The position numbers and the translations under genes were made by a program. The notes under the pieces are model-generated. The model was not told the DNA's origin. It ran no database searches and saw nothing but the letters and a program-made list of their open reading frames with translations. A stretch of DNA of 64,000 nucleotides from Candidatus Poribacteria bacterium (GTDB taxonomy: Bacteria > Poribacteria > WGA-4E > WGA-3G). Shown piece by piece: positions 1 to 64,000 of this stretch (within the stretch, counting starts at the first letter, position 1; every line of letters begins with the position of its first letter). The stretch spans positions 62,001 through 126,000 of the forward strand of contig JAJDWA010000058.1 of the NCBI GenBank assembly GCA_022825825.1, in the 5' to 3' direction.

Positions 1-59
1 GTGAACCTGTTCCTGAATTGACTGAAGAGTCCCAGCAAATTATAGAGGAAATGGGATAA
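1..59 (+). CDS. C-terminal end of an upstream gene, probably succinate dehydrogenase/fumarate reductase flavoprotein (sdhA)
   Basis: One frame is open from the window edge to a TAA at 57-59 and encodes EPVPELTEESQQIIEEMG at its end. It stops 26 bases before the iron-sulfur subunit gene on the same strand. Proline-rich, acidic, helical tails of this kind are usual in SdhA/FrdA, and sdhA normally precedes sdhB. The fragment is too short to identify by sequence alone, so the assignment rests on position. Confidence 0.5.
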   Translation, partial: EPVPELTEESQQIIEEMG

Positions 60-85
60 GCACGACACATTGGAAGGAATCCAAA

Positions 86-826
86 ATGGCAAAAGCAACT
101 TTTAGAATTTGGCGCGGAGATGCAGAAGAAGCACAATTCGTTGATTATGAAACAGAAGTCTCCGAAGGGATGGTCGTTTTAGATGCTGTCCACCGTATCC
201 AAGCGGAACAAGCAAATGACCTCGCTGTGCGATGGAACTGCAAGGCTGGCAAATGCGGATCCTGTTCTGCTGAAGTGAACGGCAATCCGAAATTGCTGTG
301 TATGACACGTCTCAACGATCTACCACTTGACCAACCTGTCACCGTTGAACCGATGCGTGCATTTCCCATCATTAAAGACCTCGTTACAGATGTGTCGTGG
401 AACTTTAAAGTCAAAGAGAAGATGAAACCCTTCACACCACGCCCACCTGATGCAGAAGATGGCACATGGCGGATGGAACAAGAGGATATTGACCATATTC
501 AAGAGTTCCGCAAATGTATTGAATGCTTTCTCTGTCAAGATGTTTGTCACGTCTTGCGTGAGCATGATCTGCACGATGAATTCATAGGCCCCCGATTCTT
601 TGTTTACGCTGCCTCCTTGGAAATGCATCCGATAGATACTGAAAATCGGTTAGAAGAATTGAAAAATGAGGACGGTATCGGGTATTGTAACATCACAAAA
701 TGCTGTACGAAAGTATGTCCTGAGCATATCACAATTACAGATAATGCGATTATTCCGCTGAAAGAACGTGTTGTGGATCAGTTTTACGATCCGATAAAAA
801 AGTTGTTTCGTGTTTTTAAGAGTTAA
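86..826 (+). CDS. sdhB: Succinate dehydrogenase/fumarate reductase iron-sulfur subunit
   Basis: This is the electron-transfer subunit of complex II, on the cytoplasmic face of the membrane between the flavoprotein and the anchor. The N-terminal ferredoxin-like part has the 2Fe-2S ligands C52, C57, C60 and C72 (CKAGKCGSC...C). The C-terminal part has the 4Fe-4S/3Fe-4S cysteine groups, beginning CIECFLCQDVC at C144 and continuing with CNITKCCTKVCP near residue 205. The length of 246 residues is normal. A GGAAGGA ribosome site precedes the ATG. The gene follows the tail of a probable sdhA; no membrane anchor gene lies downstream, so the anchor is presumably upstream of the window. Whether it runs as dehydrogenase or fumarate reductase cannot be told. 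Confidence 0.93.
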   Translation: MAKATFRIWRGDAEEAQFVDYETEVSEGMVVLDAVHRIQAEQANDLAVRWNCKAGKCGSCSAEVNGNPKLLCMTRLNDLPLDQPVTVEPMRAFPIIKDLVTDVSWNFKVKEKMKPFTPRPPDAEDGTWRMEQEDIDHIQEFRKCIECFLCQDVCHVLREHDLHDEFIGPRFFVYAASLEMHPIDTENRLEELKNEDGIGYCNITKCCTKVCPEHITITDNAIIPLKERVVDQFYDPIKKLFRVFKS

Positions 827-975
827 GTATATCCTTTCGTTTTTTTATGGATATGTTCAATCAGTTTTGAGGAATTGAGACTACTTCAACTATTGTCAGA
901 GAAAAATAAAAAATTCTTGTTTATCTCTGACCTAAGAACTGTGATCACACTACACAGCAAGGAAATTCAATTTCT

Positions 976-1455
976 ATGGCAAAAAAACTCAGTTTTGTTT
1001 TTTACATGATGATCGTTATAACGTTGAGTGGGCTAATAACAGGCTGTGGTGGGGATGATAACAATATCAATGTTAAAAACGATTTGGACAAATTATATGT
1101 TGATGATAAAGACGATTTAGACAAGTTATATAAGGAATTGGTCGGAACCTACGATTTATATCGAGCGGAAGTTACCTATGTTGATCAACCTAAACAAGTA
1201 CTTGAACCTCCTGAAATTAGTGGAACGATGACTATATCATCAAAGCAAAAAATCACTCAAAATTTGGAAGTGTCCGATATTTCAATCTCTCTTAAAGGCA
1301 CATTTGAAATCCTACCGGATGAAAAAACCATGGTGATAGATAATGTAGGAATAGATTTAATTTCCAAACCAACTTATACATGGGATGGGAAAAATTTTAC
1401 AACAACATTGGATGCAGGAATCTATGTAGAAAAGGATTTCTGGCGTAAGCGATAA
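976..1455 (+). CDS. Hypothetical lipoprotein
   Basis: The 159-residue protein starts with a lipoprotein signal peptide: a Lys-Lys n-region, a hydrophobic stretch to about residue 22 and the lipobox LITGC, so the mature N-terminus would be a lipidated Cys24. After it comes a short duplicated segment in which DLDKLY occurs twice (around residues 36-52). The rest looks like a small beta-rich domain (GTYDLYRAEVTY, GTMTISS, GTFEIL) reminiscent of lipocalin-like lipoproteins. I do not recognise the family. AAGGAAA lies upstream of the ATG. It stands alone between sdhB and the next small gene. Confidence 0.7.
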   Translation: MAKKLSFVFYMMIVITLSGLITGCGGDDNNINVKNDLDKLYVDDKDDLDKLYKELVGTYDLYRAEVTYVDQPKQVLEPPEISGTMTISSKQKITQNLEVSDISISLKGTFEILPDEKTMVIDNVGIDLISKPTYTWDGKNFTTTLDAGIYVEKDFWRKR

Positions 1456-1709
1456 TACTGATTGCTGTTGAAATTGTAATTGTTGCAATACAACTTTTGT
1501 ATGATGACTACACAAGCGTTCAATTGAAGTAACCCCCTTTCGTTTGAGGACTCTGTAATTCCAATAGTTGAGGCGGCCTTACATATATTCCTATATTTGT
1601 ATTAAAACTGAAAACAGAATACGTTGGAGATCAACCATAAAATAAATTGACTCACTTCAAAATTTGTGATATTCTTTACTTAACTTTAACAAACCGCCAT
1701 GATTGTTCT

Positions 1710-1937
1710 ATGACCCTCATTGATGAAAACCTAATTGACCAAAAGGTTACGTACACGCTTGAAATGGATGGAAAGTTGTTCTTAATTGAAAATGTCCCTG
1801 CTCGAGTCAATATTGAAACAGGAGAGCAATTTTTCTCGCCTAAAACTGTTGACCGCTTACAACAAATAGTATGGAATCAGCAACAACCTGACAGAACTGT
1901 TACACTTCCAGTGTATGAATACGCAGAATTAACATAA
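1710..1937 (+). CDS. Small YgiT-like protein lacking the zinc-finger cysteines
   Basis: A 75-residue protein if started at the ATG at 1710; a longer reading from a TTG at 1647 adds 21 residues that do not look like protein. The core, FLIENVPARVNIETGEQFF followed by SPKTVDRLQQIV, matches the second half of YgiT/MqsA-type antitoxins, where the usual pattern is a V-P-A-x-V-C-x-x-C-G-E-x-Y-x-S-P segment. Here both cysteines are replaced and the N-terminal CxxC pair is absent. No ribosome site is evident and no toxin-like partner is adjacent. It may be a solitary relic or a regulator. The family call is from pattern memory. Confidence 0.5.
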   Translation: MTLIDENLIDQKVTYTLEMDGKLFLIENVPARVNIETGEQFFSPKTVDRLQQIVWNQQQPDRTVTLPVYEYAELT

Positions 1938-1981
1938 CGAAGTACATAAATTCTTTTGACCTACCTCGGAGACATTAAATA

Positions 1982-3115
1982 ATGGCAAGTAAGAACGATA
2001 TTTTAAGAGTTGGTGTAATTGGACCCGGCGGCGCAGGACGCGGAAACACGATGGGATTTGCAACCCGTCCGGATTGCCAAGTCGTTGCTGCAGCAGACGC
2101 TTATGAGTCCAGTTTAGATGCTTTAGAAAATGCACTAAAAGAACGGGTTGAAGATTACAAACCCGATAGCATGACACGTTATCTCGGCGAGTATGAATTT
2201 GTGGAAATGCTAAACCATGAAGACCTGGACATTGTTGGCGTTTTCTCACCACATTCCTTACATGATATTCATGTGAAATACGCGCTCCGTGCGGGTTGTC
2301 ATGTCATCGTTGAAAAGCCGATGGCAAATATCGTTGGCGATGCGATTGCAATAACCAAAATCGCTATTGGCAGCGATTTACACCTCGTTGGTGGGTATCA
2401 ACGTCACTATGAAGATACCTATATCACAGGCAGGCGCGCTATTGCAGAAGGACTCATCGGTAACCTACAGATGTTTGAAGTTTACATGGCACAACGTTGG
2501 GGAGCAGGCGGATGGCGCGGTGACCCTCGCTTTTCTGGCGGTGGACAACCGAACGACTCAGGAAGCCATCTACAAGATATTTTTCTTTGGATGACGAATG
2601 CTTTACCTGCTGAAGTTTACGGCACAACGGACATGAAATTTGAAGATAATGACGGAAATCTTGTGCCGAAGTTCGTTGAGATTAATTCCTACTCTGACGT
2701 AAAACTCGACAACGGTGCCGAAGGAACAATCACTATTCTCGGAAACACACGTGTCGGATTTGAAGAGTGGGTCATTCTTGAAGGTGACGAAGGCACAATC
2801 GAAATCAAAAATGGTATTCGTTTTATCCCAAAAGGCGGCGAAGCTGAACCACTTTCCTACCCTCGTCCCGAAGGATATCCACGCAGCAAAGTTGATCAAC
2901 TTGTCGGTCTTGTGAAAGGCGACTATGACGCAAATTACACCTCCGGTATAAACGGAGTACGAACCAGTTGGTTGACTAATTCCATTCTCGAAGCTGGCAA
3001 AGGACCAGATGAAAAAAATAGAGTAGATTGTGACAACCTCATAGAAAAAGAAGGATATAGTCGTCAGGATGTTTTAGACCTAATTGATCAATGCACATCA
3101 AAACAGATGTATTAG
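1982..3115 (+). CDS. Gfo/Idh/MocA-family oxidoreductase
   Basis: This is a predicted NAD(P)-dependent sugar or inositol-type dehydrogenase of 377 residues. The N-terminal Rossmann fold has the dinucleotide loop GPGGAGRG near residue 14 and the signature EKPMA near residue 105. The C-terminal substrate domain contains the DSGSHLQDIFLW segment typical of the family's D-x-x-x-H active-site motif. The start is supported by CGGAG about 10 bases upstream. It is alone on its transcript as far as can be seen; a TPR lipoprotein follows after about 100 bases. Substrate cannot be deduced. A second, divergent family member lies at 50898-51965. Confidence 0.88.
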   Translation: MASKNDILRVGVIGPGGAGRGNTMGFATRPDCQVVAAADAYESSLDALENALKERVEDYKPDSMTRYLGEYEFVEMLNHEDLDIVGVFSPHSLHDIHVKYALRAGCHVIVEKPMANIVGDAIAITKIAIGSDLHLVGGYQRHYEDTYITGRRAIAEGLIGNLQMFEVYMAQRWGAGGWRGDPRFSGGGQPNDSGSHLQDIFLWMTNALPAEVYGTTDMKFEDNDGNLVPKFVEINSYSDVKLDNGAEGTITILGNTRVGFEEWVILEGDEGTIEIKNGIRFIPKGGEAEPLSYPRPEGYPRSKVDQLVGLVKGDYDANYTSGINGVRTSWLTNSILEAGKGPDEKNRVDCDNLIEKEGYSRQDVLDLIDQCTSKQMY

Positions 3116-3212
3116 GCCAGCAATAATTCATTTTATTGCAAAGTTCATTTATTCGGTTTTGTGAATTAGATATTAAATGTTCTATTCATTTGTATTTGTA
3201 AGGAGAAAAATC

Positions 3213-5147
3213 ATGAAATTTATCAACTACTGCCTGCTTACAACTTTTATTCTTGTAACAGTAGTGCAAATCGGTTGTTTATCTGGTGGTGCTATGGGTA
3301 CCGCAGATAAATTAGTTGAAGCGAAAGATTATAGAGGGGCAATAGAAGTTTACCAAAGTGTTGTTGATACCAAACCTGGCACCCCTGATGCACGTAAAGC
3401 ACAACTTGCCATTGGTAAACTTAAAATTGAGAAAATGAATCAACCTGCACAAGGTGTTAAGGCTTATGAATCAATCATTGCTGAAGCGCCTGAAAGTGAC
3501 GAAGCCGCAGAGGCATACTATCGCCTTGGGATGCACCACTATAGAGAAAAAGATTTTGAAGCAGCACAAACCCAATTTGATATGATTGTTAACCAATTTC
3601 CTCATTTGGAGTTGAGTCATAGCGCGCACCTGATGTTAGCAAAAAGTTATGAAGAAGGACAAAAGTATGAACAAGCTGTAGAAGCATTTGATAGTTTTGC
3701 TAACCGTAACCCGCAAAGTGAACGAGCTGCACAAGCCCTCATTAATAAAGCGCGAATACAGCGTGAATTGATTAAAGATGATGATGAGGCAAAACGGACC
3801 CTTCAATTTGCGGTGAAGAAGTATGGCAGTATTGATGCTGCAAAATCGCACATTGAAAAGGCAAAAGAAGAACTAACTGAACTCAATGCTTCCATTCCTA
3901 AACCGGAAAACCCTGAAGATACACAGATCGGACGGGCGCTGAAAAGGCAACAAGAACGGAGGGAACGCGACCGTCCCCAAGGTGTTGAAAAAAGCCCGAT
4001 CGTGAAATCTAAAGTTGCTGTAGAGGACTCAGGCTTTGGAATTTCGGCGGATGAAGTTATGAGAAAATTTGGCGGAGAAGCCCCTATCGCGGGAGATGAA
4101 CAAGGGAGCTACCACGACGCGGAACTGATGATTGCCGGATTCTTTTACGGTGATGAAAACTATCGTGATGCTGGTGCGTTGTACTTTGATGCTATCGCAC
4201 GGGCAGAAGCAGAGAAGGCGAAAATTGATCCTTATAATTACCTACGGCTCTCAATTTGCTATCGAAAACTTGGAATGCATCAAAGGGCAGCAAAGGTGCT
4301 AAAAAAAGCGGCAAGCAAAAATAGCAAAGTAATTGATGCGGTAATCAGTACTGGGCAGAATCAGTATACCAATGAGGAGTATGAGAAAGCACTTGAATCA
4401 TTCAACTCTATTGTCGGTTTAAATCGTAACAAAGATGCCGAACTATATTGGTTAATCGGTAAGACGTATCAAAAACTTGGAGATTACGAAAAAGAAAGAG
4501 ATTCTTTTGAACAGGCTGTCGCAATAAACCCTGAGGATACTGATGCATTGCAAAGCCTCGCTGAAGTTTTGAACTTCCGTTTGAAAGACAGAAAAACTGC
4601 GGGCATTTTCCAAGACCTTGTTGAACAAAAAAAGGATTCTTTCATTGCTATGAAAACCCTTGGAGACGTGTGTGCCAAACACGGTGGACATAATAAAGCA
4701 CAAATTAAGTATAAAGCTGCTGCCAGAATCGCAAAACGTCTCTTGGAAAAATCAGAAAGTCCAGCAGAAACGAAGATACTGACACATCAATACGGTTATG
4801 GAACTATTCTTGCTGCACTCTCAATTTTCAAACAGGGTAGAGAGGCGGACGCTCAAACCTTGATTGACACTTTAGCCGGTGAATATCCTGAGCACCCATT
4901 ACTCCCTTATGCAAAAGGTGAGATCGCTCTGCTCAAAGGTGATGAGAATGTAGCTATTGATGCATTCAAAGAAGCTATGGAAAAGGATCCTCGATCAGAT
5001 ATTCCTGTGATAGCACTTGGGGATTATTATGTTTCTAAAGGCTACAATGATGATGCCATAACACTTTGGGAAAATTATTTAGAAAAAGATAAGTACAACG
5101 CGAAAGTGCTCCGTCGACTAAAACCTTTAAAAGCAAACGGCGAGTAG
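3213..5147 (+). CDS. TPR-repeat lipoprotein
   Basis: The start is the ATG at 3213, directly behind TAAGGAGAAAAATC; an in-frame ATG 12 codons earlier has no ribosome site. The 644-residue protein has a lipoprotein signal ending VVQIGC, so it is probably anchored in the outer membrane. Residues 35-250 and 310-640 are helical with TPR-type patterns such as ADKLVEAKDYRGAIEVYQ and AEAYYRLGMHHYREKDFEAA, separated by a charged, low-complexity stretch (ERRERDRPQ) near 255-275. The N-terminal block resembles outer-membrane-assembly and tol-pal-associated TPR lipoproteins (YfiO/YbgF type). The role is probably protein-protein scaffolding; no partner is encoded alongside. Confidence 0.8.
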   Translation: MKFINYCLLTTFILVTVVQIGCLSGGAMGTADKLVEAKDYRGAIEVYQSVVDTKPGTPDARKAQLAIGKLKIEKMNQPAQGVKAYESIIAEAPESDEAAEAYYRLGMHHYREKDFEAAQTQFDMIVNQFPHLELSHSAHLMLAKSYEEGQKYEQAVEAFDSFANRNPQSERAAQALINKARIQRELIKDDDEAKRTLQFAVKKYGSIDAAKSHIEKAKEELTELNASIPKPENPEDTQIGRALKRQQERRERDRPQGVEKSPIVKSKVAVEDSGFGISADEVMRKFGGEAPIAGDEQGSYHDAELMIAGFFYGDENYRDAGALYFDAIARAEAEKAKIDPYNYLRLSICYRKLGMHQRAAKVLKKAASKNSKVIDAVISTGQNQYTNEEYEKALESFNSIVGLNRNKDAELYWLIGKTYQKLGDYEKERDSFEQAVAINPEDTDALQSLAEVLNFRLKDRKTAGIFQDLVEQKKDSFIAMKTLGDVCAKHGGHNKAQIKYKAAARIAKRLLEKSESPAETKILTHQYGYGTILAALSIFKQGREADAQTLIDTLAGEYPEHPLLPYAKGEIALLKGDENVAIDAFKEAMEKDPRSDIPVIALGDYYVSKGYNDDAITLWENYLEKDKYNAKVLRRLKPLKANGE

Positions 5148-5254
5148 CTAATTTGATTTGGCTATCTTTCAGGCGTTTATAAAGTTCATTATAAACGATG
5201 ATTTGCAACCAGAACAACATTTCCTATGTTAAGTACTTGAAAACATGCTTAACA

Positions 5255-5474
5255 TAACTTGGGTTTGATAATTAGATTGAGTATAGATGTTCGTTGGGTA
5301 GAGCGCAGCAAAGTCCTTATGCGTCAATTTAGCGGTCCACACCCCTGGTAGGCGCGTTTTCTAAACGCGCTGTTAGGTCATTTCAGCATAGGGACAAGCG
5401 CGTGGACAAAACGCGCCTCCCTTGGGGTCTTAAATCGGGATGAGAAAGCGAAGGGATTTATCAAACTCACGTTA
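5255..5474. repeat. MITE-like element, family A, copy 1
   Basis: The left end (5255-5271) is TAACTTGGGTTTGATAA and the right end (5458-5474) is TTATCAAACTCACGTTA, the same 17-base terminal inverted repeat with two mismatches. The interior carries a GGTAGGGC-type hairpin block: GCGCGTTTTCTAAACGCGC near 5353-5371 and related arms to 5430. It is homologous along its length to 43321-43535. Its ends match the end of the IS982-type remnant at 22473-22489, so it is probably a non-autonomous derivative mobilised by that kind of transposase. No coding capacity was found. Confidence 0.75.
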
Positions 5475-5548
5475 ACATAGGAACATGTAACACGTTGCAT
5501 CCAAATTCAGCACAAGAATTTTCACTTAATATAATTTTTCAGAAAAAC

Positions 5549-5577
5549 TTGACGTTTAATAGTAAATTATGTATAAT
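5549..5577 (+). promoter_or_regulatory. Sigma-70-type promoter, probably for rho
   Basis: TTGACG at 5549-5554 and TATAAT at 5572-5577 are separated by 17 bases. The next gene on this strand is rho at 6003, so the transcript would have an untranslated leader of about 420 bases. Long leaders with autogenous attenuation are known for rho in other bacteria; that this one works so is an inference. Confidence 0.6.
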
Positions 5578-6002
5578 ATACATTGATATGATTCACAATC
5601 AATGGATCAAACATTCGGTCCCAACACGAAAAGGATGTCAAATTCCTGCCAACGCTTTCATACGGACCCCAAAATAAATTTAAATTTTACATTTTGTCAG
5701 ACAGTACCCTCCAGAACATATCGGTTGTGACTGCTGGCTTTGTTGCCCGCAGGGCGCGATGAAACTTGTCCTACGATTTATTATACGTTCTAAAAATACA
5801 TTCATTTCTATTTTATATACACGCTGGCATTACAGTCCGGTATATATTTAGTATCTTATAGACAGTTCCGTGCCATTTTACGGATTCTGTCAAATTCACA
5901 AAGTATTCACCTGATTCGATTTAACAAGTTCGCGCAGACTTCGCAATGTCCGCGTTTCTAAATTTCAAATGGAGACAGGTACTACTGAGGAGTATAAACA
6001 CT

Positions 6003-7331
6003 ATGGAGAGCTTGGACATAGGCAAGCTCCGAGATATGGAGATTTCAGCCCTAAATACCATGGCGCAATCTTATGGTATTGAAGACAGTAATGGATTAAG
6101 GAAGGATGAACTTATTACTCGAATTCTTGAAGGAGTTGCTGAACAAAATATTCCCCTTTACGGAAAAGGGGTGTTGCAGATCTTAGATGACCGAGATCAG
6201 AACTACGGTTTTCTGAGGTCTCCGCGTTCTAATTATTTGCAAAGTGATGAAGATATTTATGTTTCTCATTCACAAATACGTTTGTTTGGTTTACAGACCG
6301 GGCATGTTGTTGAAGGTTTGATCCGTCCCCCGAAGAAATCGGAGAATAAAGCTGAACGCTACTATGCTTTATTACAAATTGAGAAAGTGAACGGTGAACC
6401 GCCTGAATCTGTCAAGACGAGAACCCCCTTCGACGATCCCATGCCGGTTTTTCCCTATGAACAGTTGAAAATAGAACACAACTCCTCCGAATTCGGAACA
6501 CGGATCATTGACCTCATGGCACCTATCGGTAAAGGGCAGCGCGGCTTAATTGTTGCCCCGCCTTTTAGCGGAAAAACAACACTTCTCAAAAACATCGCCT
6601 GCGGTATTGAAGCGAATCATCCAGAAGTTTCACTTATCTTTTTGCTAATCGATGAACGACCTGAAGAGGTCACCGATGTCATCCGAACGGTTAAAGGTGA
6701 AGTCATTAGCTCTACCTTTGATGAACATCCAGAACGACACGTCCAAGTTGCAGATATGGCGATCGAAAAAGCAAAACGGATGGTTGAGTGTGGACAGGAT
6801 GTTGTGATTCTACTTGACAGCATGACTCGGCTTGCAAGGGCACACAATATGACAGCACCCCACAGTGGGAGAACCCTTTCGGGCGGATTAGACGCTATGG
6901 CGATTGTAGAACCTCGCAAATTTTGCGGTGCCGCACGTAAATTTGAGGAGGGCGGGAGTCTAACAATTATCGCTTCTGTTCTTGTTGACACTGAAAGTCG
7001 ATCTGATACACATATCTATGAAGAATTCAAAGGCACTGCTAATATGGAAATTCACATGGATCGCACGCTGTTAGAACTGCGGATTTTCCCGACAATCAAC
7101 ATTGAAAAATCAAAAACACGCCGTGAAGAGCTATTGTTAGGAGCTGATGTTCTTAACAAAGTTTGGATTTTACGGAAATTGACCAGCCAAATGAGCATTG
7201 CGGATTCAATGCAATTTTTGATTAAACATCTTGGTCAGACCAAATCGAATGAAGAATTTCTTGAAAAAATGGTTGAAGATGCTGCACAAACAGGCAAACA
7301 GCGCACTCAATCCTCCAGAACCGGAAAATGA
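6003..7331 (+). CDS. rho: Transcription termination factor Rho
   Basis: This is the hexameric RNA-dependent ATPase that terminates transcription. The start at 6003 follows GAGGAG with a 10-base spacer and gives 442 residues; 19 more codons are open upstream but unlikely. Order: Rho_N helical domain (residues 1-45, LRDMEISALNTMAQSYGI), the cold-shock-like RNA-binding domain (about 50-130, GVLQILDDRDQNYGFLRSP), then the RecA-type ATPase with Walker A APPFSGKTT, Walker B VVILLDSMTR and the Q/R-loop region RTLSGGLDA. All expected motifs are present with no insertion. It opens a rho-rpmE-prfA-prmC run, a common bacterial gene order. Confidence 0.97.
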   Translation: MESLDIGKLRDMEISALNTMAQSYGIEDSNGLRKDELITRILEGVAEQNIPLYGKGVLQILDDRDQNYGFLRSPRSNYLQSDEDIYVSHSQIRLFGLQTGHVVEGLIRPPKKSENKAERYYALLQIEKVNGEPPESVKTRTPFDDPMPVFPYEQLKIEHNSSEFGTRIIDLMAPIGKGQRGLIVAPPFSGKTTLLKNIACGIEANHPEVSLIFLLIDERPEEVTDVIRTVKGEVISSTFDEHPERHVQVADMAIEKAKRMVECGQDVVILLDSMTRLARAHNMTAPHSGRTLSGGLDAMAIVEPRKFCGAARKFEEGGSLTIIASVLVDTESRSDTHIYEEFKGTANMEIHMDRTLLELRIFPTINIEKSKTRREELLLGADVLNKVWILRKLTSQMSIADSMQFLIKHLGQTKSNEEFLEKMVEDAAQTGKQRTQSSRTGK

Positions 7332-7492
7332 GAATTAAATCTAATCATTATGCACAAACTCAAAGTATGTGCTACAACTACTGTTATGCGTTATGTTTCC
7401 AAAATAGGTTTATGAAAGTGTCCCAATCATTTCAAAGTTCACCATATCATCAATACTAACCACCTAAATGCACTAATGAAAGGAGTGATTTT

Positions 7493-7705
7493 ATGAAACC
7501 TGAAATCCACCCAGAAACAACAGAATGCACCATCAACTGCGTTTGTGGTGCTTCATATCAGACTGTTACAACCCAATCAGATATGCGTGTAGATGTTTGT
7601 GCAAAGTGTCATCCGTTTTACACAGGCCAACAAACACGTTTCATTGACACTGCTGGACGCGTGGAGAGTTTCCGTCGTCGTTATGGAATCACTGATAAAT
7701 CATAA
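7493..7705 (+). CDS. rpmE: 50S ribosomal protein L31, zinc-binding form
   Basis: This 70-residue ribosomal protein has the zinc ligands of the C+ type: C16 and C18 (CVC) with C36 and C39 (CAKC), then the family signature HPFYTGQQ and an Arg-rich end (VESFRRRYG). An AAAGGAG ribosome site precedes the ATG. L31 joins the subunits in the mature ribosome and, in bacteria with both forms, the zinc form is replaced under zinc limitation; no C- paralogue or Zur site was seen here. It lies between rho and prfA, its usual place. Confidence 0.97.
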
Positions 7706-7795
7706 CATTATTATATTGGTTAACCCATATTTGCAAAGTATTCAAAATAACATTCTTGCACGGATGTGGAGATTGCTTTCTTAAAGAGAATTGAA

Positions 7796-8869
7796 ATGTT
7801 TGATAAACTTAAAGACATTCAAACGAAATTTGTTGATGTCGAAAAATCATTAAGTGACCCTGCACAAATCTCTAACCCACAACGTCTGCAGGAACTTTCA
7901 AAGACACATGCCGAACTTTCGCCAATTGTGTCTGCATATAAAGATTATCAACAACTGGAAACTGCAATTGAGGAAACACAGACGCTGCTGGCAGAAGAGA
8001 GTGACGCTGACATGCTGCAGTTAGTGCAAGAGGAGTTAGATGATCTCCAAAAGCAAAAAGAAGGGTTGGCAGAAACACTTAAGATGCTTCTTATCCCAAA
8101 AGACCCGAATGATGAAAAAAATGTCATTATTGAAATTCGTGCGGGGACAGGTGGAGAAGAAGCAAGCCTTTTTGCAGCAGAGATATTTCGTATGTACACG
8201 CGATACGCAGAAAGAAAGAATTGGAAAGTCGAGATGCTTAGTGCAAATGCAACCGGATTAAAAGGATTTAAAGAAGTGGTTTTTTCGATTGAAGGGAAAT
8301 CCGCATATAGCCTCCTTAAATATGAAGGTGGAATTCATCGCGTCCAACGCATTCCCACAACGGAAACGAGCGGGCGAATTCACACTTCTGCTGTGACAGT
8401 TGCTGTGCTTCCTGAAGCGGAGGAAATTGATTTAAAAATTGATGAGGCAACTGAATTGCGAATTGATACCTACCGCTCCTCAGGACCTGGCGGGCAGAGT
8501 GTTAATACTACGGATTCTGCCATCCGTATTACACACATTCCAACAGGGCTGGTTGTAACCCAACAAGACGAAAAATCACAGCACAAAAACCGCGCTAAAG
8601 CGATGAAAATCCTCCGAGCTCGGCTACAAGAAAGAAAGCAAGCAGAACTGAACAAGGAACGTGCTGAAACCCGTCGATCTATGGTAGGTAGTGGGGACAG
8701 AAGTGAAAAAATTCGGACTTACAACTTCCCTCAATCCCGTGTTACTGATCATAGAATCCAGTTTAGTATTCATCAGTTAGAAACTATTTTAGACGGCGAA
8801 TTAACCCCGTTTATCGAAAAGTTAACAACTGCTGACCAAGCTGAAATGTTAAAGAACGAAGGAAACTAA
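7796..8869 (+). CDS. prfA: Peptide chain release factor 1
   Basis: RF1 recognises UAA and UAG stop codons and triggers peptide release. The ATG at 7796, behind AAAGAG, gives 357 residues, close to the family norm; an in-frame GTG at 7766 would add ten residues without support. The codon-recognition PxT motif is PTT within [15 protein letters not shown], which separates it from RF2 (SPF). The catalytic GGQ is at G232-G233-Q234 in [16 protein letters not shown]. There is no RF2-like programmed frameshift. prmC, which methylates that Gln, is the next gene. As RF1 does not read UGA, it would not compete at the four in-frame UGA codons at 22.7-29 kb; RF2 would. Confidence 0.96.
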
Positions 8870-9008
8870 GTGAACTTAATTGACCTTTAAAATTTGAATT
8901 CAAAAATGGATACAAGACCTGTAGGGTGCATTCTATTCGTCCTTCCAAGTTTACCCTCCCCATTTTCCTATCTTACTTACGGAGTTCTCTGGAATCAGAT
9001 AAGAATTT

Positions 9009-9878
9009 ATGGCTACCAAAATCTGGCACGTGCTTGAACTCCTTGAGTGGACAACAGGTTATTTTGAAAAGCATAATATTCCAAATCCCCGATTAGACGC
9101 TGAAGTGTTACTCGGGCACTTGCTGAAAAAAAGTCGTTTACAGCTCTACCTCCACTTTGATATGCCCGTCTTTCAGGAAGATCTTACGGTGTTTCGAGAG
9201 CTTATTAAGAAACGAATTGCGCGTACCCCGATCAGCTATCTCACCAACCACAAAGAGTTTATGTCATTAGATTTCTACGTTGATGAAAGGGTGCTAATCC
9301 CGCGTCCAGAGACAGAATTTATCGTTGAAACAATTCTGAAGGCGAAAGAAGGTCCATCGCAACGTTTATTGGAGATTGGCACGGGAAGTGGTGTTATTGC
9401 AACTGCTCTGGCGGTCAACAAGGCTGAATGGGAAATCATTGCTACCGACATATCCAATGATGCGCTGGCAGTTGTAGAAAAAAATAGGGTGGCACATGAC
9501 TGTGCTGGACGCATTACCCTTTTGCACGGTGATCTATTTGAACCAATTAAAGCCTTGGAGTCCCCACGATTTAATTGGATTGTTTCTAACCCCCCCTATG
9601 TTATGACTAGTGAGCGTGATACCTTAAGTCCAGAAATCAGGGATTATGAACCACACATTGCACTTTTCGCCGGTGAAGATGGTTTATCTGTTATTCGACG
9701 CTTAGTTGCCGAAGCACCAAACTACCTCCACCCTGAAGGTAAACTTATCTTTGAAATTGGTGATAAACAAGCAGAATCGGTTAAAGCTTTGCTTGAGGAA
9801 CAACCTGCGTATCAGAATTATCGGTTCATCAAGGATTACGCTGGAAAAGATAGGGTAGTTCTTGCAACTGTGGAATGA
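9009..9878 (+). CDS. prmC: Release factor glutamine N5-methyltransferase
   Basis: This SAM-dependent enzyme methylates the Gln of the GGQ motif in RF1 and RF2. The 289-residue protein has an N-terminal helical substrate-binding domain (1-80), motif RPETEFIVE, the SAM-binding LEIGTGSGVIATALA, the acidic IIATDIS strand and the catalytic NPPY at 194-197. It follows prfA by 140 bases on the same strand, the classical pairing. There is no strong ribosome site before the ATG, but the alignment of family motifs supports this start. Confidence 0.95.
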   Translation: MATKIWHVLELLEWTTGYFEKHNIPNPRLDAEVLLGHLLKKSRLQLYLHFDMPVFQEDLTVFRELIKKRIARTPISYLTNHKEFMSLDFYVDERVLIPRPETEFIVETILKAKEGPSQRLLEIGTGSGVIATALAVNKAEWEIIATDISNDALAVVEKNRVAHDCAGRITLLHGDLFEPIKALESPRFNWIVSNPPYVMTSERDTLSPEIRDYEPHIALFAGEDGLSVIRRLVAEAPNYLHPEGKLIFEIGDKQAESVKALLEEQPAYQNYRFIKDYAGKDRVVLATVE

Positions 9879-10027
9879 GAAAAGCACATATTCGGGATGT
9901 GTATTGCTGTGGTTATATATCTTTTTGGTCATTAAGACGCATTTAATACCAATTCGGTGCGTGCATAAATATCCTGCAAACGAAGATGCCATCTGGATTT
10001 GAAACGAATTTTAAGAGTGAGGAATTC

Positions 10028-10918
10028 TTATGGATCCGGGGTTGCAAAGTCATACCATTCAAGAATGCGCCAATCTCCACCTTCTCGACGTTCCAAAATA
10101 AAAATCATGTTTCCTGATGGATAGGATTTGCCATGCATGGGAGAGACAAGTTTGAGTCCGTAATCGTAGTCAACCATAGCGATCGTATCACTCAAAAATT
10201 CGATATCTCCATTTCTATAGAGATTCAGTTCAATGCCATCTAACGTATTGAACATGTTCAATGCCCCTTCACGTTCTTGTTGACCACTCCGAAATATCAG
10301 ATCATCATCTGGATTATCAGGCGTGCCCATGTTGCTGACATAGAAGAAGCTATCTTCCCATATCGCGGACATATACCCTTCAATATCGTAAGTTTCGAGA
10401 CTATTTCTCCATTGATCCTCAATCGTGGTTTTTATACGTGAGGTATCAAGATCATAATCGATTTCATCATTTTCTGCCTTTTCTGCGTTGGAATTCTCTT
10501 GTTCTGTTTCCTCAAGAGTGTCCTCCTCCGTAAGAATAGAAGAAAGCCATGCTTGAAACTCTTTGATTTCAGCATCGCTGCTCTGAGCGGTAGGCACGGT
10601 CTCTGGAACAGGTATCATTTCTACTTCAGGAGATTCAATGTTTACCTCTTCTTGTTGTGTTTCTGTGCCCGTTTTAGAAGTGCTCTGAACGAATGGAGAT
10701 TTAGTGATTCTCCGATCCTCTAACTTGACTGTTTTGATGATTCGTTGTGTTTTCTCTACATCAGGCGGTTGGAGTTTCAACGTTTTGAATCCAATGAATC
10801 CGACAGCAAGAACACCAAGGATACCAATGAGTATTTTGAAATTCAACGTCATGACACCTGAAAAGTAACGGGGCTTTATAAGAAAACCAAGGATATCAAT
10901 GATTTTTTTAAACTTCAT
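10028..10918 (-). CDS. Membrane-anchored protein with a C-terminal NTF2/SnoaL-like domain
   Basis: The ATG at 10918 has AAAGGGAAA upstream; a TTG 12 codons earlier is less likely. The 296-residue protein has a hydrophobic anchor (FKILIGILGVLAVGFIGF, about residues 27-45), then a long acidic, Gln/Glu/Thr-rich linker to about 150, then a compact domain from about 165 to the end. That domain has helices followed by strands (MVDYDYGLKLV, MIFILERR, WRILEWYDF), the pattern of NTF2-like folds such as DUF4440/SnoaL. The topology suggests N-in, with the domain outside the cytoplasm. Function is unknown; it is flanked by repeats and a TolB-like gene. Confidence 0.6.
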   Translation of the reverse strand: MKFKKIIDILGFLIKPRYFSGVMTLNFKILIGILGVLAVGFIGFKTLKLQPPDVEKTQRIIKTVKLEDRRITKSPFVQSTSKTGTETQQEEVNIESPEVEMIPVPETVPTAQSSDAEIKEFQAWLSSILTEEDTLEETEQENSNAEKAENDEIDYDLDTSRIKTTIEDQWRNSLETYDIEGYMSAIWEDSFFYVSNMGTPDNPDDDLIFRSGQQEREGALNMFNTLDGIELNLYRNGDIEFLSDTIAMVDYDYGLKLVSPMHGKSYPSGNMIFILERREGGDWRILEWYDFATPDP

Positions 10919-10993
10919 TTTCCCTTTCACTGCTGCGATACCTCCTGCAATCAATTCCGCTGATATTTATAAAGCAACTTGTAGTCGTTGTAC

Positions 10994-11158
10994 AAACGTA
11001 AGTTTGATAAAAGAATTCAATTTTGTTGATAGGGCGAACGTATTCCCTCTTGATAAGGGGTTAGGGGGGTAAAAGTCGCTATTTTAGTGATTTATCCCCT
11101 TATCAGGGGGATTTTAAGAGGAATATGTCTATCCTGTTCTATTATCAAGCTCACGTTA
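10994..11158. repeat. MITE-like element, family B, copy 1
   Basis: It begins AAACGTAAGTTTGATAA (10994-11010) and ends TTATCAAGCTCACGTTA (11142-11158), imperfect versions of the IS982-type terminal repeat. The interior has an inverted CCCTCTTGATAAGGGG / CCCCTTATCAGGGGG arrangement and the stretch AAAAGTCGCTATTTTAGTGA, found again (reverse orientation) at 43121-43303. The rest of 10919-11683 carries another palindrome (11335-11398) and no gene. Confidence 0.7.
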
Positions 11159-11334
11159 TTATATCATAATTTGATTTTCCGTTATAGTCAAAATACTTGA
11201 CATCAGGGTTATTTAGTTTTCTATACTTCTGACGCATTTTATCATGTCCGTTAATGATTTATATTTGTCCGAGCGAGCTTCGATCACTATCTCAAACGCG
11301 GGAATAATGGATCATTGTGGTACTCTACTTCTTC

Positions 11335-11398
11335 CTGTAGGAGCGAGCTTTGCTCGAGACCGTTTGTCCGATGTCACGAGCAAAGCTCGCTCCTACAG
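11335..11398. repeat. Long palindrome of the TAGGAGCG family
   Basis: TGTAGGAGCGAGCTTTGCTC at 11336-11355 is exactly complementary to GAGCAAAGCTCGCTCCTACA at 11378-11397, a 22-base perfect stem (one base more on each side) around a 20-base loop. The outer motif TAGGAGCG recurs at 54792-54852, 56829-56855 and 61010-61036 with different stem sequence. It resembles REP-type palindromes known in other bacteria, such as pseudomonads. A weak TTGACA/TATACT pair 110 bases upstream has a 19-base spacer and is not called. Confidence 0.75.
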
Positions 11399-11611
11399 AA
11401 AAAATTGGGCTTAGAAACTCCGCTAACAAGAGGATATATCCTTAAGTTGACAGTTATAGGTTTCACGTTGTTCTACCCAACCTACGGTATTTTCTAAAAT
11501 CTCAATGCCAATTATACCATAATTTTCAATTTCAGATTGTAAAACCTACTATCAATAAGCCTACTTTTTGGTGAGAGTTCCCTCACGTTTTATCTACTGT
11601 TATGCCACACA

Positions 11612-11652
11612 TTAAAAAAGAAATAGGCAGATACCCAATACGGATACCTACC
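11612..11652 (-). terminator. Rho-independent terminator of the TolB-like gene
   Basis: On the minus strand AGGTAGGTATCC and GGGTATCTGCCT pair around a five-base loop, followed directly by TTCTTTTTTAA. It lies 30-70 bases past the stop codon of the TolB-like gene. A related hairpin with similar stem words (GGCAGGTACCC) terminates the 20206-20778 gene. Confidence 0.75.
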
Positions 11653-11683
11653 TGTGATGCCCTAATGTTCACGAATTACGGTT

Positions 11684-12673
11684 TTACTGCTTTAGTGTTC
11701 CCCACGTTACTTTTTTTTTATCCTGTGGGGTAACAGACAGCACGTCATCGCTGATCCAATCCATTGCGAAGTCGTCCCCTGGTGTGTTTGTCAGGTTGAC
11801 GATTTCTCCTGTAACGAGGTGGTACCGGTAGATTTCATATTTATCGGGCTTGCCCTCCTGCCCTTTTGCCGAAATCAATAGTTGTTTGCTGCCCATAAAA
11901 CATGCACTATGGATTGACCAATTGTCTGGTGTCTCCACAATCTGCCGTTTGTCAGTTTTAATATTATGAATGACAACTTTTTCTAAAACACCCACCCCAT
12001 GACCGAATGTGTTTTCACTGTATACAACAGATTGGCTATCGGGAGACCAGCGCGGATAATTGCGCCGACGCGACACATCTCCCTTGACGAGTTCTCGTTG
12101 TCCGCTACCGTCGGCACGCATCACATAGATAGTGGCGTGTCCTATTGGGGGATTATCCCGATAAGCGATATGTTTGCCATCCGGAGACCAGGACGGAAAT
12201 GTTGTCAACCCATCTGTACGTGTCAGTTGCCGCATCTTGCGGGTGATGAGATTTATCGTCCAAATTTGAGACGGTTGTCCGCCGCGTTTACTATCGAAGG
12301 CGATGTGCTGTCCATCCGGAGACCATGAAGCTCCCCACTCGAAAAGACGATTTCCATTAAGATTATCCTCGTTGTCGTCGGTGAGTCTGTGTTCATTGGT
12401 GCCATCGCTATTGATAATGAATATGGCTAACTTTTGCGATTGCCTCGGTTCCACTGGGAGACTTTTACCAAAAGCGATCTGCTTCCCATCCGGAGACCAA
12501 ACAGGCCACGCACCACTATCTGTTAACCTTTGGACATTGCGTCCATCATCATCCATGACATACAGACGGGCACCTCCCTCGCGTTCTGATTTGAAAACAA
12601 TTTTTGCGTGTGTAAGACTTGGTAAGAATAATAAGAGTAACAAGCAGTAAAGGGGTATACGACGTATGACCAT
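11684..12673 (-). CDS. Exported TolB-like beta-propeller protein with TWG tail
   Basis: The 329-residue protein has a signal peptide (MVIRRIPLYCLLLLLFLPSLTHA, cleavage after residue 23) and five or six TolB/PD40 blades, each with a W-S-P-D-G-K-x-I-A-F/Y core (WPVWSPDGKQIAFGKS, PSWSPDGKHIAYRD, PRWSPDSQSVVYSE). A GGAGGTG ribosome site supports the start. Such propellers bind proteins or ligands in the periplasm. TolB itself is longer and has an N-terminal domain missing here. The last residues, DKKKVTWGTLKQ, match a tail shared with four other exported proteins in this window (see findings). It is monocistronic, with its own terminator. Confidence 0.8.
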   Translation of the reverse strand: MVIRRIPLYCLLLLLFLPSLTHAKIVFKSEREGGARLYVMDDDGRNVQRLTDSGAWPVWSPDGKQIAFGKSLPVEPRQSQKLAIFIINSDGTNEHRLTDDNEDNLNGNRLFEWGASWSPDGQHIAFDSKRGGQPSQIWTINLITRKMRQLTRTDGLTTFPSWSPDGKHIAYRDNPPIGHATIYVMRADGSGQRELVKGDVSRRRNYPRWSPDSQSVVYSENTFGHGVGVLEKVVIHNIKTDKRQIVETPDNWSIHSACFMGSKQLLISAKGQEGKPDKYEIYRYHLVTGEIVNLTNTPGDDFAMDWISDDVLSVTPQDKKKVTWGTLKQ

Positions 12674-12756
12674 TCTTCACCTCCATTCTAAGAATGCATA
12701 AACTAAATGAAGATTAAGTTATTAATTCTGTAATATTTATTTTCCCCAAACCCGGT

Positions 12757-12840
12757 GAATCAACGCCAAATGCGCTTTTTGGCATTTGGCCAAATCAACG
12801 CTGAATACGCGTATGGTCACCAACCGGGCATGGTTACGGA
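12757..12840. repeat. Two tandem AATCAACGC-family hairpin repeats
   Basis: The constant word GAATCAACGC (12757-12766) is followed by a hairpin, CCAAATGCGC then TTTTTGGCATTTGG. A second AAATCAACGC (12792-12801) follows with a different arm (TGAATACGCGTATGGT). The same word recurs at 13071, 46922, 53325, 59981 and 60862, each time followed by a different stem. Confidence 0.7.
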
Positions 12841-12916
12841 ATTACCGAATCTATTTTTTTATCTTCATAAAGTTTATGCTACAAGGTGCGGTTAGATGAA
12901 GTTTAATTATTTATAC

Positions 12917-13036
12917 AGGATGGACGCATTTTTCCTTAAAGCCCTCTGAGTAAAGGGGACTTAGAAGTTAAAAACACCAAAATAAGGACTTTTAACCCCT
13001 CTAACTCCCCTTATCAAAGGGGAATGCGTCCACCCT
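12917..13036. repeat. MITE-like element, family B, diverged copy
   Basis: The ends AGGATGGACGCATT (12917-12930) and AATGCGTCCACCCT (13023-13036) are inverted. The inside has the family-B words: AAAGGGGACTTAGAAG, CTTTTAACCCCTCTAACTCC and TTATCAAAGGGG. Compared with 10994-11158 and 43121-43303 it has lost the outer IS982-like terminal repeats. Confidence 0.65.
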
Positions 13037-13070
13037 ATTTAGTCCAAACCATAATTATGGACACACTACG

Positions 13071-13110
13071 AATCAACGCCTTATGCGCTTTTTGGCATTT
13101 GATGGGTTAG
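13071..13110. repeat. AATCAACGC-family repeat
   Basis: AATCAACGCC at 13071-13080, followed by TTATGCGCTTTTTGGCATTT, close to the hairpin at 12757 but with one arm altered so that the stem is weaker. Confidence 0.6.
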
Positions 13111-13211
13111 GAAACCACATCTGCCAGGGAGTGTGCACATATTTTAGATTTCACTATAATCTTCATGAAACCGCACCTACTGTTGTTATTCGCACATTCA
13201 AATTAATCGGA

Positions 13212-14096
13212 TCATGGTGCGTCTTCAACCTCAACTTGATAGGATTCCGAGTAGACAGTTTGGTCCATTCTATAAACAGTGGCTGTAATAGTGTAGTAAG
13301 CCAACTCCTCATGCTGCCCACCGACATCAGCAGGAAACGTGTAGGTCATTGTTGCACTCCTTTGGACACCGTCGCCCTCGTCTACTTCCCCGTACACATA
13401 CGATCCTTTATAATCTATATACCAGTAAATCTCATCATACGGGCTGTCTGCGATCACCAGAGACTTCCATGGCTCGCCACCAATGGCACGGCAATTGTTA
13501 GAGAACGTTTCGTCATCCGTTGTCGGCCCGATACCGTGGATCTCTTCTTCATCCGTTTCTGGCATGTGTGTAAAATCTTTTGTGTACCCATTTACCTGCC
13601 ACGACTCTTTTGTGAACCCAATAGTCGCATTCAGCGTTACCGTGGCAGACATCGTTAACAGGTCATCTCTTTGGGGCTTAGGAAGTCCTAAACAGGGGAT
13701 ATGTAAGCTGACGCCATCAGAATAACTGTCGTAGATATCCTCCCAAGGCGCAGCAGCCTTTTTAAGCTGCCCATAGGTAATATTTTTCGCATCAGGGGCA
13801 AGGGTAATGCCGTCTGCGTTAGAGACATCAAGACGCACTTCAAAAGTAAAGGTGCATCTTTTCCTTGGGTCATGGTTCTCAAGATAAAAGCTACCGTCCA
13901 GATAGGCAACGCCTGCGCCTGATGGATCATACGTGAGGGAATCAAGCGCTGCATAGGCAGAAACACTTATTTTCTTTGGCGCATGATTATCTACCTTTAA
14001 CTGCGCGAAAACCGAAGACGACAACAAACAAGTATAGGCAATAAACAGAAACATCACAAAACGGGTGATGTGCTTCGATAAATCAAATCTTTTCAT
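13212..14096 (-). CDS. Exported protein of unknown function
   Basis: The 294-residue protein has a signal peptide (hydrophobic FVMFLFIAYTCLLSSS, cleavage after VFA at about residue 31). The mature part is predicted all-beta, with three immunoglobulin- or C2-like sheets: KISVSAYAAL, FTFEVRLDVSNADG, MSATVTLNATIG and ELAYYTITATVYRMD. It has three cysteines (CTF, IPCLG, NNCRA), possibly one disulfide. GGAGATA precedes the ATG at a slightly long spacing. I do not recognise the family. It lacks both the TWG tail and the NFPNPFNP sorting domain. The nearest genes are separated by repeats. Confidence 0.65.
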   Translation of the reverse strand: MKRFDLSKHITRFVMFLFIAYTCLLSSSVFAQLKVDNHAPKKISVSAYAALDSLTYDPSGAGVAYLDGSFYLENHDPRKRCTFTFEVRLDVSNADGITLAPDAKNITYGQLKKAAAPWEDIYDSYSDGVSLHIPCLGLPKPQRDDLLTMSATVTLNATIGFTKESWQVNGYTKDFTHMPETDEEEIHGIGPTTDDETFSNNCRAIGGEPWKSLVIADSPYDEIYWYIDYKGSYVYGEVDEGDGVQRSATMTYTFPADVGGQHEELAYYTITATVYRMDQTVYSESYQVEVEDAP

Positions 14097-14374
14097 TTTT
14101 ATATATCTCCTTAAAAATGAATCTATGCCCTATTCTAAGGGCATATTAGTTGTGTTTATCGGGTTCCCCGTCTTTGTTCGGTAGACCTTCCACCAACTTA
14201 ATAAAAACTCGGGGCACCCTGGCGCTTATACCAATACTCTCTGAATTAACATTGAGAAGGGGCCCCTTCCTGAAAGTATTGTTATAAGCGTTAATGAAAT
14301 TATATAACAAATTGCGAAGAAAGTCAAATATAAATTTGGAAATATGATACAATATGGTGAATTATAAAATAAAA

Positions 14375-14448
14375 AACATTTCGACGGCAACCGCGTAGAG
14401 ACTCCGATTTTGTAGACGGAGCTTTTCAAACGCGCTGGTCGAAATGTT
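14375..14448. repeat. Nested palindrome upstream of the D-threonine-aldolase-like gene
   Basis: AACATTTCGAC (14375-14385) pairs with GTCGAAATGTT (14438-14448). Inside, CGCG pairs with CGCG and CTCCG (14402-14406) with CGGAG (14417-14421). The structure ends 40 bases before the ATG at 14489 and so may lie in its leader. The remainder of 14097-14488 is AT-rich without a gene. Confidence 0.6.
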
Positions 14449-14488
14449 CAATCTACTATAAAAACATGACCATGTTAGAGGAATATCT

Positions 14489-15532
14489 ATGCACATCAAC
14501 GATTTAGATACACCTTGCCTAATTGCTGATTTAGATGTACTTGAGCAAAATATCAATGGAATGGCAACGCACTGCCACAAAATCGGTATTCCGTTACGCG
14601 TTCATACTAAAACGCATAAGGTGTCAAAAATAGCCAAATTACAACTTGACGCTGGCTCTCAAGGAATTACATGTCAAAAATTAGGTGAAGCTGAGGCGAT
14701 GGTGGCAGCAGGTATTGATGACATCCTTATTCCTTACAATATCGTTGGGAAACCGAAGTTGAAGCGGTTGGCAGCGTTATCAAAACGTGCTCGGATTATA
14801 GTTGCTCTCGATTCTGAAGAGACAGCAAAAGGTATTTCTCAGCAAGCGAATGCGGATAGGTGTGTCATCCCTGTTATCTTAGAATTGGATACAGGTGGTG
14901 GACGGTGCGGTGTAGGTTCACCACAACAAGCACACCATCTTGCACAAAAGGTTGTTAAAATGCCAGGTATTGATTTTCAAGGTGTGATGACCTATCCGAG
15001 TAACGTAAACGCAAAGCCGTTTATCGCTGAAACAGTTGATCTCTTGAAGAATGGCGGTATCCCTGTAAAAATAATCAGCGGTGGGGGAACAGGGTCAGAA
15101 GCAGCATCGAAAGAAATTGGTTGCACAGAAACGCGCAGCGGGTCTTATATTTATGAGGGGATGACACGCATCGGTAATTCAGACATGTTATCGCCAGACC
15201 GATGTGTGCTTCGTGTTCTTGTAACAGTTGTTAGCACGCCAACATCCGACAGAATAATCGTTGATGGTGGACAAAAAACGTTTACCAGTTATCCACCATC
15301 GCCCTATGGACATATCATTGAATTTCCAGAAGCAAAAATCTACGGCATGTCTGTTGAACACGGACATATAGATGTAAGTGAATGTCCACATCAATTTCGA
15401 GTCGGTGAAAGGCTCTCTGTAATTCCGTTGCACCAAGGAATGACAAGCAATCTTCACGATGAACTCATAGGTGTACGCGGACAGACAGTTGAAACTATAT
15501 GGAAAATTGCAGGTAGGGGGAAAGTAAAATAA
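14489..15532 (+). CDS. D-threonine aldolase/D-serine dehydratase-family PLP enzyme
   Basis: A fold-type III PLP enzyme (alanine-racemase-like barrel, residues 1-230, then a beta domain) of 347 residues. The PLP lysine is K41 in VHTKTHK, the family signature; GGGTGSE near residue 200 forms the phosphate cup. Known members use a divalent metal held by a His and a Cys or Asp two residues on, ahead of NLHD. Here the site reads LHQGMTSNLHDE (H315-Q-G317), so the second ligand appears lost. Substrate is therefore uncertain. Its stop overlaps the start of the PhyH gene (TAATG), so the two are translationally coupled in an operon with the amidohydrolase. Confidence 0.82.
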   Translation: MHINDLDTPCLIADLDVLEQNINGMATHCHKIGIPLRVHTKTHKVSKIAKLQLDAGSQGITCQKLGEAEAMVAAGIDDILIPYNIVGKPKLKRLAALSKRARIIVALDSEETAKGISQQANADRCVIPVILELDTGGGRCGVGSPQQAHHLAQKVVKMPGIDFQGVMTYPSNVNAKPFIAETVDLLKNGGIPVKIISGGGTGSEAASKEIGCTETRSGSYIYEGMTRIGNSDMLSPDRCVLRVLVTVVSTPTSDRIIVDGGQKTFTSYPPSPYGHIIEFPEAKIYGMSVEHGHIDVSECPHQFRVGERLSVIPLHQGMTSNLHDELIGVRGQTVETIWKIAGRGKVK

Positions 15533-16248
15533 TGATTCGACCAACTCCAGAACAGAAAACACAATGGGAACAAGAAGGGTATCTCGTTTTTGAAAACGCA
15601 ATTCAAGGCGATCAATTGAAACGGCTGCAATCAGTCTTTGATTATTGGGCAACGGAATGTAAGGAAGAATGGTTGGATAGAGTTGAAGCGGGTGAAGCCG
15701 CTGCGACCTTTTACGACATTCCGAACCCATTGGAAAAAGATCCAATATTCATTGACCTGATTGATCACCCAAGCTACTACGGCTCGTTGATGGAATTTAC
15801 AGACGATGACCTGATTTTGTTAGGACCGCAAGTCAGAACGGTTGCACCGTGGCCTGTCAGCTACACAGGATGGCATCCCGATGTAGGACAGAGCAATCCG
15901 CTTCACATTAAAGTGCAAATTTACGTCAACGATGTTCCTACAGGAAGTGGTGAATTCGGCTTTGTTCCCCGAAGTCACAAGCCCAATTCGGGTCCTTATA
16001 AACGGCCGTTGCTGCAGGAGAGTATGCCCGGACACAAAACTTTCCCGGGAAAAGCAGGTACTGCTATTATGTTCAATTCATGTGGTTGGCATACCTCAAT
16101 GGACAATGCTTCGGAGGTGCCGAGAAAATCAATTATTCTGATTTATGAAAAGCGCACGCCAGGACGAATTGGACCTGAGCAGTTCGCCGCTATCTCCGAA
16201 CATTGCACAACACCTGAACGTCGTAAATTGTTTAGCTTGGCTGACTGA
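15532..16248 (+). CDS. Phytanoyl-CoA dioxygenase (PhyH) family protein
   Basis: An Fe(II)/2-oxoglutarate-dependent oxygenase of 238 residues. The metal triad is visible as H115-x-D117 (GWHPDVG) and H187 (GWHTSMDN), followed by the PRKSIIL strand with the Arg/Ser that holds 2-oxoglutarate. PhyH proteins hydroxylate many small substrates, and bacteria with large PhyH families mostly use them for unknown secondary or catabolic steps. It is coupled to the PLP enzyme by a one-base overlap and followed after 47 bases by an amidohydrolase, so it probably shares a pathway with both. Confidence 0.88.
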   Translation: MIRPTPEQKTQWEQEGYLVFENAIQGDQLKRLQSVFDYWATECKEEWLDRVEAGEAAATFYDIPNPLEKDPIFIDLIDHPSYYGSLMEFTDDDLILLGPQVRTVAPWPVSYTGWHPDVGQSNPLHIKVQIYVNDVPTGSGEFGFVPRSHKPNSGPYKRPLLQESMPGHKTFPGKAGTAIMFNSCGWHTSMDNASEVPRKSIILIYEKRTPGRIGPEQFAAISEHCTTPERRKLFSLAD

Positions 16249-16295
16249 ACCTTAATACCCGTGCGTTGCAATCCGACCACAAAGGAAATAATCTT

Positions 16296-17195
16296 ATGCC
16301 AAAAATTGATGCACATGTCCACGTATTTACAAAGGTTTCACCCGAATTTCCACGAGAAGTCTCACCGAATTGGCCTGCTGAACGAGAGGAGTCTGCCGAA
16401 AAACTGTTAGGTGAAATGGACAAACACCAAATTGATCAAGCGGTTCTCGTTCAAATCGGTGGTACAAGTATAGAACACCACAGTTATCTGCTGCATTGTC
16501 TCAAAAGTTATCCGGATAGGTTTCTTGGGATAGGACTTGTTCCAATTGACCATCCAAATCCTGCTGAACACATGGCTGAATTGGCAGATGGAACAGGAAT
16601 AATCGGATTTCGCCTCTTTGATCTCGGTGGGCCAAGAGATATTTTTGCAACAACGGACGCGCGAGCGTTTAAAACATTTCCTATTTGGGAGTATGCCGCT
16701 GAAAAAGATTACGTCATGTGGCTTTATCCGCGTTCAATTGATGCCCATTTGCTGCCATATTTAGTTCAAGCGTTTCCACAGGTTCGGGTGGTTCTCAATC
16801 ATCTCGGCATGACGCCGGGCAAGGGTAAATTCACTCTGGACGAATTCGGCAGACCGCAGATCCAAGTATCGGGTTACAACCTCAATATGCACACAACATA
16901 TCGGATGGCGCGATTTGAGAACGTTACCGTACACCTATCAGGGCAGTACGCGTTCAGCAGGGTGGCATATCCATATAAAAATTTAGCTGGATGGCACGGG
17001 AATTTGCTAAATGACTTTGGGGTAAAACGATTGATGTGGGCGACTGATTTTCCGTGGATTTTGGAAGAACCGGGCTACGGAGAACTTACAACTATTATAG
17101 AAAAACTGTTACCTAATCTATCAGAGTCAGAATTAGCTGATATTATGGGTGGGAATGCCAAGCGGTTCTTACGGTTTCCTAATAGAAATTCGTAG
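16296..17195 (+). CDS. Amidohydrolase-family protein (amidohydrolase 2 type)
   Basis: The ATG at 16296 follows AAAGGA and begins the family start MPKIDAHVHVF; a TTG ten codons upstream is less likely. The 299-residue TIM barrel has H7-x-H9 at strand 1, a GFRLFDL strand, the histidine in VVLNHLGM at strand 6 and D251 in MWATDFPW at strand 8, the metal/catalytic set of this group (relatives include 2-pyrone-4,6-dicarboxylate lactonase). It is the last gene of a three-gene operon and probably hydrolyses or decarboxylates a small product of the two preceding enzymes. It converges on the antiporter gene. Confidence 0.85.
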   Translation: MPKIDAHVHVFTKVSPEFPREVSPNWPAEREESAEKLLGEMDKHQIDQAVLVQIGGTSIEHHSYLLHCLKSYPDRFLGIGLVPIDHPNPAEHMAELADGTGIIGFRLFDLGGPRDIFATTDARAFKTFPIWEYAAEKDYVMWLYPRSIDAHLLPYLVQAFPQVRVVLNHLGMTPGKGKFTLDEFGRPQIQVSGYNLNMHTTYRMARFENVTVHLSGQYAFSRVAYPYKNLAGWHGNLLNDFGVKRLMWATDFPWILEEPGYGELTTIIEKLLPNLSESELADIMGGNAKRFLRFPNRNS

Positions 17196-17244
17196 AATTT
17201 GAGAAAATAAATGAACCCTAAATCTCCTAACGCTTGTGGCAAAA

Positions 17245-18996
17245 TCAGTCAGGTCGCAGACGATATAAACCCAAAAACAGTAGGATAGTAACCCCTGTCC
17301 CAATTACTATTCCGATCCACGATGGTAAACCTAACGCAGCAGGAAGATAACCACATATTAAGGCAATTACTGCAACAGTAAGCGCATAAGGCATTTGTGT
17401 TCTCACGTGATGCATCGGATCGCAACTACTCACAATTGCACTGAGGATGGTTGTATCCGAAATTGGCGAACAGTGATCGCCGAAGATCGCGCCATCTAAC
17501 ACCGCACCAAGGCAGATGATTGTTGTAATCCCGTAGCTATGATTGTCAAGTAGGTATGCAACGGGAACAGCTGTAGGGATAAGTATCGCCATTGTCCCCC
17601 AACTGGTGCCGGTTGCAAAAGAGGTAAGTGATGCAACAACAAAAACAAGTGCCGGAAACCAGAGTGGAGACACAACATCGCTGAGTAGTGAAGCGATAAA
17701 CGTACCTGTCAATAATTTATCACAACTTGCTTTAATACCCCATGCACATAGGATAATGCATATTGGTAAAAGTGTTCCCGAAAGCCCTTCTTTGACAGCT
17801 TTACCGATTTCGGGAAGGGACATTTTAGAAAACATACGTCCGCATATAATTGCTGCAACAAACGAGACAACTGCGGCAGAGGCAAGTATTTTGACGTTAT
17901 TTGCGTTTGAAAGCGCGTCACGCCACGCAGCCAGCAGATAAATTGGTTTTGAAAACACAAATTGCCACATTGATAGGGAGAAAAGAGAACCCTTTTTCAT
18001 CTCATCTGGTGCCAATGCTTCAAGAAATTCGTTCCTATGCCCATCTATCCATAAACCACCAAGAATCAAGCCAAAAAGCAGTGTAAGCGGAATCACCGCA
18101 GAAAGGATTTGGGTTTTGTTGTTTTCTGTTCCAATATCCACAGCGATATTACCCATGACTTTCGCATCGGGTGCTGAAACATCGCCTGTGTCCCGAGCAC
18201 GCATTTGTGCACGCCGCATCATGCCGTAATCACGTCCACTAACAGCATTTATCAGAACAAAGATGATGGTTAAAATACAGTAGAAACGGAACGGCAGCGC
18301 ATCAAAGAACATTGAATAACCATCTTTATCTAAGCCAATATTCTCAGCGACCGCATTAAACAGACCTACCTCATAGCCGATCCATGTGCTAACAAAAGCA
18401 AGCCCAGCAATCGGTGCACTCGTGGAATCAACAATATATGCTAACTTTTCACGACTCACTTTATAGCGATCAGTGATAGGCCGCATCGTAGGACCAACAA
18501 GCATCGCGTTGCTATAGTCACCGATGAAGATAACTGTTCCCATCACAGCGGTGATAAGCTGGGTAGTACGGGGGCCTCTCGCGAGGTGAGATAAAATTGA
18601 AATTGCGCTTGCTATTCCTCCAGATGCTATCACTACGGAAATCATAGACATCATGAAAAGGACAAAAAGGATCACCCAGAGGTTGAAGAGATCAATACCG
18701 TCATTAGAAATGGTAACCGCACGTGCAAACCAAACAACCTCCGAGAAAAATGTGTTTAACGATAAATCTTGCTGAGCCCATGCAAGCAAAAGTCCTGCTC
18801 CAACTGCCACACCAAGACTTAGAAACAGACGCGTTGTTATCACTGCCAAAGTGATAGCGAGTAGCGGAGGAATAACGCTATACCACCACACAACTTTTCC
18901 TTCATCAGATGCGATATTGGGAAATTGCCACATCAGGATAAAGCATATCGCCAAAAAGATTGGGACGCATATCAGGGCTTTTTGTTTGTAACTCAA
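17245..18996 (-). CDS. NhaC-type Na+/H+ antiporter family membrane protein
   Basis: A 583-residue integral membrane protein with about 12-13 hydrophobic segments. It contains the GDYSNAMLVGPTMRPITDRY loop and the later GTSWGTMAILIP and FGDHCSPISDTTILS motifs characteristic of the NhaC/COG1757 antiporters, which exchange Na+ (or amino acids) for protons. The start is a TTG preceded by GAGGT (complement of 19002-19006); no ATG is available upstream. The gene stands alone, convergent with the amidohydrolase. Some members of this family transport amino acids, so the substrate is open. Confidence 0.88.
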   Translation of the reverse strand: MSYKQKALICVPIFLAICFILMWQFPNIASDEGKVVWWYSVIPPLLAITLAVITTRLFLSLGVAVGAGLLLAWAQQDLSLNTFFSEVVWFARAVTISNDGIDLFNLWVILFVLFMMSMISVVIASGGIASAISILSHLARGPRTTQLITAVMGTVIFIGDYSNAMLVGPTMRPITDRYKVSREKLAYIVDSTSAPIAGLAFVSTWIGYEVGLFNAVAENIGLDKDGYSMFFDALPFRFYCILTIIFVLINAVSGRDYGMMRRAQMRARDTGDVSAPDAKVMGNIAVDIGTENNKTQILSAVIPLTLLFGLILGGLWIDGHRNEFLEALAPDEMKKGSLFSLSMWQFVFSKPIYLLAAWRDALSNANNVKILASAAVVSFVAAIICGRMFSKMSLPEIGKAVKEGLSGTLLPICIILCAWGIKASCDKLLTGTFIASLLSDVVSPLWFPALVFVVASLTSFATGTSWGTMAILIPTAVPVAYLLDNHSYGITTIICLGAVLDGAIFGDHCSPISDTTILSAIVSSCDPMHHVRTQMPYALTVAVIALICGYLPAALGLPSWIGIVIGTGVTILLFLGLYRLRPD

Positions 18997-19232
18997 AGAT
19001 TACCTCAAGAAATGTTAATGAGCGTTAGTGATTTCATTCAGATAAAATATCATAAACAGATAAAAAAATCAAGGTTTGCTTTGGTTTTCCACTATGGGGG
19101 TAACGGGTGTGTCCAGTTTTTTTTCAGAAATTTGGGCTAAGGCGTGTTGTCTGAGTCGTTTACTACTTTTCTGTCTGAATCGCAGATTATCGCGGAGGAC
19201 ACTGAAAATCTCCGGACTTTTTCAAATTTGAT

Positions 19233-19261
19233 TTGACATTTTATTTTTTATGTTGTATAAT
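19233..19261 (+). promoter_or_regulatory. Consensus sigma-70 promoter
   Basis: TTGACA (19233-19238) and TATAAT (19256-19261) with a 17-base spacer match the consensus exactly. It faces the exported-protein pair at 19452-20778. The 235 bases between the antiporter start and this promoter contain a GAATCGCAG/CGCGGAGGAC segment similar to 20910-20930. Confidence 0.75.
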
Positions 19262-19451
19262 GCATATATCGTCTAATTGTAAAACTCAGTGTAGGTATCC
19301 TTTTTCTAATATACATTAGAGTTTTGCTTTAGACGGCAGGGATACCTAAACTTTTTAAAAGAGGCATCCTTACCGCTAAAGCAACCGATTGGGGATACCC
19401 ATAAACAACTAAATCCACATCTAAATGTGGCATAACAACAAGAGGTATAAA
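19262..19451 (+). promoter_or_regulatory. Structured 5' leader of unknown class
   Basis: The 190-base leader can fold into a long arm. GCTTTAG (19327-19333) pairs with CTAAAGC (19376-19382), enclosing GGCAGGGAT with ATCCTTACC (one mismatch, one G-U). Further words GTAGGTATCC (19292-19301) and GGGATACCTA (19339-19348) are also complementary, so two alternative folds compete. That would suit an attenuator or riboswitch, but it matched no riboswitch class known to me. The region may equally be a dispersed repeat. Confidence 0.35.
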
Positions 19452-20216
19452 ATGACATATAGATTTTATGCCCGATGGATCATCGGTGGCATTGTGGTGC
19501 TGCTGATTGTTGCGGGTGCGTGCTATCTCTGGTATCAGCATGACATCGCACCCTACAAACAAGAGGCTGCCGAGGCAGAAAAACTGCTACGTCAATCGGA
19601 GAAATCTAAAAAGGTTTCTAAGATAGACAACAAAGCAAAACAAGCTACCGATGTAACCGCTGCGGACAGCGACACGCCACCCGCAGAGAAACCGATAACC
19701 GAGACAACGTCCGTGACGGATAAGACTGAACCGACACAAGCACAAACCGCTGCATCTGCGGAGAGTGCAGAGACAGCAGATGTGCCAGTGTCGCCACATG
19801 GATTCGGGCCTTATCCTGAGGTGCCTGCGGACTACTTCAGACAACCGAGTTGGCTAAAGTATCCGAATGGGGTATCAGGGGACGCAGCAGGTCCATTTGA
19901 AATTATGGACAGGGTCCTTATAAAATTATGGAATCAGGGTCATAAGAACATTACCGGCGCAAGTTTCGGTCTTGATGGAAAAGTCTATCCGCATTACGCA
20001 AATACTGCGTATGTGAGTTACGGTGAGAAGATAATATTACCGGATGGTAATGTTTATCAACCTATTAAGAGAATAAAAGGTGGCCCTGATATAACCCCTT
20101 TTGTAAAACAGATTAGGAATGGAAACACGCCTGCACACATCAAACTTCTTGACTATGACAGTGCAGGCATTGATCCATACACATTTTTAAAAAAGGAGGA
20201 TCAAAATGATCCGTAA
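19452..20216 (+). CDS. Membrane-anchored protein with long linker and unknown C-terminal domain
   Basis: The ATG at 19452 follows AGAGG. The 254-residue protein has one N-terminal membrane segment (WIIGGIVVLLIVAGACYLWY, residues 8-27), a short coiled-coil-like stretch (EAAEAEKLLRQSEKS), an Ala/Thr/Glu-rich linker to about 115, and a Pro/Tyr-rich domain beginning GFGPYPEVPADY with an HPHY-like GKVYPHYANTAYVSY region. I do not recognise the domain. Its end overlaps the next gene by 11 bases, and both share the promoter at 19233. Confidence 0.6.
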   Translation: MTYRFYARWIIGGIVVLLIVAGACYLWYQHDIAPYKQEAAEAEKLLRQSEKSKKVSKIDNKAKQATDVTAADSDTPPAEKPITETTSVTDKTEPTQAQTAASAESAETADVPVSPHGFGPYPEVPADYFRQPSWLKYPNGVSGDAAGPFEIMDRVLIKLWNQGHKNITGASFGLDGKVYPHYANTAYVSYGEKIILPDGNVYQPIKRIKGGPDITPFVKQIRNGNTPAHIKLLDYDSAGIDPYTFLKKEDQNDP

Positions 20217-20778
20217 TATGTTTTTGTGCATTATCGTTTTAACGTTTTGTTTGTTTGCAGCCAATAATCTCACAATAGCCATAAATGAGATTGGATCTGA
20301 ATCAAATGCCGACATGGGAATGGCGGCCGTAGTTGAGAGAGGTACTTGGGTTGTGTTATTTAACAACTTCCAGGAATTCTACGACCAACACCATGTAGAG
20401 ATTTATGTCTGGGCAGATGTTCAATACGACGGCTCGTACATTGGTGAGTGTTATGTTACAGGTGGCGATGAAAGAAGTGAAAGTACCCTCGGTGGTCCTG
20501 AAGGTGTCATTTATTATTTGGGGGGCGTCCTTGATGGAACAGTAGCAAACTTAATCTTTCGGGATCAACCAAATGTAAACGTCCCTGGAGAAGGATACGG
20601 ATGGTGTAGGATTCGCGGCGTTACGGGGACGCTCACTACGTACCGGCAGCACGAAGAAGAAGCTTCAGCTCAATTCTATTTCAATGGCGATAGCTCAGAT
20701 ATAACACCTAACTGTGGTGCATGTACAGATGCAAACCCAGACTGTGTCAATGCTAATAACAGGCATTATGGTCCCTAA
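20206..20778 (+). CDS. Small exported cysteine-containing protein
   Basis: A 190-residue protein with a signal peptide (MFLCIIVLTFCLFAANNLTIA). The mature part is beta-rich, with a C-terminal cysteine cluster (NCGACTDANPDC) likely to form disulfides or bind metal. AAAGGAGG lies before the ATG, inside the end of the preceding gene, so translation is coupled. A clear terminator follows 27 bases after the stop. Family unknown. Confidence 0.6.
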   Translation: MIRNMFLCIIVLTFCLFAANNLTIAINEIGSESNADMGMAAVVERGTWVVLFNNFQEFYDQHHVEIYVWADVQYDGSYIGECYVTGGDERSESTLGGPEGVIYYLGGVLDGTVANLIFRDQPNVNVPGEGYGWCRIRGVTGTLTTYRQHEEEASAQFYFNGDSSDITPNCGACTDANPDCVNANNRHYGP

Positions 20779-20804
20779 GTAACATTAGAAGTTTAACACA
20801 AACA

Positions 20805-20841
20805 GGCAGGTACCCAAAAGGGGTCCTGCCTTTTCTTTTTC
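20805..20841 (+). terminator. Rho-independent terminator
   Basis: GGCAGGTACCC (20805-20815) pairs with GGGTCCTGCC (20821-20830), followed by TTTTCTTTTT. It closes the 19452-20778 transcription unit. Confidence 0.85.
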
Positions 20842-21390
20842 CTATCCACTGGGTGTAGCCTCTCTTCGTACCGCAACCTTTTAGTTTGCGTTTTGTGTTG
20901 TCTGAGTCTGAATCGCGGAGGACGCGAAGAACACGGAAAACATGGAAAACACGGAAGAGGCTCTTGCACATCCTCACTCATTTTCACAAAATGCGTTGTC
21001 GTGACAAAATATATCTTCTTTCCGCGTCCTCCGCGCATTCCGAGATTCTGACAATACACATGCAAAAAACTTTACACACCCGATTTAACGATTTAACTAT
21101 CCACTTGACAAAAATTAAAATACATCTATAATAAAAATAATCTACATTATCGGGTTGATTTCAAGAAATAGTCGCAGAGCATACCTAATACCTTTTAGAG
21201 AACGGACATCATTTATTATCAAACTGGCGTTACATAGTGAAACCAATAATTATTTGGACACTACGGTAGGTGCGGTTAGGAAACCGCATCATAGGCGTCA
21301 ATTTTAGCGTCACCCAGGCCGGTAGGTTCGGTTTCCTAACCGAACCGGACTTATATGAGTTGATAGCCGAGATATTTATTTCTTTAAATA
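20842..21390. other. Gene-free region with low-complexity and palindromic repeats
   Basis: 20905-20960 is a short-period repeat (AACACGGAA, AACATGGAA, AACACGGAA). CGCGGAGGACGCG (20916-20928) is inverted at about 21021-21035 (CGCGTCCTCCGCG). 21216-21232 is a diverged IS982-type end (TTATCAAACTGGCGTTA). 21271-21288 (TGCGGTTAGGAAACCGCA) and the palindrome 21325-21346, with arms GGTTCGGTT and AACCGAACC, belong to the variable-stem family. Long open frames across 20793-21131 on both strands are Arg/Thr-rich products of the repeat and are not called. Confidence 0.55.
21105..21132 (+). promoter_or_regulatory. Orphan sigma-70-type promoter
   Basis: TTGACA (21105-21110) and TATAAT (21127-21132) have a 16-base spacer. 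The next plus-strand reading frame is the broken transposase at 21464; the intact genes it could once have served start at 22744. Confidence 0.5.
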
Positions 21391-21463
21391 TTCAGGACTT
21401 ACGCAAAATAGTTGACAGAGATACCTCAAAAGACTAATATAGTCTGTGAGGAGGTTCATAAAG

Positions 21464-22135
21464 ATGACAAAACCGCCCCGTCTTGATTATTGTCAATATC
21501 TATTGACAATAATCAACTGGACGCTAACTCATTTTGCGGATCACTGTGAGCAGTTCAGTCATGATCAAATGAATCGTTATCTTGCAAGGGATCATTGCCA
21601 CCCCGCTATATATGGGAAAGTGTCAAACCCCACTTGGAGCAAACATCTAATGGCTATATTATCTTTGATGATACGGTTTTAGATAAAAGGCACGCACAAA
21701 AGATAGCACTTACTCAAAGACAATATAGTGGAAACGCTCACACCACGATAAATGGCATCGGTGTTGTCACCTGTGTATATGTCAATCCGGAGTTAGACCG
21801 GTATTGGGTCATTGATTTTCGTATCTACGATAAGCAAGGTGATGGTAAATCTAAGTTAGACCCTGTTCGTGATATGCTTGATGTTTTCGTGAACTCCCGC
21901 CCTGTTGCTTTTAGCACAGTGTTGATGGATAGTTGGTATGCCACCAAAGTGCTTATGTTATTCATTGAAAATCTTAGCAAAAAGTATTATTGTCCACTTA
22001 AAAGGAACAGACTTGTTGATGATTCTAACGGCACACCCCCTTATCAACGCGTTGATAGTTTAGAGTGGAGCGACACAGAACAGCAATCGAGCAAACGGGT
22101 GAAACTCAACAAGTTCCCGAAAAATCATAATTTGC
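21464..22135 (+). pseudogene. Frameshifted N-terminal two thirds of an IS701-like DDE transposase
   Basis: Translation starts at ATG 21464 behind GGAGG and reads MTKPPRLDYCQYLL through RYLARDH. A missing base near 21593 moves the frame, and the second frame continues PPRYIWESVKPH...GYIIFDDTVLDKR (first catalytic Asp), WVIDFRIYD and TVLMDSWYA (second catalytic region), then VDSLEWS and KLNKFPKNHNL. This domain order is that of transposases widespread in cyanobacteria. After about residue 220 the homologous frame stops and IS982 sequence takes over, so the third catalytic residue is absent. Confidence 0.7.
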
Positions 22136-22466
22136 CGATAAAGGGTATATCAACAAAAATTTGCGGGAGAGACTCCAAGAAGACGGTGTAGCACTCATGG
22201 ACAAGGTGCGTCCGAATATGAAACCTGAACCTATTTCTGATACTGACGCAGCCCTTCTAAAAAAACGGATGCTCATTGAGTCGGTGAATAAAGAACTCAA
22301 AAGTCAGACAGAGGGACAACACACACGCCATAGAAGTTGTGTTAACTTTCAAGTAAACACAGTTGCTGCCTTGATCGCTTATACCTGTCTGAAGAAGAAA
22401 CCTTCACTCAAACATAAAGAACTTCAAGAAAAAGATTGTGAGTTGCCAATGATATGTAACTTCTAA
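22134..22466 (+). pseudogene. C-terminal fragment of an IS982-family transposase
   Basis: One frame, entered without a start codon just after a TAA at 22128-22130, reads ADKGYINKNLRERLQEDG, then DKVRPNMKPEP, LLKKRMLIESVNKELKS, TRHRSCVNFQVNTVAALIAY and KKKPSL. This is the conserved tail of IS982 transposases: R-x-N-M-K, L-L-x-K-R-x-x-I-E-S-V-N, H-x-R-H-R-S, N-F, A-Y. About two thirds of the protein is missing upstream, replaced by the IS701-like sequence in another frame. Confidence 0.75.
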
Positions 22467-22743
22467 AAATATTTATCAAACTCACGTTATTTGTTACTAA
22501 TGACAAAAGGTTGAAGCAGTTTGAAGTTACAGGGTTAACTGTAATTGTGCTTGAAAATTTTGTTGAATGAGGGTGATTGATAAAATATCAGAACTGTATG
22601 GTATCGTTTCTGAATTAGCATAGTTATGTCCTATCAATCAAAATTTATCTTTAGAACTTGTTTCACTTCTCCACAATAATTCGCAAAACTGCATCCGAAA
22701 ATGTGTATAAGCGAATAAAAAATTTCTATAGAGGAGAATTAAA

Positions 22744-24297
22744 ATGAGGACTTTATCAGACAAAATTACGCTTAATCTTGACGGTGACGCAAAAGTGTCC
22801 ATCAAAGCCTTCATTGCACCGATTGAATACACCCAATACAATTTTCATGTAGAGTGGGATGCATTGGCGAATCTGCAAGCTGCTGAACCGGAAAAGCAAT
22901 ATTCCGCGTCTATTTTTCGAGTATTCCTTCCATCGGAACCGGTTTCAGTCCGTGAATGCTGGGAAATTGAGGAAGATGTTCTGGAATTACTGAGGCAGCT
23001 TCACCCGAATCCGAGATTGGATTTGCACATCAATAACGGGGATTCTCTTGGCTTGTGGGCATGTTTGCGTGCCTACAACGATGAAGTCGCTGACATTATG
23101 TTTCGCATTCACGCAGAATTTGCCATAGAAAGTGGTAGGTTCACACCTTCCCAATTTGCTGGTCATCTCGTCATTGACCGAATCAAAGAAGAGATCATAT
23201 TTTTTCAGATGCATGTACCTAATGGGACGCTGAACTTTGATGTTTATTGGGATACAGTGGGATCCGATATCGGGTATTGTCCTCAAATGGAACTCCGCAC
23301 AAGCACACTACCTGATGATGCCGAATTCACCGCGTCCATCACAGAAGAAAAAGCTGAACACGCACTGATGTCGTGTTTCTACAAGTTCCAGCAAATCAAT
23401 TGGGTTTCTCTGGAGGAAGCGTTGGAAATAGCACCTGCACAGCAGAAACCGATTCATGCCGTCTCCTTAGATGGACCGCTCTTTGACGAATCTTGCTGAG
23501 CAAGTGGCAAAGGTTTGAGGGCAGGTGTCCTCTCTAAAGACGCAATTATCGAATTCTTGAATGAACATTTTATCAACACATGGGTACCCAACTCTGAATT
23601 AGGACGAACCCCAAGTTTGCGAGAACCGATTGCCAAAAAACGCGAGCGCGAAGGCGATCCGTTTGATACAACGCATCCCTTGGCACAAGCCATTATTAAG
23701 GGACAGAAGACCGGATCAAAAAAAGGTTCGCCAGTGGATAGTTACATCATATCACCCGATTTTGAACTGATAGGTAAAAAACAAGTTCGTGAGCTTGAGG
23801 TCAATGCGGGACCTGGAGTCCTCTCTCCAATGGCATATTACCAAATATTTCTCAAGGATGCCTTGGCAGGAAAAGAGCCTGGATTGGGAAACATTGTTCT
23901 CACCCCTGAGCATCATGTAGAGGAAGTGCTGGACGTTTTTCGTACACCGACTGTGGGGTATTTAGATTACACTGTTGTCGTGATTGATGTCACATCTTTT
24001 GAAAACGGCGGGACACTCACCATTGATATTAAAATCGGTAGGGAAAATGGTGAAGGTGAATTTTACCTGTTTGATGAGGATGGCGAACTTTCCATAGATG
24101 AAGAAGAACCGAAAGATGCACTAGCTTCGACTTGGGGAGAACCGGGTGATGAAACGCAGATCATACATCAATTTGACCGAGGCCAAGTTTTCAGGTTAGG
24201 TGCTTCAGGATATTGGGACGAAGGAGAAGTGTGTATCAACGCTTTTGTTGCAAAAATTTCTGTAGAGGAAAATCAAAATGAAAATTTCACAAGATAA
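22744..24297 (+). CDS. Putative selenoprotein 1 of a tandem array (in-frame UGA read as Sec252)
   Basis: Read through the TGA at 23497-23499, the gene gives 517 residues. Residues 1-230 form an unrecognised domain with C72 (ECW), C107 (WACLRAY) and C179 (GYCPQMEL), conserved in all four paralogues. From about 220 the sequence is thioredoxin-like: a helix with EEALEIAPAQQKPIHAVSLDG, the vicinal pair C251-U252 at the start of a helix (SGKGLRAGVLS), then FINTW and DSYIISPDFELIG strands. The last 100 residues are a beta-rich domain ending INAFVAKISV. TAGAGGAG precedes the ATG. A bSECIS-like hairpin follows the UGA. It has no signal peptide, so it is probably cytoplasmic. Alternative: two separate genes, but the second half would need a TTG start lying in the hairpin region without a ribosome site. 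Confidence 0.8.
23517..23532 (+). promoter_or_regulatory. bSECIS-like hairpin of selenoprotein 1
   Basis: GAGGGC (23517-23522), loop AGGT, GTCCTC (23527-23532): six pairs including one G-U. The loop starts 23 bases after the UGA at 23497-23499, within the 16-37 range described for bacterial SECIS elements, and has the G-rich loop they need. The word AGGT also occurs in the loop of the E. coli fdhF element. Confidence 0.75.
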
Positions 24298-25837
24298 AAT
24301 CACACTTAATCTTAGTAATGATACAAAAGTAACCGTCAAAGGTTTCATCGCACCGATTGAGAACATGAGTCCTAACTTTCATGAAGAATGGGACGCATTG
24401 GCGAATATGCGTGTTTACAAGCCAGAAAAGGAATATGATACGTCGGTATTCCATGCCTTTCTTCCTAACGAGCCTGTTGCTATCGGTGAATGTTGGCATG
24501 TAAAAGAAACTGGTGCATTGGAGCTACTACGACAACTAAATCCTAATCCCAATCTGGATATGCATATTGATATTGGAGATTCCTCTGGATTGTGGGCATG
24601 CCTAATTGCATACAATGATCAACATGCTCATATCGTGTTTCGTATCCACGCAGAATTTGCACTAACAGATGGATGGTTTACACCTTCCCACTTTGCAGGT
24701 GACCTATTTATTCACCAGTCTAAAGAGGATGTCGTATTCTTCCGAATGCACGTTCCAGAAGGCAAATGGTTTGATGTTAACTGGAAAAAAGATAAAGACG
24801 ATCCCAATTCTTTCTATAGCACAGCTGGTGGTATTTGTCCGAAAATTGAACTCTACGGTGGGACGCGAGAGGTCCTGAAAGATACAGAGTACACAGCGTG
24901 TATTACACGGAAAAAAGCGCAACATATACTTATACAGAAATTCTACAAATCACAGCGAATTAAATGGCTACCATTTGATGAAGCTTATGAAATAGCACAA
25001 GCGCAGCAGAAGCCGATCCATGCCATTTCAATTGACGGTCCACTTGACGACGAGGCGTGCTGAGGAAGCGGAAAAAACTTGAGGGCAGTTGTCCTCTCCG
25101 ATGAACGAATTATCAATTTTTTGAACGAAAATTTTGTCAATACGTGGATACGTAATGTTGAGTTGAGACACTTGCGCGATACAATGGGGTATCAGCGAAT
25201 GTTTCCCTTGGCGCGGACAATTATCAGTAATAAGTGGCGTAGAGGTCCAGTAGACACTTGGATAATATCTCCTGAACTTGAGGCTATAGGACATGTAGCA
25301 GTTAACGAATACCTTGGAAACAACCGCCGTGAAGATGGCACTTTGGAAAGTGAGAATTATCTACTGTTTCTCGCGGATTCCTTAGCAGGCAAACTTCCTG
25401 GATTAGGAAATATTGTTCTCACTCCTGATCAACCTTCACAAACAGTATTAGATGTTTTTCGCACGCCAGAATATGGACATCAGGATTACACCGTTGTCGT
25501 GATTGATACGACTACGTTTGAAAACGGTGGAAAACTCACTATTGATATGGAATTGGGAAACGATAAAGCGTCCAGTTCATTCTTTCTACTTGACGCAGCG
25601 CATAAACTTACCTTTGATGCTGCTAATAAACGTCCAGATGCTACCATGTTTGATAGTGCATACGACGTAGGTTGGTATGATCCAGGCGAAATTGGTCAGA
25701 TGACACATCTTTTTAAAAGAGGGCAAATTCACAAATTGGTAGGAATGGGATGGGCATCTAACGAAAAGGGAAGTATCAACGCTTTTCGCGCAAGAATTTC
25801 TGTAGAGGAAAATCAAAATGAAAAAGACACCAAATAA
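24278..25837 (+). CDS. Putative selenoprotein 2 of the tandem array (Sec262)
   Basis: This 519-residue paralogue of the preceding gene carries its in-frame TGA at 25061-25063, again directly after a Cys codon (DEACU, then GSGKNLRAVVLS). The ATG lies 20 bases inside the end of gene 1, behind TAGAGGAAAATCAAA, so the ribosome site is encoded by the VEENQN tail of the previous protein and translation is coupled. The three N-domain cysteines (ECW, WACL, GGICPK) are kept. The thioredoxin-like half is shorter than in the others (MGYQRMFPLARTI instead of a charged insertion). The C-terminal domain ends INAFRARISV. No signal peptide. Confidence 0.8.
25081..25096 (+). promoter_or_regulatory. bSECIS-like hairpin of selenoprotein 2
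   Basis: GAGGGC, loop AGTT, GTCCTC at 25081-25096. The stem is identical to copy 1, the loop differs by one base (AGTT), and the distance from the UGA is the same 23 bases. Confidence 0.7.
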
Positions 25838-27428
25838 AATCACGCTTAATCTTGACGGTGATGCAGAAGTCAACGCCAAAGGCTGCATCGCACCGATTGA
25901 ATACACGCAATATAACTTCCACGTGGAGTGGGACGAATTGGCAAACTTTCGGGTTGCTGAGCCAGAGAAACAGTATTCTGCATCGGTTTTTCAAGCATTT
26001 CTCCCATCAGTACCTGTCTCGGTAGGTGAATGCTGGCAAGTTGATGAAGAAATCACATTAACTCTGCTAAAACAACTCCATGAAAATCCACGACTGAGAC
26101 TGGAAGATGATGACGAAAATTATCGAGGAATCAGGGCATGTTTGCGAGCTTTCAATGATCAATTTGCTGAAATCGTGTTCCGTATTCATGCAGAATTTAT
26201 CATGAAGAATGGCAAGTTGACACTATCACAATTTGCTGGACATTTAGTTATTGACCGAATCCATAAAAAAATTGTGTCCTTCAAAATGTCCGTTCCGCCA
26301 ACAACACTGAACTTTGATGCCGGATGGAAGCAAGAAGATGGGAACTATTTTGCGGAGATCGGTTATTGTCCGCGACTTGAGTTATCTGTTGGAATATACC
26401 CGACTGATGTTGAATTCACCACATCTATAACCCAGGAAGAAGCAGAAAGTAAACTAATTTCGCATTACTACAAATTTCATCAAATAAATTGGGTATCTTT
26501 AATGGAAGCGTATGAACTGGCACCTATCCAGCAAAAACCGATACATGCTGTCTCTTTAGATGGACCGCTTTTTGATGAGTCGTGCTGAGGCACCGGCAGA
26601 ATCTTGAGGACAGGTGTCCTCTCTAAAGAAAACATTATTGATTATTTGAACGAAAACTTTATCAATACATGGATTGAAAATGCAGAATTGGGACGGACAG
26701 GTAGTTTGCAAGCCCCTATTGCCAAAAGACGTAAACGGGAGGGAAAAACCTTCAATACAAACCATGCCTTAGCAAGAACTATAATGAAAGGATGGGTAAA
26801 AGGTTCACCGGTAGACTGTTTCGTTATCTCGCATGATTTCGATTTGATGGGAAGTGTCGACTTCAATGAATTCCTTGACAACCTGCAACGACCTGAAGAT
26901 GAACCCGCAACATACATGCAATTTCTCAAGGATTCCTTAGAAGGAAAACGTCCTGGCTTGGGAGACATTACTCTTACACCTGAACAACCTTCGCAAGAGG
27001 TGGTAGACACTATTCACACTCCGAAAATGGCACATCAGGACTACACAGTTGTCGGCATCAACACCACTGCATTTCCAGATGGTGGCACACTTATTGTTGA
27101 TATCAAAGTCGGTAGAGATGATGCGATCGGATTATTTTTTCTGCTGGATGGAAATAAAAAATTGCCAACTGAGAAAGTGCCAGAAGGCATTGATCCCGCA
27201 GCATGGCACAGTCAGGAAAGTGACGAGTATGAAAAGGCACTCGACGCACTTACCAAAGTCTGGGGAGTATTCCCCGGTCAAACTGGACAAATGACATACG
27301 AATTCGATCGGGATCAACGTTTTAAGTTATGTGCGACTGGAGACCAATGGGGTGGCGTAGGCGGCATAAACGCATTTGTTGCAAAAATCTCTGTAGAGGA
27401 AAATCAAAATGAAAAAGATACCAAATAA
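25818..27428 (+). CDS. Putative selenoprotein 3 of the tandem array (Sec257)
   Basis: At 536 residues this is the longest copy. The TGA at 26586-26588 follows FDESC and continues GTGRILRTGVLSKENIIDYLNE. It starts 20 bases inside gene 2 with the same coupled ribosome site. The thioredoxin-like half has LGRTGSLQAPIAKRRKREG, matching copy 1, and PVDCFVISHDFDLMG. The C-terminal domain carries an extra acidic stretch (HSQESDEYEKALDAL) absent from the other copies. All three N-domain cysteines are conserved. It is close to copy 1 in the N-terminal half (EYTQYNFHVEWD shared). Confidence 0.8.
26606..26621 (+). promoter_or_regulatory. bSECIS-like hairpin of selenoprotein 3
   Basis: GAGGAC, loop AGGT, GTCCTC at 26606-26621. 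The G-U pair of the other copies is here A-U, a compensatory-type change that keeps six pairs. It sits 23 bases after the UGA at 26586-26588. Confidence 0.75.
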
Positions 27429-29001
27429 AATCACGCTTAATTTCGACGGTGACACAGAGGTGTTAGTCAAAGGTTTTATCGCACCGATTGAGCATACCCT
27501 CTCCCATTTTCATATAGCGTGGGATGCATTGGTGAATCTGCGGGTTGCTAAACCGGAAAAGGATTATCTAACATCAGTTTTTCAGTCTTTTCTGCCAACA
27601 GAATCGGTTTCGGTGGGTGAATGCTGGGAAATTGAAGAGGGTGTTCTGGAATTATTGAAACAACTACATCCGAATCCAAGATTAGATTTGGACACCAATA
27701 ATGGGGATTCTTTTGGTTTGTGGGCTTGTCTGCGTGCTTACAGTGATAGATTTGCCGACATTGTGTTTCGGATTCATGCGGAGTTCAAGTTGGAAGATGG
27801 GTGGTTTACGCCTTCACAGTTTAAGGGAAATCTCATCATTGATCAAATTGAGCAGAGAATTGCTTTCTTCAAAATGTACGTGCCCGAAGGCACGGTGAAC
27901 TTTGATGTTAATTGGGATGAGGACAAAAACGTTGACTATACTATTACGGATGCCGGTTTCTGCTCCCAAATGGAACTTCAGGCGGGAATAGAAAATGTAA
28001 CACAAAATATTGATTTCACAGAGGCAATCACCCAAGAAGAAGCAGAACGCGCTCTGAGTTTGTGTTTCTACAAGTCAGAGCAAATTAACTGGACATCGCC
28101 ATATCAAGCAGTAGAAATGGCAGAGGAACAGGTTAAGCTAATTCATATTATTTCAATAGACGGGCCATTGGCTAATGAGGCTTGCTGAGGGAGCGGCAAA
28201 GACTTGAGGGCAGGTGTCCTCTCTGAAAACCGAATTATAGAATTCTTGAATGGAAATTTTATCAACATCTGGGTTTCCAATGTAGAATTAGAACGAACTC
28301 CCAGAAAACAAGCATATATGGTGCAAAGACGAAAGGAAATATCCAATACGTTTGACAAAACGCATCCCTTAGCAAAAGCCATTATGGAAGGGTGGCAAGA
28401 GCATTCACCTGTGGATTGCTTGGTTATTTCTCCTGAATTTGATGTGATGGGAAAACTTCCATTTAATGATTTCTTTGGTGACTGCACACGAAGGGGTATC
28501 ACAGAAGAGGAAGGTTATCTTACATTTCTGAACGATTCCTTAGATGCAAAGTTCCCTGGGTTTGGTGAAGATACCTCAGAGCCGCTATTGACTGGTTCAA
28601 ACGTTGTCCTTAATGGTGAACAGCCTGAGCAAGAGGTATTGCACATTCTTCGCGCGCCAAAGTACGGCGACCAAGACTACAATGTCATTACAATAGATAC
28701 CACAGCGTTTAAAAATGGCGGCACGCTTCTAATTGATATTCGGATGGGGAGTGCTAAATCTGGTGGGTCGTTTGACCTGTTTGATGGCGAAGCCGAACTG
28801 CCTACAAAAGGTATTCCAACTGATGCAGTTGCCTCTGTATGGGATATTCCTTCAGGGCAGAGCGGAATAATACGATACCAATTTGACAAAGGTAAGACCC
28901 TTAAATTGGGGGCTACTGGGACTTGGTTCAGTGGAAAAGGGAATATCAATGCTTTTCAAGCTAAAATTTCTGTAGTACCAGCAAAAAAGAATGAAAAATA
29001 A
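27409..29001 (+). CDS. Putative selenoprotein 4 of the tandem array (Sec260)
   Basis: This 530-residue paralogue has its TGA at 28186-28188 after ANEAC, continuing GSGKDLRAGVLSENRIIEFLNG. It starts 20 bases inside gene 3. The N-domain keeps ECW, WACLRAY and GFCSQ. The thioredoxin-like half has FINIWVSNVELE and PVDCLVISPEFDVMG, and a longer loop before NVVLNGEQP. The C-terminus differs from the others (KISVVPAKKNEK) because no further copy follows, so the coupling sequence is gone. The WD40 gene starts 15 bases downstream and is probably in the same operon. Confidence 0.8.
28206..28221 (+). promoter_or_regulatory. bSECIS-like hairpin of selenoprotein 4
   Basis: GAGGGC, loop AGGT, GTCCTC at 28206-28221, identical to copy 1 in stem and loop and again 23 bases after the UGA (28186-28188), although the bases between UGA and stem differ. 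Confidence 0.75.
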
Positions 29002-29016
29002 GCGAGGGAATTTTCG

Positions 29017-30954
29017 ATGAAAACAACACTTTTGTACCTGTTGTCACTACTAATAATCTCAAACTTTATTTCAACAACTGGCATCACTGAATATAAACCC
29101 GGCACCCAAATTGCGCTCCCTGAAGGTGCACTTGCCCGACTTGGAAAAGGACGGGCAAATGAGATCACTTTTTCACCAGATGGAAACACGCTCGCGGTAG
29201 CAGGTTCAATCGGTGTTTGGCTGTACGATGTCCGGACGCATAAAGAAGTTTCTTTGCTCACGGGGCACACAGCTGATATTCAATGTGTAGCGTTCAGCCC
29301 AGATGGCAACCTTATCGCAAGTGGTAGCTGGGACGATACGGTGCGACTGTGGAATGTTAACACAAAAAAACATATCACTACCCTTGAGCATACAGGCGGG
29401 GTCTTAAGTATTGCATTTAGTCCAGATGGAAAACTACTTGCAACTGGATGTGGTTATCTAATAACACCCGATAGGTTTACTCCTCTGCCTGATCAAGACA
29501 CAGTGAGGCTGTGGAATGTTCGGACAAAAAAGCATATCGCAACGTTTAATGGACATACTGACTATGTGAAAAGCGTTACATTCAGTCCGGATGGTAAAAT
29601 ACTCGCTTCGGGTAGTCGTGATAAGACAATCCGACTATGGGATGTTGCGAAAAAGAGGAATATTGCGATCCTTGAAGAGCATAAGGGTGCTGTTCTAAAT
29701 GTTGCCTTCAGTCCAAATGGAAAAGTTCTCGCCAGTGCTGATGGCTATGAAGGTGACTTCACCATTCGGTTTTGGGATACTACCACAAGAAAAACCAAAA
29801 AAACACTCAAAGGTCATACCAAATCAGTCTTAAGTCTTGCATTCACTACAGATGGCAACCTTCTTGCAAGTGGGAGTGAAGATGGCACAGTACGACTGTG
29901 GGATACCAATACAGGGGCACACAATATTACACTTACTGGACACACAAATTATATTACGAGCGTAGCGTTTAGTCCAGATAACAACACACTCGCAAGTGCC
30001 AGTAGAGATGGAACAATTCGTTTATGGGATGCTACCATACTCAAAGGATACACTCGAACCATTCATTGTGTAGCGTTCAGTCCAGATAGCAACACACTCG
30101 CAAGTGGTGGTTGGGACAACAAGATTCATCTGTGGGACGTAAACACTGGAAAATATAAAAAAACATTCACAGGACATACAGATTCAGTCTTAAGAGTAGT
30201 ATTTAGTCCCGATGGCAACTCACTGGCAAGTGCAAGCGGTGATGAGACAGTGCGACTTTGGAATGTTGCCACTGGTAAGACCATCAGAGTATTCACAGAA
30301 AACACATTTCCTATAGCGTTTAGTCCGGATGGCAGCACCCTTGCCTGTGGTGGACCAGGCAATACGTTACATCTATTAGACGCGACTATAGGTGAACACG
30401 AGCATACGCTCAAAGGACATACAGACTTTGTTACGAGTGTAGCGTTCAGTCCCGATGGTAATATAATTGCAACCGGTAGTAATGACAATACAATCTGTCT
30501 ATGGGACGCTGTAACAAAGGAACAGAAAAATAGATTGGTAGGCAATACTGCGTCTGTTGATCATGTGGCGTTCAGTCCGGATGGGAATACACTCGCAAGT
30601 AGCAACTACGACGAGATTTACTTATGGAACGTTACCACAGGAAAACACATAAATACATTCAAACACAAAAAGCTATACGAACGAATAACAACATCTAAAC
30701 AGAAAACAATAGTTGAATCAAGTACAGATTACGCTTGGCATGTTATCTTCAGTCCCGATGGCAATACACTTGCGACGGGTAGTTTGGTCGGTAAGGTTCA
30801 CCTATGGGATATAGACACTGGAACCTATAAGAGAATCCTTACTGGACATATAGGCAATGTTAGAACTGTAGCGTTTAGTCCGAATGGAAAAGTCCTCGCA
30901 AGTGGTGCCACGGATGGTACTATTCTTCTATTTGGACCAGTTTGGAAAGAATAA
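29017..30954 (+). CDS. Exported WD40-repeat protein
   Basis: The 645-residue protein has a signal peptide (LLYLLSLLIISNFISTTG) and about 14 WD40 blades, enough for two seven-bladed propellers. Typical blades read VAFSPDGNLIASGSWDDTVRLWNV and end in LW-D/N-V. There is no catalytic domain; such proteins are interaction platforms. One blade near residue 440 lacks the WD end (LHLLDATIG) and one near 540 has an insertion (KKLYERITTSKQ). GAGGGAA precedes the ATG, 15 bases after selenoprotein 4. It lacks the TWG tail. Confidence 0.88.
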   Translation: MKTTLLYLLSLLIISNFISTTGITEYKPGTQIALPEGALARLGKGRANEITFSPDGNTLAVAGSIGVWLYDVRTHKEVSLLTGHTADIQCVAFSPDGNLIASGSWDDTVRLWNVNTKKHITTLEHTGGVLSIAFSPDGKLLATGCGYLITPDRFTPLPDQDTVRLWNVRTKKHIATFNGHTDYVKSVTFSPDGKILASGSRDKTIRLWDVAKKRNIAILEEHKGAVLNVAFSPNGKVLASADGYEGDFTIRFWDTTTRKTKKTLKGHTKSVLSLAFTTDGNLLASGSEDGTVRLWDTNTGAHNITLTGHTNYITSVAFSPDNNTLASASRDGTIRLWDATILKGYTRTIHCVAFSPDSNTLASGGWDNKIHLWDVNTGKYKKTFTGHTDSVLRVVFSPDGNSLASASGDETVRLWNVATGKTIRVFTENTFPIAFSPDGSTLACGGPGNTLHLLDATIGEHEHTLKGHTDFVTSVAFSPDGNIIATGSNDNTICLWDAVTKEQKNRLVGNTASVDHVAFSPDGNTLASSNYDEIYLWNVTTGKHINTFKHKKLYERITTSKQKTIVESSTDYAWHVIFSPDGNTLATGSLVGKVHLWDIDTGTYKRILTGHIGNVRTVAFSPNGKVLASGATDGTILLFGPVWKE

Positions 30955-31080
30955 TAAAGCTCCTTTTTTCTTGTGGGTTTTAGTCAAACCTGCTATTATT
31001 TCTAATTACACCAACAAAATACAATTGATAGTGTAGGCATTTAATATTCTATCGGAAGACTGGATGCAAGCGGAGTTCTT

Positions 31081-32721
31081 ATGAAAAGATTAAGATTACT
31101 GTTATTAACTGTGGTTTTAGTGATAGTATCAATACAAGTTAATGCAGATTATTTGGTAAAAACGATTTATTTTAAACCCAATAATGTAGACAATGTTCCA
31201 TTCGAAAAAATTAGAGGTTGGATGAATGATGTTCAAGAACTATATATAGAAGAAATGTCCAGACATGGATATGGCAATCAATCATTTAAGTTAGAAAGAG
31301 AACATAATGGAAATGTGAAAATAAATGTTGTAGATGGGGCTCATCCATCATGGAAATACGAAACAGATACATGGGATAATATTAAAGTTGAACTGAATGA
31401 GAAATGGAAAAATGATCAAAGAAATATACATGTTTTTATTATAGGTGAAACTAATGCTGTAGGTTTGGATAATGATTGTTGCATAGCGGGTTTTGGATGG
31501 CATATTACTAATGTTAATTTTGGTGGTATTTGTTTAATTGCCGAAAATGTAAATATGTCTTTAGTTAGATTAATTGCTCATGAAATGGGACATACTTTTG
31601 GTCTATATCATACTGAAGCAGTAAATTCCTTTATGAGGGCAGATATAAGAGGAAAAGGACTTGCTGAGTATGAAGCAAGATGGTTACATAAACATTACTT
31701 TTTTAATGACAATAGAATGATTAAATTACAGCATCCTACTATTAATCAGATGTTTAGTGTTAAGGAAATAGAAGGAGCTGTAATTGAAATTAGAGTTAAT
31801 ATTACAAGTCCGAATGATCTTTATCAAATTATAGCGATAGACGATAATATGTTGGCAGTTGGATGGCAATATATAAATGGTAGAAATACTAATGCTAAAA
31901 TTAAGATAGATAGAAGCAAACTTATAAATAAGAGTCATATAACGTTTATGGTTATGGATACCTTTGGGGCGTTTACATCCCGTAAATTTGATTATATAAT
32001 GCCTCCAAGACCTGATGATGCAATTCATGATAAAAACGTTTCTGAACCTAATAAAAATCAAGACTTGGAGCTTGACAAAAAAGATATCGAACCAATAACT
32101 ATCAAAGAAGATACTTCTAAAAATGTTGTATATCTTAACATTAATTCAGGGAAAAAGACTTTACCTGATGAAGACGGATTAAAACCTTTTAATTCCAGTC
32201 GCGAATATAAAAATGGCTGGGGATGGCAAGCTGTTTCAGATAATAAAACTAATAATGGTAATCCTATTATTATTAGAGATGCTACTTTTGAAAGAGGTAT
32301 CTCACTATCTCCACCTAATCATCCAGAAGTCTCATCTCTTAAATATAATTTGCAGGGAAATAATTATATTGCATTTGAAGGATATATTGGAATAACTAAT
32401 GATAGAGATTTTGAGATAGGCAAAAATCAGAATAAAAGTTGTTTTGTTGGTGGTAGCTGCATATTCACATTTGAAATCGATGGACAGAATGTATATAAAT
32501 CTGGCTTATTAACTGGAGAAGATAGTTATGAGGAGGTTGATTTTTATATACCATTTGATGCAGAAGTTTTAAGAATCATTATTGATAGTAGTGCAGATAC
32601 TTCATGGTGCGATCATCCTGCGATAGGTGATCCTAAATTAATATCTAATTCACAAATTAGATATAGTATAAAACCTAAAGGTAAAGCTGCTACTTTATGG
32701 GGTAAAATTAAGCAGAAGTAA
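31081..32721 (+). CDS. Exported metzincin-type zinc protease with NPCBM domain and TWG-like tail
   Basis: The 546-residue protein has a signal peptide (LLLLTVVLVIVSIQVNA). The zinc site HEMGHTFGLYH spans H167-H177 with E168 as base, and SFM at 183-185 fits a Met-turn, so it is a metzincin. Residues 210-310 form a beta-sandwich-like region. Residues about 347-535 match the NPCBM carbohydrate-binding domain (VYLNINSGKK, WGWQAVSDNK, YIAFEGYIGI, IIIDSSADTSWCDH). The tail GKAATLWGKIKQK is a variant of the TWG tail. Codon use is strikingly AT-rich compared with all neighbours, suggesting recent acquisition. Target probably glycoprotein or mucin-like, by inference from NPCBM. Confidence 0.8.
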   Translation: MKRLRLLLLTVVLVIVSIQVNADYLVKTIYFKPNNVDNVPFEKIRGWMNDVQELYIEEMSRHGYGNQSFKLEREHNGNVKINVVDGAHPSWKYETDTWDNIKVELNEKWKNDQRNIHVFIIGETNAVGLDNDCCIAGFGWHITNVNFGGICLIAENVNMSLVRLIAHEMGHTFGLYHTEAVNSFMRADIRGKGLAEYEARWLHKHYFFNDNRMIKLQHPTINQMFSVKEIEGAVIEIRVNITSPNDLYQIIAIDDNMLAVGWQYINGRNTNAKIKIDRSKLINKSHITFMVMDTFGAFTSRKFDYIMPPRPDDAIHDKNVSEPNKNQDLELDKKDIEPITIKEDTSKNVVYLNINSGKKTLPDEDGLKPFNSSREYKNGWGWQAVSDNKTNNGNPIIIRDATFERGISLSPPNHPEVSSLKYNLQGNNYIAFEGYIGITNDRDFEIGKNQNKSCFVGGSCIFTFEIDGQNVYKSGLLTGEDSYEEVDFYIPFDAEVLRIIIDSSADTSWCDHPAIGDPKLISNSQIRYSIKPKGKAATLWGKIKQK

Positions 32722-32739
32722 AATTTATTCAACATCTAA

Positions 32740-32770
32740 AATGAAAGAGAAATACTATTTCTCTTTCATT
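32740..32770. terminator. Bidirectional hairpin terminator
   Basis: AATGAAAGAGAAATA and TATTTCTCTTTCATT form a perfect 15-pair stem with a one-base centre, 19 bases after the protease stop. The T-run is weak, so strength is uncertain. Confidence 0.55.
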
Positions 32771-32930
32771 ATCACTATTTAAGAGTATTAGAAGATATAC
32801 TGGTTTGACACATTCATGACACGCGCTATGGAAACACTTGATAATTTTCGTTTTTTATATTACAAGGTTGGTAGGATTTCCTCCTATTGCAGCATCACAA
32901 ATCAACAAAATCACTGAAAGGAGCAACACA

Positions 32931-33662
32931 ATGCAAAGCCACGAAGTAGATTACGAAATTTTTGGTAACGACATGCAAGTCGTTGAGGTCGAGCTTGACA
33001 TGGGAGAGACAATCGTAGCGGAAGCAGGTGCGATGAACTGGATGGAGGACGACATTACCTATGAGGCAAAGATGGGTGATGGATCCGGCGGTGACGAGGG
33101 TTTAATGGGCAAACTCTTCAGTGCTGGCAAGCGGGCACTCACTGGTGAATCGCTGTTTATGACTCATTTTACCAATACGGGTAGTAACAAAAGGCGAGTT
33201 GCTTTCGCTGCGCCTTATCCCGGTCATATTATCCCCATTGATCTTGCTGAAATGGGTGGAGAACTGACTTGCCAAAAGGATGCTTTCCTGTGCGCCGCTT
33301 TGGGTACCGAACTAAGTATTGCATTTTCACGAAAATTGGGAAGAGGCTTTTTCGGTGGTGAGGGTTTTATCCTCCAACTCCTACGCGGCGATGGCATGGC
33401 TTTTGTGCATGCTGGCGGGTCAGTCATCAAAAAGGAACTCAATAACGAGACACTCCGCATTGATACTGGCTGCCTTGTGGCATTCACGTCTGGTGTTGAT
33501 TACGACATTGAAATGGTCAAAGGTTTAAAGTCTATGTTCTTCGGTGGTGAAGGGCTTTTCCTCGCGACCCTACAAGGCACAGGCACTGTTTATCTCCAGA
33601 GTTTGCCTTTTTCAAAACTTGCTGATCGCATTATTGAACAAGTGCCAAGGAGCGGGAACTGA
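32931..33662 (+). CDS. AIM24/TIGR00266 family protein
   Basis: The ATG at 32931 follows AAAGGAG and gives 243 residues starting [23 protein letters not shown]. The double-stranded beta-helix of this family is clear: [40 protein letters not shown], the glycine-rich [16 protein letters not shown] and [22 protein letters not shown]. Members occur in bacteria and archaea and, as AIM24, in mitochondria; the biochemical role is unknown. No signal peptide. An open extension upstream to 32838 has no ribosome site. It is followed by the restriction-modification island. Confidence 0.92.
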
Positions 33663-33758
33663 TATGAGTACTGTATCTACTAAAAAGAATACACGTTCAA
33701 TTTGAAAATGGATTTGATTGGTAAATTGCACAAAACGGCATGAAATAATAGGCACAAT

Positions 33759-33863
33759 ATGAAGATAGACACATTTACCAATAACATTATCGTTGGAGAC
33801 ACAACAAAGATATTGCCAAAACTAACCGAGATTGAGAAGCAATCTGAAGTGATTATTGTATGA
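33759..33863 (+). pseudogene. Duplicated N-terminal fragment of a DNA methyltransferase
   Basis: The 34-codon frame MKIDTFTNNIIVGDTTKILP...EVIIV corresponds residue by residue to the start of the methyltransferase at 35530 (MKADAFTNTIIVADTTKILP...EIIIA) and stops just where the DPPYN motif should begin. Its TGA overlaps the ATG of the restriction enzyme gene (TATGA), so it could serve as a translated leader. It is either the relic of a lost methyltransferase or a partial duplication. Confidence 0.7.
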
Positions 33864-34528
33864 ACAAGGACCTTCTACAACTTATCGAAGATTATACCAC
33901 AAAAGAACATACCGAAATCAGCGCCAATCTAATCAGTAAATCTAAAGACAGTCTGGTTGCAATGCTTTTAGAATTACTTACGAAATATTACAATGATTTG
34001 AATTCTTCTACTATGCGCGAGTTAGTTGTAGCTGTAGTAGCTGGGTATGAGCCTAGCTCAGAAAAGCTGGGGTATAACGGTTTTAGACATAACACGCTTA
34101 CAGGAGAAGTCGAACACTGCGAAATAAAACCTCGCAATTATCGGACAGATTCTATTGCTAAGTCCCCCACTAAATTGAATGGTGGCGGTAATTTCACAGA
34201 TTACAGTTGGCAGAAGTTCGAAAGGCATAAAGAAGAAAACCCCAACATGTTGGTTGCTGGTTTTGTTAATGGACGCCTCATTTACATATTCGGGTTCAGT
34301 TTTAACGAACAAAATTTCACATCCCGATTGCAAGCACAACTTGAACGCAGATTTCCTAATGGTGATAGAATAGGTCAATACCTGCGAAGTGCCGATTTTT
34401 CATTTATACATTACAAGGATGTAGAGAGTTTCGAAACAATTTATACCGCTTCTAAACAGCAACTCATCGAAGCAAAACCGTACATAACAAAAGGTGTGTT
34501 CGAACATTTGGAGAAGATAGCACAATGA
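33860..34528 (+). CDS. Probable type II restriction endonuclease (R1)
   Basis: The 222-residue soluble protein has no recognised family signature, but its placement, overlapping the methyltransferase start by four bases (ATGA), and a candidate PD-(D/E)xK core (E83/E85 ... E88-I-K90 in GEVEHCEIKP, after a helix and preceding NYRTDS) suggest an endonuclease. The mid-part KLNGGGNFTDYSWQKFERHK is polar and could contact DNA. Recognition site unknown. The start codon overlaps the stop of the 34-codon methyltransferase fragment. Confidence 0.6.
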   Translation: MNKDLLQLIEDYTTKEHTEISANLISKSKDSLVAMLLELLTKYYNDLNSSTMRELVVAVVAGYEPSSEKLGYNGFRHNTLTGEVEHCEIKPRNYRTDSIAKSPTKLNGGGNFTDYSWQKFERHKEENPNMLVAGFVNGRLIYIFGFSFNEQNFTSRLQAQLERRFPNGDRIGQYLRSADFSFIHYKDVESFETIYTASKQQLIEAKPYITKGVFEHLEKIAQ

Positions 34529-35463
34529 ATATTATTAACCAACGCCTTCTTAAAGACAACTTGCTGGAAAGTAAGCAAATTACAAAGGGGACGCTCGAAG
34601 AAGGCAAACTCATTGAAGGCGATACCCTTAGCGTTCTGGGTAAAATAGATAATGATGTCGTCAATGTTGGCGTTACTTCACCACCATACAACAAGCAAGA
34701 GAAACAAAAAGGCTGGCTTGTAAAAAATGTAGTGTATGATGCTTACAAAGATGCTGTACCAGAACCTGAGTATCAGCAGCACCAAGTAGATGTGCTGAAT
34801 GAGATTTACCGTGTAACCGTTCCCGGAGGATCGTTTTTCTACAATCATAAAGTCCGATGGGATAGAGGCAACATGTATCATCCGATGGACTGGTTGCGTA
34901 AAACTGAATGGACGGTAAAGCAAGAAATCATTTGGGACAGAATGATCGCAGGAAACATAAGGGGTTGGCGGTTTTGGCAAGTAGAAGAGCGTATTTATTG
35001 GCTGTATAAGCCTATAGAAAACAAATTAATTGGTAAAGAATTGAGATCCTGTGATGCGAAGTTGACATCTGTATGGCGCGGTGTGCCTGAAAATGGCAAA
35101 AATAATCCGCATCCAGCACCGTTTCCTTTATGGTTACCAGCTCGTGTAATTATATCAATCTTGGATCCAGAGACACAAGGCATTGTGTTAGACCCCTACA
35201 TTGGCAGCGGTACTACTGCTGTTGCAGCAAAGCTTTTAGGGCATAAATACATTGGCATTGACAGAAGTGAAGAATATCTGAAAATGACGATCGACAGATT
35301 AGATAATGCTTCCAGTGAAATGCCTAAAATCCAAGAAGAACTTGGGTTGCATCAGGTGGAGATGACCTTTAAGGAACGCAAATCAAAAGGCAAAAATGTG
35401 GGAAAATATCGCGGCACAGATGATGAAGGTAATACAGGGCAAACCACTCTTTTTAAGCAATAA
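34525..35463 (+). CDS. Beta-class DNA methyltransferase M1 (N4-cytosine or N6-adenine)
   Basis: The 312-residue enzyme has motif IV TSPPYN at residues 51-56 and, later, the SAM-binding motif VLDPYIGSGTTAVAAKLLG near residue 221, the beta-class order with the target-recognition region between. An S-P-P-Y type motif is more common in N4-cytosine enzymes, D-P-P-Y in adenine enzymes, so cytosine N4 is favoured but not proven. It overlaps the R1 gene and presumably protects the same site. The charged tail KERKSKGKNVGKY is low-complexity. Confidence 0.85.
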   Translation: MNIINQRLLKDNLLESKQITKGTLEEGKLIEGDTLSVLGKIDNDVVNVGVTSPPYNKQEKQKGWLVKNVVYDAYKDAVPEPEYQQHQVDVLNEIYRVTVPGGSFFYNHKVRWDRGNMYHPMDWLRKTEWTVKQEIIWDRMIAGNIRGWRFWQVEERIYWLYKPIENKLIGKELRSCDAKLTSVWRGVPENGKNNPHPAPFPLWLPARVIISILDPETQGIVLDPYIGSGTTAVAAKLLGHKYIGIDRSEEYLKMTIDRLDNASSEMPKIQEELGLHQVEMTFKERKSKGKNVGKYRGTDDEGNTGQTTLFKQ

Positions 35464-35529
35464 TTATGCTACGAAAAATGTTAGGTTTTTAATCGTTTTC
35501 TACCCAACCTACCTCAATAGGAACAAAAC

Positions 35530-36468
35530 ATGAAGGCAGATGCATTCACTAATACGATTATTGTTGCAGACACAACGAAAATATTACCAGAACTTATAAA
35601 GGTAGAAAAGCAATACGAGATAATTATTGCCGATCCCCCATACAACATCGGTAAAGATTTTGGTAATGGTACCGAAGTAATGCCAATAGATGATTATGTT
35701 GAATGGGCAGAGGCGTGGATAAAAGACTGTCTTCAGCTCTTAACAGATGACGGCTTACTTTATCTGTATGGTTTCCCAGAAATTATTGCACGAATATCTG
35801 TTCGTTTTCCTATCCACGAGCAACGTTGGTTGGTATGGCATTATACTAACAAGACTGTTCCGTCATTAAAATTTTGGCAAAGGTCCCACGAAACAATATT
35901 GTGTCTGTGGAAACCGAATATGCCGCGCACCAATTTGGAGATAGACCAAATCAGAGAACCTTATACCGAGAACTTCTTAAAGAATGCTGCAGGAAAAGAA
36001 AGAAAAGACACGCCTTCACGCTACGGTTCACCCGGCAAAATGACTATTTATAATGCACATAAAAATGGAGCTTTGCCGCGAGATGTCATCAAAATTCCGG
36101 CTTTAGCAGGCGGCGCAGGGCGTGCTGAAAGATGGTTCGTCTGTAGAACGTGCGGCTCTCAAATTTATCCTCCCGCGGATCTATCCGAACATCGCGAACA
36201 CGATATATTGAAGCATCCGACTCAAAAACCGATGGAATTAACGAGACGACTCATCCAATCCCGTATCAATGGAAAAGATGGTAAGGTGCTTGTTCCGTTT
36301 GCTGGTTCCGGTTCAGAATGTGTGGTAGCGCAAGCATTGGGAGTTGAATATTTGGGCATAGAGATGAATCCCGAATTCGCGGATTTTGCAATGAAGTGGC
36401 TGGAATATGAACGTAAAGATCAGATAACACTTAAACTCTTTGAACACGCAGCGAAAAGTATGGAATAA
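35530..36468 (+). CDS. Beta-class DNA adenine methyltransferase M2
   Basis: The 312-residue enzyme has motif IV DPPYN at residues 35-39 and the C-terminal motif I VLVPFAGSGSECVVAQALG with EYLGIEMN, plus HPTQKP just before it, all typical of beta-class adenine-N6 enzymes. A CRTCG motif in the middle might be half of a zinc site. The 66 bases before it contain an ACCCAACCTAC repeat word. R2 starts two bases after its stop. Its N-terminus is duplicated as a fragment at 33759. Confidence 0.87.
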   Translation: MKADAFTNTIIVADTTKILPELIKVEKQYEIIIADPPYNIGKDFGNGTEVMPIDDYVEWAEAWIKDCLQLLTDDGLLYLYGFPEIIARISVRFPIHEQRWLVWHYTNKTVPSLKFWQRSHETILCLWKPNMPRTNLEIDQIREPYTENFLKNAAGKERKDTPSRYGSPGKMTIYNAHKNGALPRDVIKIPALAGGAGRAERWFVCRTCGSQIYPPADLSEHREHDILKHPTQKPMELTRRLIQSRINGKDGKVLVPFAGSGSECVVAQALGVEYLGIEMNPEFADFAMKWLEYERKDQITLKLFEHAAKSME

Positions 36469-36470
36469 AA

Positions 36471-37088
36471 ATGTACCGATTAACAGCAAGAATGGAACAG
36501 ACATTACGACAATATTTGAAAAAATATCATGACTTATTTGATGGTGGACGTTGTTCAGGTTGGGAATTAGAAGAACTTGTATTTAAATCCATTCAATCAG
36601 ATAGCACAGCAGGTCATCACGCCACTTGGCAGGAAGGCGGACACGATGATCAAGCAGATATCCGGGTTCGAGTGAATGGTGTAGTCTATCCGTTACAAAT
36701 CAAATCTGGCGAGATTAAACAGATAAAATCTGGTGATGAAAAGAAACCGCACCTTGTGTTATCAGGACATCGGTTAGGGCGATTTGAAGGGAACTTTGAG
36801 GATATGACAGAATATCTAAATGAGGATAGGGCAAATTTTTTATCTATACCTTATCGCAAAGTAGATGACGATAAAGGAAGACACCATATTTACCAAATAG
36901 TATATGTTGAAGGAGTCTATCTTCGTCAACTCGATCCTTCCCGATGGGAAAGATTAAGCAAATCCACTTGGAAACAAATCAATCCTCAAGGTGTGATTTT
37001 TACGTTGCATCCCTCTATGAGTTGGCAAGTCTGGTGGCGGATACCATTATCGTTAGTAAATCATTCTCCAGAATTTATAATCGGATGA
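36471..37088 (+). CDS. Probable type II restriction endonuclease (R2)
   Basis: The 205-residue protein shows a PD-(D/E)xK-like core: E32 in WELEELVFKSI, D63 in HDDQADIRVRVNG, and Q76-I-K78 in YPLQIKSGE, i.e. D...QxK, a variant also seen in some restriction enzymes and Mrr-type nucleases. It starts two bases after M2, so the pair is transcribed and probably translated together. Recognition sequence cannot be read from the protein. Confidence 0.68.
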   Translation: MYRLTARMEQTLRQYLKKYHDLFDGGRCSGWELEELVFKSIQSDSTAGHHATWQEGGHDDQADIRVRVNGVVYPLQIKSGEIKQIKSGDEKKPHLVLSGHRLGRFEGNFEDMTEYLNEDRANFLSIPYRKVDDDKGRHHIYQIVYVEGVYLRQLDPSRWERLSKSTWKQINPQGVIFTLHPSMSWQVWWRIPLSLVNHSPEFIIG

Positions 37089-37145
37089 TAGTATAGAAGT
37101 TCTATTGGAGTTGAAACCCTTATCTGTTTCACGTTTGGAGTTTAT

Positions 37146-38249
37146 GTGAAAATTCGTAGTATAAAAGCTTATCAAGTTGACCTTCCGCTACATGAAGGCA
37201 GTTATAACTGGTCAGGCGGGAAATCAGTATCCGTTTTTGATAGTACTATCGTTGCTGTTGAAACGGATGAAGGCATTACCGGCTACGGTGAGGTGTGTCC
37301 GCTGGGACCTTTCTACCTCCCCGCTTATGCTGAAGGTACGCGCACTGGCATTGCAGAACTTGCACCGCACCTCATCGGTGAAGACCCAACACAACTCCTT
37401 CCGCTCAATCAACTTATGGATATCGCGCTCAAGGGACATCCATACATAAAATCTGGAATTGACATTGCGTGTTGGGATATTCTCGGCCATGTTTCAAATC
37501 AATCTGTTTGTACTCTACTTGGAGGCAGATATGGTGAGGATTTTATGCTTTACCGTGCGATTTCCCAACAATCACCTGATAAGATGGCAGCGAAGGTTGC
37601 TACCTATCGTGCGGAGGGGTATCGCAAATTTCAGTTGAAAGTAGGCGGCGATCCAAACACCGATATTGAACGTATTCATGCGGTCTCCGAATTGATGGAA
37701 TCGGGAGATGTGCTTATTGCGGATGCAAATACAGGTTGGTTGATGCACCAAGCCGCTCGCGTTGTCCGAGGCGTGCGCGATGTAGATGTCTACATTGAAC
37801 AACCCTGTCTCTCTTACGAAGAATGTCTTGCCATTCGTGAACGGACAGATCACCCCTTTGTTCTTGATGAGACAATTGATAGTATTCATGCATTGTTACG
37901 TGGTCATGCAGACCGGGCGATGGATGTTGTCAATATAAAGATCAGCAAGTTCGGTGGACTAACCAAAGCGAAACTTGCGCGAGACCTCTGTGTTGAACTT
38001 GGCGTTGCGATGACGATTGAAGATAGTTGGGGAGGCGATATTACAACCGCAGCGATTGCCCATCTTGCACACAGTACACCGACAGAATTCCTTTTCACTG
38101 CAACCGATTTTAATAGTTACGTCACCGTCAGTACAGCACAAGGTGCCCCGCAGCGAGTCAATGGTAGAATGGCAGCCGCAACGCAACCCGGCTTAGGCAT
38201 TATACCCGATATGAATGTGTTAGGCGAAGTGGTTGTGAAAGTGGAATGA
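37146..38249 (+). CDS. Enolase-superfamily enzyme (mandelate racemase/muconate lactonizing type), possibly cis-3-hydroxyproline dehydratase or hydroxyproline-betaine epimerase
   Basis: The start is GTG at 37146. Capping domain residues 1-120, then the barrel with the lysine strand KFQLKVGG, metal ligands in [14 protein letters not shown] and VLDET, a second lysine in [10 protein letters not shown], and [11 protein letters not shown] near the end. The pattern of the first 60 residues ([30 protein letters not shown]) is that of the hydroxyproline-betaine epimerase/cis-3-hydroxy-L-proline dehydratase subgroup as I remember it. The next gene, four bases on, is an ornithine-cyclodeaminase-like reductase, which fits. 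Overall family certain; substrate inferred. Confidence 0.82.
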
Positions 38250-38253
38250 TCTT

Positions 38254-39222
38254 ATGAGCATAAGGATACTCTCTGCCGCGGATGTCCGCGCAGCCTTACC
38301 CATGCCCAAAGCAATTGATGCGATGCGGCACGCCTACAGTCAACTTTCAGCAGGCAAGGCAGTTGCACCACCAAGGCAACATATCTCCACAGACAAAGGC
38401 GTTACGCTCATCATGCCTGCCTATCTCCCTGAACGGAGTGAATTCGGCATCAAGGTTGTCTCCGTTTATGACGATAATCCAAATCTCAATCTACCTCGTA
38501 TCACAGCAACAGTTTTAGTACTTGACCCAGATACAGGATCGCCAAAAGCATTTATGGACGGTGCCAGTCTTACTGCTATCAGAACTGGGGCAGGTGGCGG
38601 TGTAGCAGCAGACTTACTTGCTCGGAAGGACGCTAAAAAAGTTGGATTGTTCGGCGCAGGTGTACAGGCGCGGGCACAGTTGCAGGCGGTCATGGCAGTC
38701 AGAGACATCACGCACGTCAATCTCATCAGTCGGACACACGCTTCGGTACAACAACTCGCCGCTGAGATTTCGGAGTGGACAGACGCACCAGAAGTCAAGC
38801 TTGCATCTACACCACAAGAGGTAGTATCGGATGCGGATATTATTATTTGCGCGACGACATCGGGAACTCCGCTTTTTGACGGAAACGACTTACAACCAGG
38901 AACACACATTACAGCGGTTGGTACATTCGTTCCAGAAAAACGGGAAGTTGATACAACGGCAATAAGACGCGCAAACCGAATTGTGGTAGATTCACGGGAA
39001 GCTTGTTTAGAGGAGGCGGGAGACCTGATTATTCCGAATGCTCAAATTGACGCTGAAATCGGTGAAATCGTCAATGGTGATAAACTTGGGAGACAGTCAG
39101 ACGATGAAATCACATTTTTCAAATCGGTGGGAGTGGCAGTGCAGGATGCAGTCGCTGCATCAGCCGTACTGGTAGAAGCAGAAGCGAAAGACTACGGCAT
39201 TGTCGTTGAGATGGTTCAATAG
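38254..39222 (+). CDS. Ornithine cyclodeaminase/mu-crystallin family protein, possible pyrroline-2-carboxylate reductase
   Basis: The 322-residue protein has the family's N-terminal dimer domain (LSAADVRAALPMPKAIDAMRHAY), RTGAGGGVAADLLA, and the Rossmann loop VGLFGAGVQARAQ, with NLISRTH specifying NAD(P) binding. Members include ornithine cyclodeaminase, alanine dehydrogenase and ketimine/1-pyrroline-2-carboxylate reductases. Coupled to the enolase-superfamily gene (four-base gap), a reductase turning pyrroline-2-carboxylate into proline is the most economical role. The catalytic Asp region is AVGTFVPEKREVD, different from true cyclodeaminases. Confidence 0.83.
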   Translation: MSIRILSAADVRAALPMPKAIDAMRHAYSQLSAGKAVAPPRQHISTDKGVTLIMPAYLPERSEFGIKVVSVYDDNPNLNLPRITATVLVLDPDTGSPKAFMDGASLTAIRTGAGGGVAADLLARKDAKKVGLFGAGVQARAQLQAVMAVRDITHVNLISRTHASVQQLAAEISEWTDAPEVKLASTPQEVVSDADIIICATTSGTPLFDGNDLQPGTHITAVGTFVPEKREVDTTAIRRANRIVVDSREACLEEAGDLIIPNAQIDAEIGEIVNGDKLGRQSDDEITFFKSVGVAVQDAVAASAVLVEAEAKDYGIVVEMVQ

Positions 39223-39252
39223 TCTATTCTTGTTTAGGCAATCTGCTTGATC

Positions 39253-40110
39253 CTATTGCGTTAAGAGATAGTTGATTATCTGTGCAGCAACTTCGGCTTT
39301 CGGATCATTTTTATACAGGGTATGAAAAACAATCGCTAATCTGCCACGATCACCATCTCGTACAATAACGGGGTCTGCCAAGGTTGCCTGAGTATTCCCA
39401 GTATCGGTCGCAAGAATCTTTTCAGCAAACCATTCATCTTCAAGCTGATCCAAAGGAAAAGGTCTGTCAGATTTAAAATGGACCATACTTGGGGCTAATC
39501 TACTACCTTCTACTGTAACAAACATATCTACGTTGTGTTCATATACGTTAATCTCAATTTCAGGGAGGTCCATTAGGTTTTGCATAGCACCACGTTCGTT
39601 GGCTTTACCTTCTGAACTGTTATACCCAAAATAATCCGCATGATTCAAAATTGTATCGCCATCGGTTGTTTCAATCCAATTTTCGGCAACAGAACCATCG
39701 GGTTGAGCATTTCCTGACGGATAGATCGTGGAAGGTAAAATACCGTAAAGGATACAGACATTCACGGCACCGTTTGCAGTTGTTTGCAGCATCCAATCTC
39801 TGACAGATTCCTTACTTTTTGTTATCTCTACTTGAATATTCTCTGATTCTAAGAGAAATTTTGTCATTTCTGCTTCATTTTCTGCATTTTCCGAGCTTAT
39901 CCACAAGGTTTTGCCTATATAAATCAAAACATCTACTGAACCGTGTATAGGTTCAACTGATATAGCGTCTGATGATTCCTGCTCTACTACTTCTACCGAT
40001 TCTGCATTCGATACGACAGGGCCCTCCATTTTATGCATTTTATTGCAACTGGCAAAGGAAATCGTCCAACCAATTAGAGCGATGATAACTAACCATTGGT
40101 ATTTTTGCAC
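39253..40110 (-). CDS. Lipoprotein of unknown function, paralogue 1
   Basis: Start GTG at 40110 with AAGGAG nine bases upstream. The 285-residue protein has a lipobox SFASC at about residue 22. After an acidic linker comes a domain shared with the 41073-41885 gene: VDVLIYIGKTLWISSENAE, TANGAVNVCILYGILPS, SVAENWIETTDGDTILNHADYFGY and LADPVIVRDGDRGRLAIVFHT. The fold looks alpha/beta, like a small Rossmann or flavodoxin-type domain (possibly a ThuA-like or gatase-like arrangement). It converges with the ornithine-cyclodeaminase-like gene 30 bases away. Confidence 0.7.
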   Translation of the reverse strand: MQKYQWLVIIALIGWTISFASCNKMHKMEGPVVSNAESVEVVEQESSDAISVEPIHGSVDVLIYIGKTLWISSENAENEAEMTKFLLESENIQVEITKSKESVRDWMLQTTANGAVNVCILYGILPSTIYPSGNAQPDGSVAENWIETTDGDTILNHADYFGYNSSEGKANERGAMQNLMDLPEIEINVYEHNVDMFVTVEGSRLAPSMVHFKSDRPFPLDQLEDEWFAEKILATDTGNTQATLADPVIVRDGDRGRLAIVFHTLYKNDPKAEVAAQIINYLLTQ

Positions 40111-40286
40111 TGATAATTTCTCCTTAATTATACTATCTGTATGAAATTATACTATGCAATACAGTCAGTAGCAAATTTTTATGATGGCACGTTTTAACAC
40201 GATACGCTACGTCTCAAACATCGGAGGTTTTTCACTCTTGTGCCGTTATTTAGAAAAAAACTCCGAATTTATTAAGGTGAGCAAAT

Positions 40287-41003
40287 ATGATTAAGGCAGT
40301 GTTCTTTGACCTTGATAACACACTCTGTGACTCCGATACAGCGTGGAATATCGCTGTTAGAGAAACATTTCAGCTTTTTCGTAAGCATGAACCAGATGTT
40401 TCAGAGGAGACTCTTACAAAAGCATGGGCAAAAGTTCATCAGCAACTCTTTCAGCAACTTGACGCAGGGAGATGCTCTATGGCAGAAGTGAGAGACACAC
40501 GTTTCCCACATTTATTCAAAAAACTCAATTTGTCGTCAGGCAAAATTACAGTAGAACTCAACGACTTTCTCAGTACGCGTTACCTTACGAGTTTATGTCT
40601 TTACGAAGATGCTGCAGTCCTTGAGGAACTACACGCCTATCATGTTGGTATTATTACAAACGGTGCACACGATGCACACACTGACAGCCAACTTTCTAAA
40701 GTGAGATACCTGGGACTCACCGAACGGATTCAGTCGTTGACAATTTCCGGTGAAATCGGTGTCAGAAAACCGAATTTTGAAATCTTCAAAGTGGCTTGTG
40801 AACGTGCTAACGTTTTGCTGAAAGAGGCAATGCTTGTGGGAGATTCCATTCAAAATGACATCGTTGGTGCTAATCGGGCAGGCATGACAAGCATTTTGAT
40901 AGATCGAAAATCAGATATATCAATCCCGAAAATAGCGGACGCACAACCAGACTATTCAATATCGAATCTATACGATATTTTGGCATGCTTGGAGCATGGA
41001 TAG
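40287..41003 (+). CDS. HAD-family hydrolase (YjjG-like phosphatase)
   Basis: The 238-residue protein has HAD motif I DLDNTLCDSD (nucleophile D8), a helical cap (to about 100), motif II TNGAHDAH, motif III K in GVRKPNFEIF and motif IV VGDSIQNDIVGANRAG. The closest well-known relatives are YjjG/haloacid dehalogenase-like nucleotide or sugar phosphatases. It lies between two divergent and convergent paralogous lipoprotein genes on the other strand. Substrate unknown. GGTGAG is a weak ribosome site. Confidence 0.88.
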   Translation: MIKAVFFDLDNTLCDSDTAWNIAVRETFQLFRKHEPDVSEETLTKAWAKVHQQLFQQLDAGRCSMAEVRDTRFPHLFKKLNLSSGKITVELNDFLSTRYLTSLCLYEDAAVLEELHAYHVGIITNGAHDAHTDSQLSKVRYLGLTERIQSLTISGEIGVRKPNFEIFKVACERANVLLKEAMLVGDSIQNDIVGANRAGMTSILIDRKSDISIPKIADAQPDYSISNLYDILACLEHG

Positions 41004-41072
41004 AATCAGAATCGCATTGAAAGGCACAGTTTATTCTGTCAGATAAGTCATTTGGATGGTATTATGCTTAGC

Positions 41073-41885
41073 CTATTCAGCTAAAAGATAGTTTATGATA
41101 ATCTCCGCCGCAACTGCCCCTTTCGGATTATCCCCATGATGTGTTTGATGGACCATTGCGAGTCTACCTCGATCTCCATCTCGAAGAATTATGGGGTCTG
41201 CCAATGTCGCCTGAACATCCCCGGTATCACTTGCAAATATTTTTTCAGCGGACCATTCGGAACCGAGTTGTTCCAAAGGGAACGGTCTGTCCGATTCAAA
41301 ATCGACTAAACTTGGGGTTAATGTTCTACCGTTTTCAGTGGCAAGCATTTGAAGGTTCTCAAAATGCTCCACATTAATATCAATATTGGGAAGGTCCATG
41401 AGGTTTTGCAAAGGCGCCTTATAATTGGGGGTTTCGTCTGAACTGTAATAACCTAAATAATCTGCTTGATTCAAAATCGTATCACCATCCGTTGTTTCAA
41501 TCCAGTTTTCGGCGATTGACCCGTCAGGTTCGGTATTCCCTGGGGCATAGATTGATGTTGGTAAAATCCCGTAAAGGATGCAGACATTCACAGCACCATT
41601 TGCAGTTGTCTCAGACATCCAACTCCTAAGAGTTTCTTCGCTTTCTGTCATTGCTACACGAATTCCATTCGATTCCAAAAGGCTTTTTGTTATGCTTGCT
41701 TCAACTCTTGCATTTTCCAATGTTATCCACGAGGCACTTCCTGTATAGATCAGGACATCCATCGGTTCTGCCTCCGATACATCAGACACAGCTGGTATAG
41801 GCTTATTCTGTACTTTCGTGCAACTCACATAGAAAACCGTCCAACCAATTAGAAAGATGGTAACTAACCATCGGTATTTCCACAT
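41073..41885 (-). CDS. Lipoprotein of unknown function, paralogue 2
   Basis: The 270-residue paralogue of 39253-40110 has an AGGAG site before the ATG and a lipobox FYVSC. The segments MDVLIYTGSASWITLENA, TANGAVNVCILYGILPT, ENWIETTDGDTILNQADYLGYYSSDE and DVQATLADPIILRDGDRGRLAM are nearly the same as in the first copy, while the linker after the Cys differs and is shorter. The duplication flanks the HAD gene in direct orientation. Confidence 0.7.
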   Translation of the reverse strand: MWKYRWLVTIFLIGWTVFYVSCTKVQNKPIPAVSDVSEAEPMDVLIYTGSASWITLENARVEASITKSLLESNGIRVAMTESEETLRSWMSETTANGAVNVCILYGILPTSIYAPGNTEPDGSIAENWIETTDGDTILNQADYLGYYSSDETPNYKAPLQNLMDLPNIDINVEHFENLQMLATENGRTLTPSLVDFESDRPFPLEQLGSEWSAEKIFASDTGDVQATLADPIILRDGDRGRLAMVHQTHHGDNPKGAVAAEIIINYLLAE

Positions 41886-42251
41886 TTATAATTCTCCTGA
41901 AGTATTAACGTAATTTCAATAAAACTGAAGTTCTTGCTAAACTTATGGTTTTCAAGGCTATACAATCCTTAATATTGTGCTGTTTATATTCAACAAGCAT
42001 TACTCTAAGTTTTATCGTATACTTAACACGTCAGACATTGAAAGCAGGTTACTAAAATGCGTTGACCCGTCGCATCTTTAACGGTTTGTAGGAATAGGTA
42101 TCTTTAACGCGTGCAGCACGCGCTGCCGGACAAACTACCGAAGACCAGAAGCACATTGAGTCTGGAGGATGTGGCAAGGGTTCATTCCCAGACCCAATGA
42201 CTAATTCAGACTTTCGCTTCGTGATTATGTGAAAGCTAAGTTGAGGTTTGG
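41886..42251. other. Gene-free region
   Basis: 366 AT-rich bases between two minus-strand genes. GCGTGCAGCACGC (about 42099-42111) is a short palindrome. A 75-codon minus frame reaching 42052 overlaps the LamG gene start side by side and has no coding character. Nothing else was seen. Confidence 0.5.
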
Positions 42252-43028
42252 TTATCTTAAAGCTTTTAGATCTCCCCAAGTGAGAGCTAACTTCTTGTCA
42301 GGACTTACGACAGCCCATCCTCCTGCATTCACGTTCTGATTGATTTCGTCTTCGCTTAGCGCTCGATCATAAACGGCAAGTTCGTCAACGAGGCCTATAA
42401 AGTAATAAACAGCATTAGCAGGAAATAACCTCGTTCCAAGTAACCAAGCTGAAGGGTTCGGACCTGAATAAACTTCTGATTTGAGTTCGCCCTCTAAAGA
42501 ACCATCAACATAAAGAAGATATTGGTCATCAAAAACAGCAGTGATGTAATACCACTCACCCCGCGTTTCAAGAATCCCCCCAGGAGAATTCAGATCTCCA
42601 CCGCCAGGAGGCCATTGACCAACGTTCATGCCACCGTCATTTCGAACGTAAATATAGTTTTTCGTCGATCCAGTATTTGCACCACCCTGCCATATAAAAC
42701 TGGCTGTCTCGTCCTTGTTATTTATGTACATCGAAACTGTAAGTGGCGGATCTATATTCAAACTATCGGGAGCTCCGAAATCTACATAATCATCACCATC
42801 AAACTCCAAAGCCTGACCAACCTTACCTTCAACTACTTTGGGGTTGCCCTTCATGGTCCCATCATTTTCACTAAAAACGTCTTTAACAGTATCACCATCT
42901 ATATTAGCCTTATCAAAGGTCCAATAGCTAATCAAACCTTTAGTAACCACTTGAGTTTTTGCCATATTTGCACACATAAAAAGAGTTGCTATAACAGTAA
43001 AAGTAATGAACAACATTTTGTTAAACAT
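42252..43028 (-). CDS. Exported LamG-domain protein with TWG tail (copy 1)
   Basis: The ATG at 43028 follows AAAAGGAG; an earlier frame to 43061 lacks support. The 258-residue protein has a signal peptide (MLFITFTVIATLFMCANMAKTQ) and one concanavalin/LamG domain: LISYWTFDKANIDGDTVKDVF, GKVGQALEFDGDDYVDFG, WYYITAVFDDQYLLYVDGSLEG, GLVDELAVYDRALSEDEINQN. These bind sugars or proteins outside the cell. The end DKKLALTWGDLKALR is the TWG tail shared with other exported proteins here. Confidence 0.85.
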   Translation of the reverse strand: MFNKMLFITFTVIATLFMCANMAKTQVVTKGLISYWTFDKANIDGDTVKDVFSENDGTMKGNPKVVEGKVGQALEFDGDDYVDFGAPDSLNIDPPLTVSMYINNKDETASFIWQGGANTGSTKNYIYVRNDGGMNVGQWPPGGGDLNSPGGILETRGEWYYITAVFDDQYLLYVDGSLEGELKSEVYSGPNPSAWLLGTRLFPANAVYYFIGLVDELAVYDRALSEDEINQNVNAGGWAVVSPDKKLALTWGDLKALR

Positions 43029-43120
43029 TTTGGACTCCTTTTCTTTATTCAGCAATGACACAAATTATAAGCAGGTGTTTGTCATTGCCTTGTTGATTGA
43101 ACAAATAGAATTTGGTCGCA

Positions 43121-43303
43121 GGACAGACGCATTCCTCTTAAAGTCCCCTTGATAAGGGGGATGATTTAGGGGGCGGACCCCATACCGATAGCGTGTGGGG
43201 AGATAAATCACTAAAATAGCGACTTTTACCCCCCTAACCCTCCTTATCAAGGGGGACTGCGTCTGTCCTATGAAAGTTAAATTCTTTTATTAAACTCATG
43301 TTA
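43121..43303. repeat. MITE-like element, family B, copy in reverse orientation
   Basis: Inverted ends GGACAGACGCA (43121-43131) and TGCGTCTGTCC (43258-43268), then TTATTAAACTCATGTTA (43287-43303) as outer terminal repeat on one side only. It shares GCGACTTTTACCCCCCTAAC with the complement of 10994-11158. It contains a different centre (GGGGCGGACCCCATACCG). Confidence 0.7.
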
Positions 43304-43320
43304 AGTTAAGGTTATGTTAT

Positions 43321-43535
43321 TAACGTGAGTTTGATAATTATTGAGTATAAGTAGTTAGGTAGAGCGCAGCGAAACCCTTATGCGTCAATTTAGCAGTGCC
43401 ACACCCTGGTAGGCGCGTTTTCTAAACGCGCCGTTAGATACTCTTCAGCCCAAGGTAGGCGCGTTCTAAAACGCGCCTACCTTGGGGTACTAAATCGGGC
43501 TTAGAAAGTCTACGGAATTTATCAAACTCACGTTA
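43321..43535. repeat. MITE-like element, family A, copy 2
   Basis: The ends TAACGTGAGTTTGATAA (43321-43337) and TTATCAAACTCACGTTA (43519-43535) are a perfect 17-base inverted repeat. The interior holds GCGTCAATTTAGC, then the GCGCGTTTTCTAAACGCGC palindrome, as in 5255-5474. It is adjacent to a family-B element; together they fill most of the gap 43029-43712. Confidence 0.8.
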
Positions 43536-43712
43536 TGTTATAATTTTAGGACATTTGCCCTATTTATTCAACTATTTTTTGGCGAAGGTATTGTTACTAT
43601 AAAAACGGGTAATAAGGCGACAATTGAATGCCCCTGGTAGTGTCTATTTTTATCTTGACATTTTTGTGGAAAAATGAGACACTTAAGATTAAAAGCAAAT
43701 TTGGAGAACGCA

Positions 43713-44345
43713 ATGGGATTTCCTGTTTACGATTACCGCACAGATGTCCGAAACGTTCTGGTAACGCCGCAGATTCGCTCACGTTTCTTAAGGATGGAAC
43801 CCGGACAGAGTGCCCAGCTGCATAGCCATGACCTTGGACATGAAATCTTTTTGATTTTAGAAGGACGTGTTGAATTTGAAATTGACGGTGAAACGGAGGA
43901 GTTGGGACCTGGACAAATGTGTGTTGCTTTAGTTGATCAACCACACAAAGTGCGTGTACTCGGAGATGAACCGATGACGATGTATCTGTCCGTCACACCG
44001 CATATCCACCCGACACATACCCCACGAACAGAAGATGGTGAAAGGTTGCCACACAATTTCGCTCCATCCCGTGCTTATGATGTGGAGCCTGATATGCAGG
44101 TATCCGTTTCGGAACTGGTTACCCAACAAATACACGCAGCGCAGCTACTTGCAGAACTGACACAAACGTGTGCATCGGTTCAAGAGGAAATGGGGCATCA
44201 ACTCAAAACTGCTGTTGCCGAAGGTGATGAACACGCTGCTACCGCTGCTCGAAAAGCAATGTGGGAAGCACTCTACCCTGTTTACAAAGCCGTTTCAGAA
44301 TTAGGTGACGTTTGGAATGAACTTGCCCCGCGTGTATCCCAATAA
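43713..44345 (+). CDS. Cupin-domain protein
   Basis: The ATG at 43713 follows TTGGAG; 13 extra codons upstream are unlikely. Residues about 25-105 are a cupin barrel with H-x-H (LHSHDLGHEIFLILEGRVEFEIDG) and the second motif GPGQMCVALVDQPHKVRVLG; the metal set H, H, E, H is present. Residues 120-210 form a helical, coiled-coil-like tail (LVTQQIHAAQLLAELTQTCA). It may be a sugar- or metal-linked enzyme or binding protein. It stands alone after the repeat cluster. Confidence 0.85.
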   Translation: MGFPVYDYRTDVRNVLVTPQIRSRFLRMEPGQSAQLHSHDLGHEIFLILEGRVEFEIDGETEELGPGQMCVALVDQPHKVRVLGDEPMTMYLSVTPHIHPTHTPRTEDGERLPHNFAPSRAYDVEPDMQVSVSELVTQQIHAAQLLAELTQTCASVQEEMGHQLKTAVAEGDEHAATAARKAMWEALYPVYKAVSELGDVWNELAPRVSQ

Positions 44346-44470
44346 ACTGCTTTTTTAATTTGCTTAACTTGTAAGATTTGTAGTATAATAGAATTAGCAA
44401 AAGATTTAGGATGTTTCTTGCCGAAAATAATCCTAATATATCTGCATTTAACTTGAAAACGTTTTAATAC

Positions 44471-44498
44471 TTGACAACGTTATTGATATTAGTATAAA
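44471..44498 (+). promoter_or_regulatory. Sigma-70-type promoter of the cohesin/Spondin_N gene
   Basis: TTGACA (44471-44476) and TATAAA (44493-44498) with a 16-base spacer, 190 bases before the ATG at 44688. The remainder of 44346-44687 is AT-rich leader; no gene was found. Confidence 0.55.
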
Positions 44499-44687
44499 CT
44501 TTTCTTTAATAATTTTTATAAGTTGAAATCACGTTTGAGCGATTCGACCCCGTACATCTAACAGCAGGATACCGATATGAAGGATTTCCCTATATTCCGG
44601 TAAAATCTTCCCTCAAACGAAAGTTAAACCTGTACCGAAAGGTAGAGAAAACGTCACAATATAAATGAAATTAGTAAGGAGTATTTT

Positions 44688-46862
44688 ATGAAAAATCAGC
44701 TTTTCAATAGGAAAATTCTGTTTTCCCTATTAGCTGTTGTAATGTGTTTTGGATGGACAGCGATGAGTTATGGTGCAGCCACCGTTTCGGTTGATCCCGC
44801 TACAATAGACTCCCCAGCAGTCGGGGAACAACTCACCGTGAATATTAATATATCTGGTGCCGCAGGTGTTGCTGGTTACCAAGCAACCTTAAATTTTGAT
44901 CCGACTGCGCTCAAATATATTTCCAGTGTTTATAACGCGGATTATTTAGCAGCATTCCCGGGCATATCACCTACTGGGCTTGCCTCTGATAGTAGTATCC
45001 AATTCATTACGCTTGGTGCTGCTCAGGATGGGGATGGCACGCTTGCCACAGTCACGTTTGAAGTTGTTGAAGTAAAAGCATCCGCTATCACTTTGTCAGA
45101 CGTCACCATCTCTGGTGCTGGTGGTAATCCGTTGGAAGCCACAACCGCAAATGGATCGATTACTGTTCCCGCCACACCGGATCCCGAACCGACTCCAGAT
45201 CCCGAACCAACACCGACTCCAGATCCTGAGCCGACACCAGATCCCGAACCAACACCTGTTGTTCCTGATCCTCAAATGTTCAAGATCACCCTGACCAACC
45301 TCACCACAGGTGAACCGGGAATGGGTGGACAAATCTTTTCACCACCAATCTTTGCAACACATGCTGCTGGCGTCAAAGTCTACGAAGTTGGTCAACCTGC
45401 CAGTGCTGCACTTGTTGCACTCGCTGAAGGGGGAGATACCTCAGGACTCGCTACACTCGCAGCCGCTGCAGGGGCAAACGTTGCTTTGGTTGAAGATCCT
45501 GTTTTACCCATTGCTCCTGACACAGTTAATTCTGTCACAGTTAAGCTGACAGCAGATGCGATTAATTCTTCACTCTCTCTCGCGACAATGTTGGTCTCAA
45601 CAAATGATGCATTTATCGGGGTTGCTGATGTAGCACTCTTTGATGAGGCTGGCATGCCTGTATCAACAACCCTCAACCTGATGGCTTACGACGCAGGAAG
45701 TGAACAAAACACTGAACGTGCGTCCGACATTATCGGACCACTTGGTTTAGATGCTGAGATGGATCCGCCGATGAGCAATGCGCGTGTTCCCACAGAAGGT
45801 GGCGTAATCACACCGCACCCCGGCATCCTTGGTGTTGGACAGGTCGGCGAAACGTTTGCTTGGACAGAGCCGACAGCAATGCTGACCATTGAACCTTATG
45901 TACCAGAGCCGGAACCAGTACCTCCACCACCTCTACCCACTTATGATATAATGCTTCAAGCGGGATTAAACCTGATCTCTATTCCGTTGATGCCAACCGA
46001 ACCTTACACCGCAAAATCACTTGCCGGAATGGTCGGTTCAACAGTTGTCATCAAGTTAGATGCAGCTACACAGAGTTTTGTCGGTTATGTCGTTGCTGAA
46101 GATGACGATGGTTTCGCTATTGAAGGTGGGAAAGGGTATATTGTTAATACACCCGTAGGTGGAACGGTAACATTCAGTGGTAATGCATGGTCCAGCGAAC
46201 CTGCTGAAATGCCGATGGAAAAAGCTGCTGCTGCCCCAAAACTTTCCGCTTCTAAAGGTGTTTGGGCGTTTGTTGTTACAAGCAACTTGCAGGACAAGGT
46301 AACAAGTGCTTCTTATACAATGGTTGCCAAAAACCTCCGTACAGGCACTATCGCTACCCAGAAAGTTACTACTGACAATGGACGTGCCACTGCTGTTTGG
46401 GCAGATCTGAATCGTAAGAACGTCGTTGAGGCTGGCGATAAAGTTGAGATTGCACTTCTTGACGAAAATGGCACCGTTGTGTCAGGTCCGTTCCAACGCA
46501 CAATTCAAACTTCAGATATTAACAATGCATATCTAAGTGTCCAGATGCGTGTTGGTGATGTGCGTCCTACGGAAACGATTCTGGGACAAAACTTCCCCAA
46601 CCCATTCAACCCTGAAACTTGGATACCTTATCAACTGAGCCGTGATTCCAACGTAACGATTCAGATATATGGTGCCTCTGGTAGTTTGGTGCGGACGCTG
46701 GATTTAGGACACAAGGCGGTTGGTTCGTACACGACAACCTCAAATGCAGCCTATTGGGATGGTAAAAATAATACGGGTGAACCTGTTGCGAGTGGTATCT
46801 ATTTCTACTCCTTCCAAACAGAAAATTTCTCTGCTACCCGTAAAATGGTCATCCTCAAGTAG
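44688..46862 (+). CDS. Exported cohesin-like/Spondin_N protein with type-A C-terminal sorting domain
   Basis: The 724-residue surface protein has, in order: signal peptide (1-30); a cohesin-like beta-sandwich (about 31-160: VSVDPATIDSPAVGEQLTV, GYQATLNFDPTALKY, DGTLATVTFEVVE); a DPEPTP-repeat linker (162-195); a Spondin_N domain (about 195-400: MFKITLTNLTTG, HAAGVKVYEVG, ARVPTEGGVITPHPGI); a beta module (TYDIMLQAGLNLISIPL, 418-505); and a FlgD-like/T9SS type-A sorting domain (633-724: NFPNPFNPETWIPYQL, YWDGKNNTGEPVASGIYFY, ATRKMVIL). It is probably exported and anchored by a type IX-like route. A terminator hairpin separates it from the dockerin protein. Confidence 0.87.
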   Translation: MKNQLFNRKILFSLLAVVMCFGWTAMSYGAATVSVDPATIDSPAVGEQLTVNINISGAAGVAGYQATLNFDPTALKYISSVYNADYLAAFPGISPTGLASDSSIQFITLGAAQDGDGTLATVTFEVVEVKASAITLSDVTISGAGGNPLEATTANGSITVPATPDPEPTPDPEPTPTPDPEPTPDPEPTPVVPDPQMFKITLTNLTTGEPGMGGQIFSPPIFATHAAGVKVYEVGQPASAALVALAEGGDTSGLATLAAAAGANVALVEDPVLPIAPDTVNSVTVKLTADAINSSLSLATMLVSTNDAFIGVADVALFDEAGMPVSTTLNLMAYDAGSEQNTERASDIIGPLGLDAEMDPPMSNARVPTEGGVITPHPGILGVGQVGETFAWTEPTAMLTIEPYVPEPEPVPPPPLPTYDIMLQAGLNLISIPLMPTEPYTAKSLAGMVGSTVVIKLDAATQSFVGYVVAEDDDGFAIEGGKGYIVNTPVGGTVTFSGNAWSSEPAEMPMEKAAAAPKLSASKGVWAFVVTSNLQDKVTSASYTMVAKNLRTGTIATQKVTTDNGRATAVWADLNRKNVVEAGDKVEIALLDENGTVVSGPFQRTIQTSDINNAYLSVQMRVGDVRPTETILGQNFPNPFNPETWIPYQLSRDSNVTIQIYGASGSLVRTLDLGHKAVGSYTTTSNAAYWDGKNNTGEPVASGIYFYSFQTENFSATRKMVILK

Positions 46863-46888
46863 GTTTAGCAGCGAAAAAACGCAATAAC

Positions 46889-46960
46889 AAAAACGCCCCG
46901 ACTGCCGGTTTATCCGACTGCGAATCAACGCTGATTAGCGTCGGCGGCGGGGCGTTTTTT
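46889..46960 (+). terminator. Rho-independent terminator containing an AATCAACGC repeat
   Basis: AAAAACGCCCCG (46889-46900) pairs with CGGGGCGTTTTTT (46948-46960). GAATCAACGCTGATTAGCG sits in the loop arm. It lies 26 bases after the cohesin gene stop; a strong site for the next gene (GAAGGAGAT) follows. It could also attenuate rather than fully separate the two genes. Confidence 0.75.
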
Positions 46961-46985
46961 CGCGTATTTGTGAAGGAGATATCCT

Positions 46986-49900
46986 ATGGTTTACCTAAAA
47001 AACACATTGTCTATTTCGGTAATACTTTTGCTTATCCTCGTTGCAAGCAGCAGTAGTGTCCTTGCTTTTTCTTTTGATCCACCAGATGAACTAACCGGAG
47101 CCCCTGGTGAAGGCAACTGTACACAGTGCCACGCCGGTAATTCGCTGAACGACGAGGATGGTTCATTGATGTTGACAGTGCCTGAAAACTATTCGCCGGG
47201 TGAAGTGTACGATATTATCGTCAATTTATCGCGTGCCGGACAAAGCCGGTGGGGATTTGAAATGACAGCGTTGAATAGCAATGGAGCACGCGCCGGCACT
47301 TTTGCCACTGTGGATGCAAATACACAATTATCAGTAACAAAAAGTAAACAGTACATTCAACATACATCGGTTGGAACTGCTCAAGGCAAAAAAGATACGA
47401 ACAGTTGGACATTTAAATGGACAGCCCCAAATGCCGATGTAGGCCCTATTACGTTCTATGCAGCCGGAAACGCCGCTAATGGTGATTTTGGCACCTCGCG
47501 CGACTATATCTATACCGAAAAAGCAACATCAGACGTTCCCTTAATTTACGGTGTTACGTTGACAGGTGTCGGTGCATTGACTAAGAGAACAGCAGATGCG
47601 AGTGCGGGTGTCAGATATACAGTTCGAGTAACAAATACCGGTAATACAAACGATGTGATTCGTTTGTCATCATCAGGCAGTGCAAGTGCGACATTAAGCC
47701 GAACATCTGTCTCACTTGCTGCAGGTGCTTCAACAAATGTAACTTTAACCATTCCTGGGAATGCGTTAACAACTGCAGGTGATTACGCAGTTAAAGTTAT
47801 GGCAACCTCACGAGGCGATACCACTAAAACCGCTGAGATTACAACAACGACAACTATTCTGCCGGTTTATAGGGTTACTTTGGTAGGTGTAGGCAACTTA
47901 ACAAAGGAAACAACGGATGCAAGCGCGGGTGTCAGTTATACGCTCCGCGTAACAAACAGTGGGAACACAAATGATACGATTCGTTTAACAACGTCAGGGG
48001 ATGCCACTGCTACAGTAAGTCCGACTTCCATATCCCTTAACCAAGGTGTTTCACGCATAGTGACATTAAGGATTTTTGGTACCGCCCTCGCTAAGGCGGG
48101 TGACTATGAAGTGAAAGTCAAAGCAACTTCGCAAAGGGATAGGACAAAAACTGCTGAAATCACAACTACAACTACTATTCTTCCCGTTTACGACGTTACG
48201 CTGGCAGGTGCAGGAGATTTGACTACCGAAACAGCAGATGCGAGTGCGGGTGTCAGCTATACGCTCAATGTTACAAATAATGGCAACACTGATGATACAA
48301 TCAATTTAGCAACATCGGGTACAGCTGCTACCTTGAGTCAGACCTCTATATCACTCACTTCGGGGGCTTCTACTGAAGTGACATTGACTATTTCCGCTGA
48401 TGCTCTCGCAAACGCAGGGAATTACGAAGTGAAAGTTACTGCCACATCGCAAGGCAATAATTCAGAAACTGCTGAGGTTACAACTACAACCGCTATTCTA
48501 CCAGTTTATGGTGTTACGTTGATGGGTGACAACCTAACAAAGCAAACTAAAATTGCGAACGTGGGTGTCAGTTATGCCCTACAAGTCACAAACACTGGTA
48601 ATACAGAAGATACGATAGTGCTTGGTTCTTCGGCAGAGGTTGGGATTGGAGGGATCGTTCTTGGATCGTTCCGTGAATCTGACGATCAAGTGCCAATGGG
48701 GCAGTTAGAGATTGTGCTTGCCGCCGGGGCTTCCGCTGAGGTTATATTTACTGCAATGGGTGATCTCCTTACAAGATCGGGCGAATATAAAATCAAAGTT
48801 ACAGCAACTTCACAAGCGGATAGCACAAAAACTGCTCAAATTACGACAACGACAACTATTCTGCCGGTTTACGATGTTACGCTGGTAGGTGTAGACGATT
48901 TGACAACCGAAACAGCAGATGCAAGTGAAGGTGTCAGTTACACGTTCACAGTCACAAACACTGGCAACACAGATGACACAATCAATTTAGTAACTTCAGG
49001 CGATGTCACTGCTATATTAAGTAACGCCTCTGTCCCGCTTGCATCAGGTGTCTCGACCAATGTAACATTGACTATTTCCGGTAATGCTCTCGCAAACGCG
49101 GGTGATTATGCTGTGAAAGTCAAAGCAACTTCGCAAGGAGATAGCACAAAAACTGCTGAAATTACGGCAACGACAACTATTCTTCCTGTTTACGATGTTA
49201 CGCTGGCAGGTGTAGGCAATTTGACGACTGAAACAGCAGACGCGAGCGGAGGTATCAGCTATACGCTCAATGTTACAAATAATGGCAACACTGATGATAC
49301 AATCAATTTAGCAACATCGGGTGATACTGCAGCCACGTTAAGTGAGTCATCTGTCCCGCTTGCTTCAGGTGTTTCAACCAACATAACATTGACTATTTCC
49401 GATGGTGCGCTTGCGACCGCAGGGAATTACGAAGTCAAAGTTACTGCCACATCGCAAGGTGATAACACAAAAACTGCTGAGGTATCAACAACCACAACTA
49501 TTCTGTCGGTTTATAGTATTACATTAGTTGGTGTAAGAGATGCAGAAGAGGAAGGTGTGAGTTATACGCTCACTGTTACAAACACTGGCAACACTGATGA
49601 CGTTGTAGATTTAGCTACGTCAGATGCTGCTGCTACCTTGAGTCAGACATCTTTATCGATCGTATCGGGTGCTTCCGCTGAAGCGACATTGACTTTTTCC
49701 ACTGATGCACTCGAGACCGCGGGGGATTACGAAGTCCAAGTTATTGCTACTTCACAAGGTGATAACACAAAAACCGCTGAAATCACATTAACAACTACTA
49801 CAGCTCCTGTTTACGGTGTAATGTTACAAGGGAAGGGCGAGCTCGAAGGTGCAACCACGGATCCGCTTGCTGGTGTGAGTTATACACTCACTATTACAAA

Positions 49901-50735
49901 CACTGGCAATACAGATGATACGATAGTGCTTGCTTCTTCAGCTGAAGTTGGGATTGAAGGTAGCGTCCTCGGATCGTTCCGTGAATCTGACGATCAAGTG
50001 CCGATGGCACAGTTAGAGATTGTGCTTGCCGCCGGTGCTTCCGCTGAGGTTATATTTACTGCAGCAGGTGATTTCTTCACAAAACCGGGTGAATATGAAA
50101 TCAAAGTTACAGTGACTTCGCAAGGCGATAGCACAAAAACTGCTCAAATCACTACCAAAACTACGATAGAACCTGTCTACGGTGTAATGTTAAAAGGAAA
50201 AGGCGAGCTCGAAGGTGCTACGATAGACATCCTTGCTGGTGTGAGTTATACACTCACTATTACAAACACCGGCAATACAGATGATACGATAGTGCTTGGT
50301 TCTTCAGCTGAAGTTGGGATTGAAGGTAGCGTCCTCGGATCGTTCCGTGAATCTGACGATCAAGTGCCAATGGCACAGTTAGAGGTTGTGCTTGCCGCCG
50401 GGGCATCTACTGAAGTGGTATTTACTGCAGCAGGTGATTTCTTCACAAAACCGGGTGAATACGAAATCAAAGTTACAGCGACTTCGCAAGGTGATAGCAC
50501 AAAAACTGCTCAAATCACTACCAAAACTACGATAAAACCAATACCAGGGGATATCAATGGCGATGGTACGGTGAATATCCAGGATTTAGTGTTAGTCGCA
50601 AACCAAATCGGAAAATCTGGTGAAGGGCTTTCCGGCGATGTAAACATGGATGGTGAGGTGAATATCCTTGACCTCGTTCAGGTAGCCTCCTATCTCGGTA
50701 AAACACACGCAGAAATCGTCCAAGCGAATCAGTAG
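46986..50735 (+). CDS. Large exported protein: CxxCH/Reeler-like domain, nine NEW3-type repeats, dockerin
   Basis: The 1249-residue protein has a signal peptide (cleavage after VLA, residue 27). The next domain (28-175) has C45-x-x-C48-H49 (NCTQCHAG), a heme-type motif, ahead of a Reeler/choice-of-anchor-V-like beta-sandwich (YSPGEVYDIIVNLSRAGQ, WGFEMTAL). From residue 188 there are nine repeats of about 95-120 residues (Y-D/G-V-T-L-x-G, SYTLxVTNTGNTDDTI, GDYEVKVTATSQGD, KTAEITTTTTILPV), like NEW3/CARDB modules. Repeats 4, 8 and 9 carry a variant (SAEVGIEGSVLGSFRESDD), and 8-9 are almost identical in DNA. Residues 1187-1240 are a dockerin pair (GDINGDGTVNIQDL, GDVNMDGEVNILDL). The adjacent cohesin protein is a candidate partner. 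Confidence 0.87.
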   Translation: MVYLKNTLSISVILLLILVASSSSVLAFSFDPPDELTGAPGEGNCTQCHAGNSLNDEDGSLMLTVPENYSPGEVYDIIVNLSRAGQSRWGFEMTALNSNGARAGTFATVDANTQLSVTKSKQYIQHTSVGTAQGKKDTNSWTFKWTAPNADVGPITFYAAGNAANGDFGTSRDYIYTEKATSDVPLIYGVTLTGVGALTKRTADASAGVRYTVRVTNTGNTNDVIRLSSSGSASATLSRTSVSLAAGASTNVTLTIPGNALTTAGDYAVKVMATSRGDTTKTAEITTTTTILPVYRVTLVGVGNLTKETTDASAGVSYTLRVTNSGNTNDTIRLTTSGDATATVSPTSISLNQGVSRIVTLRIFGTALAKAGDYEVKVKATSQRDRTKTAEITTTTTILPVYDVTLAGAGDLTTETADASAGVSYTLNVTNNGNTDDTINLATSGTAATLSQTSISLTSGASTEVTLTISADALANAGNYEVKVTATSQGNNSETAEVTTTTAILPVYGVTLMGDNLTKQTKIANVGVSYALQVTNTGNTEDTIVLGSSAEVGIGGIVLGSFRESDDQVPMGQLEIVLAAGASAEVIFTAMGDLLTRSGEYKIKVTATSQADSTKTAQITTTTTILPVYDVTLVGVDDLTTETADASEGVSYTFTVTNTGNTDDTINLVTSGDVTAILSNASVPLASGVSTNVTLTISGNALANAGDYAVKVKATSQGDSTKTAEITATTTILPVYDVTLAGVGNLTTETADASGGISYTLNVTNNGNTDDTINLATSGDTAATLSESSVPLASGVSTNITLTISDGALATAGNYEVKVTATSQGDNTKTAEVSTTTTILSVYSITLVGVRDAEEEGVSYTLTVTNTGNTDDVVDLATSDAAATLSQTSLSIVSGASAEATLTFSTDALETAGDYEVQVIATSQGDNTKTAEITLTTTTAPVYGVMLQGKGELEGATTDPLAGVSYTLTITNTGNTDDTIVLASSAEVGIEGSVLGSFRESDDQVPMAQLEIVLAAGASAEVIFTAAGDFFTKPGEYEIKVTVTSQGDSTKTAQITTKTTIEPVYGVMLKGKGELEGATIDILAGVSYTLTITNTGNTDDTIVLGSSAEVGIEGSVLGSFRESDDQVPMAQLEVVLAAGASTEVVFTAAGDFFTKPGEYEIKVTATSQGDSTKTAQITTKTTIKPIPGDINGDGTVNIQDLVLVANQIGKSGEGLSGDVNMDGEVNILDLVQVASYLGKTHAEIVQANQ

Positions 50736-50785
50736 TTTCAATTTACGGTGAATTATAGAAATAAATAGACGCTTTGTTCCCGGTA

Positions 50786-50807
50786 AGCGAGGTTTCCTAA
50801 CCTCGCT
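50786..50807. repeat. Variable-stem palindrome with TTTCCTAA loop
   Basis: AGCGAGGTT-TCC-TAACCTCGCT type palindrome (50786-50807), the stem differing from GGCGCGTTT... at 5353, 43414 and TTCGGTTT... at 21325. It ends about 90 bases before the Gfo/Idh gene. Confidence 0.6.
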
Positions 50808-50897
50808 GGTGCTGGGTGTCAAAGTCATTCTAAAATCTACTATAGTAATAATCCAATAGGCGCGCTGCTTAGCGTGCCTATCCTTATGGAGAAGAAA

Positions 50898-51965
50898 ATG
50901 GCATCAAAATATCGGGTTGGAATTATTGGATGTGGTGGAATTGCCAATGCCCATGCTCGCGGTTATGAGGGTGTTGAACAAACGGAAATTGTTGCGCTTG
51001 CTGATCCCGTCCAAGCTGCTCTCGACAAGTTCGCAAACACATACAATGTGGCTAAAGAAAACTGTCATTTGGATGCGCGTGAGATGCTGGATAACGAAAA
51101 CCTTGATATTGTCAGTATTGCTACGTGGCACAAACTTCACGCACCGATGACAATTGCAGCGTGTGCCCGAAGTCCCAAAGCTGTTCTTTGCGAAAAACCG
51201 ATGGGCGTTAGCCTCGGTGAGTGTGATGAGATGTTAATCGCTGCGAACCGAAACGGTGTCAAGGTTGTGATCGGTCATCAACGTCGGTTTAATTCTGCAT
51301 GGACAGATGCACGCAACCTCATCGCTGAAGGCGCTATTGGTGAACCACGACAAATTATCTGCCACGGTGGGCAAGGACTCTTGAATGACTGTTCTCACCT
51401 CTTTGATATGATGCGATATGTGCTAAGTGACCCCGCTCCACAATGGGTCATCGGAAATGTTGAACGCAAAACTGAGCGTTACGAACGGGATATTCAGATT
51501 GAAGACCGAAGTGCAGGAATTGTCGGTTTTTCAAATGGATGCATCGGCATGTTACTTCAAGAGATTGGTAGACCTAACTATCAAGGTGGGATTGTCTACG
51601 GCACAGACGGCATTGCAGATGTGACAGAAGGACGCGTTAGACTTCTCAACAATAAATCTGCAGAGTGGGAAGAACGTCCATCCGATGGGATAAACCAGCA
51701 CGTAGCACAAGCACAGGAATTAGTTGAATGGCTTGATGGTGGACCGGAACACCGCGGGGAAGCGAAACATGGTCGTGCTGCCATTGAAATTATCATGGCA
51801 ATCTATGAATCGGCGCGTATGCATGAAGTAGTACAATTACCGCTGCGAACACATGCTAATCCGCTCGATTTAATGATTGAAAACGGGGATTTACCGGTTG
51901 AACGACCTGGTAGATATGACATCCGAGCATTTTTGCTACACGGGGAATCCATGAAACCTGAGTAG
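50898..51965 (+). CDS. Gfo/Idh/MocA-family oxidoreductase
   Basis: The ATG at 50898 follows TATGGAGAAG. The 355-residue protein has the Rossmann loop GCGGIANAH, EKPMG near residue 107, and the LLNDCSHLFDMMRYVL segment equivalent to the family's D-x-x-x-H active site. It differs from the 1982-3115 protein (here NDCSH, there NDSGSH). Substrate cannot be read. The permease gene starts 28 bases downstream but belongs to an unrelated family, so the shared transcript may be incidental. Confidence 0.88.
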   Translation: MASKYRVGIIGCGGIANAHARGYEGVEQTEIVALADPVQAALDKFANTYNVAKENCHLDAREMLDNENLDIVSIATWHKLHAPMTIAACARSPKAVLCEKPMGVSLGECDEMLIAANRNGVKVVIGHQRRFNSAWTDARNLIAEGAIGEPRQIICHGGQGLLNDCSHLFDMMRYVLSDPAPQWVIGNVERKTERYERDIQIEDRSAGIVGFSNGCIGMLLQEIGRPNYQGGIVYGTDGIADVTEGRVRLLNNKSAEWEERPSDGINQHVAQAQELVEWLDGGPEHRGEAKHGRAAIEIIMAIYESARMHEVVQLPLRTHANPLDLMIENGDLPVERPGRYDIRAFLLHGESMKPE

Positions 51966-51993
51966 CAATAATCTTTTACGCGAATTTGAAACT

Positions 51994-53235
51994 ATGCAGA
52001 TTACACAAGGCGTCAGTGTTGGCTTAGCAGCGCTCAGACGTAACAAGTTACGTTCGGTGCTTACAACGTTGGGAATTATTATTGGCATTGCGGCTGTTGT
52101 TGCAGTTGTCTCCGTTGGTGGTGGTGCCGAACACCTGATTTTAATAGAATTAGAGCGGGTTGGTGGTGCAGGCATGATCGTCTGCTTTCGGAAGGAACAC
52201 ATACGTAAAGCGGACGGTTCATACACCGAAAATAAGCATCCAGAATATATTGAGTATCAAGACCTCGCCTTCATTCTTGAAAATTGTCCCTCTCTTAAAA
52301 CCGCTGCCGCACAATCCGGTATGGTGCACCGTGTATCATACCGGCACGTCAATCAATCACTCCAAGTGCATGGTGTTACCCCTTATTTTCAGGATGTCAA
52401 TAACTGGTACGTTGAAATGGGTCGGTTTTTTACCGAGTACGACATGGAACGCGGCGACCCTATCTGCGTGATCGGTTCTGAGGTGCATAAAGACTTTTTT
52501 GAGATGCAGGATCCGATTGGACGGGAGTTGAGAATAGCCAGGAAACGTTTCACTGTCGTAGGAGTCATGGAGGCGAAAGGAAATAAGATGGCAAGCGAGG
52601 GGTGGGATAATCGGGTGATTATGCCGCTCTCTACAATGGGCACCCATTTTGTTGGCAAACGAAAAGGCTGGATAATGCTGTTTGCACAAGCAGAAAGTTA
52701 TGAAAAAGTTGAGCAAGCTGTCGCGGAAATCAAAGTTGCCTTCAGACAACAACACGGCGATGAAAAATACTTTGATTTTTTTACCGCTAAGGAGGTTATA
52801 AAGCAGGTAGGAAATGTCAGTCGGATTGTCCAAGTACTTCTTGGTGCTGTTGCCAGTATTGCGCTATTTGTTGGTGGTATTGGTGTTATGAATATTATGT
52901 TAGTTTCCGTAACAGAAAGAACCCGAGAAATCGGTTTACGTAAGTCCATCGGAGCAAGACGCACCGACATCCTAATACAATTTCTGATTGAAGCGATCGT
53001 TTTAAGTGTATGTGGTGGACTTATAGGTATTTTTATCGGTAGTGCCCTTGCTACAGGTTCAGGCTGGGTTATCTCAAAATTCATGATAAAAGATGCAACG
53101 TGGCCTGCCGTTGTATCTGTTCAGGCAGCAGTGATTGCTTTTTGTGTTTCCGCGTTCATCGGCGTATTTTTTGGAATCTATCCGGCAAACAAGGCTGCAA
53201 GTCTCACGCCTACAGAAGCGCTGCGTCATGATTAA
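51994..53235 (+). CDS. MacB-type ABC transporter permease (FtsX family)
   Basis: The 413-residue protein has an N-terminal membrane segment (LTTLGIIIGIAAVVAVVSVGGG), a large periplasmic MacB_PCD-like domain (about 50-270), then three membrane segments in the FtsX domain: VLLGAVASIALFVGGIGVMNIMLV, SVTERTREIGLRKSIGA (coupling helix), AIVLSVCGGLIGIFIG and VSVQAAVIAFCVSAFIGVFFGIYPA. MacB-type permeases move peptides, lipids or antibiotics with a LolD/MacB-type ATPase. None is adjacent; one lies at 58767-59573 on the other strand. There is no clear ribosome site. Confidence 0.9.
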   Translation: MQITQGVSVGLAALRRNKLRSVLTTLGIIIGIAAVVAVVSVGGGAEHLILIELERVGGAGMIVCFRKEHIRKADGSYTENKHPEYIEYQDLAFILENCPSLKTAAAQSGMVHRVSYRHVNQSLQVHGVTPYFQDVNNWYVEMGRFFTEYDMERGDPICVIGSEVHKDFFEMQDPIGRELRIARKRFTVVGVMEAKGNKMASEGWDNRVIMPLSTMGTHFVGKRKGWIMLFAQAESYEKVEQAVAEIKVAFRQQHGDEKYFDFFTAKEVIKQVGNVSRIVQVLLGAVASIALFVGGIGVMNIMLVSVTERTREIGLRKSIGARRTDILIQFLIEAIVLSVCGGLIGIFIGSALATGSGWVISKFMIKDATWPAVVSVQAAVIAFCVSAFIGVFFGIYPANKAASLTPTEALRHD

Positions 53236-53887
53236 GCAACCGCTTGTAAGAAGTGTGCCCTCTCTTGTAGGAAGAATTTGTAACTCCGATTATCTTCTGG
53301 ATAGTGGATTTATCGGATGACGCCAAATCAACGCAGAATACTCGTGTGGTATTCTGTGAATTATGTTTTCTGATGAAGTGTTATATACACGGATACCTTC
53401 ATCAGAACAAAAAGGAACTGGTATGCCAAGTCAATAATCCGCGTCATGCGTGATTTAGACAACACAACGCGTAACGACAAAAAACAGATTATTTCCTTAA
53501 AATGATAGCTATGGATTTCGCTTCGCTCTATCCAACCTACACTATAAATTTTTAGTAACACTCATCAACTGATAATGATTAAACTATAGTGAACTTTGAA
53601 ATTATTGGAACACTTTGATAAACCTATTTTGGAATATACCCTGCAATAGAGGTTGTAGCACAAACTTTTAGTTTGTCCATATTAGTTCGCAAACTAAAAG
53701 TTTGCGGTACAGAAGTGTCCCATTATTCATAGGTTTTACTATAAATAACCCTGGAGAGTGTTGATTAACAAATTGTTTTCTGATATATTAAGCAACACTC
53801 TCAAAAATCGTGATCTTTATCTTTAGATTAAAAGTAGCAACTTAAAAAAATGAAAGTTGCAATCAAAAGCGACTTACAGGAGGAAAC
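53236..53887. other. Repeat-rich gap with no gene
   Basis: 652 bases. 53325-53356 is an AATCAACGC repeat with stem AGAATAC/GTATTCT. 53655-53710 holds two nested palindromes of a third family (ACAAACTTTTAGTTTGT and CGCAAACTAAAAGTTTGCG), inverted with respect to each other. The CTATCCAACCTAC word (about 53527) recurs at 11470 and 35500 as TACCCAACCTAC. Short minus frames here have no support. Confidence 0.55.
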
Positions 53888-54748
53888 ATGTTTTTGACAA
53901 AACGTTATTTGAATTACATGCTCACTACACTTGCTGTTATCGTGCTCAGTTTAGCGATGATAGAGACAGGTGAAGCAAAATTTGCTGCAGATACGATTCA
54001 AGGTATGTGGACATTTGAAGAAGGGAAAGGTGAAACCGTAAAGGACCTTTCTGGAAACGGCAGTGATGGTGTGTTTGTTGGGGATGTTAAATGGACAAAT
54101 GCCAAATTTGGTGGTGGAATAGAATTTAGTGGTGTAGAAGCACAAAACTATGTCCGTATTGGGAAAGAAGGTGAACCTGCTACTTTGGCAGCCTTGAATT
54201 TTAAGGACTCTAAAGGCTTCTCGATCCATGCATGGGTTTTGTCAACTGTACCACCTAACGGAAAATGTGTGATATGGAAAGGGAAAGGATGTTCAAGTTG
54301 GTCACAATTTTTACTTGGAACCGGGGCACATGAAAATGTCGGTGGGAGAATTAACCGAGCTTCGTTTCATTTTCGGACGAGGAGTGCCCCCGAAAAATTT
54401 GAAGCACTCGGAGAGCCACTCCCCGAAAATGAATGGGTACATCTTGTTGGTGTATGGGATGGAACGAAAATCCATATCTATGTTAACGGTGAACTACAGG
54501 GCAGTGGAGATGCAGTAGGACAACCTTGGGATTCTTTTGAAGCGGTTTACATTGGGGCAGATGCGGGTTGTAATGAACCTAAGGGCAGGTGTCATTGGGG
54601 CGGTATCATTGATGAAATTGTTATCTTTAATGTACCACTCTCCGAGGATGAAGTTAAGTCACTTGGCAATGGCATTGAAGGTGCTTTTGCAGTTGATGCT
54701 GCTGGAAAAATTACTACCACATGGGGTAAACTGAAATCATCAAGATAG
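53888..54748 (+). CDS. Exported LamG-domain protein with TWG tail (copy 2)
   Basis: CAGGAGGAAAC precedes the ATG. The 286-residue protein has a signal peptide (MLTTLAVIVLSLAMIETGEAKFA, cleavage near residue 31). The concanavalin/LamG domain reads IQGMWTFEEGKGETVKDLS, GNGSDGVFVGDVKW, GFSIHAWVLSTVP, NEWVHLVGVWDGTKIHIYVNGELQG, GIIDEIVIFNVPLSEDE. The last residues AAGKITTTWGKLKSSR are a clear TWG tail. Ligand unknown, likely a polysaccharide. Terminator about 115 bases after the stop. Confidence 0.86.
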   Translation: MFLTKRYLNYMLTTLAVIVLSLAMIETGEAKFAADTIQGMWTFEEGKGETVKDLSGNGSDGVFVGDVKWTNAKFGGGIEFSGVEAQNYVRIGKEGEPATLAALNFKDSKGFSIHAWVLSTVPPNGKCVIWKGKGCSSWSQFLLGTGAHENVGGRINRASFHFRTRSAPEKFEALGEPLPENEWVHLVGVWDGTKIHIYVNGELQGSGDAVGQPWDSFEAVYIGADAGCNEPKGRCHWGGIIDEIVIFNVPLSEDEVKSLGNGIEGAFAVDAAGKITTTWGKLKSSR

Positions 54749-54791
54749 GAGAGTATTTTAAAGCAATACCATCTCTAATATTTTATTTCAT

Positions 54792-54852
54792 TTGTAGGAG
54801 CGATTTCCGAATCGCAACGCGTTTGTCGTCGGGAATCGGAGATCCCTCCTAT
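54792..54852. repeat. TAGGAGCG-family palindrome
   Basis: TTGTAGGAGCGATTTCCGAA at 54792 is opposed by TCGGAGATCCCTCCTATAG at its right end; ATTTCCGAATCGC and GGGAATCGGAGAT form the variable stem. Related to 11335, 56829 and 61010. Confidence 0.55.
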
Positions 54853-54862
54853 AGCATTGAAA

Positions 54863-54905
54863 GTGCGATGTCTCTCAATACAAGGTGGACATCGCATTTT
54901 TTATT
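54863..54905 (+). terminator. Rho-independent terminator of the LamG gene
   Basis: TGCGATGTC (54864-54872) pairs with GACATCGCA (54888-54896), followed by TTTTTTATT. The rest of 54749-55116 is AT-rich and carries the repeat at 54792 and the promoter at 55007. Confidence 0.8.
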
Positions 54906-55006
54906 ATCTGTAAAGTGAAAAAGTGAAGTAGCATTATCAGTGAAGCATATCTAATTTACAGATCAAATTAACTGCCTTATTATCACAGAAAAGCAACGTA
55001 AATCAC

Positions 55007-55035
55007 TTGACGAATTTAATCGTATATGTTAGACT
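55007..55035 (+). promoter_or_regulatory. Sigma-70-type promoter of the third LamG gene
   Basis: TTGACG (55007-55012) and TAGACT (55030-55035), 17-base spacer, 80 bases before the ATG at 55117. Confidence 0.5.
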
Positions 55036-55116
55036 ACGTTTAATTTATAACAGGATGGCATCCGACAGACAAACAGATATGCTACTTCGGATGCCGAAAC
55101 TAAAGGAGAATTTAGA

Positions 55117-55884
55117 ATGCTTATCAAGGCTATAAAAGTGATTTGTATCCTCAGCCTATTACTTACCGCTATGTGGTATGTTAACACAGCTGATGCAGCA
55201 AAAGAATTTGTAACAGATGGACTTGTAGCGATGTATACGCTCAATAAGTCTGATGTCAAAGGTGAAGTTGTCATGGATACCTCCGGCAACGATAACCACG
55301 CGAAGCTTATTGGTAAACTTGACTTTGTTGACGGTCCCGTAGGAGACGCTTATGAATTTAAAGCAGCAGCAAACAATTACGTTGAGATTCCCGCTATGGG
55401 CATGTTTGATTTTGCTTCAGTTGAATGTTACGCGCTTCAAACTCAGTTTGGCGGCATTCAGGGCATTGTTTCTACGTGGCAGTGGACAGCAGGCAAAGTC
55501 CATTTCAAGTTTCAGGAAAACCAAATTCAGGTTGACAAAAACGGTGGTTCTAAGATTCGCTTCAACGCTCAGGCAGAGACATGGTATCACATTATTTACA
55601 CCACTAATCCTGAAAAAAATGAACTTAAGCTCTATGTAGATGGAGAATTGAAGGCAGAAGGCCCTGCCGGTCCCCAGCCTGAAAACATGGATGAACGCCG
55701 CATTGGGAGTGAACACGACGGTAGATTCCTTAATGGCATGGTTGACAACGTCCGCATCTATGACCGCGTTCTGACTGAAGATGAGGTCATGCAGAACTTT
55801 GAGGCGAAATCCGATACGTTACCCGTTGAACCTGTTGATAAACTCTCCACCACTTGGGGAACACTCAAGCGTCAAAGAAACTAA
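55117..55884 (+). CDS. Exported LamG-domain protein with TWG tail (copy 3)
   Basis: AAAGGAG precedes the ATG. The 255-residue protein has a signal peptide (MLIKAIKVICILSLLLTAMW, cleavage after ADA near residue 27). The domain reads LVAMYTLNKSDVKGEVVMDTSG, GDAYEFKAAANNYVEIP, WYHIIYTTNPEKNELKLYVDGELKA and GMVDNVRIYDRVLTEDEVMQN. The tail PVDKLSTTWGTLKRQRN is the TWG motif. The GalU-like gene begins eight bases after its stop and may be co-transcribed. An overlapping frame from 55781 is not used. Confidence 0.85.
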   Translation: MLIKAIKVICILSLLLTAMWYVNTADAAKEFVTDGLVAMYTLNKSDVKGEVVMDTSGNDNHAKLIGKLDFVDGPVGDAYEFKAAANNYVEIPAMGMFDFASVECYALQTQFGGIQGIVSTWQWTAGKVHFKFQENQIQVDKNGGSKIRFNAQAETWYHIIYTTNPEKNELKLYVDGELKAEGPAGPQPENMDERRIGSEHDGRFLNGMVDNVRIYDRVLTEDEVMQNFEAKSDTLPVEPVDKLSTTWGTLKRQRN

Positions 55885-55891
55885 AAACCTT

Positions 55892-56806
55892 ATGCAACGA
55901 ATTAAAAAGGCGGTTATTCCGATCGCTGGATACGGAACACGCCTCTTCCCCGCAACGAAAGCCGTACCAAAAGCGCTCTTTCCAATTATCGTTCAGGATG
56001 GTCTCGCAAAACCGATCATTCAGTTGATAATTGAGGAAGCATTAACGGCTGGTGTGGAAGAGGTGTGTCTCGTTGCACAACCGCACCAGGTTGAGCCGAT
56101 TACCGACTATTTTTCTGGTGTCGTTCCAGACGCTATTCGTGAAAAGCCGGAATTGGCGGCACAAGCGGACAGATTGACTGAAATCGGAGAACGGCTGCAA
56201 TTTGCAATTCAGGCAGAACCGCAAGGATTTGGACATGCCATCTATTGTGCAAAGGATTTTGCTGCAGGCGAACCTGTCATGATCCTGCTCGGAGACCACC
56301 TCTATATTTCAGAGATAGATGGCTCTTGTGCAAAACAGTTGGTAGATGTCTATGCAGAAGTTGGAAAATCTGTGACAAGCCTTGATGTATGTGATGAAAA
56401 TGAACTCTCTGTGAACGGCATTGTGCAAGGGAGTCCCACTCCTGACAATCCAGACATTTTCAAATTAGCACGAATTGCGGAAAAACCCACAGTAGACTAT
56501 GCGCGAGAACACATGCGCGTTGAAGGTATATGGGATGCACAGGAAACGCATAGATATCTATGCCATTTTGGGATTGATCTGCTCACACCGCTTCTGTTTG
56601 ATATATTGGATTATAACTACCGCAACAAGATTCTGACGCACGGTGAGATTCAATTGCGCGATGCCATGGCTGAAATGGTCCGGCAGGAAGGTATGTACGG
56701 TTACCGCGTAGCAGGTACACGTTACGATACTGGCAACCCGCAAGAGCTGTTAAAAACTACTTATGCCTTTGGGCTTCAAGGTCCCTATCAAGATACCTTA
56801 ATCTAA
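55892..56806 (+). CDS. UTP-glucose-1-phosphate uridylyltransferase-like nucleotidyltransferase
   Basis: The ATG at 55892 begins MQRIKKAVIPIAGYGTRLFP, matching the family's N-terminus; a longer frame upstream overlaps the LamG gene and is rejected. The 304-residue enzyme has the G-x-G-T-R nucleotide loop and ATKAVPKALFPI, then QAEPQGFGHAIYCAKDF, VMILLGDHLY (catalytic Asp) and ARIAEKP. It makes UDP-glucose for envelope polysaccharide. It diverges a little from GalU (AVPKALFPI in place of AIPKEMLPI), so another sugar phosphate is possible. No ribosome site is evident. Confidence 0.88.
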   Translation: MQRIKKAVIPIAGYGTRLFPATKAVPKALFPIIVQDGLAKPIIQLIIEEALTAGVEEVCLVAQPHQVEPITDYFSGVVPDAIREKPELAAQADRLTEIGERLQFAIQAEPQGFGHAIYCAKDFAAGEPVMILLGDHLYISEIDGSCAKQLVDVYAEVGKSVTSLDVCDENELSVNGIVQGSPTPDNPDIFKLARIAEKPTVDYAREHMRVEGIWDAQETHRYLCHFGIDLLTPLLFDILDYNYRNKILTHGEIQLRDAMAEMVRQEGMYGYRVAGTRYDTGNPQELLKTTYAFGLQGPYQDTLI

Positions 56807-56828
56807 CATTTCTGAACAATAGAATGTG

Positions 56829-56855
56829 TCGCGATTCGGAGATCGCTCCTACAAG
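56829..56855. repeat. TAGGAGCG-family repeat
   Basis: TCGCGATTCGGAGATCGCTC followed by CTACAAG, between convergent genes. It reappears at 61010 (GTCGCGATTCGGAGATCGCT). Confidence 0.55.
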
Positions 56856-56861
56856 ACAAAT

Positions 56862-57572
56862 TTAGTCTAACGTCTCCCCAACCCCTAATTCAACAATTTC
56901 GACATCCTGAGATGCTGTCAATTGACGAAACTCTTCAACCGTTCCCGTCAAAAGTGGAAAAGTACCGTAGTGCATGGGTAAAATCGATGGCACATTGAGC
57001 AACTGTGTGGCATAAGCAGCTTCACGCGGTCCCATCGTGAAATGGTCACCGATAGGAAGTAGTGCTAAGTCAGGTTGGTAAATCTCACCGATAATTTGCA
57101 TATCCCCGAACACATTTGTATCCCCAGCGTGATATATTTTATAGCCGTTTGCGAATTCAAGCACGAAACCAGCAGGTTCGCCCAAATAGACTGTAGTCCC
57201 GTCTTCCTCTGTAACGCTGCTGCTATGATTTGCCGTGACCATTGTGGCTTTCACGCCGCCGACTGTAACCGTGCCACCTTTATTCATGCCTATTGTGTTG
57301 TCAACACCCTGATTATCCAACCATTTCGCTATTTCAATCATAGCCACCACTGTGGGAGCATGTTTTTTGGCAATTGGGACAGCATCTTCTATGTGATCCC
57401 GATGTCCATGCGTGATGAACATAACGTCAAGGGCGTCAAAGGTTTTAAGTGTATCGGGGCAAACAGGGTTGCTATCAACCCATGGATCAATTAAGAAGGT
57501 TTTACCGTCTACATCAATTTTAAAAGTGGCATGTCCGAGCCATGTTAGACTTATACCGTTGTTAAGTTTCAT
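56862..57572 (-). CDS. UPF0173 metal-dependent hydrolase
   Basis: The 236-residue metallo-beta-lactamase-fold protein starts SLTWLGHATFKID and carries HGHRDH (H55-H60), the strand ANHSS, HAGDTNVFGD and a final MHYGTFPLLTG, the UPF0173 pattern. The usual H-x-H-x-D-H is intact, so two metals are likely. Substrate unknown. It is the last gene of a minus-strand operon (59927 to 56862), 67 bases after the SelA-like gene. Confidence 0.92.
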   Translation of the reverse strand: MKLNNGISLTWLGHATFKIDVDGKTFLIDPWVDSNPVCPDTLKTFDALDVMFITHGHRDHIEDAVPIAKKHAPTVVAMIEIAKWLDNQGVDNTIGMNKGGTVTVGGVKATMVTANHSSSVTEEDGTTVYLGEPAGFVLEFANGYKIYHAGDTNVFGDMQIIGEIYQPDLALLPIGDHFTMGPREAAYATQLLNVPSILPMHYGTFPLLTGTVEEFRQLTASQDVEIVELGVGETLD

Positions 57573-57639
57573 ATATGTTCCTCATTTTTCATGATATGCT
57601 TCAGTAAAATATATGTCGCTGAGGCACGGAGACCTCGCG

Positions 57640-58758
57640 CTACAACTCAAGTAGAATCTCCTTTAATCTTTTTGCAATAATTTCTACTTCTCCCGGCATT
57701 AAGGTCTGTCCGTTTATGAGGACACCGTTCGCACCTGCGCCAGCAATATCTATCGCAGGTTCACCTGTTTGTAGTTGATGGAGAATTTCATCGCGCGTCC
57801 TACCGAGTTGTTCTGCGTCAAATCGGATTTCGGTGCGTGGCATCGGTTGCCCCGCTTCAGATGGAAAGCTGCGATGTACACTAACACCTTGGATGTCCTT
57901 AAACACATCTGTGTAATAGGTAACTTGGTCTTCATAGGATTGCATTAATTCATCGTGGTCTTGATTCAGGTACCACTCCACCGCTGCCAGTAATCCTACC
58001 ATCTCCTCTTTGCCGACCTTCATACCTCTCCCGATGAAGGGATGCGGTGGTCCATTAAATGCAATAGCATCAATTAACGATTTTTTGCCGACAATCAGTC
58101 CACTACTTTGTGGACCACACAACCCTTTTCCACCGCTAAACATCGCCAAGTCTGCCCCCATCTCTGTGAAACGCCATAGGTTTTCTGGTGGAGGCAACTG
58201 TGCCGCGGCATCAACAATTAAGGGAATACCGTGCTTTTTAGCAATTTCAATACCTTTTTGATACGGCACCCATAAATGTTCTCTGCTGGGGTTTGCAAAG
58301 TAAAAGATTGCAGCGGTCTTATCGGTGATAGCATTTTCAAGTTCGTCAGGTGTTGTGCCGTTTTCGTCTCCTATCTCCACAAATGTGACACCGACCTGCC
58401 GCACAGCAAAATCGTATCCTACTCTGCCGTGGCGATGCACGATGACTTCGCTTTTCATGGAGTTGTCAAGACGGGGTAATTTGGCACGTTTAGTAGCATC
58501 CAGTCCGGTGATACAGGCTGCGGTGCTAAGCGTTAAAGCAGCTGCAGCACCATTGGAGACGTAGGCTGCTTCGTTATGGGTGAGTTTCGCTAATTCTTCG
58601 CCGACGCGTTTTTGAAGTTCTATGATATCTACAAAATGCTTTGAAGCTTCCGCCATTGCGTCAATGACTTCAGATGGCATAATGGAGCCACCGAGCCGTG
58701 TCAAAGTTGCATTGCCGTTGATAACTGTACGGATACCTAAGCGTTTGTAGATTGACAT
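57640..58758 (-). CDS. SelA-fold PLP-dependent enzyme (DgaE/selenocysteine-synthase-like)
   Basis: The 372-residue protein belongs to the SelA/DgaE branch of fold-type I PLP enzymes: TVINGNATLTRLGGS, YVSNGAAAALTLSTAA, LIVDAAAQLPP (aspartate to pyridine N), and the PLP lysine in MFSGGKGLCGPQSSG. True SelA is about 460 residues with an extra N-terminal domain and a tRNA-binding region, both absent, so I favour a lyase or aldolase (as in D-glucosaminate or hydroxyamino-acid breakdown). The presence of probable selenoproteins 30 kb away invites checking, but does not prove a link. It lies eight bases after the ABC gene. Confidence 0.8.
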   Translation of the reverse strand: MSIYKRLGIRTVINGNATLTRLGGSIMPSEVIDAMAEASKHFVDIIELQKRVGEELAKLTHNEAAYVSNGAAAALTLSTAACITGLDATKRAKLPRLDNSMKSEVIVHRHGRVGYDFAVRQVGVTFVEIGDENGTTPDELENAITDKTAAIFYFANPSREHLWVPYQKGIEIAKKHGIPLIVDAAAQLPPPENLWRFTEMGADLAMFSGGKGLCGPQSSGLIVGKKSLIDAIAFNGPPHPFIGRGMKVGKEEMVGLLAAVEWYLNQDHDELMQSYEDQVTYYTDVFKDIQGVSVHRSFPSEAGQPMPRTEIRFDAEQLGRTRDEILHQLQTGEPAIDIAGAGANGVLINGQTLMPGEVEIIAKRLKEILLEL

Positions 58759-58766
58759 TGAGAAGT

Positions 58767-59573
58767 TTATCCGACTTCCTGACCGTCTAATTTTCCGACG
58801 TGTAAGTCAATTTCATCGCGCGACTCTATTTTGTCAACTTTACCATCTACCATGTGGAAAATTCGGTCTGAGACATCAAGCATCTTGTGGTCGTGGGTAG
58901 CGGTAATAATGGTTACGCCGTTTTCATCATTGAGGCTGCGCAGCAAATCTATGATTTCAAGCCCCGTTTTGGTATCCAAGTTACCTGTCGGTTCATCTGC
59001 TAACACGATGGCGGGGTCGTTAGCAAGCGAACGAGCAATTGCGACACGCTGCTGTTGCCCACCAGAGAGTTCAAGCGGTTTATGTTGAACGCGGTCGCCC
59101 AATCCTACAAGAGAGAGTAGATCAACGCCTTTTTCTCTGCTTTCATCGGCACTCATGCCAGCAAAAATCATCGGAAGTGAAACGTTTTCAAGTGCCGTCA
59201 TAACAGGAATAAGATTGAACGATTGAAAAATATAACCGATTTTCCGGCAACGCAACCACGCCAACTCGTAAGCGTCAAGTTGTGCAATATCTACTTCGTC
59301 AATATAGACTCTGCCTTCGGTAGGTTTGTCTAATCCACCAATCATATTAAAGAGCGTAGATTTTCCGGATCCAGAGGGGCCCATAATAGAGATATATTCA
59401 CCGCGTTGGATTTGGAAATTGACACCGCGTAGCGCATCTACAGTTGTTGTCCCCATCTCATACCGTTTTATGAGGTTTCTAACTCGGACAGTATTCTCTT
59501 TAGGAATAAGGCGCTCGAATCTTTCTGGCGTTTCAGCGAGATTTGGTTGTACGCCGCCTATTTCTGCTTGCAT
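58767..59573 (-). CDS. LolD/MacB-type ABC transporter ATP-binding protein
   Basis: The 268-residue ATPase has Walker A GPSGSGKST (residues 65-73), Q-loop YIFQSFNLIP, signature LSGGQQQRVAIARSLANDP and Walker B VLADEPTGNLD, with H-loop ITATHDHKM. An N-terminal extension of 35 residues is unusual. The lengths and LDKPTEGRVYIDEVDI pattern fit the LolD/MacB branch, partners of FtsX-type permeases. The only such permease here is 51994-53235 on the other strand. GGAGAAA precedes the ATG. Sits between the small unknown gene and the SelA-like gene. Confidence 0.93.
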   Translation of the reverse strand: MQAEIGGVQPNLAETPERFERLIPKENTVRVRNLIKRYEMGTTTVDALRGVNFQIQRGEYISIMGPSGSGKSTLFNMIGGLDKPTEGRVYIDEVDIAQLDAYELAWLRCRKIGYIFQSFNLIPVMTALENVSLPMIFAGMSADESREKGVDLLSLVGLGDRVQHKPLELSGGQQQRVAIARSLANDPAIVLADEPTGNLDTKTGLEIIDLLRSLNDENGVTIITATHDHKMLDVSDRIFHMVDGKVDKIESRDEIDLHVGKLDGQEVG

Positions 59574-59585
59574 ATCTGTTTTCTC

Positions 59586-59927
59586 CTATAGTGTACTATA
59601 ACTAAACCTACTCAGATTTTCAACGCGTTTGATATAAAATGACACGGAGAACCTTGAGGGCGTGGCATCAAAATTACCATCTTTCGGAAGATGTATTCTC
59701 CAATGCTTGTAATCTTCTGAAGGGGGACTAAACGTAGACATTTGTGCTCCAAACGCCTGTTCCAACTTCGTGGCGAATATTTTGAATACCTCTATCTCAG
59801 TCTCACCTTTTTTATGTCCACGCGCGAGTTTAGATATTGTTTTTCTAATACCTTCTTCATCTTTCGCTGTAATATTTATTGGTAAAATCTTGATTTGTTC
59901 AATAGTAAAGTCGTGTTTGTTAGTCAT
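59586..59927 (-). CDS. Small hypothetical protein
   Basis: A 113-residue soluble protein with GAGGG before the ATG. It begins TNKHDFTIEQIKILPINI and has a helical middle (GIRKTISKLARGHKKGETEIEVFKI) and a beta end (SVSFYIKRVENLSRFS). No known domain recognised. It starts the ABC-ATPase operon (12-base gap to 59573). A CRISPR-like or toxin pattern was looked for and not found. Confidence 0.6.
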   Translation of the reverse strand: MTNKHDFTIEQIKILPINITAKDEEGIRKTISKLARGHKKGETEIEVFKIFATKLEQAFGAQMSTFSPPSEDYKHWRIHLPKDGNFDATPSRFSVSFYIKRVENLSRFSYSTL

Positions 59928-59980
59928 TGTGTTACCCTCTTTATGTGTAATCTGCGCGGGATTGATTAGTTAGTTTGTTC

Positions 59981-60020
59981 AAATCAACGCTTCCTGCCCT
60001 GTGGCATTTAACGGGCTTTG
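59981..60020. repeat. AATCAACGC-family repeat
   Basis: AAATCAACGC (59981-59990) followed by TTCCTGCCCTGTGGCATTTA; the hairpin arm (CCTGCCC ... GGGC) differs from all other copies. Confidence 0.5.
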
Positions 60021-60089
60021 CTAAGTGGCCTCCTGGTCACGATTTCTTAACCAAAAACCTGAATTTGTTAAGCAAATTATAAAAATCAT

Positions 60090-60539
60090 TCATCGCTTTG
60101 CCAAAAATCCGAAACGTTTTTGTTGTGCAGGTTTTTGTGCTTCTGCTTCATTCGGAATAGCAAATTGGATGAAATTCCGTTTTCCGAGTTGCTGGACAAA
60201 AGTAAAAAGCGAAGTTTCTGCTTCTTTTCGAGTCAACTGATGTTTTTTCTGAAGTGCCTTGATAATCTGTGAAATGGTGTGCTTCCCATCACACATCTGC
60301 CATACATACGCACCGATGCTGTCCAGCACAACAACCCGTTTATCAGGTAGCATAAAGAGCTTACTCGTAACTCTCACCCAGAATTTATCTTTCTGCGGAA
60401 TGACGAGTGACGCCTCACCTTTGTCGTCTAATTCCCACGTTATCAGCTGATTGCGTAACGGGAATGCTTTGAGGACTTTACTTCTATCGACATCTGGTCG
60501 TTTTTTTAATTTAAGGGCGTATAGTACTTTGTTGAGCAT
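60090..60539 (-). CDS. PqqD-family protein
   Basis: The 149-residue protein contains the PqqD winged-helix-like core (VVVLDSIGAYVWQMCDGKHTI and QIIKALQKKHQLTRKEAETSLFTFVQQLGKRNFI), known as a peptide chaperone that presents substrate peptides to radical-SAM enzymes. An N-terminal stretch of 45 residues and a basic C-tail are extra. No radical-SAM gene is visible nearby, so the partner is elsewhere or lost. The neighbour at 61121 is of unknown function. Confidence 0.8.
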   Translation of the reverse strand: MLNKVLYALKLKKRPDVDRSKVLKAFPLRNQLITWELDDKGEASLVIPQKDKFWVRVTSKLFMLPDKRVVVLDSIGAYVWQMCDGKHTISQIIKALQKKHQLTRKEAETSLFTFVQQLGKRNFIQFAIPNEAEAQKPAQQKRFGFLAKR

Positions 60540-60583
60540 ATCTCTTATGGTAGCGTTCGAACGATTCTTAAATTAATTTGGTA

Positions 60584-60805
60584 TTAGTCATTATAGTTTT
60601 GCCAATCAATTTCGTCAAGTGTCTGAACAGTCGCCGCTTTCTCAAAGAGAGCATCAAGACTTGAGATACTGCGGATAGAAGATATTTTCTTAGAAATTTC
60701 TTCTGAAATATCCTGGAATCGGAATTCCAACAGTATGATGACCGCATCCCGTTTTGCTTGCGTTAGAGCTTGTCTTTTGTTCTGTTCAATAATTGACTCA
60801 GTCAT
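60584..60805 (-). CDS. Small protein resembling DUF4351
   Basis: The ATG at 60805 has GGAGGTAG upstream, deciding it over two earlier ATG codons; the protein is 73 residues. The core (AVIILLEFRFQDISEEISKKI ... LDALFEKAATVQTLDEI) follows the DUF4351 pattern found at the end of PD-(D/E)xK transposase-like (Rpn/YhgA) proteins. It could be a detached remnant of such a gene, or a small free protein. Confidence 0.6.
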   Translation of the reverse strand: MTESIIEQNKRQALTQAKRDAVIILLEFRFQDISEEISKKISSIRSISSLDALFEKAATVQTLDEIDWQNYND

Positions 60806-60861
60806 GGTTTCTACCTCCATTTCAAATGTAGACTGATAAATTCTATATATCTGCTGCACCG

Positions 60862-60910
60862 AAATCAACGCTATGAATGCGCTCGGCAGAATACGCTTTT
60901 GGTATTCTGC
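60862..60910. repeat. AATCAACGC-family repeat with long hairpin
   Basis: AAATCAACGC (60862-60871) is followed by TATGAATGCGCTCG and then GCAGAATACGCTTTTGGTAT with TCTGC, a clean stem GCAGAATAC/GTATTCTGC with loop GCTTTTG. Compare AGAATAC/GTATTCT at 53334. Confidence 0.65.
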
Positions 60911-61009
60911 ATGATTCAGCAGGTGCTAATATGGGATTTGCAAAAGCCTCAGAGAGGCGATAGGTGTATAGCCCGCTAATTGTGTGTCTACTCTAAATTT
61001 ATAGGTATA

Positions 61010-61036
61010 GGTCGCGATTCGGAGATCGCTCCTACT
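61010..61036. repeat. TAGGAGCG-family repeat
   Basis: GGTCGCGATTCGGAGATCGC then TCCTACT. Same sequence core as 56829-56855. The gap 60869-61120 has otherwise nothing. Confidence 0.55.
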
Positions 61037-61120
61037 GACATAACTCACAACTTTAGGTTGGACTATCCACTAAGTTGACACCTATGGTGCAATCAAATCT
61101 TCGTACTCATCAATCCAAAT

Positions 61121-62068
61121 TTAATGACTGTGAATACTCTCTGCAACCTCTTGGGCAAGTTTTTCGGAGGTTTCGTGGCGCCCAATTGATTGCACTACAT
61201 AGATACGGTTGGTCCGATGGCAATGTCGGACAAAAAACGTAAGTTTTACCCGTTTTCTGAGTTTATCAAGTACCAACAAAGGTGAAACTGGCACATTATC
61301 ATAAAGTCGGGTTTGTTGTCCGACAAAATTTATGCGTTCATCTCCATGTTCTTCATGCAGTGTTACTTCAAACCCGTAGCCGCGAATCGCTTTTGCATAC
61401 CTTGCCCGAAACCATGTTTCCAATTGATTCGGTTCTGCTGAAAATTCGTTTAACAACACCTCCGCAGGACCGTAGCGTTCAACGCTAAGTTTACGCCTTT
61501 TTCCTCTGGCAAATGTGAACAACAGATATCCGCTAAGCAGCTTCTGCTTTTCTAACTTGTAGTTTTTCGGAACGGCAAGTCTAAGGCCGTACGCACTCCA
61601 GATTGTGTGCTGCAGGTCTCCCTGGTCTGAAAAGGATTGGAAAATACGGCGTACCGTAGGTCGCCAGTTTTCTTTCAGTCGTCCCATCACCTGGACAATG
61701 GTAATCCGTTTCGTATCAGGGCTATGCACAATCAGGCCGTTTGCGCGAATACCCCCTTTCCAGCTAAACCCAAGAACAGTGTGTCCCTTTAAGAAATCCT
61801 CATCTTTGATAAGGTCAACATTCCTACGAAATGAGACATTGCCACCGCGTTTGTAATTTTTACGGACTAACTTAAAGTATTCGTCAAGTGTTTTGTGTAG
61901 GTCAGGCTTCTTTTTTCGTGTTTTTGCCCATTTGAGTTCTAATCGAGGCATCTCAGCATCATCTAACCGAAGGTAACCATTCTTCTCATCGCCACTGATA
62001 CCACTAATTTCCCAAGTTGTCGGAATCTCTAACTGAATGCCCGCCCAACCGAAAAGAGTCCAGTCCAT
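61121..62068 (-). CDS. Hypothetical protein with two repeated halves
   Basis: The 315-residue basic protein has no signal peptide. Its start region MDWTLFGWAGIQLEIPTTWEISG is echoed at about residue 155 (HTIWSAYGLRLAVPKNYKLEKQ), and both are followed by a GYLRL/GYLLF strand and a strand of basic residues (LELKWAKTRKKK; LSVERYG), so it is an internal duplication of a roughly 150-residue module. The second half ends KLTFFVRHCHRTNRIYVVQSIG, the first TKRITIVQVMGR. AAAGAGAT precedes the ATG. It lies 29 bases after the membrane protein gene, probably one transcript. Confidence 0.7.
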   Translation of the reverse strand: MDWTLFGWAGIQLEIPTTWEISGISGDEKNGYLRLDDAEMPRLELKWAKTRKKKPDLHKTLDEYFKLVRKNYKRGGNVSFRRNVDLIKDEDFLKGHTVLGFSWKGGIRANGLIVHSPDTKRITIVQVMGRLKENWRPTVRRIFQSFSDQGDLQHTIWSAYGLRLAVPKNYKLEKQKLLSGYLLFTFARGKRRKLSVERYGPAEVLLNEFSAEPNQLETWFRARYAKAIRGYGFEVTLHEEHGDERINFVGQQTRLYDNVPVSPLLVLDKLRKRVKLTFFVRHCHRTNRIYVVQSIGRHETSEKLAQEVAESIHSH

Positions 62069-62097
62069 ATCTCTTTTCCACCACGAAATAACTTTAC

Positions 62098-64000
62098 CTA
62101 AAACGGTTTAACAATAACAGCTTTAGAGACAAGGGCAATTGCAACAGTACCCATTCCTATCAATCCAACGCCGCATGCAAATCCAGCTGCCAATACCGGA
62201 TTAAACATAAACCATCGCTTTAAACCGAACCGCTTAATCATATAGAATCTACCGATGATAGCACCGAGCAACCGCGCAACCATGCTACCCGGATCAGCAC
62301 CAATTCCACCGACAATACCGTAAAACCACATAGAGGGGTATTTAAACACCCAAAGCAGCCCGTAGATGGCAAGGCTGGAAGTAAACCCTGCAGCAACATA
62401 ATCACCTCGAATGGCTTGTATTATCTCACTATTCCCATCGCGCAGTGATGTTATCATGAGACATTCGTTTGTTGCGTTAATCGGCCACATCATCTGAACA
62501 TACGGATATTGTGCGCTCGGTATTGGTGCTATTTGCCAGATAAAGTGTTGCACCACAATTCCACTGATAATCAGGATAGGCATAATAAGTAGTGTAGCGG
62601 CAAGATTTGATGTGAAAGTTGTTCCCGTCAGTTCAAGCACGCGCCACCCTTGTGTACCTGCTCCGTAATCTTCGTCAGGTAGTGGGGCAAACCAGATATC
62701 AATTTCCTCGTACCGACTGAGAATAAAGGTAATCTCATGCAAATAAGGTATTTCAAACAGATCACGCCCAAGGACCCCGAAAGTCCGTGCGGTGATATAG
62801 GAATTTATTGGCGTATATAAGAATGCGAACCCAAGTAGGAAACTCAGTGGGAAATTCGGCACCATCCAATGGATGAGCCAGACAAATCCACCCATACCGA
62901 TAAGCCATAGTATCCCCATAAGCCATAATGGGAAGTCACCACGGTTCGGTGGTGTAGCAAGCGAACCACGTTGTCCCGCCTCTTTCTTAGAACTGCGAAG
63001 TTTGAAAAGCATTGGAACAGAGGCTGCCATACCAACAAGACCAAGGCTAAACGTTTTACCTATCCCGTAACTCCGCCAGAAATCGAGATCGTTGTAAAGT
63101 CCAGTTGCACGCACATCAAGTCCAGGGTGCCACTGATGTAATATCTCGTTTCTATAGAGAATATGCGGATTGAGAACAAACTGCGATAACATCGCGGTGA
63201 CAAACTCCGACATCACCACTGGGAACGGCAAAACAAAGCCGAAGAGCATCTGTCCGAAGTCTGTTCGGAGTGCAAAGACGCCTGTCGGCGCGAATCCTTC
63301 AATGCTTTGTGTAAAGTCTATCCACGGTATCTTCAGTATTTGTATCGGTTGACTCATCATCACGCCAGTAAGCGCAGGAACACCGATGTAGATGAATCCC
63401 CATATTAAGCCCGCCATAGACCCGATAGAAAATACTTGCCATCGCCATGTTTCCTGTTTACCGGTTGTCTCTGCTAACGCAGTTGCCCCTTGTGCAGTAA
63501 TCGGTGCCATGGGATAGGGCAATCGTTCAAGGTCAGCAGTAAGTCTAAAGAGAATATACTGCCCACTGACGAACCGTAATGTGCCAAGTAACTTCCCTAC
63601 AAGGTAGACACCTATAGGCAACAACCAGTCGGGGTGTAGCAGACTTCGCTCCGCAATGGCTAAGGAATCACCTGCGGGTACAACCCATGCAGGGATTTTG
63701 TCTGCAATTTCATAAGAATCGGCTTGCGGTGTTTGTTGAAAATATGAATACCAGATAAAACTCCGATACTGCATACCGCTGCCGACCGCTGCGCCTGTGA
63801 GGCTCAACAGCATATAGAGTTCTTGACGGCGTGCCGTGGTGAAGGAACGTCTGGCTAATTCAGTGAACAGAATAACTGCAACCCAGGGAGCAGCCGCTGC
63901 ACCGGATTGGCCAGATACATAGCTCAGATAGATGGAACCAGGCATCATGAGCAACCCAACAAAGAGTGCGCCAAAAAACACTTTGCCTGTCAATCCGGAT
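62098..64000 (-). CDS. OPT/DUF6785-like multispanning membrane protein (5' end beyond the window)
   Basis: The reading frame stays open to the window edge (64000), so the N-terminus is missing; at least 633 codons are visible. There are 14 or more membrane segments. VFFGALFVGLLMMPGSIYLSY and GSGMQYRSFIWYSYFQQTP lead to QYILFRLTADLERLPYPMAPITAQGA, a segment typical of the OPT-like peptide or metal transporters and the DUF6784/6785 proteins of planctomycete-type genomes. Transport substrate unknown. An in-frame TTG at 63993 is not regarded as the start. Next gene downstream (61121) is 29 bases away. Confidence 0.8.
   Translation of the reverse strand, partial: SGLTGKVFFGALFVGLLMMPGSIYLSYVSGQSGAAAAPWVAVILFTELARRSFTTARRQELYMLLSLTGAAVGSGMQYRSFIWYSYFQQTPQADSYEIADKIPAWVVPAGDSLAIAERSLLHPDWLLPIGVYLVGKLLGTLRFVSGQYILFRLTADLERLPYPMAPITAQGATALAETTGKQETWRWQVFSIGSMAGLIWGFIYIGVPALTGVMMSQPIQILKIPWIDFTQSIEGFAPTGVFALRTDFGQMLFGFVLPFPVVMSEFVTAMLSQFVLNPHILYRNEILHQWHPGLDVRATGLYNDLDFWRSYGIGKTFSLGLVGMAASVPMLFKLRSSKKEAGQRGSLATPPNRGDFPLWLMGILWLIGMGGFVWLIHWMVPNFPLSFLLGFAFLYTPINSYITARTFGVLGRDLFEIPYLHEITFILSRYEEIDIWFAPLPDEDYGAGTQGWRVLELTGTTFTSNLAATLLIMPILIISGIVVQHFIWQIAPIPSAQYPYVQMMWPINATNECLMITSLRDGNSEIIQAIRGDYVAAGFTSSLAIYGLLWVFKYPSMWFYGIVGGIGADPGSMVARLLGAIIGRFYMIKRFGLKRWFMFNPVLAAGFACGVGLIGMGTVAIALVSKAVIVKPF

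Follow-up and report, generated by a model that had tools for sequence, protein, structure and literature searches.

Four overlapping genes with a common in-frame UGA

Within the window, by which we mean the whole 64,000-nucleotide stretch of DNA analysed here, four tandem genes lie on the forward (+) strand at positions 22744..24297 (gene 1), 24278..25837 (gene 2), 25818..27428 (gene 3) and 27409..29001 (gene 4), with neighbouring genes of the array sharing a 20-bp overlap. Each gene is interrupted by one in-frame UGA (23497..23499, 25061..25063, 26586..26588 and 28186..28188, respectively), which occupies a common alignment column, is directly preceded in all four genes by the Cys codon TGC (in an SC or AC context), and is followed by an open frame that ends in TAA. 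Read with selenocysteine (Sec) at the UGA, the genes would encode proteins of 517 aa (Sec252, motif SCUASGK), 519 aa (Sec262, ACUGSGK), 536 aa (Sec257, SCUGTGR) and 530 aa (Sec260, ACUGSGK). The paralogues are 51-65% identical before the UGA and 45-52% identical after it. ORFs of 517, 519, 536 and 530 codons bear out a preliminary description of this DNA, which had noted four units each with a UGA directly past a Cys codon; its statement that the frame continues for 258-279 codons stands as to the continuation, the counts of sense codons past the UGA in genes 1-4 being 265, 257, 279 and 270. As it also held, UGA is still an ordinary stop here: of the 33 further ORFs in the window that reach 250 aa, six terminate with it, and the genetic code is therefore not reassigned.

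Distribution and conservation of the family

Of the 84 genomes of the phylum that were searched, 64 contain matches to the central domain of these proteins, with as many as 15 copies in a single genome; summed over the 64, the domain matches number 411, some of these being pieces of one gene. The preliminary description knew of no tandem arrays of four selenoprotein genes; relatives of this genome carry arrays too, and the longest one read comprises eight units. The family was unmatched in a phage collection. Every row among the matches listed, a subset of the 411, holds one TGA, and a Cys-UGA pair is present at all 101 distinct homologous sites extracted. This set leaves out matches with a domain E above 1e-4, as well as six rows that were set aside (two with UGA but too short, four truncated by a locus end on one or the other side of the position); another set of 58 rows contained one false row. 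The only replacement of Sec met within the family is Gly (two among 110 matches from 10 genomes), in two full-length copies devoid of the UGA (L118 and L119) that also lack the loop G of the hairpin described below and that were retrieved after the 101-site set and lie outside it. No Cys form was seen inside the family among the matches read (110 matches in 10 genomes; 101 sites), and neither Trp nor Arg, either of which the preliminary description had named as telling against Sec, occupies the position in the copies read.

Conservation of this kind bears on whether the units are simply decayed pseudogenes or products of assembly error. One relative carries a copy cut by a TAA (383 aa, L025:1493-2641) and another (L121) a copy divided between two frames, so that decay does occur in the family, which lends this explanation some substance. 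Against it, dN/dS in six comparisons with relatives is 0.16-0.28 before the UGA and 0.11-0.22 after it, hence low on either side, and the UGA is common to 101 distinct sites from many assemblies. Since the UGA is kept at 101/101 sites, neither chance nor decay offers an explanation, in keeping with the earlier argument that a shared break could not stem from random mutation, and we regard decay or misassembly as having a negligible probability.

In a tree of the family, gene 1 pairs with a relative in locus L025 that is 85% identical to it, and genes 2, 3 and 4 have as partners L034:9573, L039:143 (support 90/70) and L032:11183, respectively. The tandem paralogues split before the divergence of the species compared, and they probably differ in partner or substrate. 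The neighbourhood of the arrays, judged by clustering recurrent neighbours, is much alike in seven loci. One recurrent neighbour, present in five loci, resembles by eye an ABC-transporter ATPase.

A conserved hairpin and the selenocysteine machinery

In each of the four genes a bSECIS-like hairpin begins 17 nt past the UGA: GAGGGC-AGGU-GUCCUC in gene 1 (23517..23532, +, 6 bp, -8.9 kcal/mol), GAGGGC-AGUU-GUCCUC in gene 2 (25081..25096, +, -8.9 kcal/mol), GAGGAC-AGGU-GUCCUC in gene 3 (26606..26621, +, -9.5 kcal/mol) and GAGGGC-AGGU-GUCCUC in gene 4 (28206..28221, +, -8.9 kcal/mol). A published bSECIS model, as set out in a figure legend, calls for a loop of 3-9 nt, a stem of 4-16 bp, a G in the first two loop bases, a spacing of 16-37 nt and a minimum free energy (MFE) of at most -7.5 (PMC13188914, Fig. 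2 legend). By this legend all four window hairpins conform, with a 4-nt loop that has G as its second base, a 6-bp stem and a spacing of 23 nt. In genes 3 and 4 the predicted MFE fold of the 48-nt context is not the hairpin, although the isolated 23-nt stretch does form it; an Rfam scan of the window at gathering scores gave no match.

Across the homologous sites, a perfect 6-bp stem is found at 96 of 101, the other five falling short of six pairs, as against a mean of 4.36 and a maximum of 10 of 101 in 200 resamplings under synonymous recoding. The terminal UGAs of family genes provide a second comparison: a 48-nt MFE of -7.5 or below is reached at 101/101 Sec-UGAs vs 3/24 terminal UGAs, and a stem of at least 6 bp combined with the loop-G rule at 97/101 vs 3/24; with a stem of at least 5 bp and the G and spacing rules, 98/101 Sec-UGA sites qualify. 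At all 101 sites AGR encodes the Arg that lies in the stem, vs 27 of the 83 Arg codons of the four window genes (those four sites included). The covariation score of the stem was reached in 2 of 500 shuffles, and both-sided changes occur at one stem pair only, no more than shuffles yield.

These data can be set against a reading in which the UGA genuinely terminates translation and each downstream half is a protein of its own, re-initiated at TTG, giving eight short genes, as an ordinary ORF listing divides the array. The candidate TTG lies at +19 to +21 relative to the UGA and overlaps the hairpin (+21 to +36) by one base only, so the earlier placement of this codon inside the hairpin was nearly right. 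The same description saw no ribosome sites for these halves; AGAGGA precedes the ATG of each of the four genes but none of the TTG codons past the UGAs. Moreover, the Leu codon at the would-be start is TTG at just 50 of 101 sites, CTG at 47 and others at four, giving no hint of homologues whose start lies in the downstream half. The codons between the UGA and this position are conserved as protein, with Gly at +3 in 101/101 sites and Lys at +4 in 98/101, and vary synonymously. The break would also split the predicted thioredoxin fold discussed below between its first strand and next helix. Eight separate genes thus appear most improbable.

A complete Sec machinery is encoded in the genome, where a search that the preliminary description had recommended recovered selA (E 1.8e-183), selB (E 4.6e-105), selD (E 4.4e-111) and, 34 nt from selB, selC as a tRNA-Sec(UCA) with anticodon TCA (78.7 bits). 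Across the phylum, tRNA-Sec is present in 57 of 64 domain-bearing genomes and in 15 of 20 domain-less ones, so the family is not clearly enriched in genomes that have tRNA-Sec; among the seven domain-bearing genomes lacking a tRNA-Sec match, selB is above cut-off in four and not in three (73-83% complete). In sponge symbiont bins, SelA and SelB occur together in most and are absent from most close reference relatives, according to one study (PMC5649159).

The machinery also weighs against the notion that a suppressor tRNA or leaky read-through places Trp or some other standard amino acid at the UGA, with which the frame, open under any sense reading, would agree. Such decoding is difficult to reconcile with UGA ending not only the other long window ORFs counted above but also 24 of the 64 family genes for which the terminal codon was read, and with the identity of the aligned position in four thioredoxin-like proteins encoded by this genome, namely Cys in L108, L109 and L111 and UGA in L110. 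Homologues with Cys at the Sec position are thus seen in three distant proteins but not, among the copies read, within the family. We judge decoding as a standard amino acid very unlikely. Machinery, hairpin, UGA conservation and dN/dS together support the original proposal of recoding as Sec, and from the sequence we hold it highly probable that the four ORF pairs represent four intact overlapping selenoprotein genes.

A predicted thioredoxin-like domain with a CUxxG motif

The proteins would consist of a beta-rich N-terminal part, a predicted thioredoxin-like (DsbH/DUF255-type) domain and a beta-rich C-terminal part. The domain spans 23383..23781 in gene 1, where it contains the Cys-Sec pair and was modelled with a pLDDT of 84.7, and 24947-25297, 26472-26858 and 28072-28458 (all +) in genes 2-4. 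The best Foldseek matches of the domain model are Thioredox_DsbH 7tkv, DsbH 2ju5 and 3ira (E 1.3e-4 to 8e-4), and hhalign pairs the domain profile with a thioredoxin-like (DsbH/DUF255-type) profile at a probability of 96.7 over 67 columns. In this alignment Sec falls on the first Cys/Sec of CxxC, the second Cys (+3) is Gly, and an invariant Cys stands at -1 (CUxxG). The predicted model thus has the thioredoxin-like fold of PF03190 (Thioredox_DsbH/DUF255) and CUxxG in place of its CxxC redox pair. PF03190 gave no match to the gene 1 domain and 13.9 bits for the paralogue L020 against a cut-off of 27; the family is therefore a relative by predicted fold, not a member. No Pfam or NCBIfam model scored above cut-off for the window proteins scanned, NCBIfam at E up to 1 gave no match in three proteins (two window proteins and L020), and searching PDB sequences with the profile of the domain returned none. 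Weak matches such as those to DBI_PRT, zf-DBF, ACT_5 and Calmod_bind_C fell below cut-off and were taken as chance. The full-length model matched mostly beta-rich proteins in Foldseek, from which no function was drawn.

DsbH/DUF255 proteins and the DsbD C-terminal domain have a similar predicted fold but carry CxxC, and the domain here sits between two other parts. Sec-containing thioredoxin-like proteins of the UxxC type, such as the candidate L110 (UGWC), likewise have Sec at the first redox position, whereas their redox Cys is at +3, where the family has Gly along with the invariant Cys at -1. In animals, thioredoxin reductase ends in GCUG on a flexible C-terminal tail, in a fold unrelated to the thioredoxin active-site loop of the family; the adjacent Cys-Sec pair is common to both, but its position differs. 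The bacterial selenoproteins SaoL, HgcA, KCU-star, MbdU and SaoB share the CU dipeptide and differ in their domains, as listed in a published table (PMC13188914, table 1). No such arrays emerged from full-text literature searches on Poribacteria or sponge symbionts with selenoproteins or selenocysteine, nor from the accessible parts of PMC12013277, PMC9312934, PMC1088965, PMC5649159 and PMC13188914.

Proposed function and implications

We propose that SelB and Sec-tRNA(UCA) would recognise the 6-bp, AG(G/U)U-loop hairpin 17 nt past the UGA, with Sec insertion giving full-length proteins of 517-536 aa; under selenium shortage, the UGA would act as a stop and leave a fragment of ~250 aa. Sec may serve as the nucleophile where CxxC has its first Cys and, the usual +3 Cys being Gly, its partner would be the invariant Cys at -1, such that a catalytic cycle could proceed via a selenenylsulfide between the adjacent Cys and Sec, with cellular thiols or thioredoxin as the reductant. 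From predicted fold and motif, the family likely consists of thiol/selenol redox enzymes acting in thiol-disulfide or peroxide chemistry. A hydrophobic N-terminus is absent by eye, which suggests a cytosolic location. A different role for the inserted Sec, which would leave the recoding itself untouched, is that the Cys-Sec pair binds or transfers metals or metalloids and does not turn over thiols and disulfides. The Gly replacing the second Cys of CxxC is compatible with such a role, as are the mercury- or metal-linked names of several CU-motif families in the table cited above (SaoL, HgcA, MbdU), but the predicted fold and the Sec position fit DsbH/DsbD-type thioredoxin oxidoreductases, and gene context is neutral either way. 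We consider metal handling possible but rather unlikely.

These genes probably belong to an undescribed selenoprotein family that has expanded in Poribacteria into tandem arrays, the longest one read having eight units, with as many as 15 copies in one genome. Its DsbH-type thioredoxin domain would carry a vicinal Cys-Sec pair (CUxxG) for CxxC, which is uncommon as the layout of a thioredoxin active site. Ordinary gene calling cuts each such gene in two, and a whole selenoprotein family would then appear as half-genes. Tandem paralogues with their own conserved hairpins are natural replicates for bSECIS requirements. The bacterium studied here is related to sponge symbionts, and the family is an abundant candidate client for SelA/SelB in Poribacteria. 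In these sponge-associated bacteria the Sec machinery may chiefly serve this one family, whose paralogues could form a set of partner-specific selenol redox enzymes.

Reading frames of the four-gene array

Under the bacterial code, window positions 22744-29001 hold eight consecutive long open reading frames on the + strand; with UGA counted as sense, the same stretch yields four (genes 1-4), each with a single UGA. The preliminary description placed this UGA at the same position in the four copies, directly after a Cys codon, and alignment bears this out, with one column common to 4/4 and TGC before it. It also held that the downstream halves lack ribosome sites: AGAGGA(A/G)AAT, which precedes all four ATG starts, is indeed absent upstream of the TTG codons 3' of the UGA. 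Neighbouring array genes overlap by 20 bp, and identity among the paralogues is 51-65% N-terminal and 45-52% C-terminal to the UGA. Directly upstream of the array, DDE transposase remnants lie in two overlapping frames at window 21595-22466 (+) (PF13546, PF13612).

In comparisons with relatives (four for gene 1, two for gene 4), dN/dS is 0.16-0.28 before the UGA and 0.11-0.22 after it. The G/A-S/T-G-K residues between the UGA and the alternative start are kept while their codons vary synonymously. No sign emerged of homologues that begin separately at the second half, which would have spoken against recoding; only 50/101 sites have TTG as the alternative start codon.

A hairpin downstream of the UGA

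The window together with loci L019, L020 and L024-L100 supplied 126 sites, which reduce to 101 distinct 75-nt fragments, all 101 with Cys-UGA. Across these, a 6-bp stem starts 17 nt past the UGA (+21 to +36), closing loops of AGGU (58), AGUU (33) or other sequence (10). With a 4- or 6-nt loop allowed, the stem is perfect at 96/101 sites; synonymous resampling of the same fragments (n=200, window-gene codon usage) gives a mean of 4.36 perfect stems and a maximum of 10. Mean pairs number 5.56 in register vs 2.7-4.9 with the 3' arm shifted by 1-3 nt, and the stem Arg codon is AGR at 101/101 sites, compared with 27/83 Arg codons of the window genes. In the 4-nt-loop reading (82/101 sites), pair 4 is GC, AU or GU and pair 5 is GU, GC or AU, with a U-C mismatch in 4. 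Among 24 sequences, 98.6% of cells are paired and the covariation score is matched by 2/500 shuffles; changes on both sides occur at only one pair, and shuffles yield as much. Terminal UGAs, at which 24 of the 64 family genes with readable ends stop, provided an internal control: an MFE of -7.5 is reached downstream of 3/24 of them vs 101/101 Sec-UGAs. The four window sites fall within the bSECIS limits given in the Fig. 2 legend of PMC13188914. A shorter paralogue of ~390 aa at L020:1258-2439 (-) (contig C69 of the window's genome) has no C-terminal part; it shares the Cys-UGA motif, and its 7-bp hairpin has a GGUC loop.

Copies without UGA, in two genomes, have Gly at the Sec position (L118 near 6563 (+); L119 near 7058 (-)), and their hairpins keep the stem arms around an AACU loop that lacks the G. 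These copies possibly represent a natural loss of recoding. Because the two stretches are near-identical they look like a single evolutionary event, and they are therefore suggestive only.

Selenocysteine machinery

The selA, selB, selC and selD genes, proposed earlier as a check on recoding, are all present in the genome of the window, which itself lies on contig C25. Its tRNA-Sec has anticodon TCA and scores 78.7 bits against a cut-off of 47; selB adjoins the tRNA-Sec gene, selA is over cut-off on contig C75, and selD has an in-frame UGA of its own. Separate from the C75 selA, a SelA-like PLP enzyme paralogue lies at window 57640-58758 (-) (PF03841, E 7.8e-14). Adjoining selD, the frame L049:2579-3562 (-) has a UGA near its N-terminus and is open across it only with a Sec reading; a true start after the UGA is more likely.

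Across the phylum, tRNA-Sec is found in 72/84 genomes (E 1e-9 or better, stricter filters) and the thioredoxin-like domain of the family in 64/84. The two coincide in 57/64 domain-bearing genomes; among the 7 with no tRNA-Sec match, selB is over cut-off in 4 and not in 3 (73-83% complete). Since tRNA-Sec is present as well in 15/20 genomes that lack the domain, co-occurrence alone is weak evidence. Two tRNA-Sec matches per genome occur in G011 (contigs C41, C76) and G049 (C225, C127), the latter pair at contig ends.

Distribution and history of the family

A search of the named genome collection found 25 related loci, every one of them carrying the label Candidatus or uncultured Poribacteria. 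A survey of 10 genomes, either copy-rich or nearly complete, returned 110 domain matches, of which 107 have one UGA, 2 are full-length without it and 1 is a fragment ending before the position. Copies reach 15 in each of G053, G070 and G080, the count for G080 being 15 because two of its 16 matches are pieces of one split gene. UGA is likewise present in 18/18 matches of 8 further genomes, chosen as more distant or weaker-scoring, and in all eight units, one of them short, that locus L120 holds within 15 kb. A 28-member tree places each window gene with another genome's gene and not with its array neighbours, gene 3 with support of only 90/70; because of this cross-genome pairing, the array paralogues appear to predate the compared species.

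Predicted fold and active site

AlphaFold2 models were built with Cys substituted for Sec (whole protein: mean pLDDT 79.5, pTM 0.67; thioredoxin-like domain: pLDDT 84.7, pTM 0.79). The best Foldseek matches to the domain model are the DsbH-type thioredoxin folds 7tkv, 2ju5 and 3ira (E 1.3e-4 to 8e-4), with a query-normalised TM of 0.56-0.61. Largely beta strands are predicted for the C-terminal part, which recurs in other proteins of the genome that lack the remainder (L021, L022).

A comparison profile was made from four thioredoxin-like proteins that the window's genome also encodes: L108 and L109 (PF03190, CxxC), L111 (DsbD-like by eye, CxxC) and L110 (UGWC). It matches the family with probability 96.7 and aligns Sec to their first redox residue; the profile being just 4 rows deep, the register depends on this alignment plus the spacing to the next conserved Ser/Thr. 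The search for Cys at the UGA position in homologues was answered in part, with Cys in L108, L109 and L111 and UGA in L110. L110:1405-2523 (contig C67) is itself a further selenoprotein candidate, thioredoxin-like with TPR, a DSUGWC motif and a hydrophobic N-terminus.

Within the family, the position of the second redox Cys is Gly and the residue before Sec is an invariant Cys; no hydrophobic stretch was seen by eye at the N-termini. From the modelled fold and the motif we infer that the family would be selenol oxidoreductases of the cytosol, working through a vicinal Cys-Sec pair; service of the same pair in metal binding remains a rival.

Relation to known selenoproteins

Table 1 of PMC13188914 lists 119 selenoprotein families or subfamilies by its authors' count, and the portions of it consulted hold no entry matching the motif and architecture of this family. 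Nothing exceeded cut-off in Pfam for the window proteins (4/4 scanned) or in NCBIfam (2/4 scanned), and literature on Poribacteria or sponge-symbiont selenoproteins, with incomplete coverage of 2025, gave no account of such a family. Because these searches gave no match, the family is apparently undescribed. Sec decoding here is apparently of the ordinary bacterial kind; the CUxxG active site and the tandem expansion are unusual.
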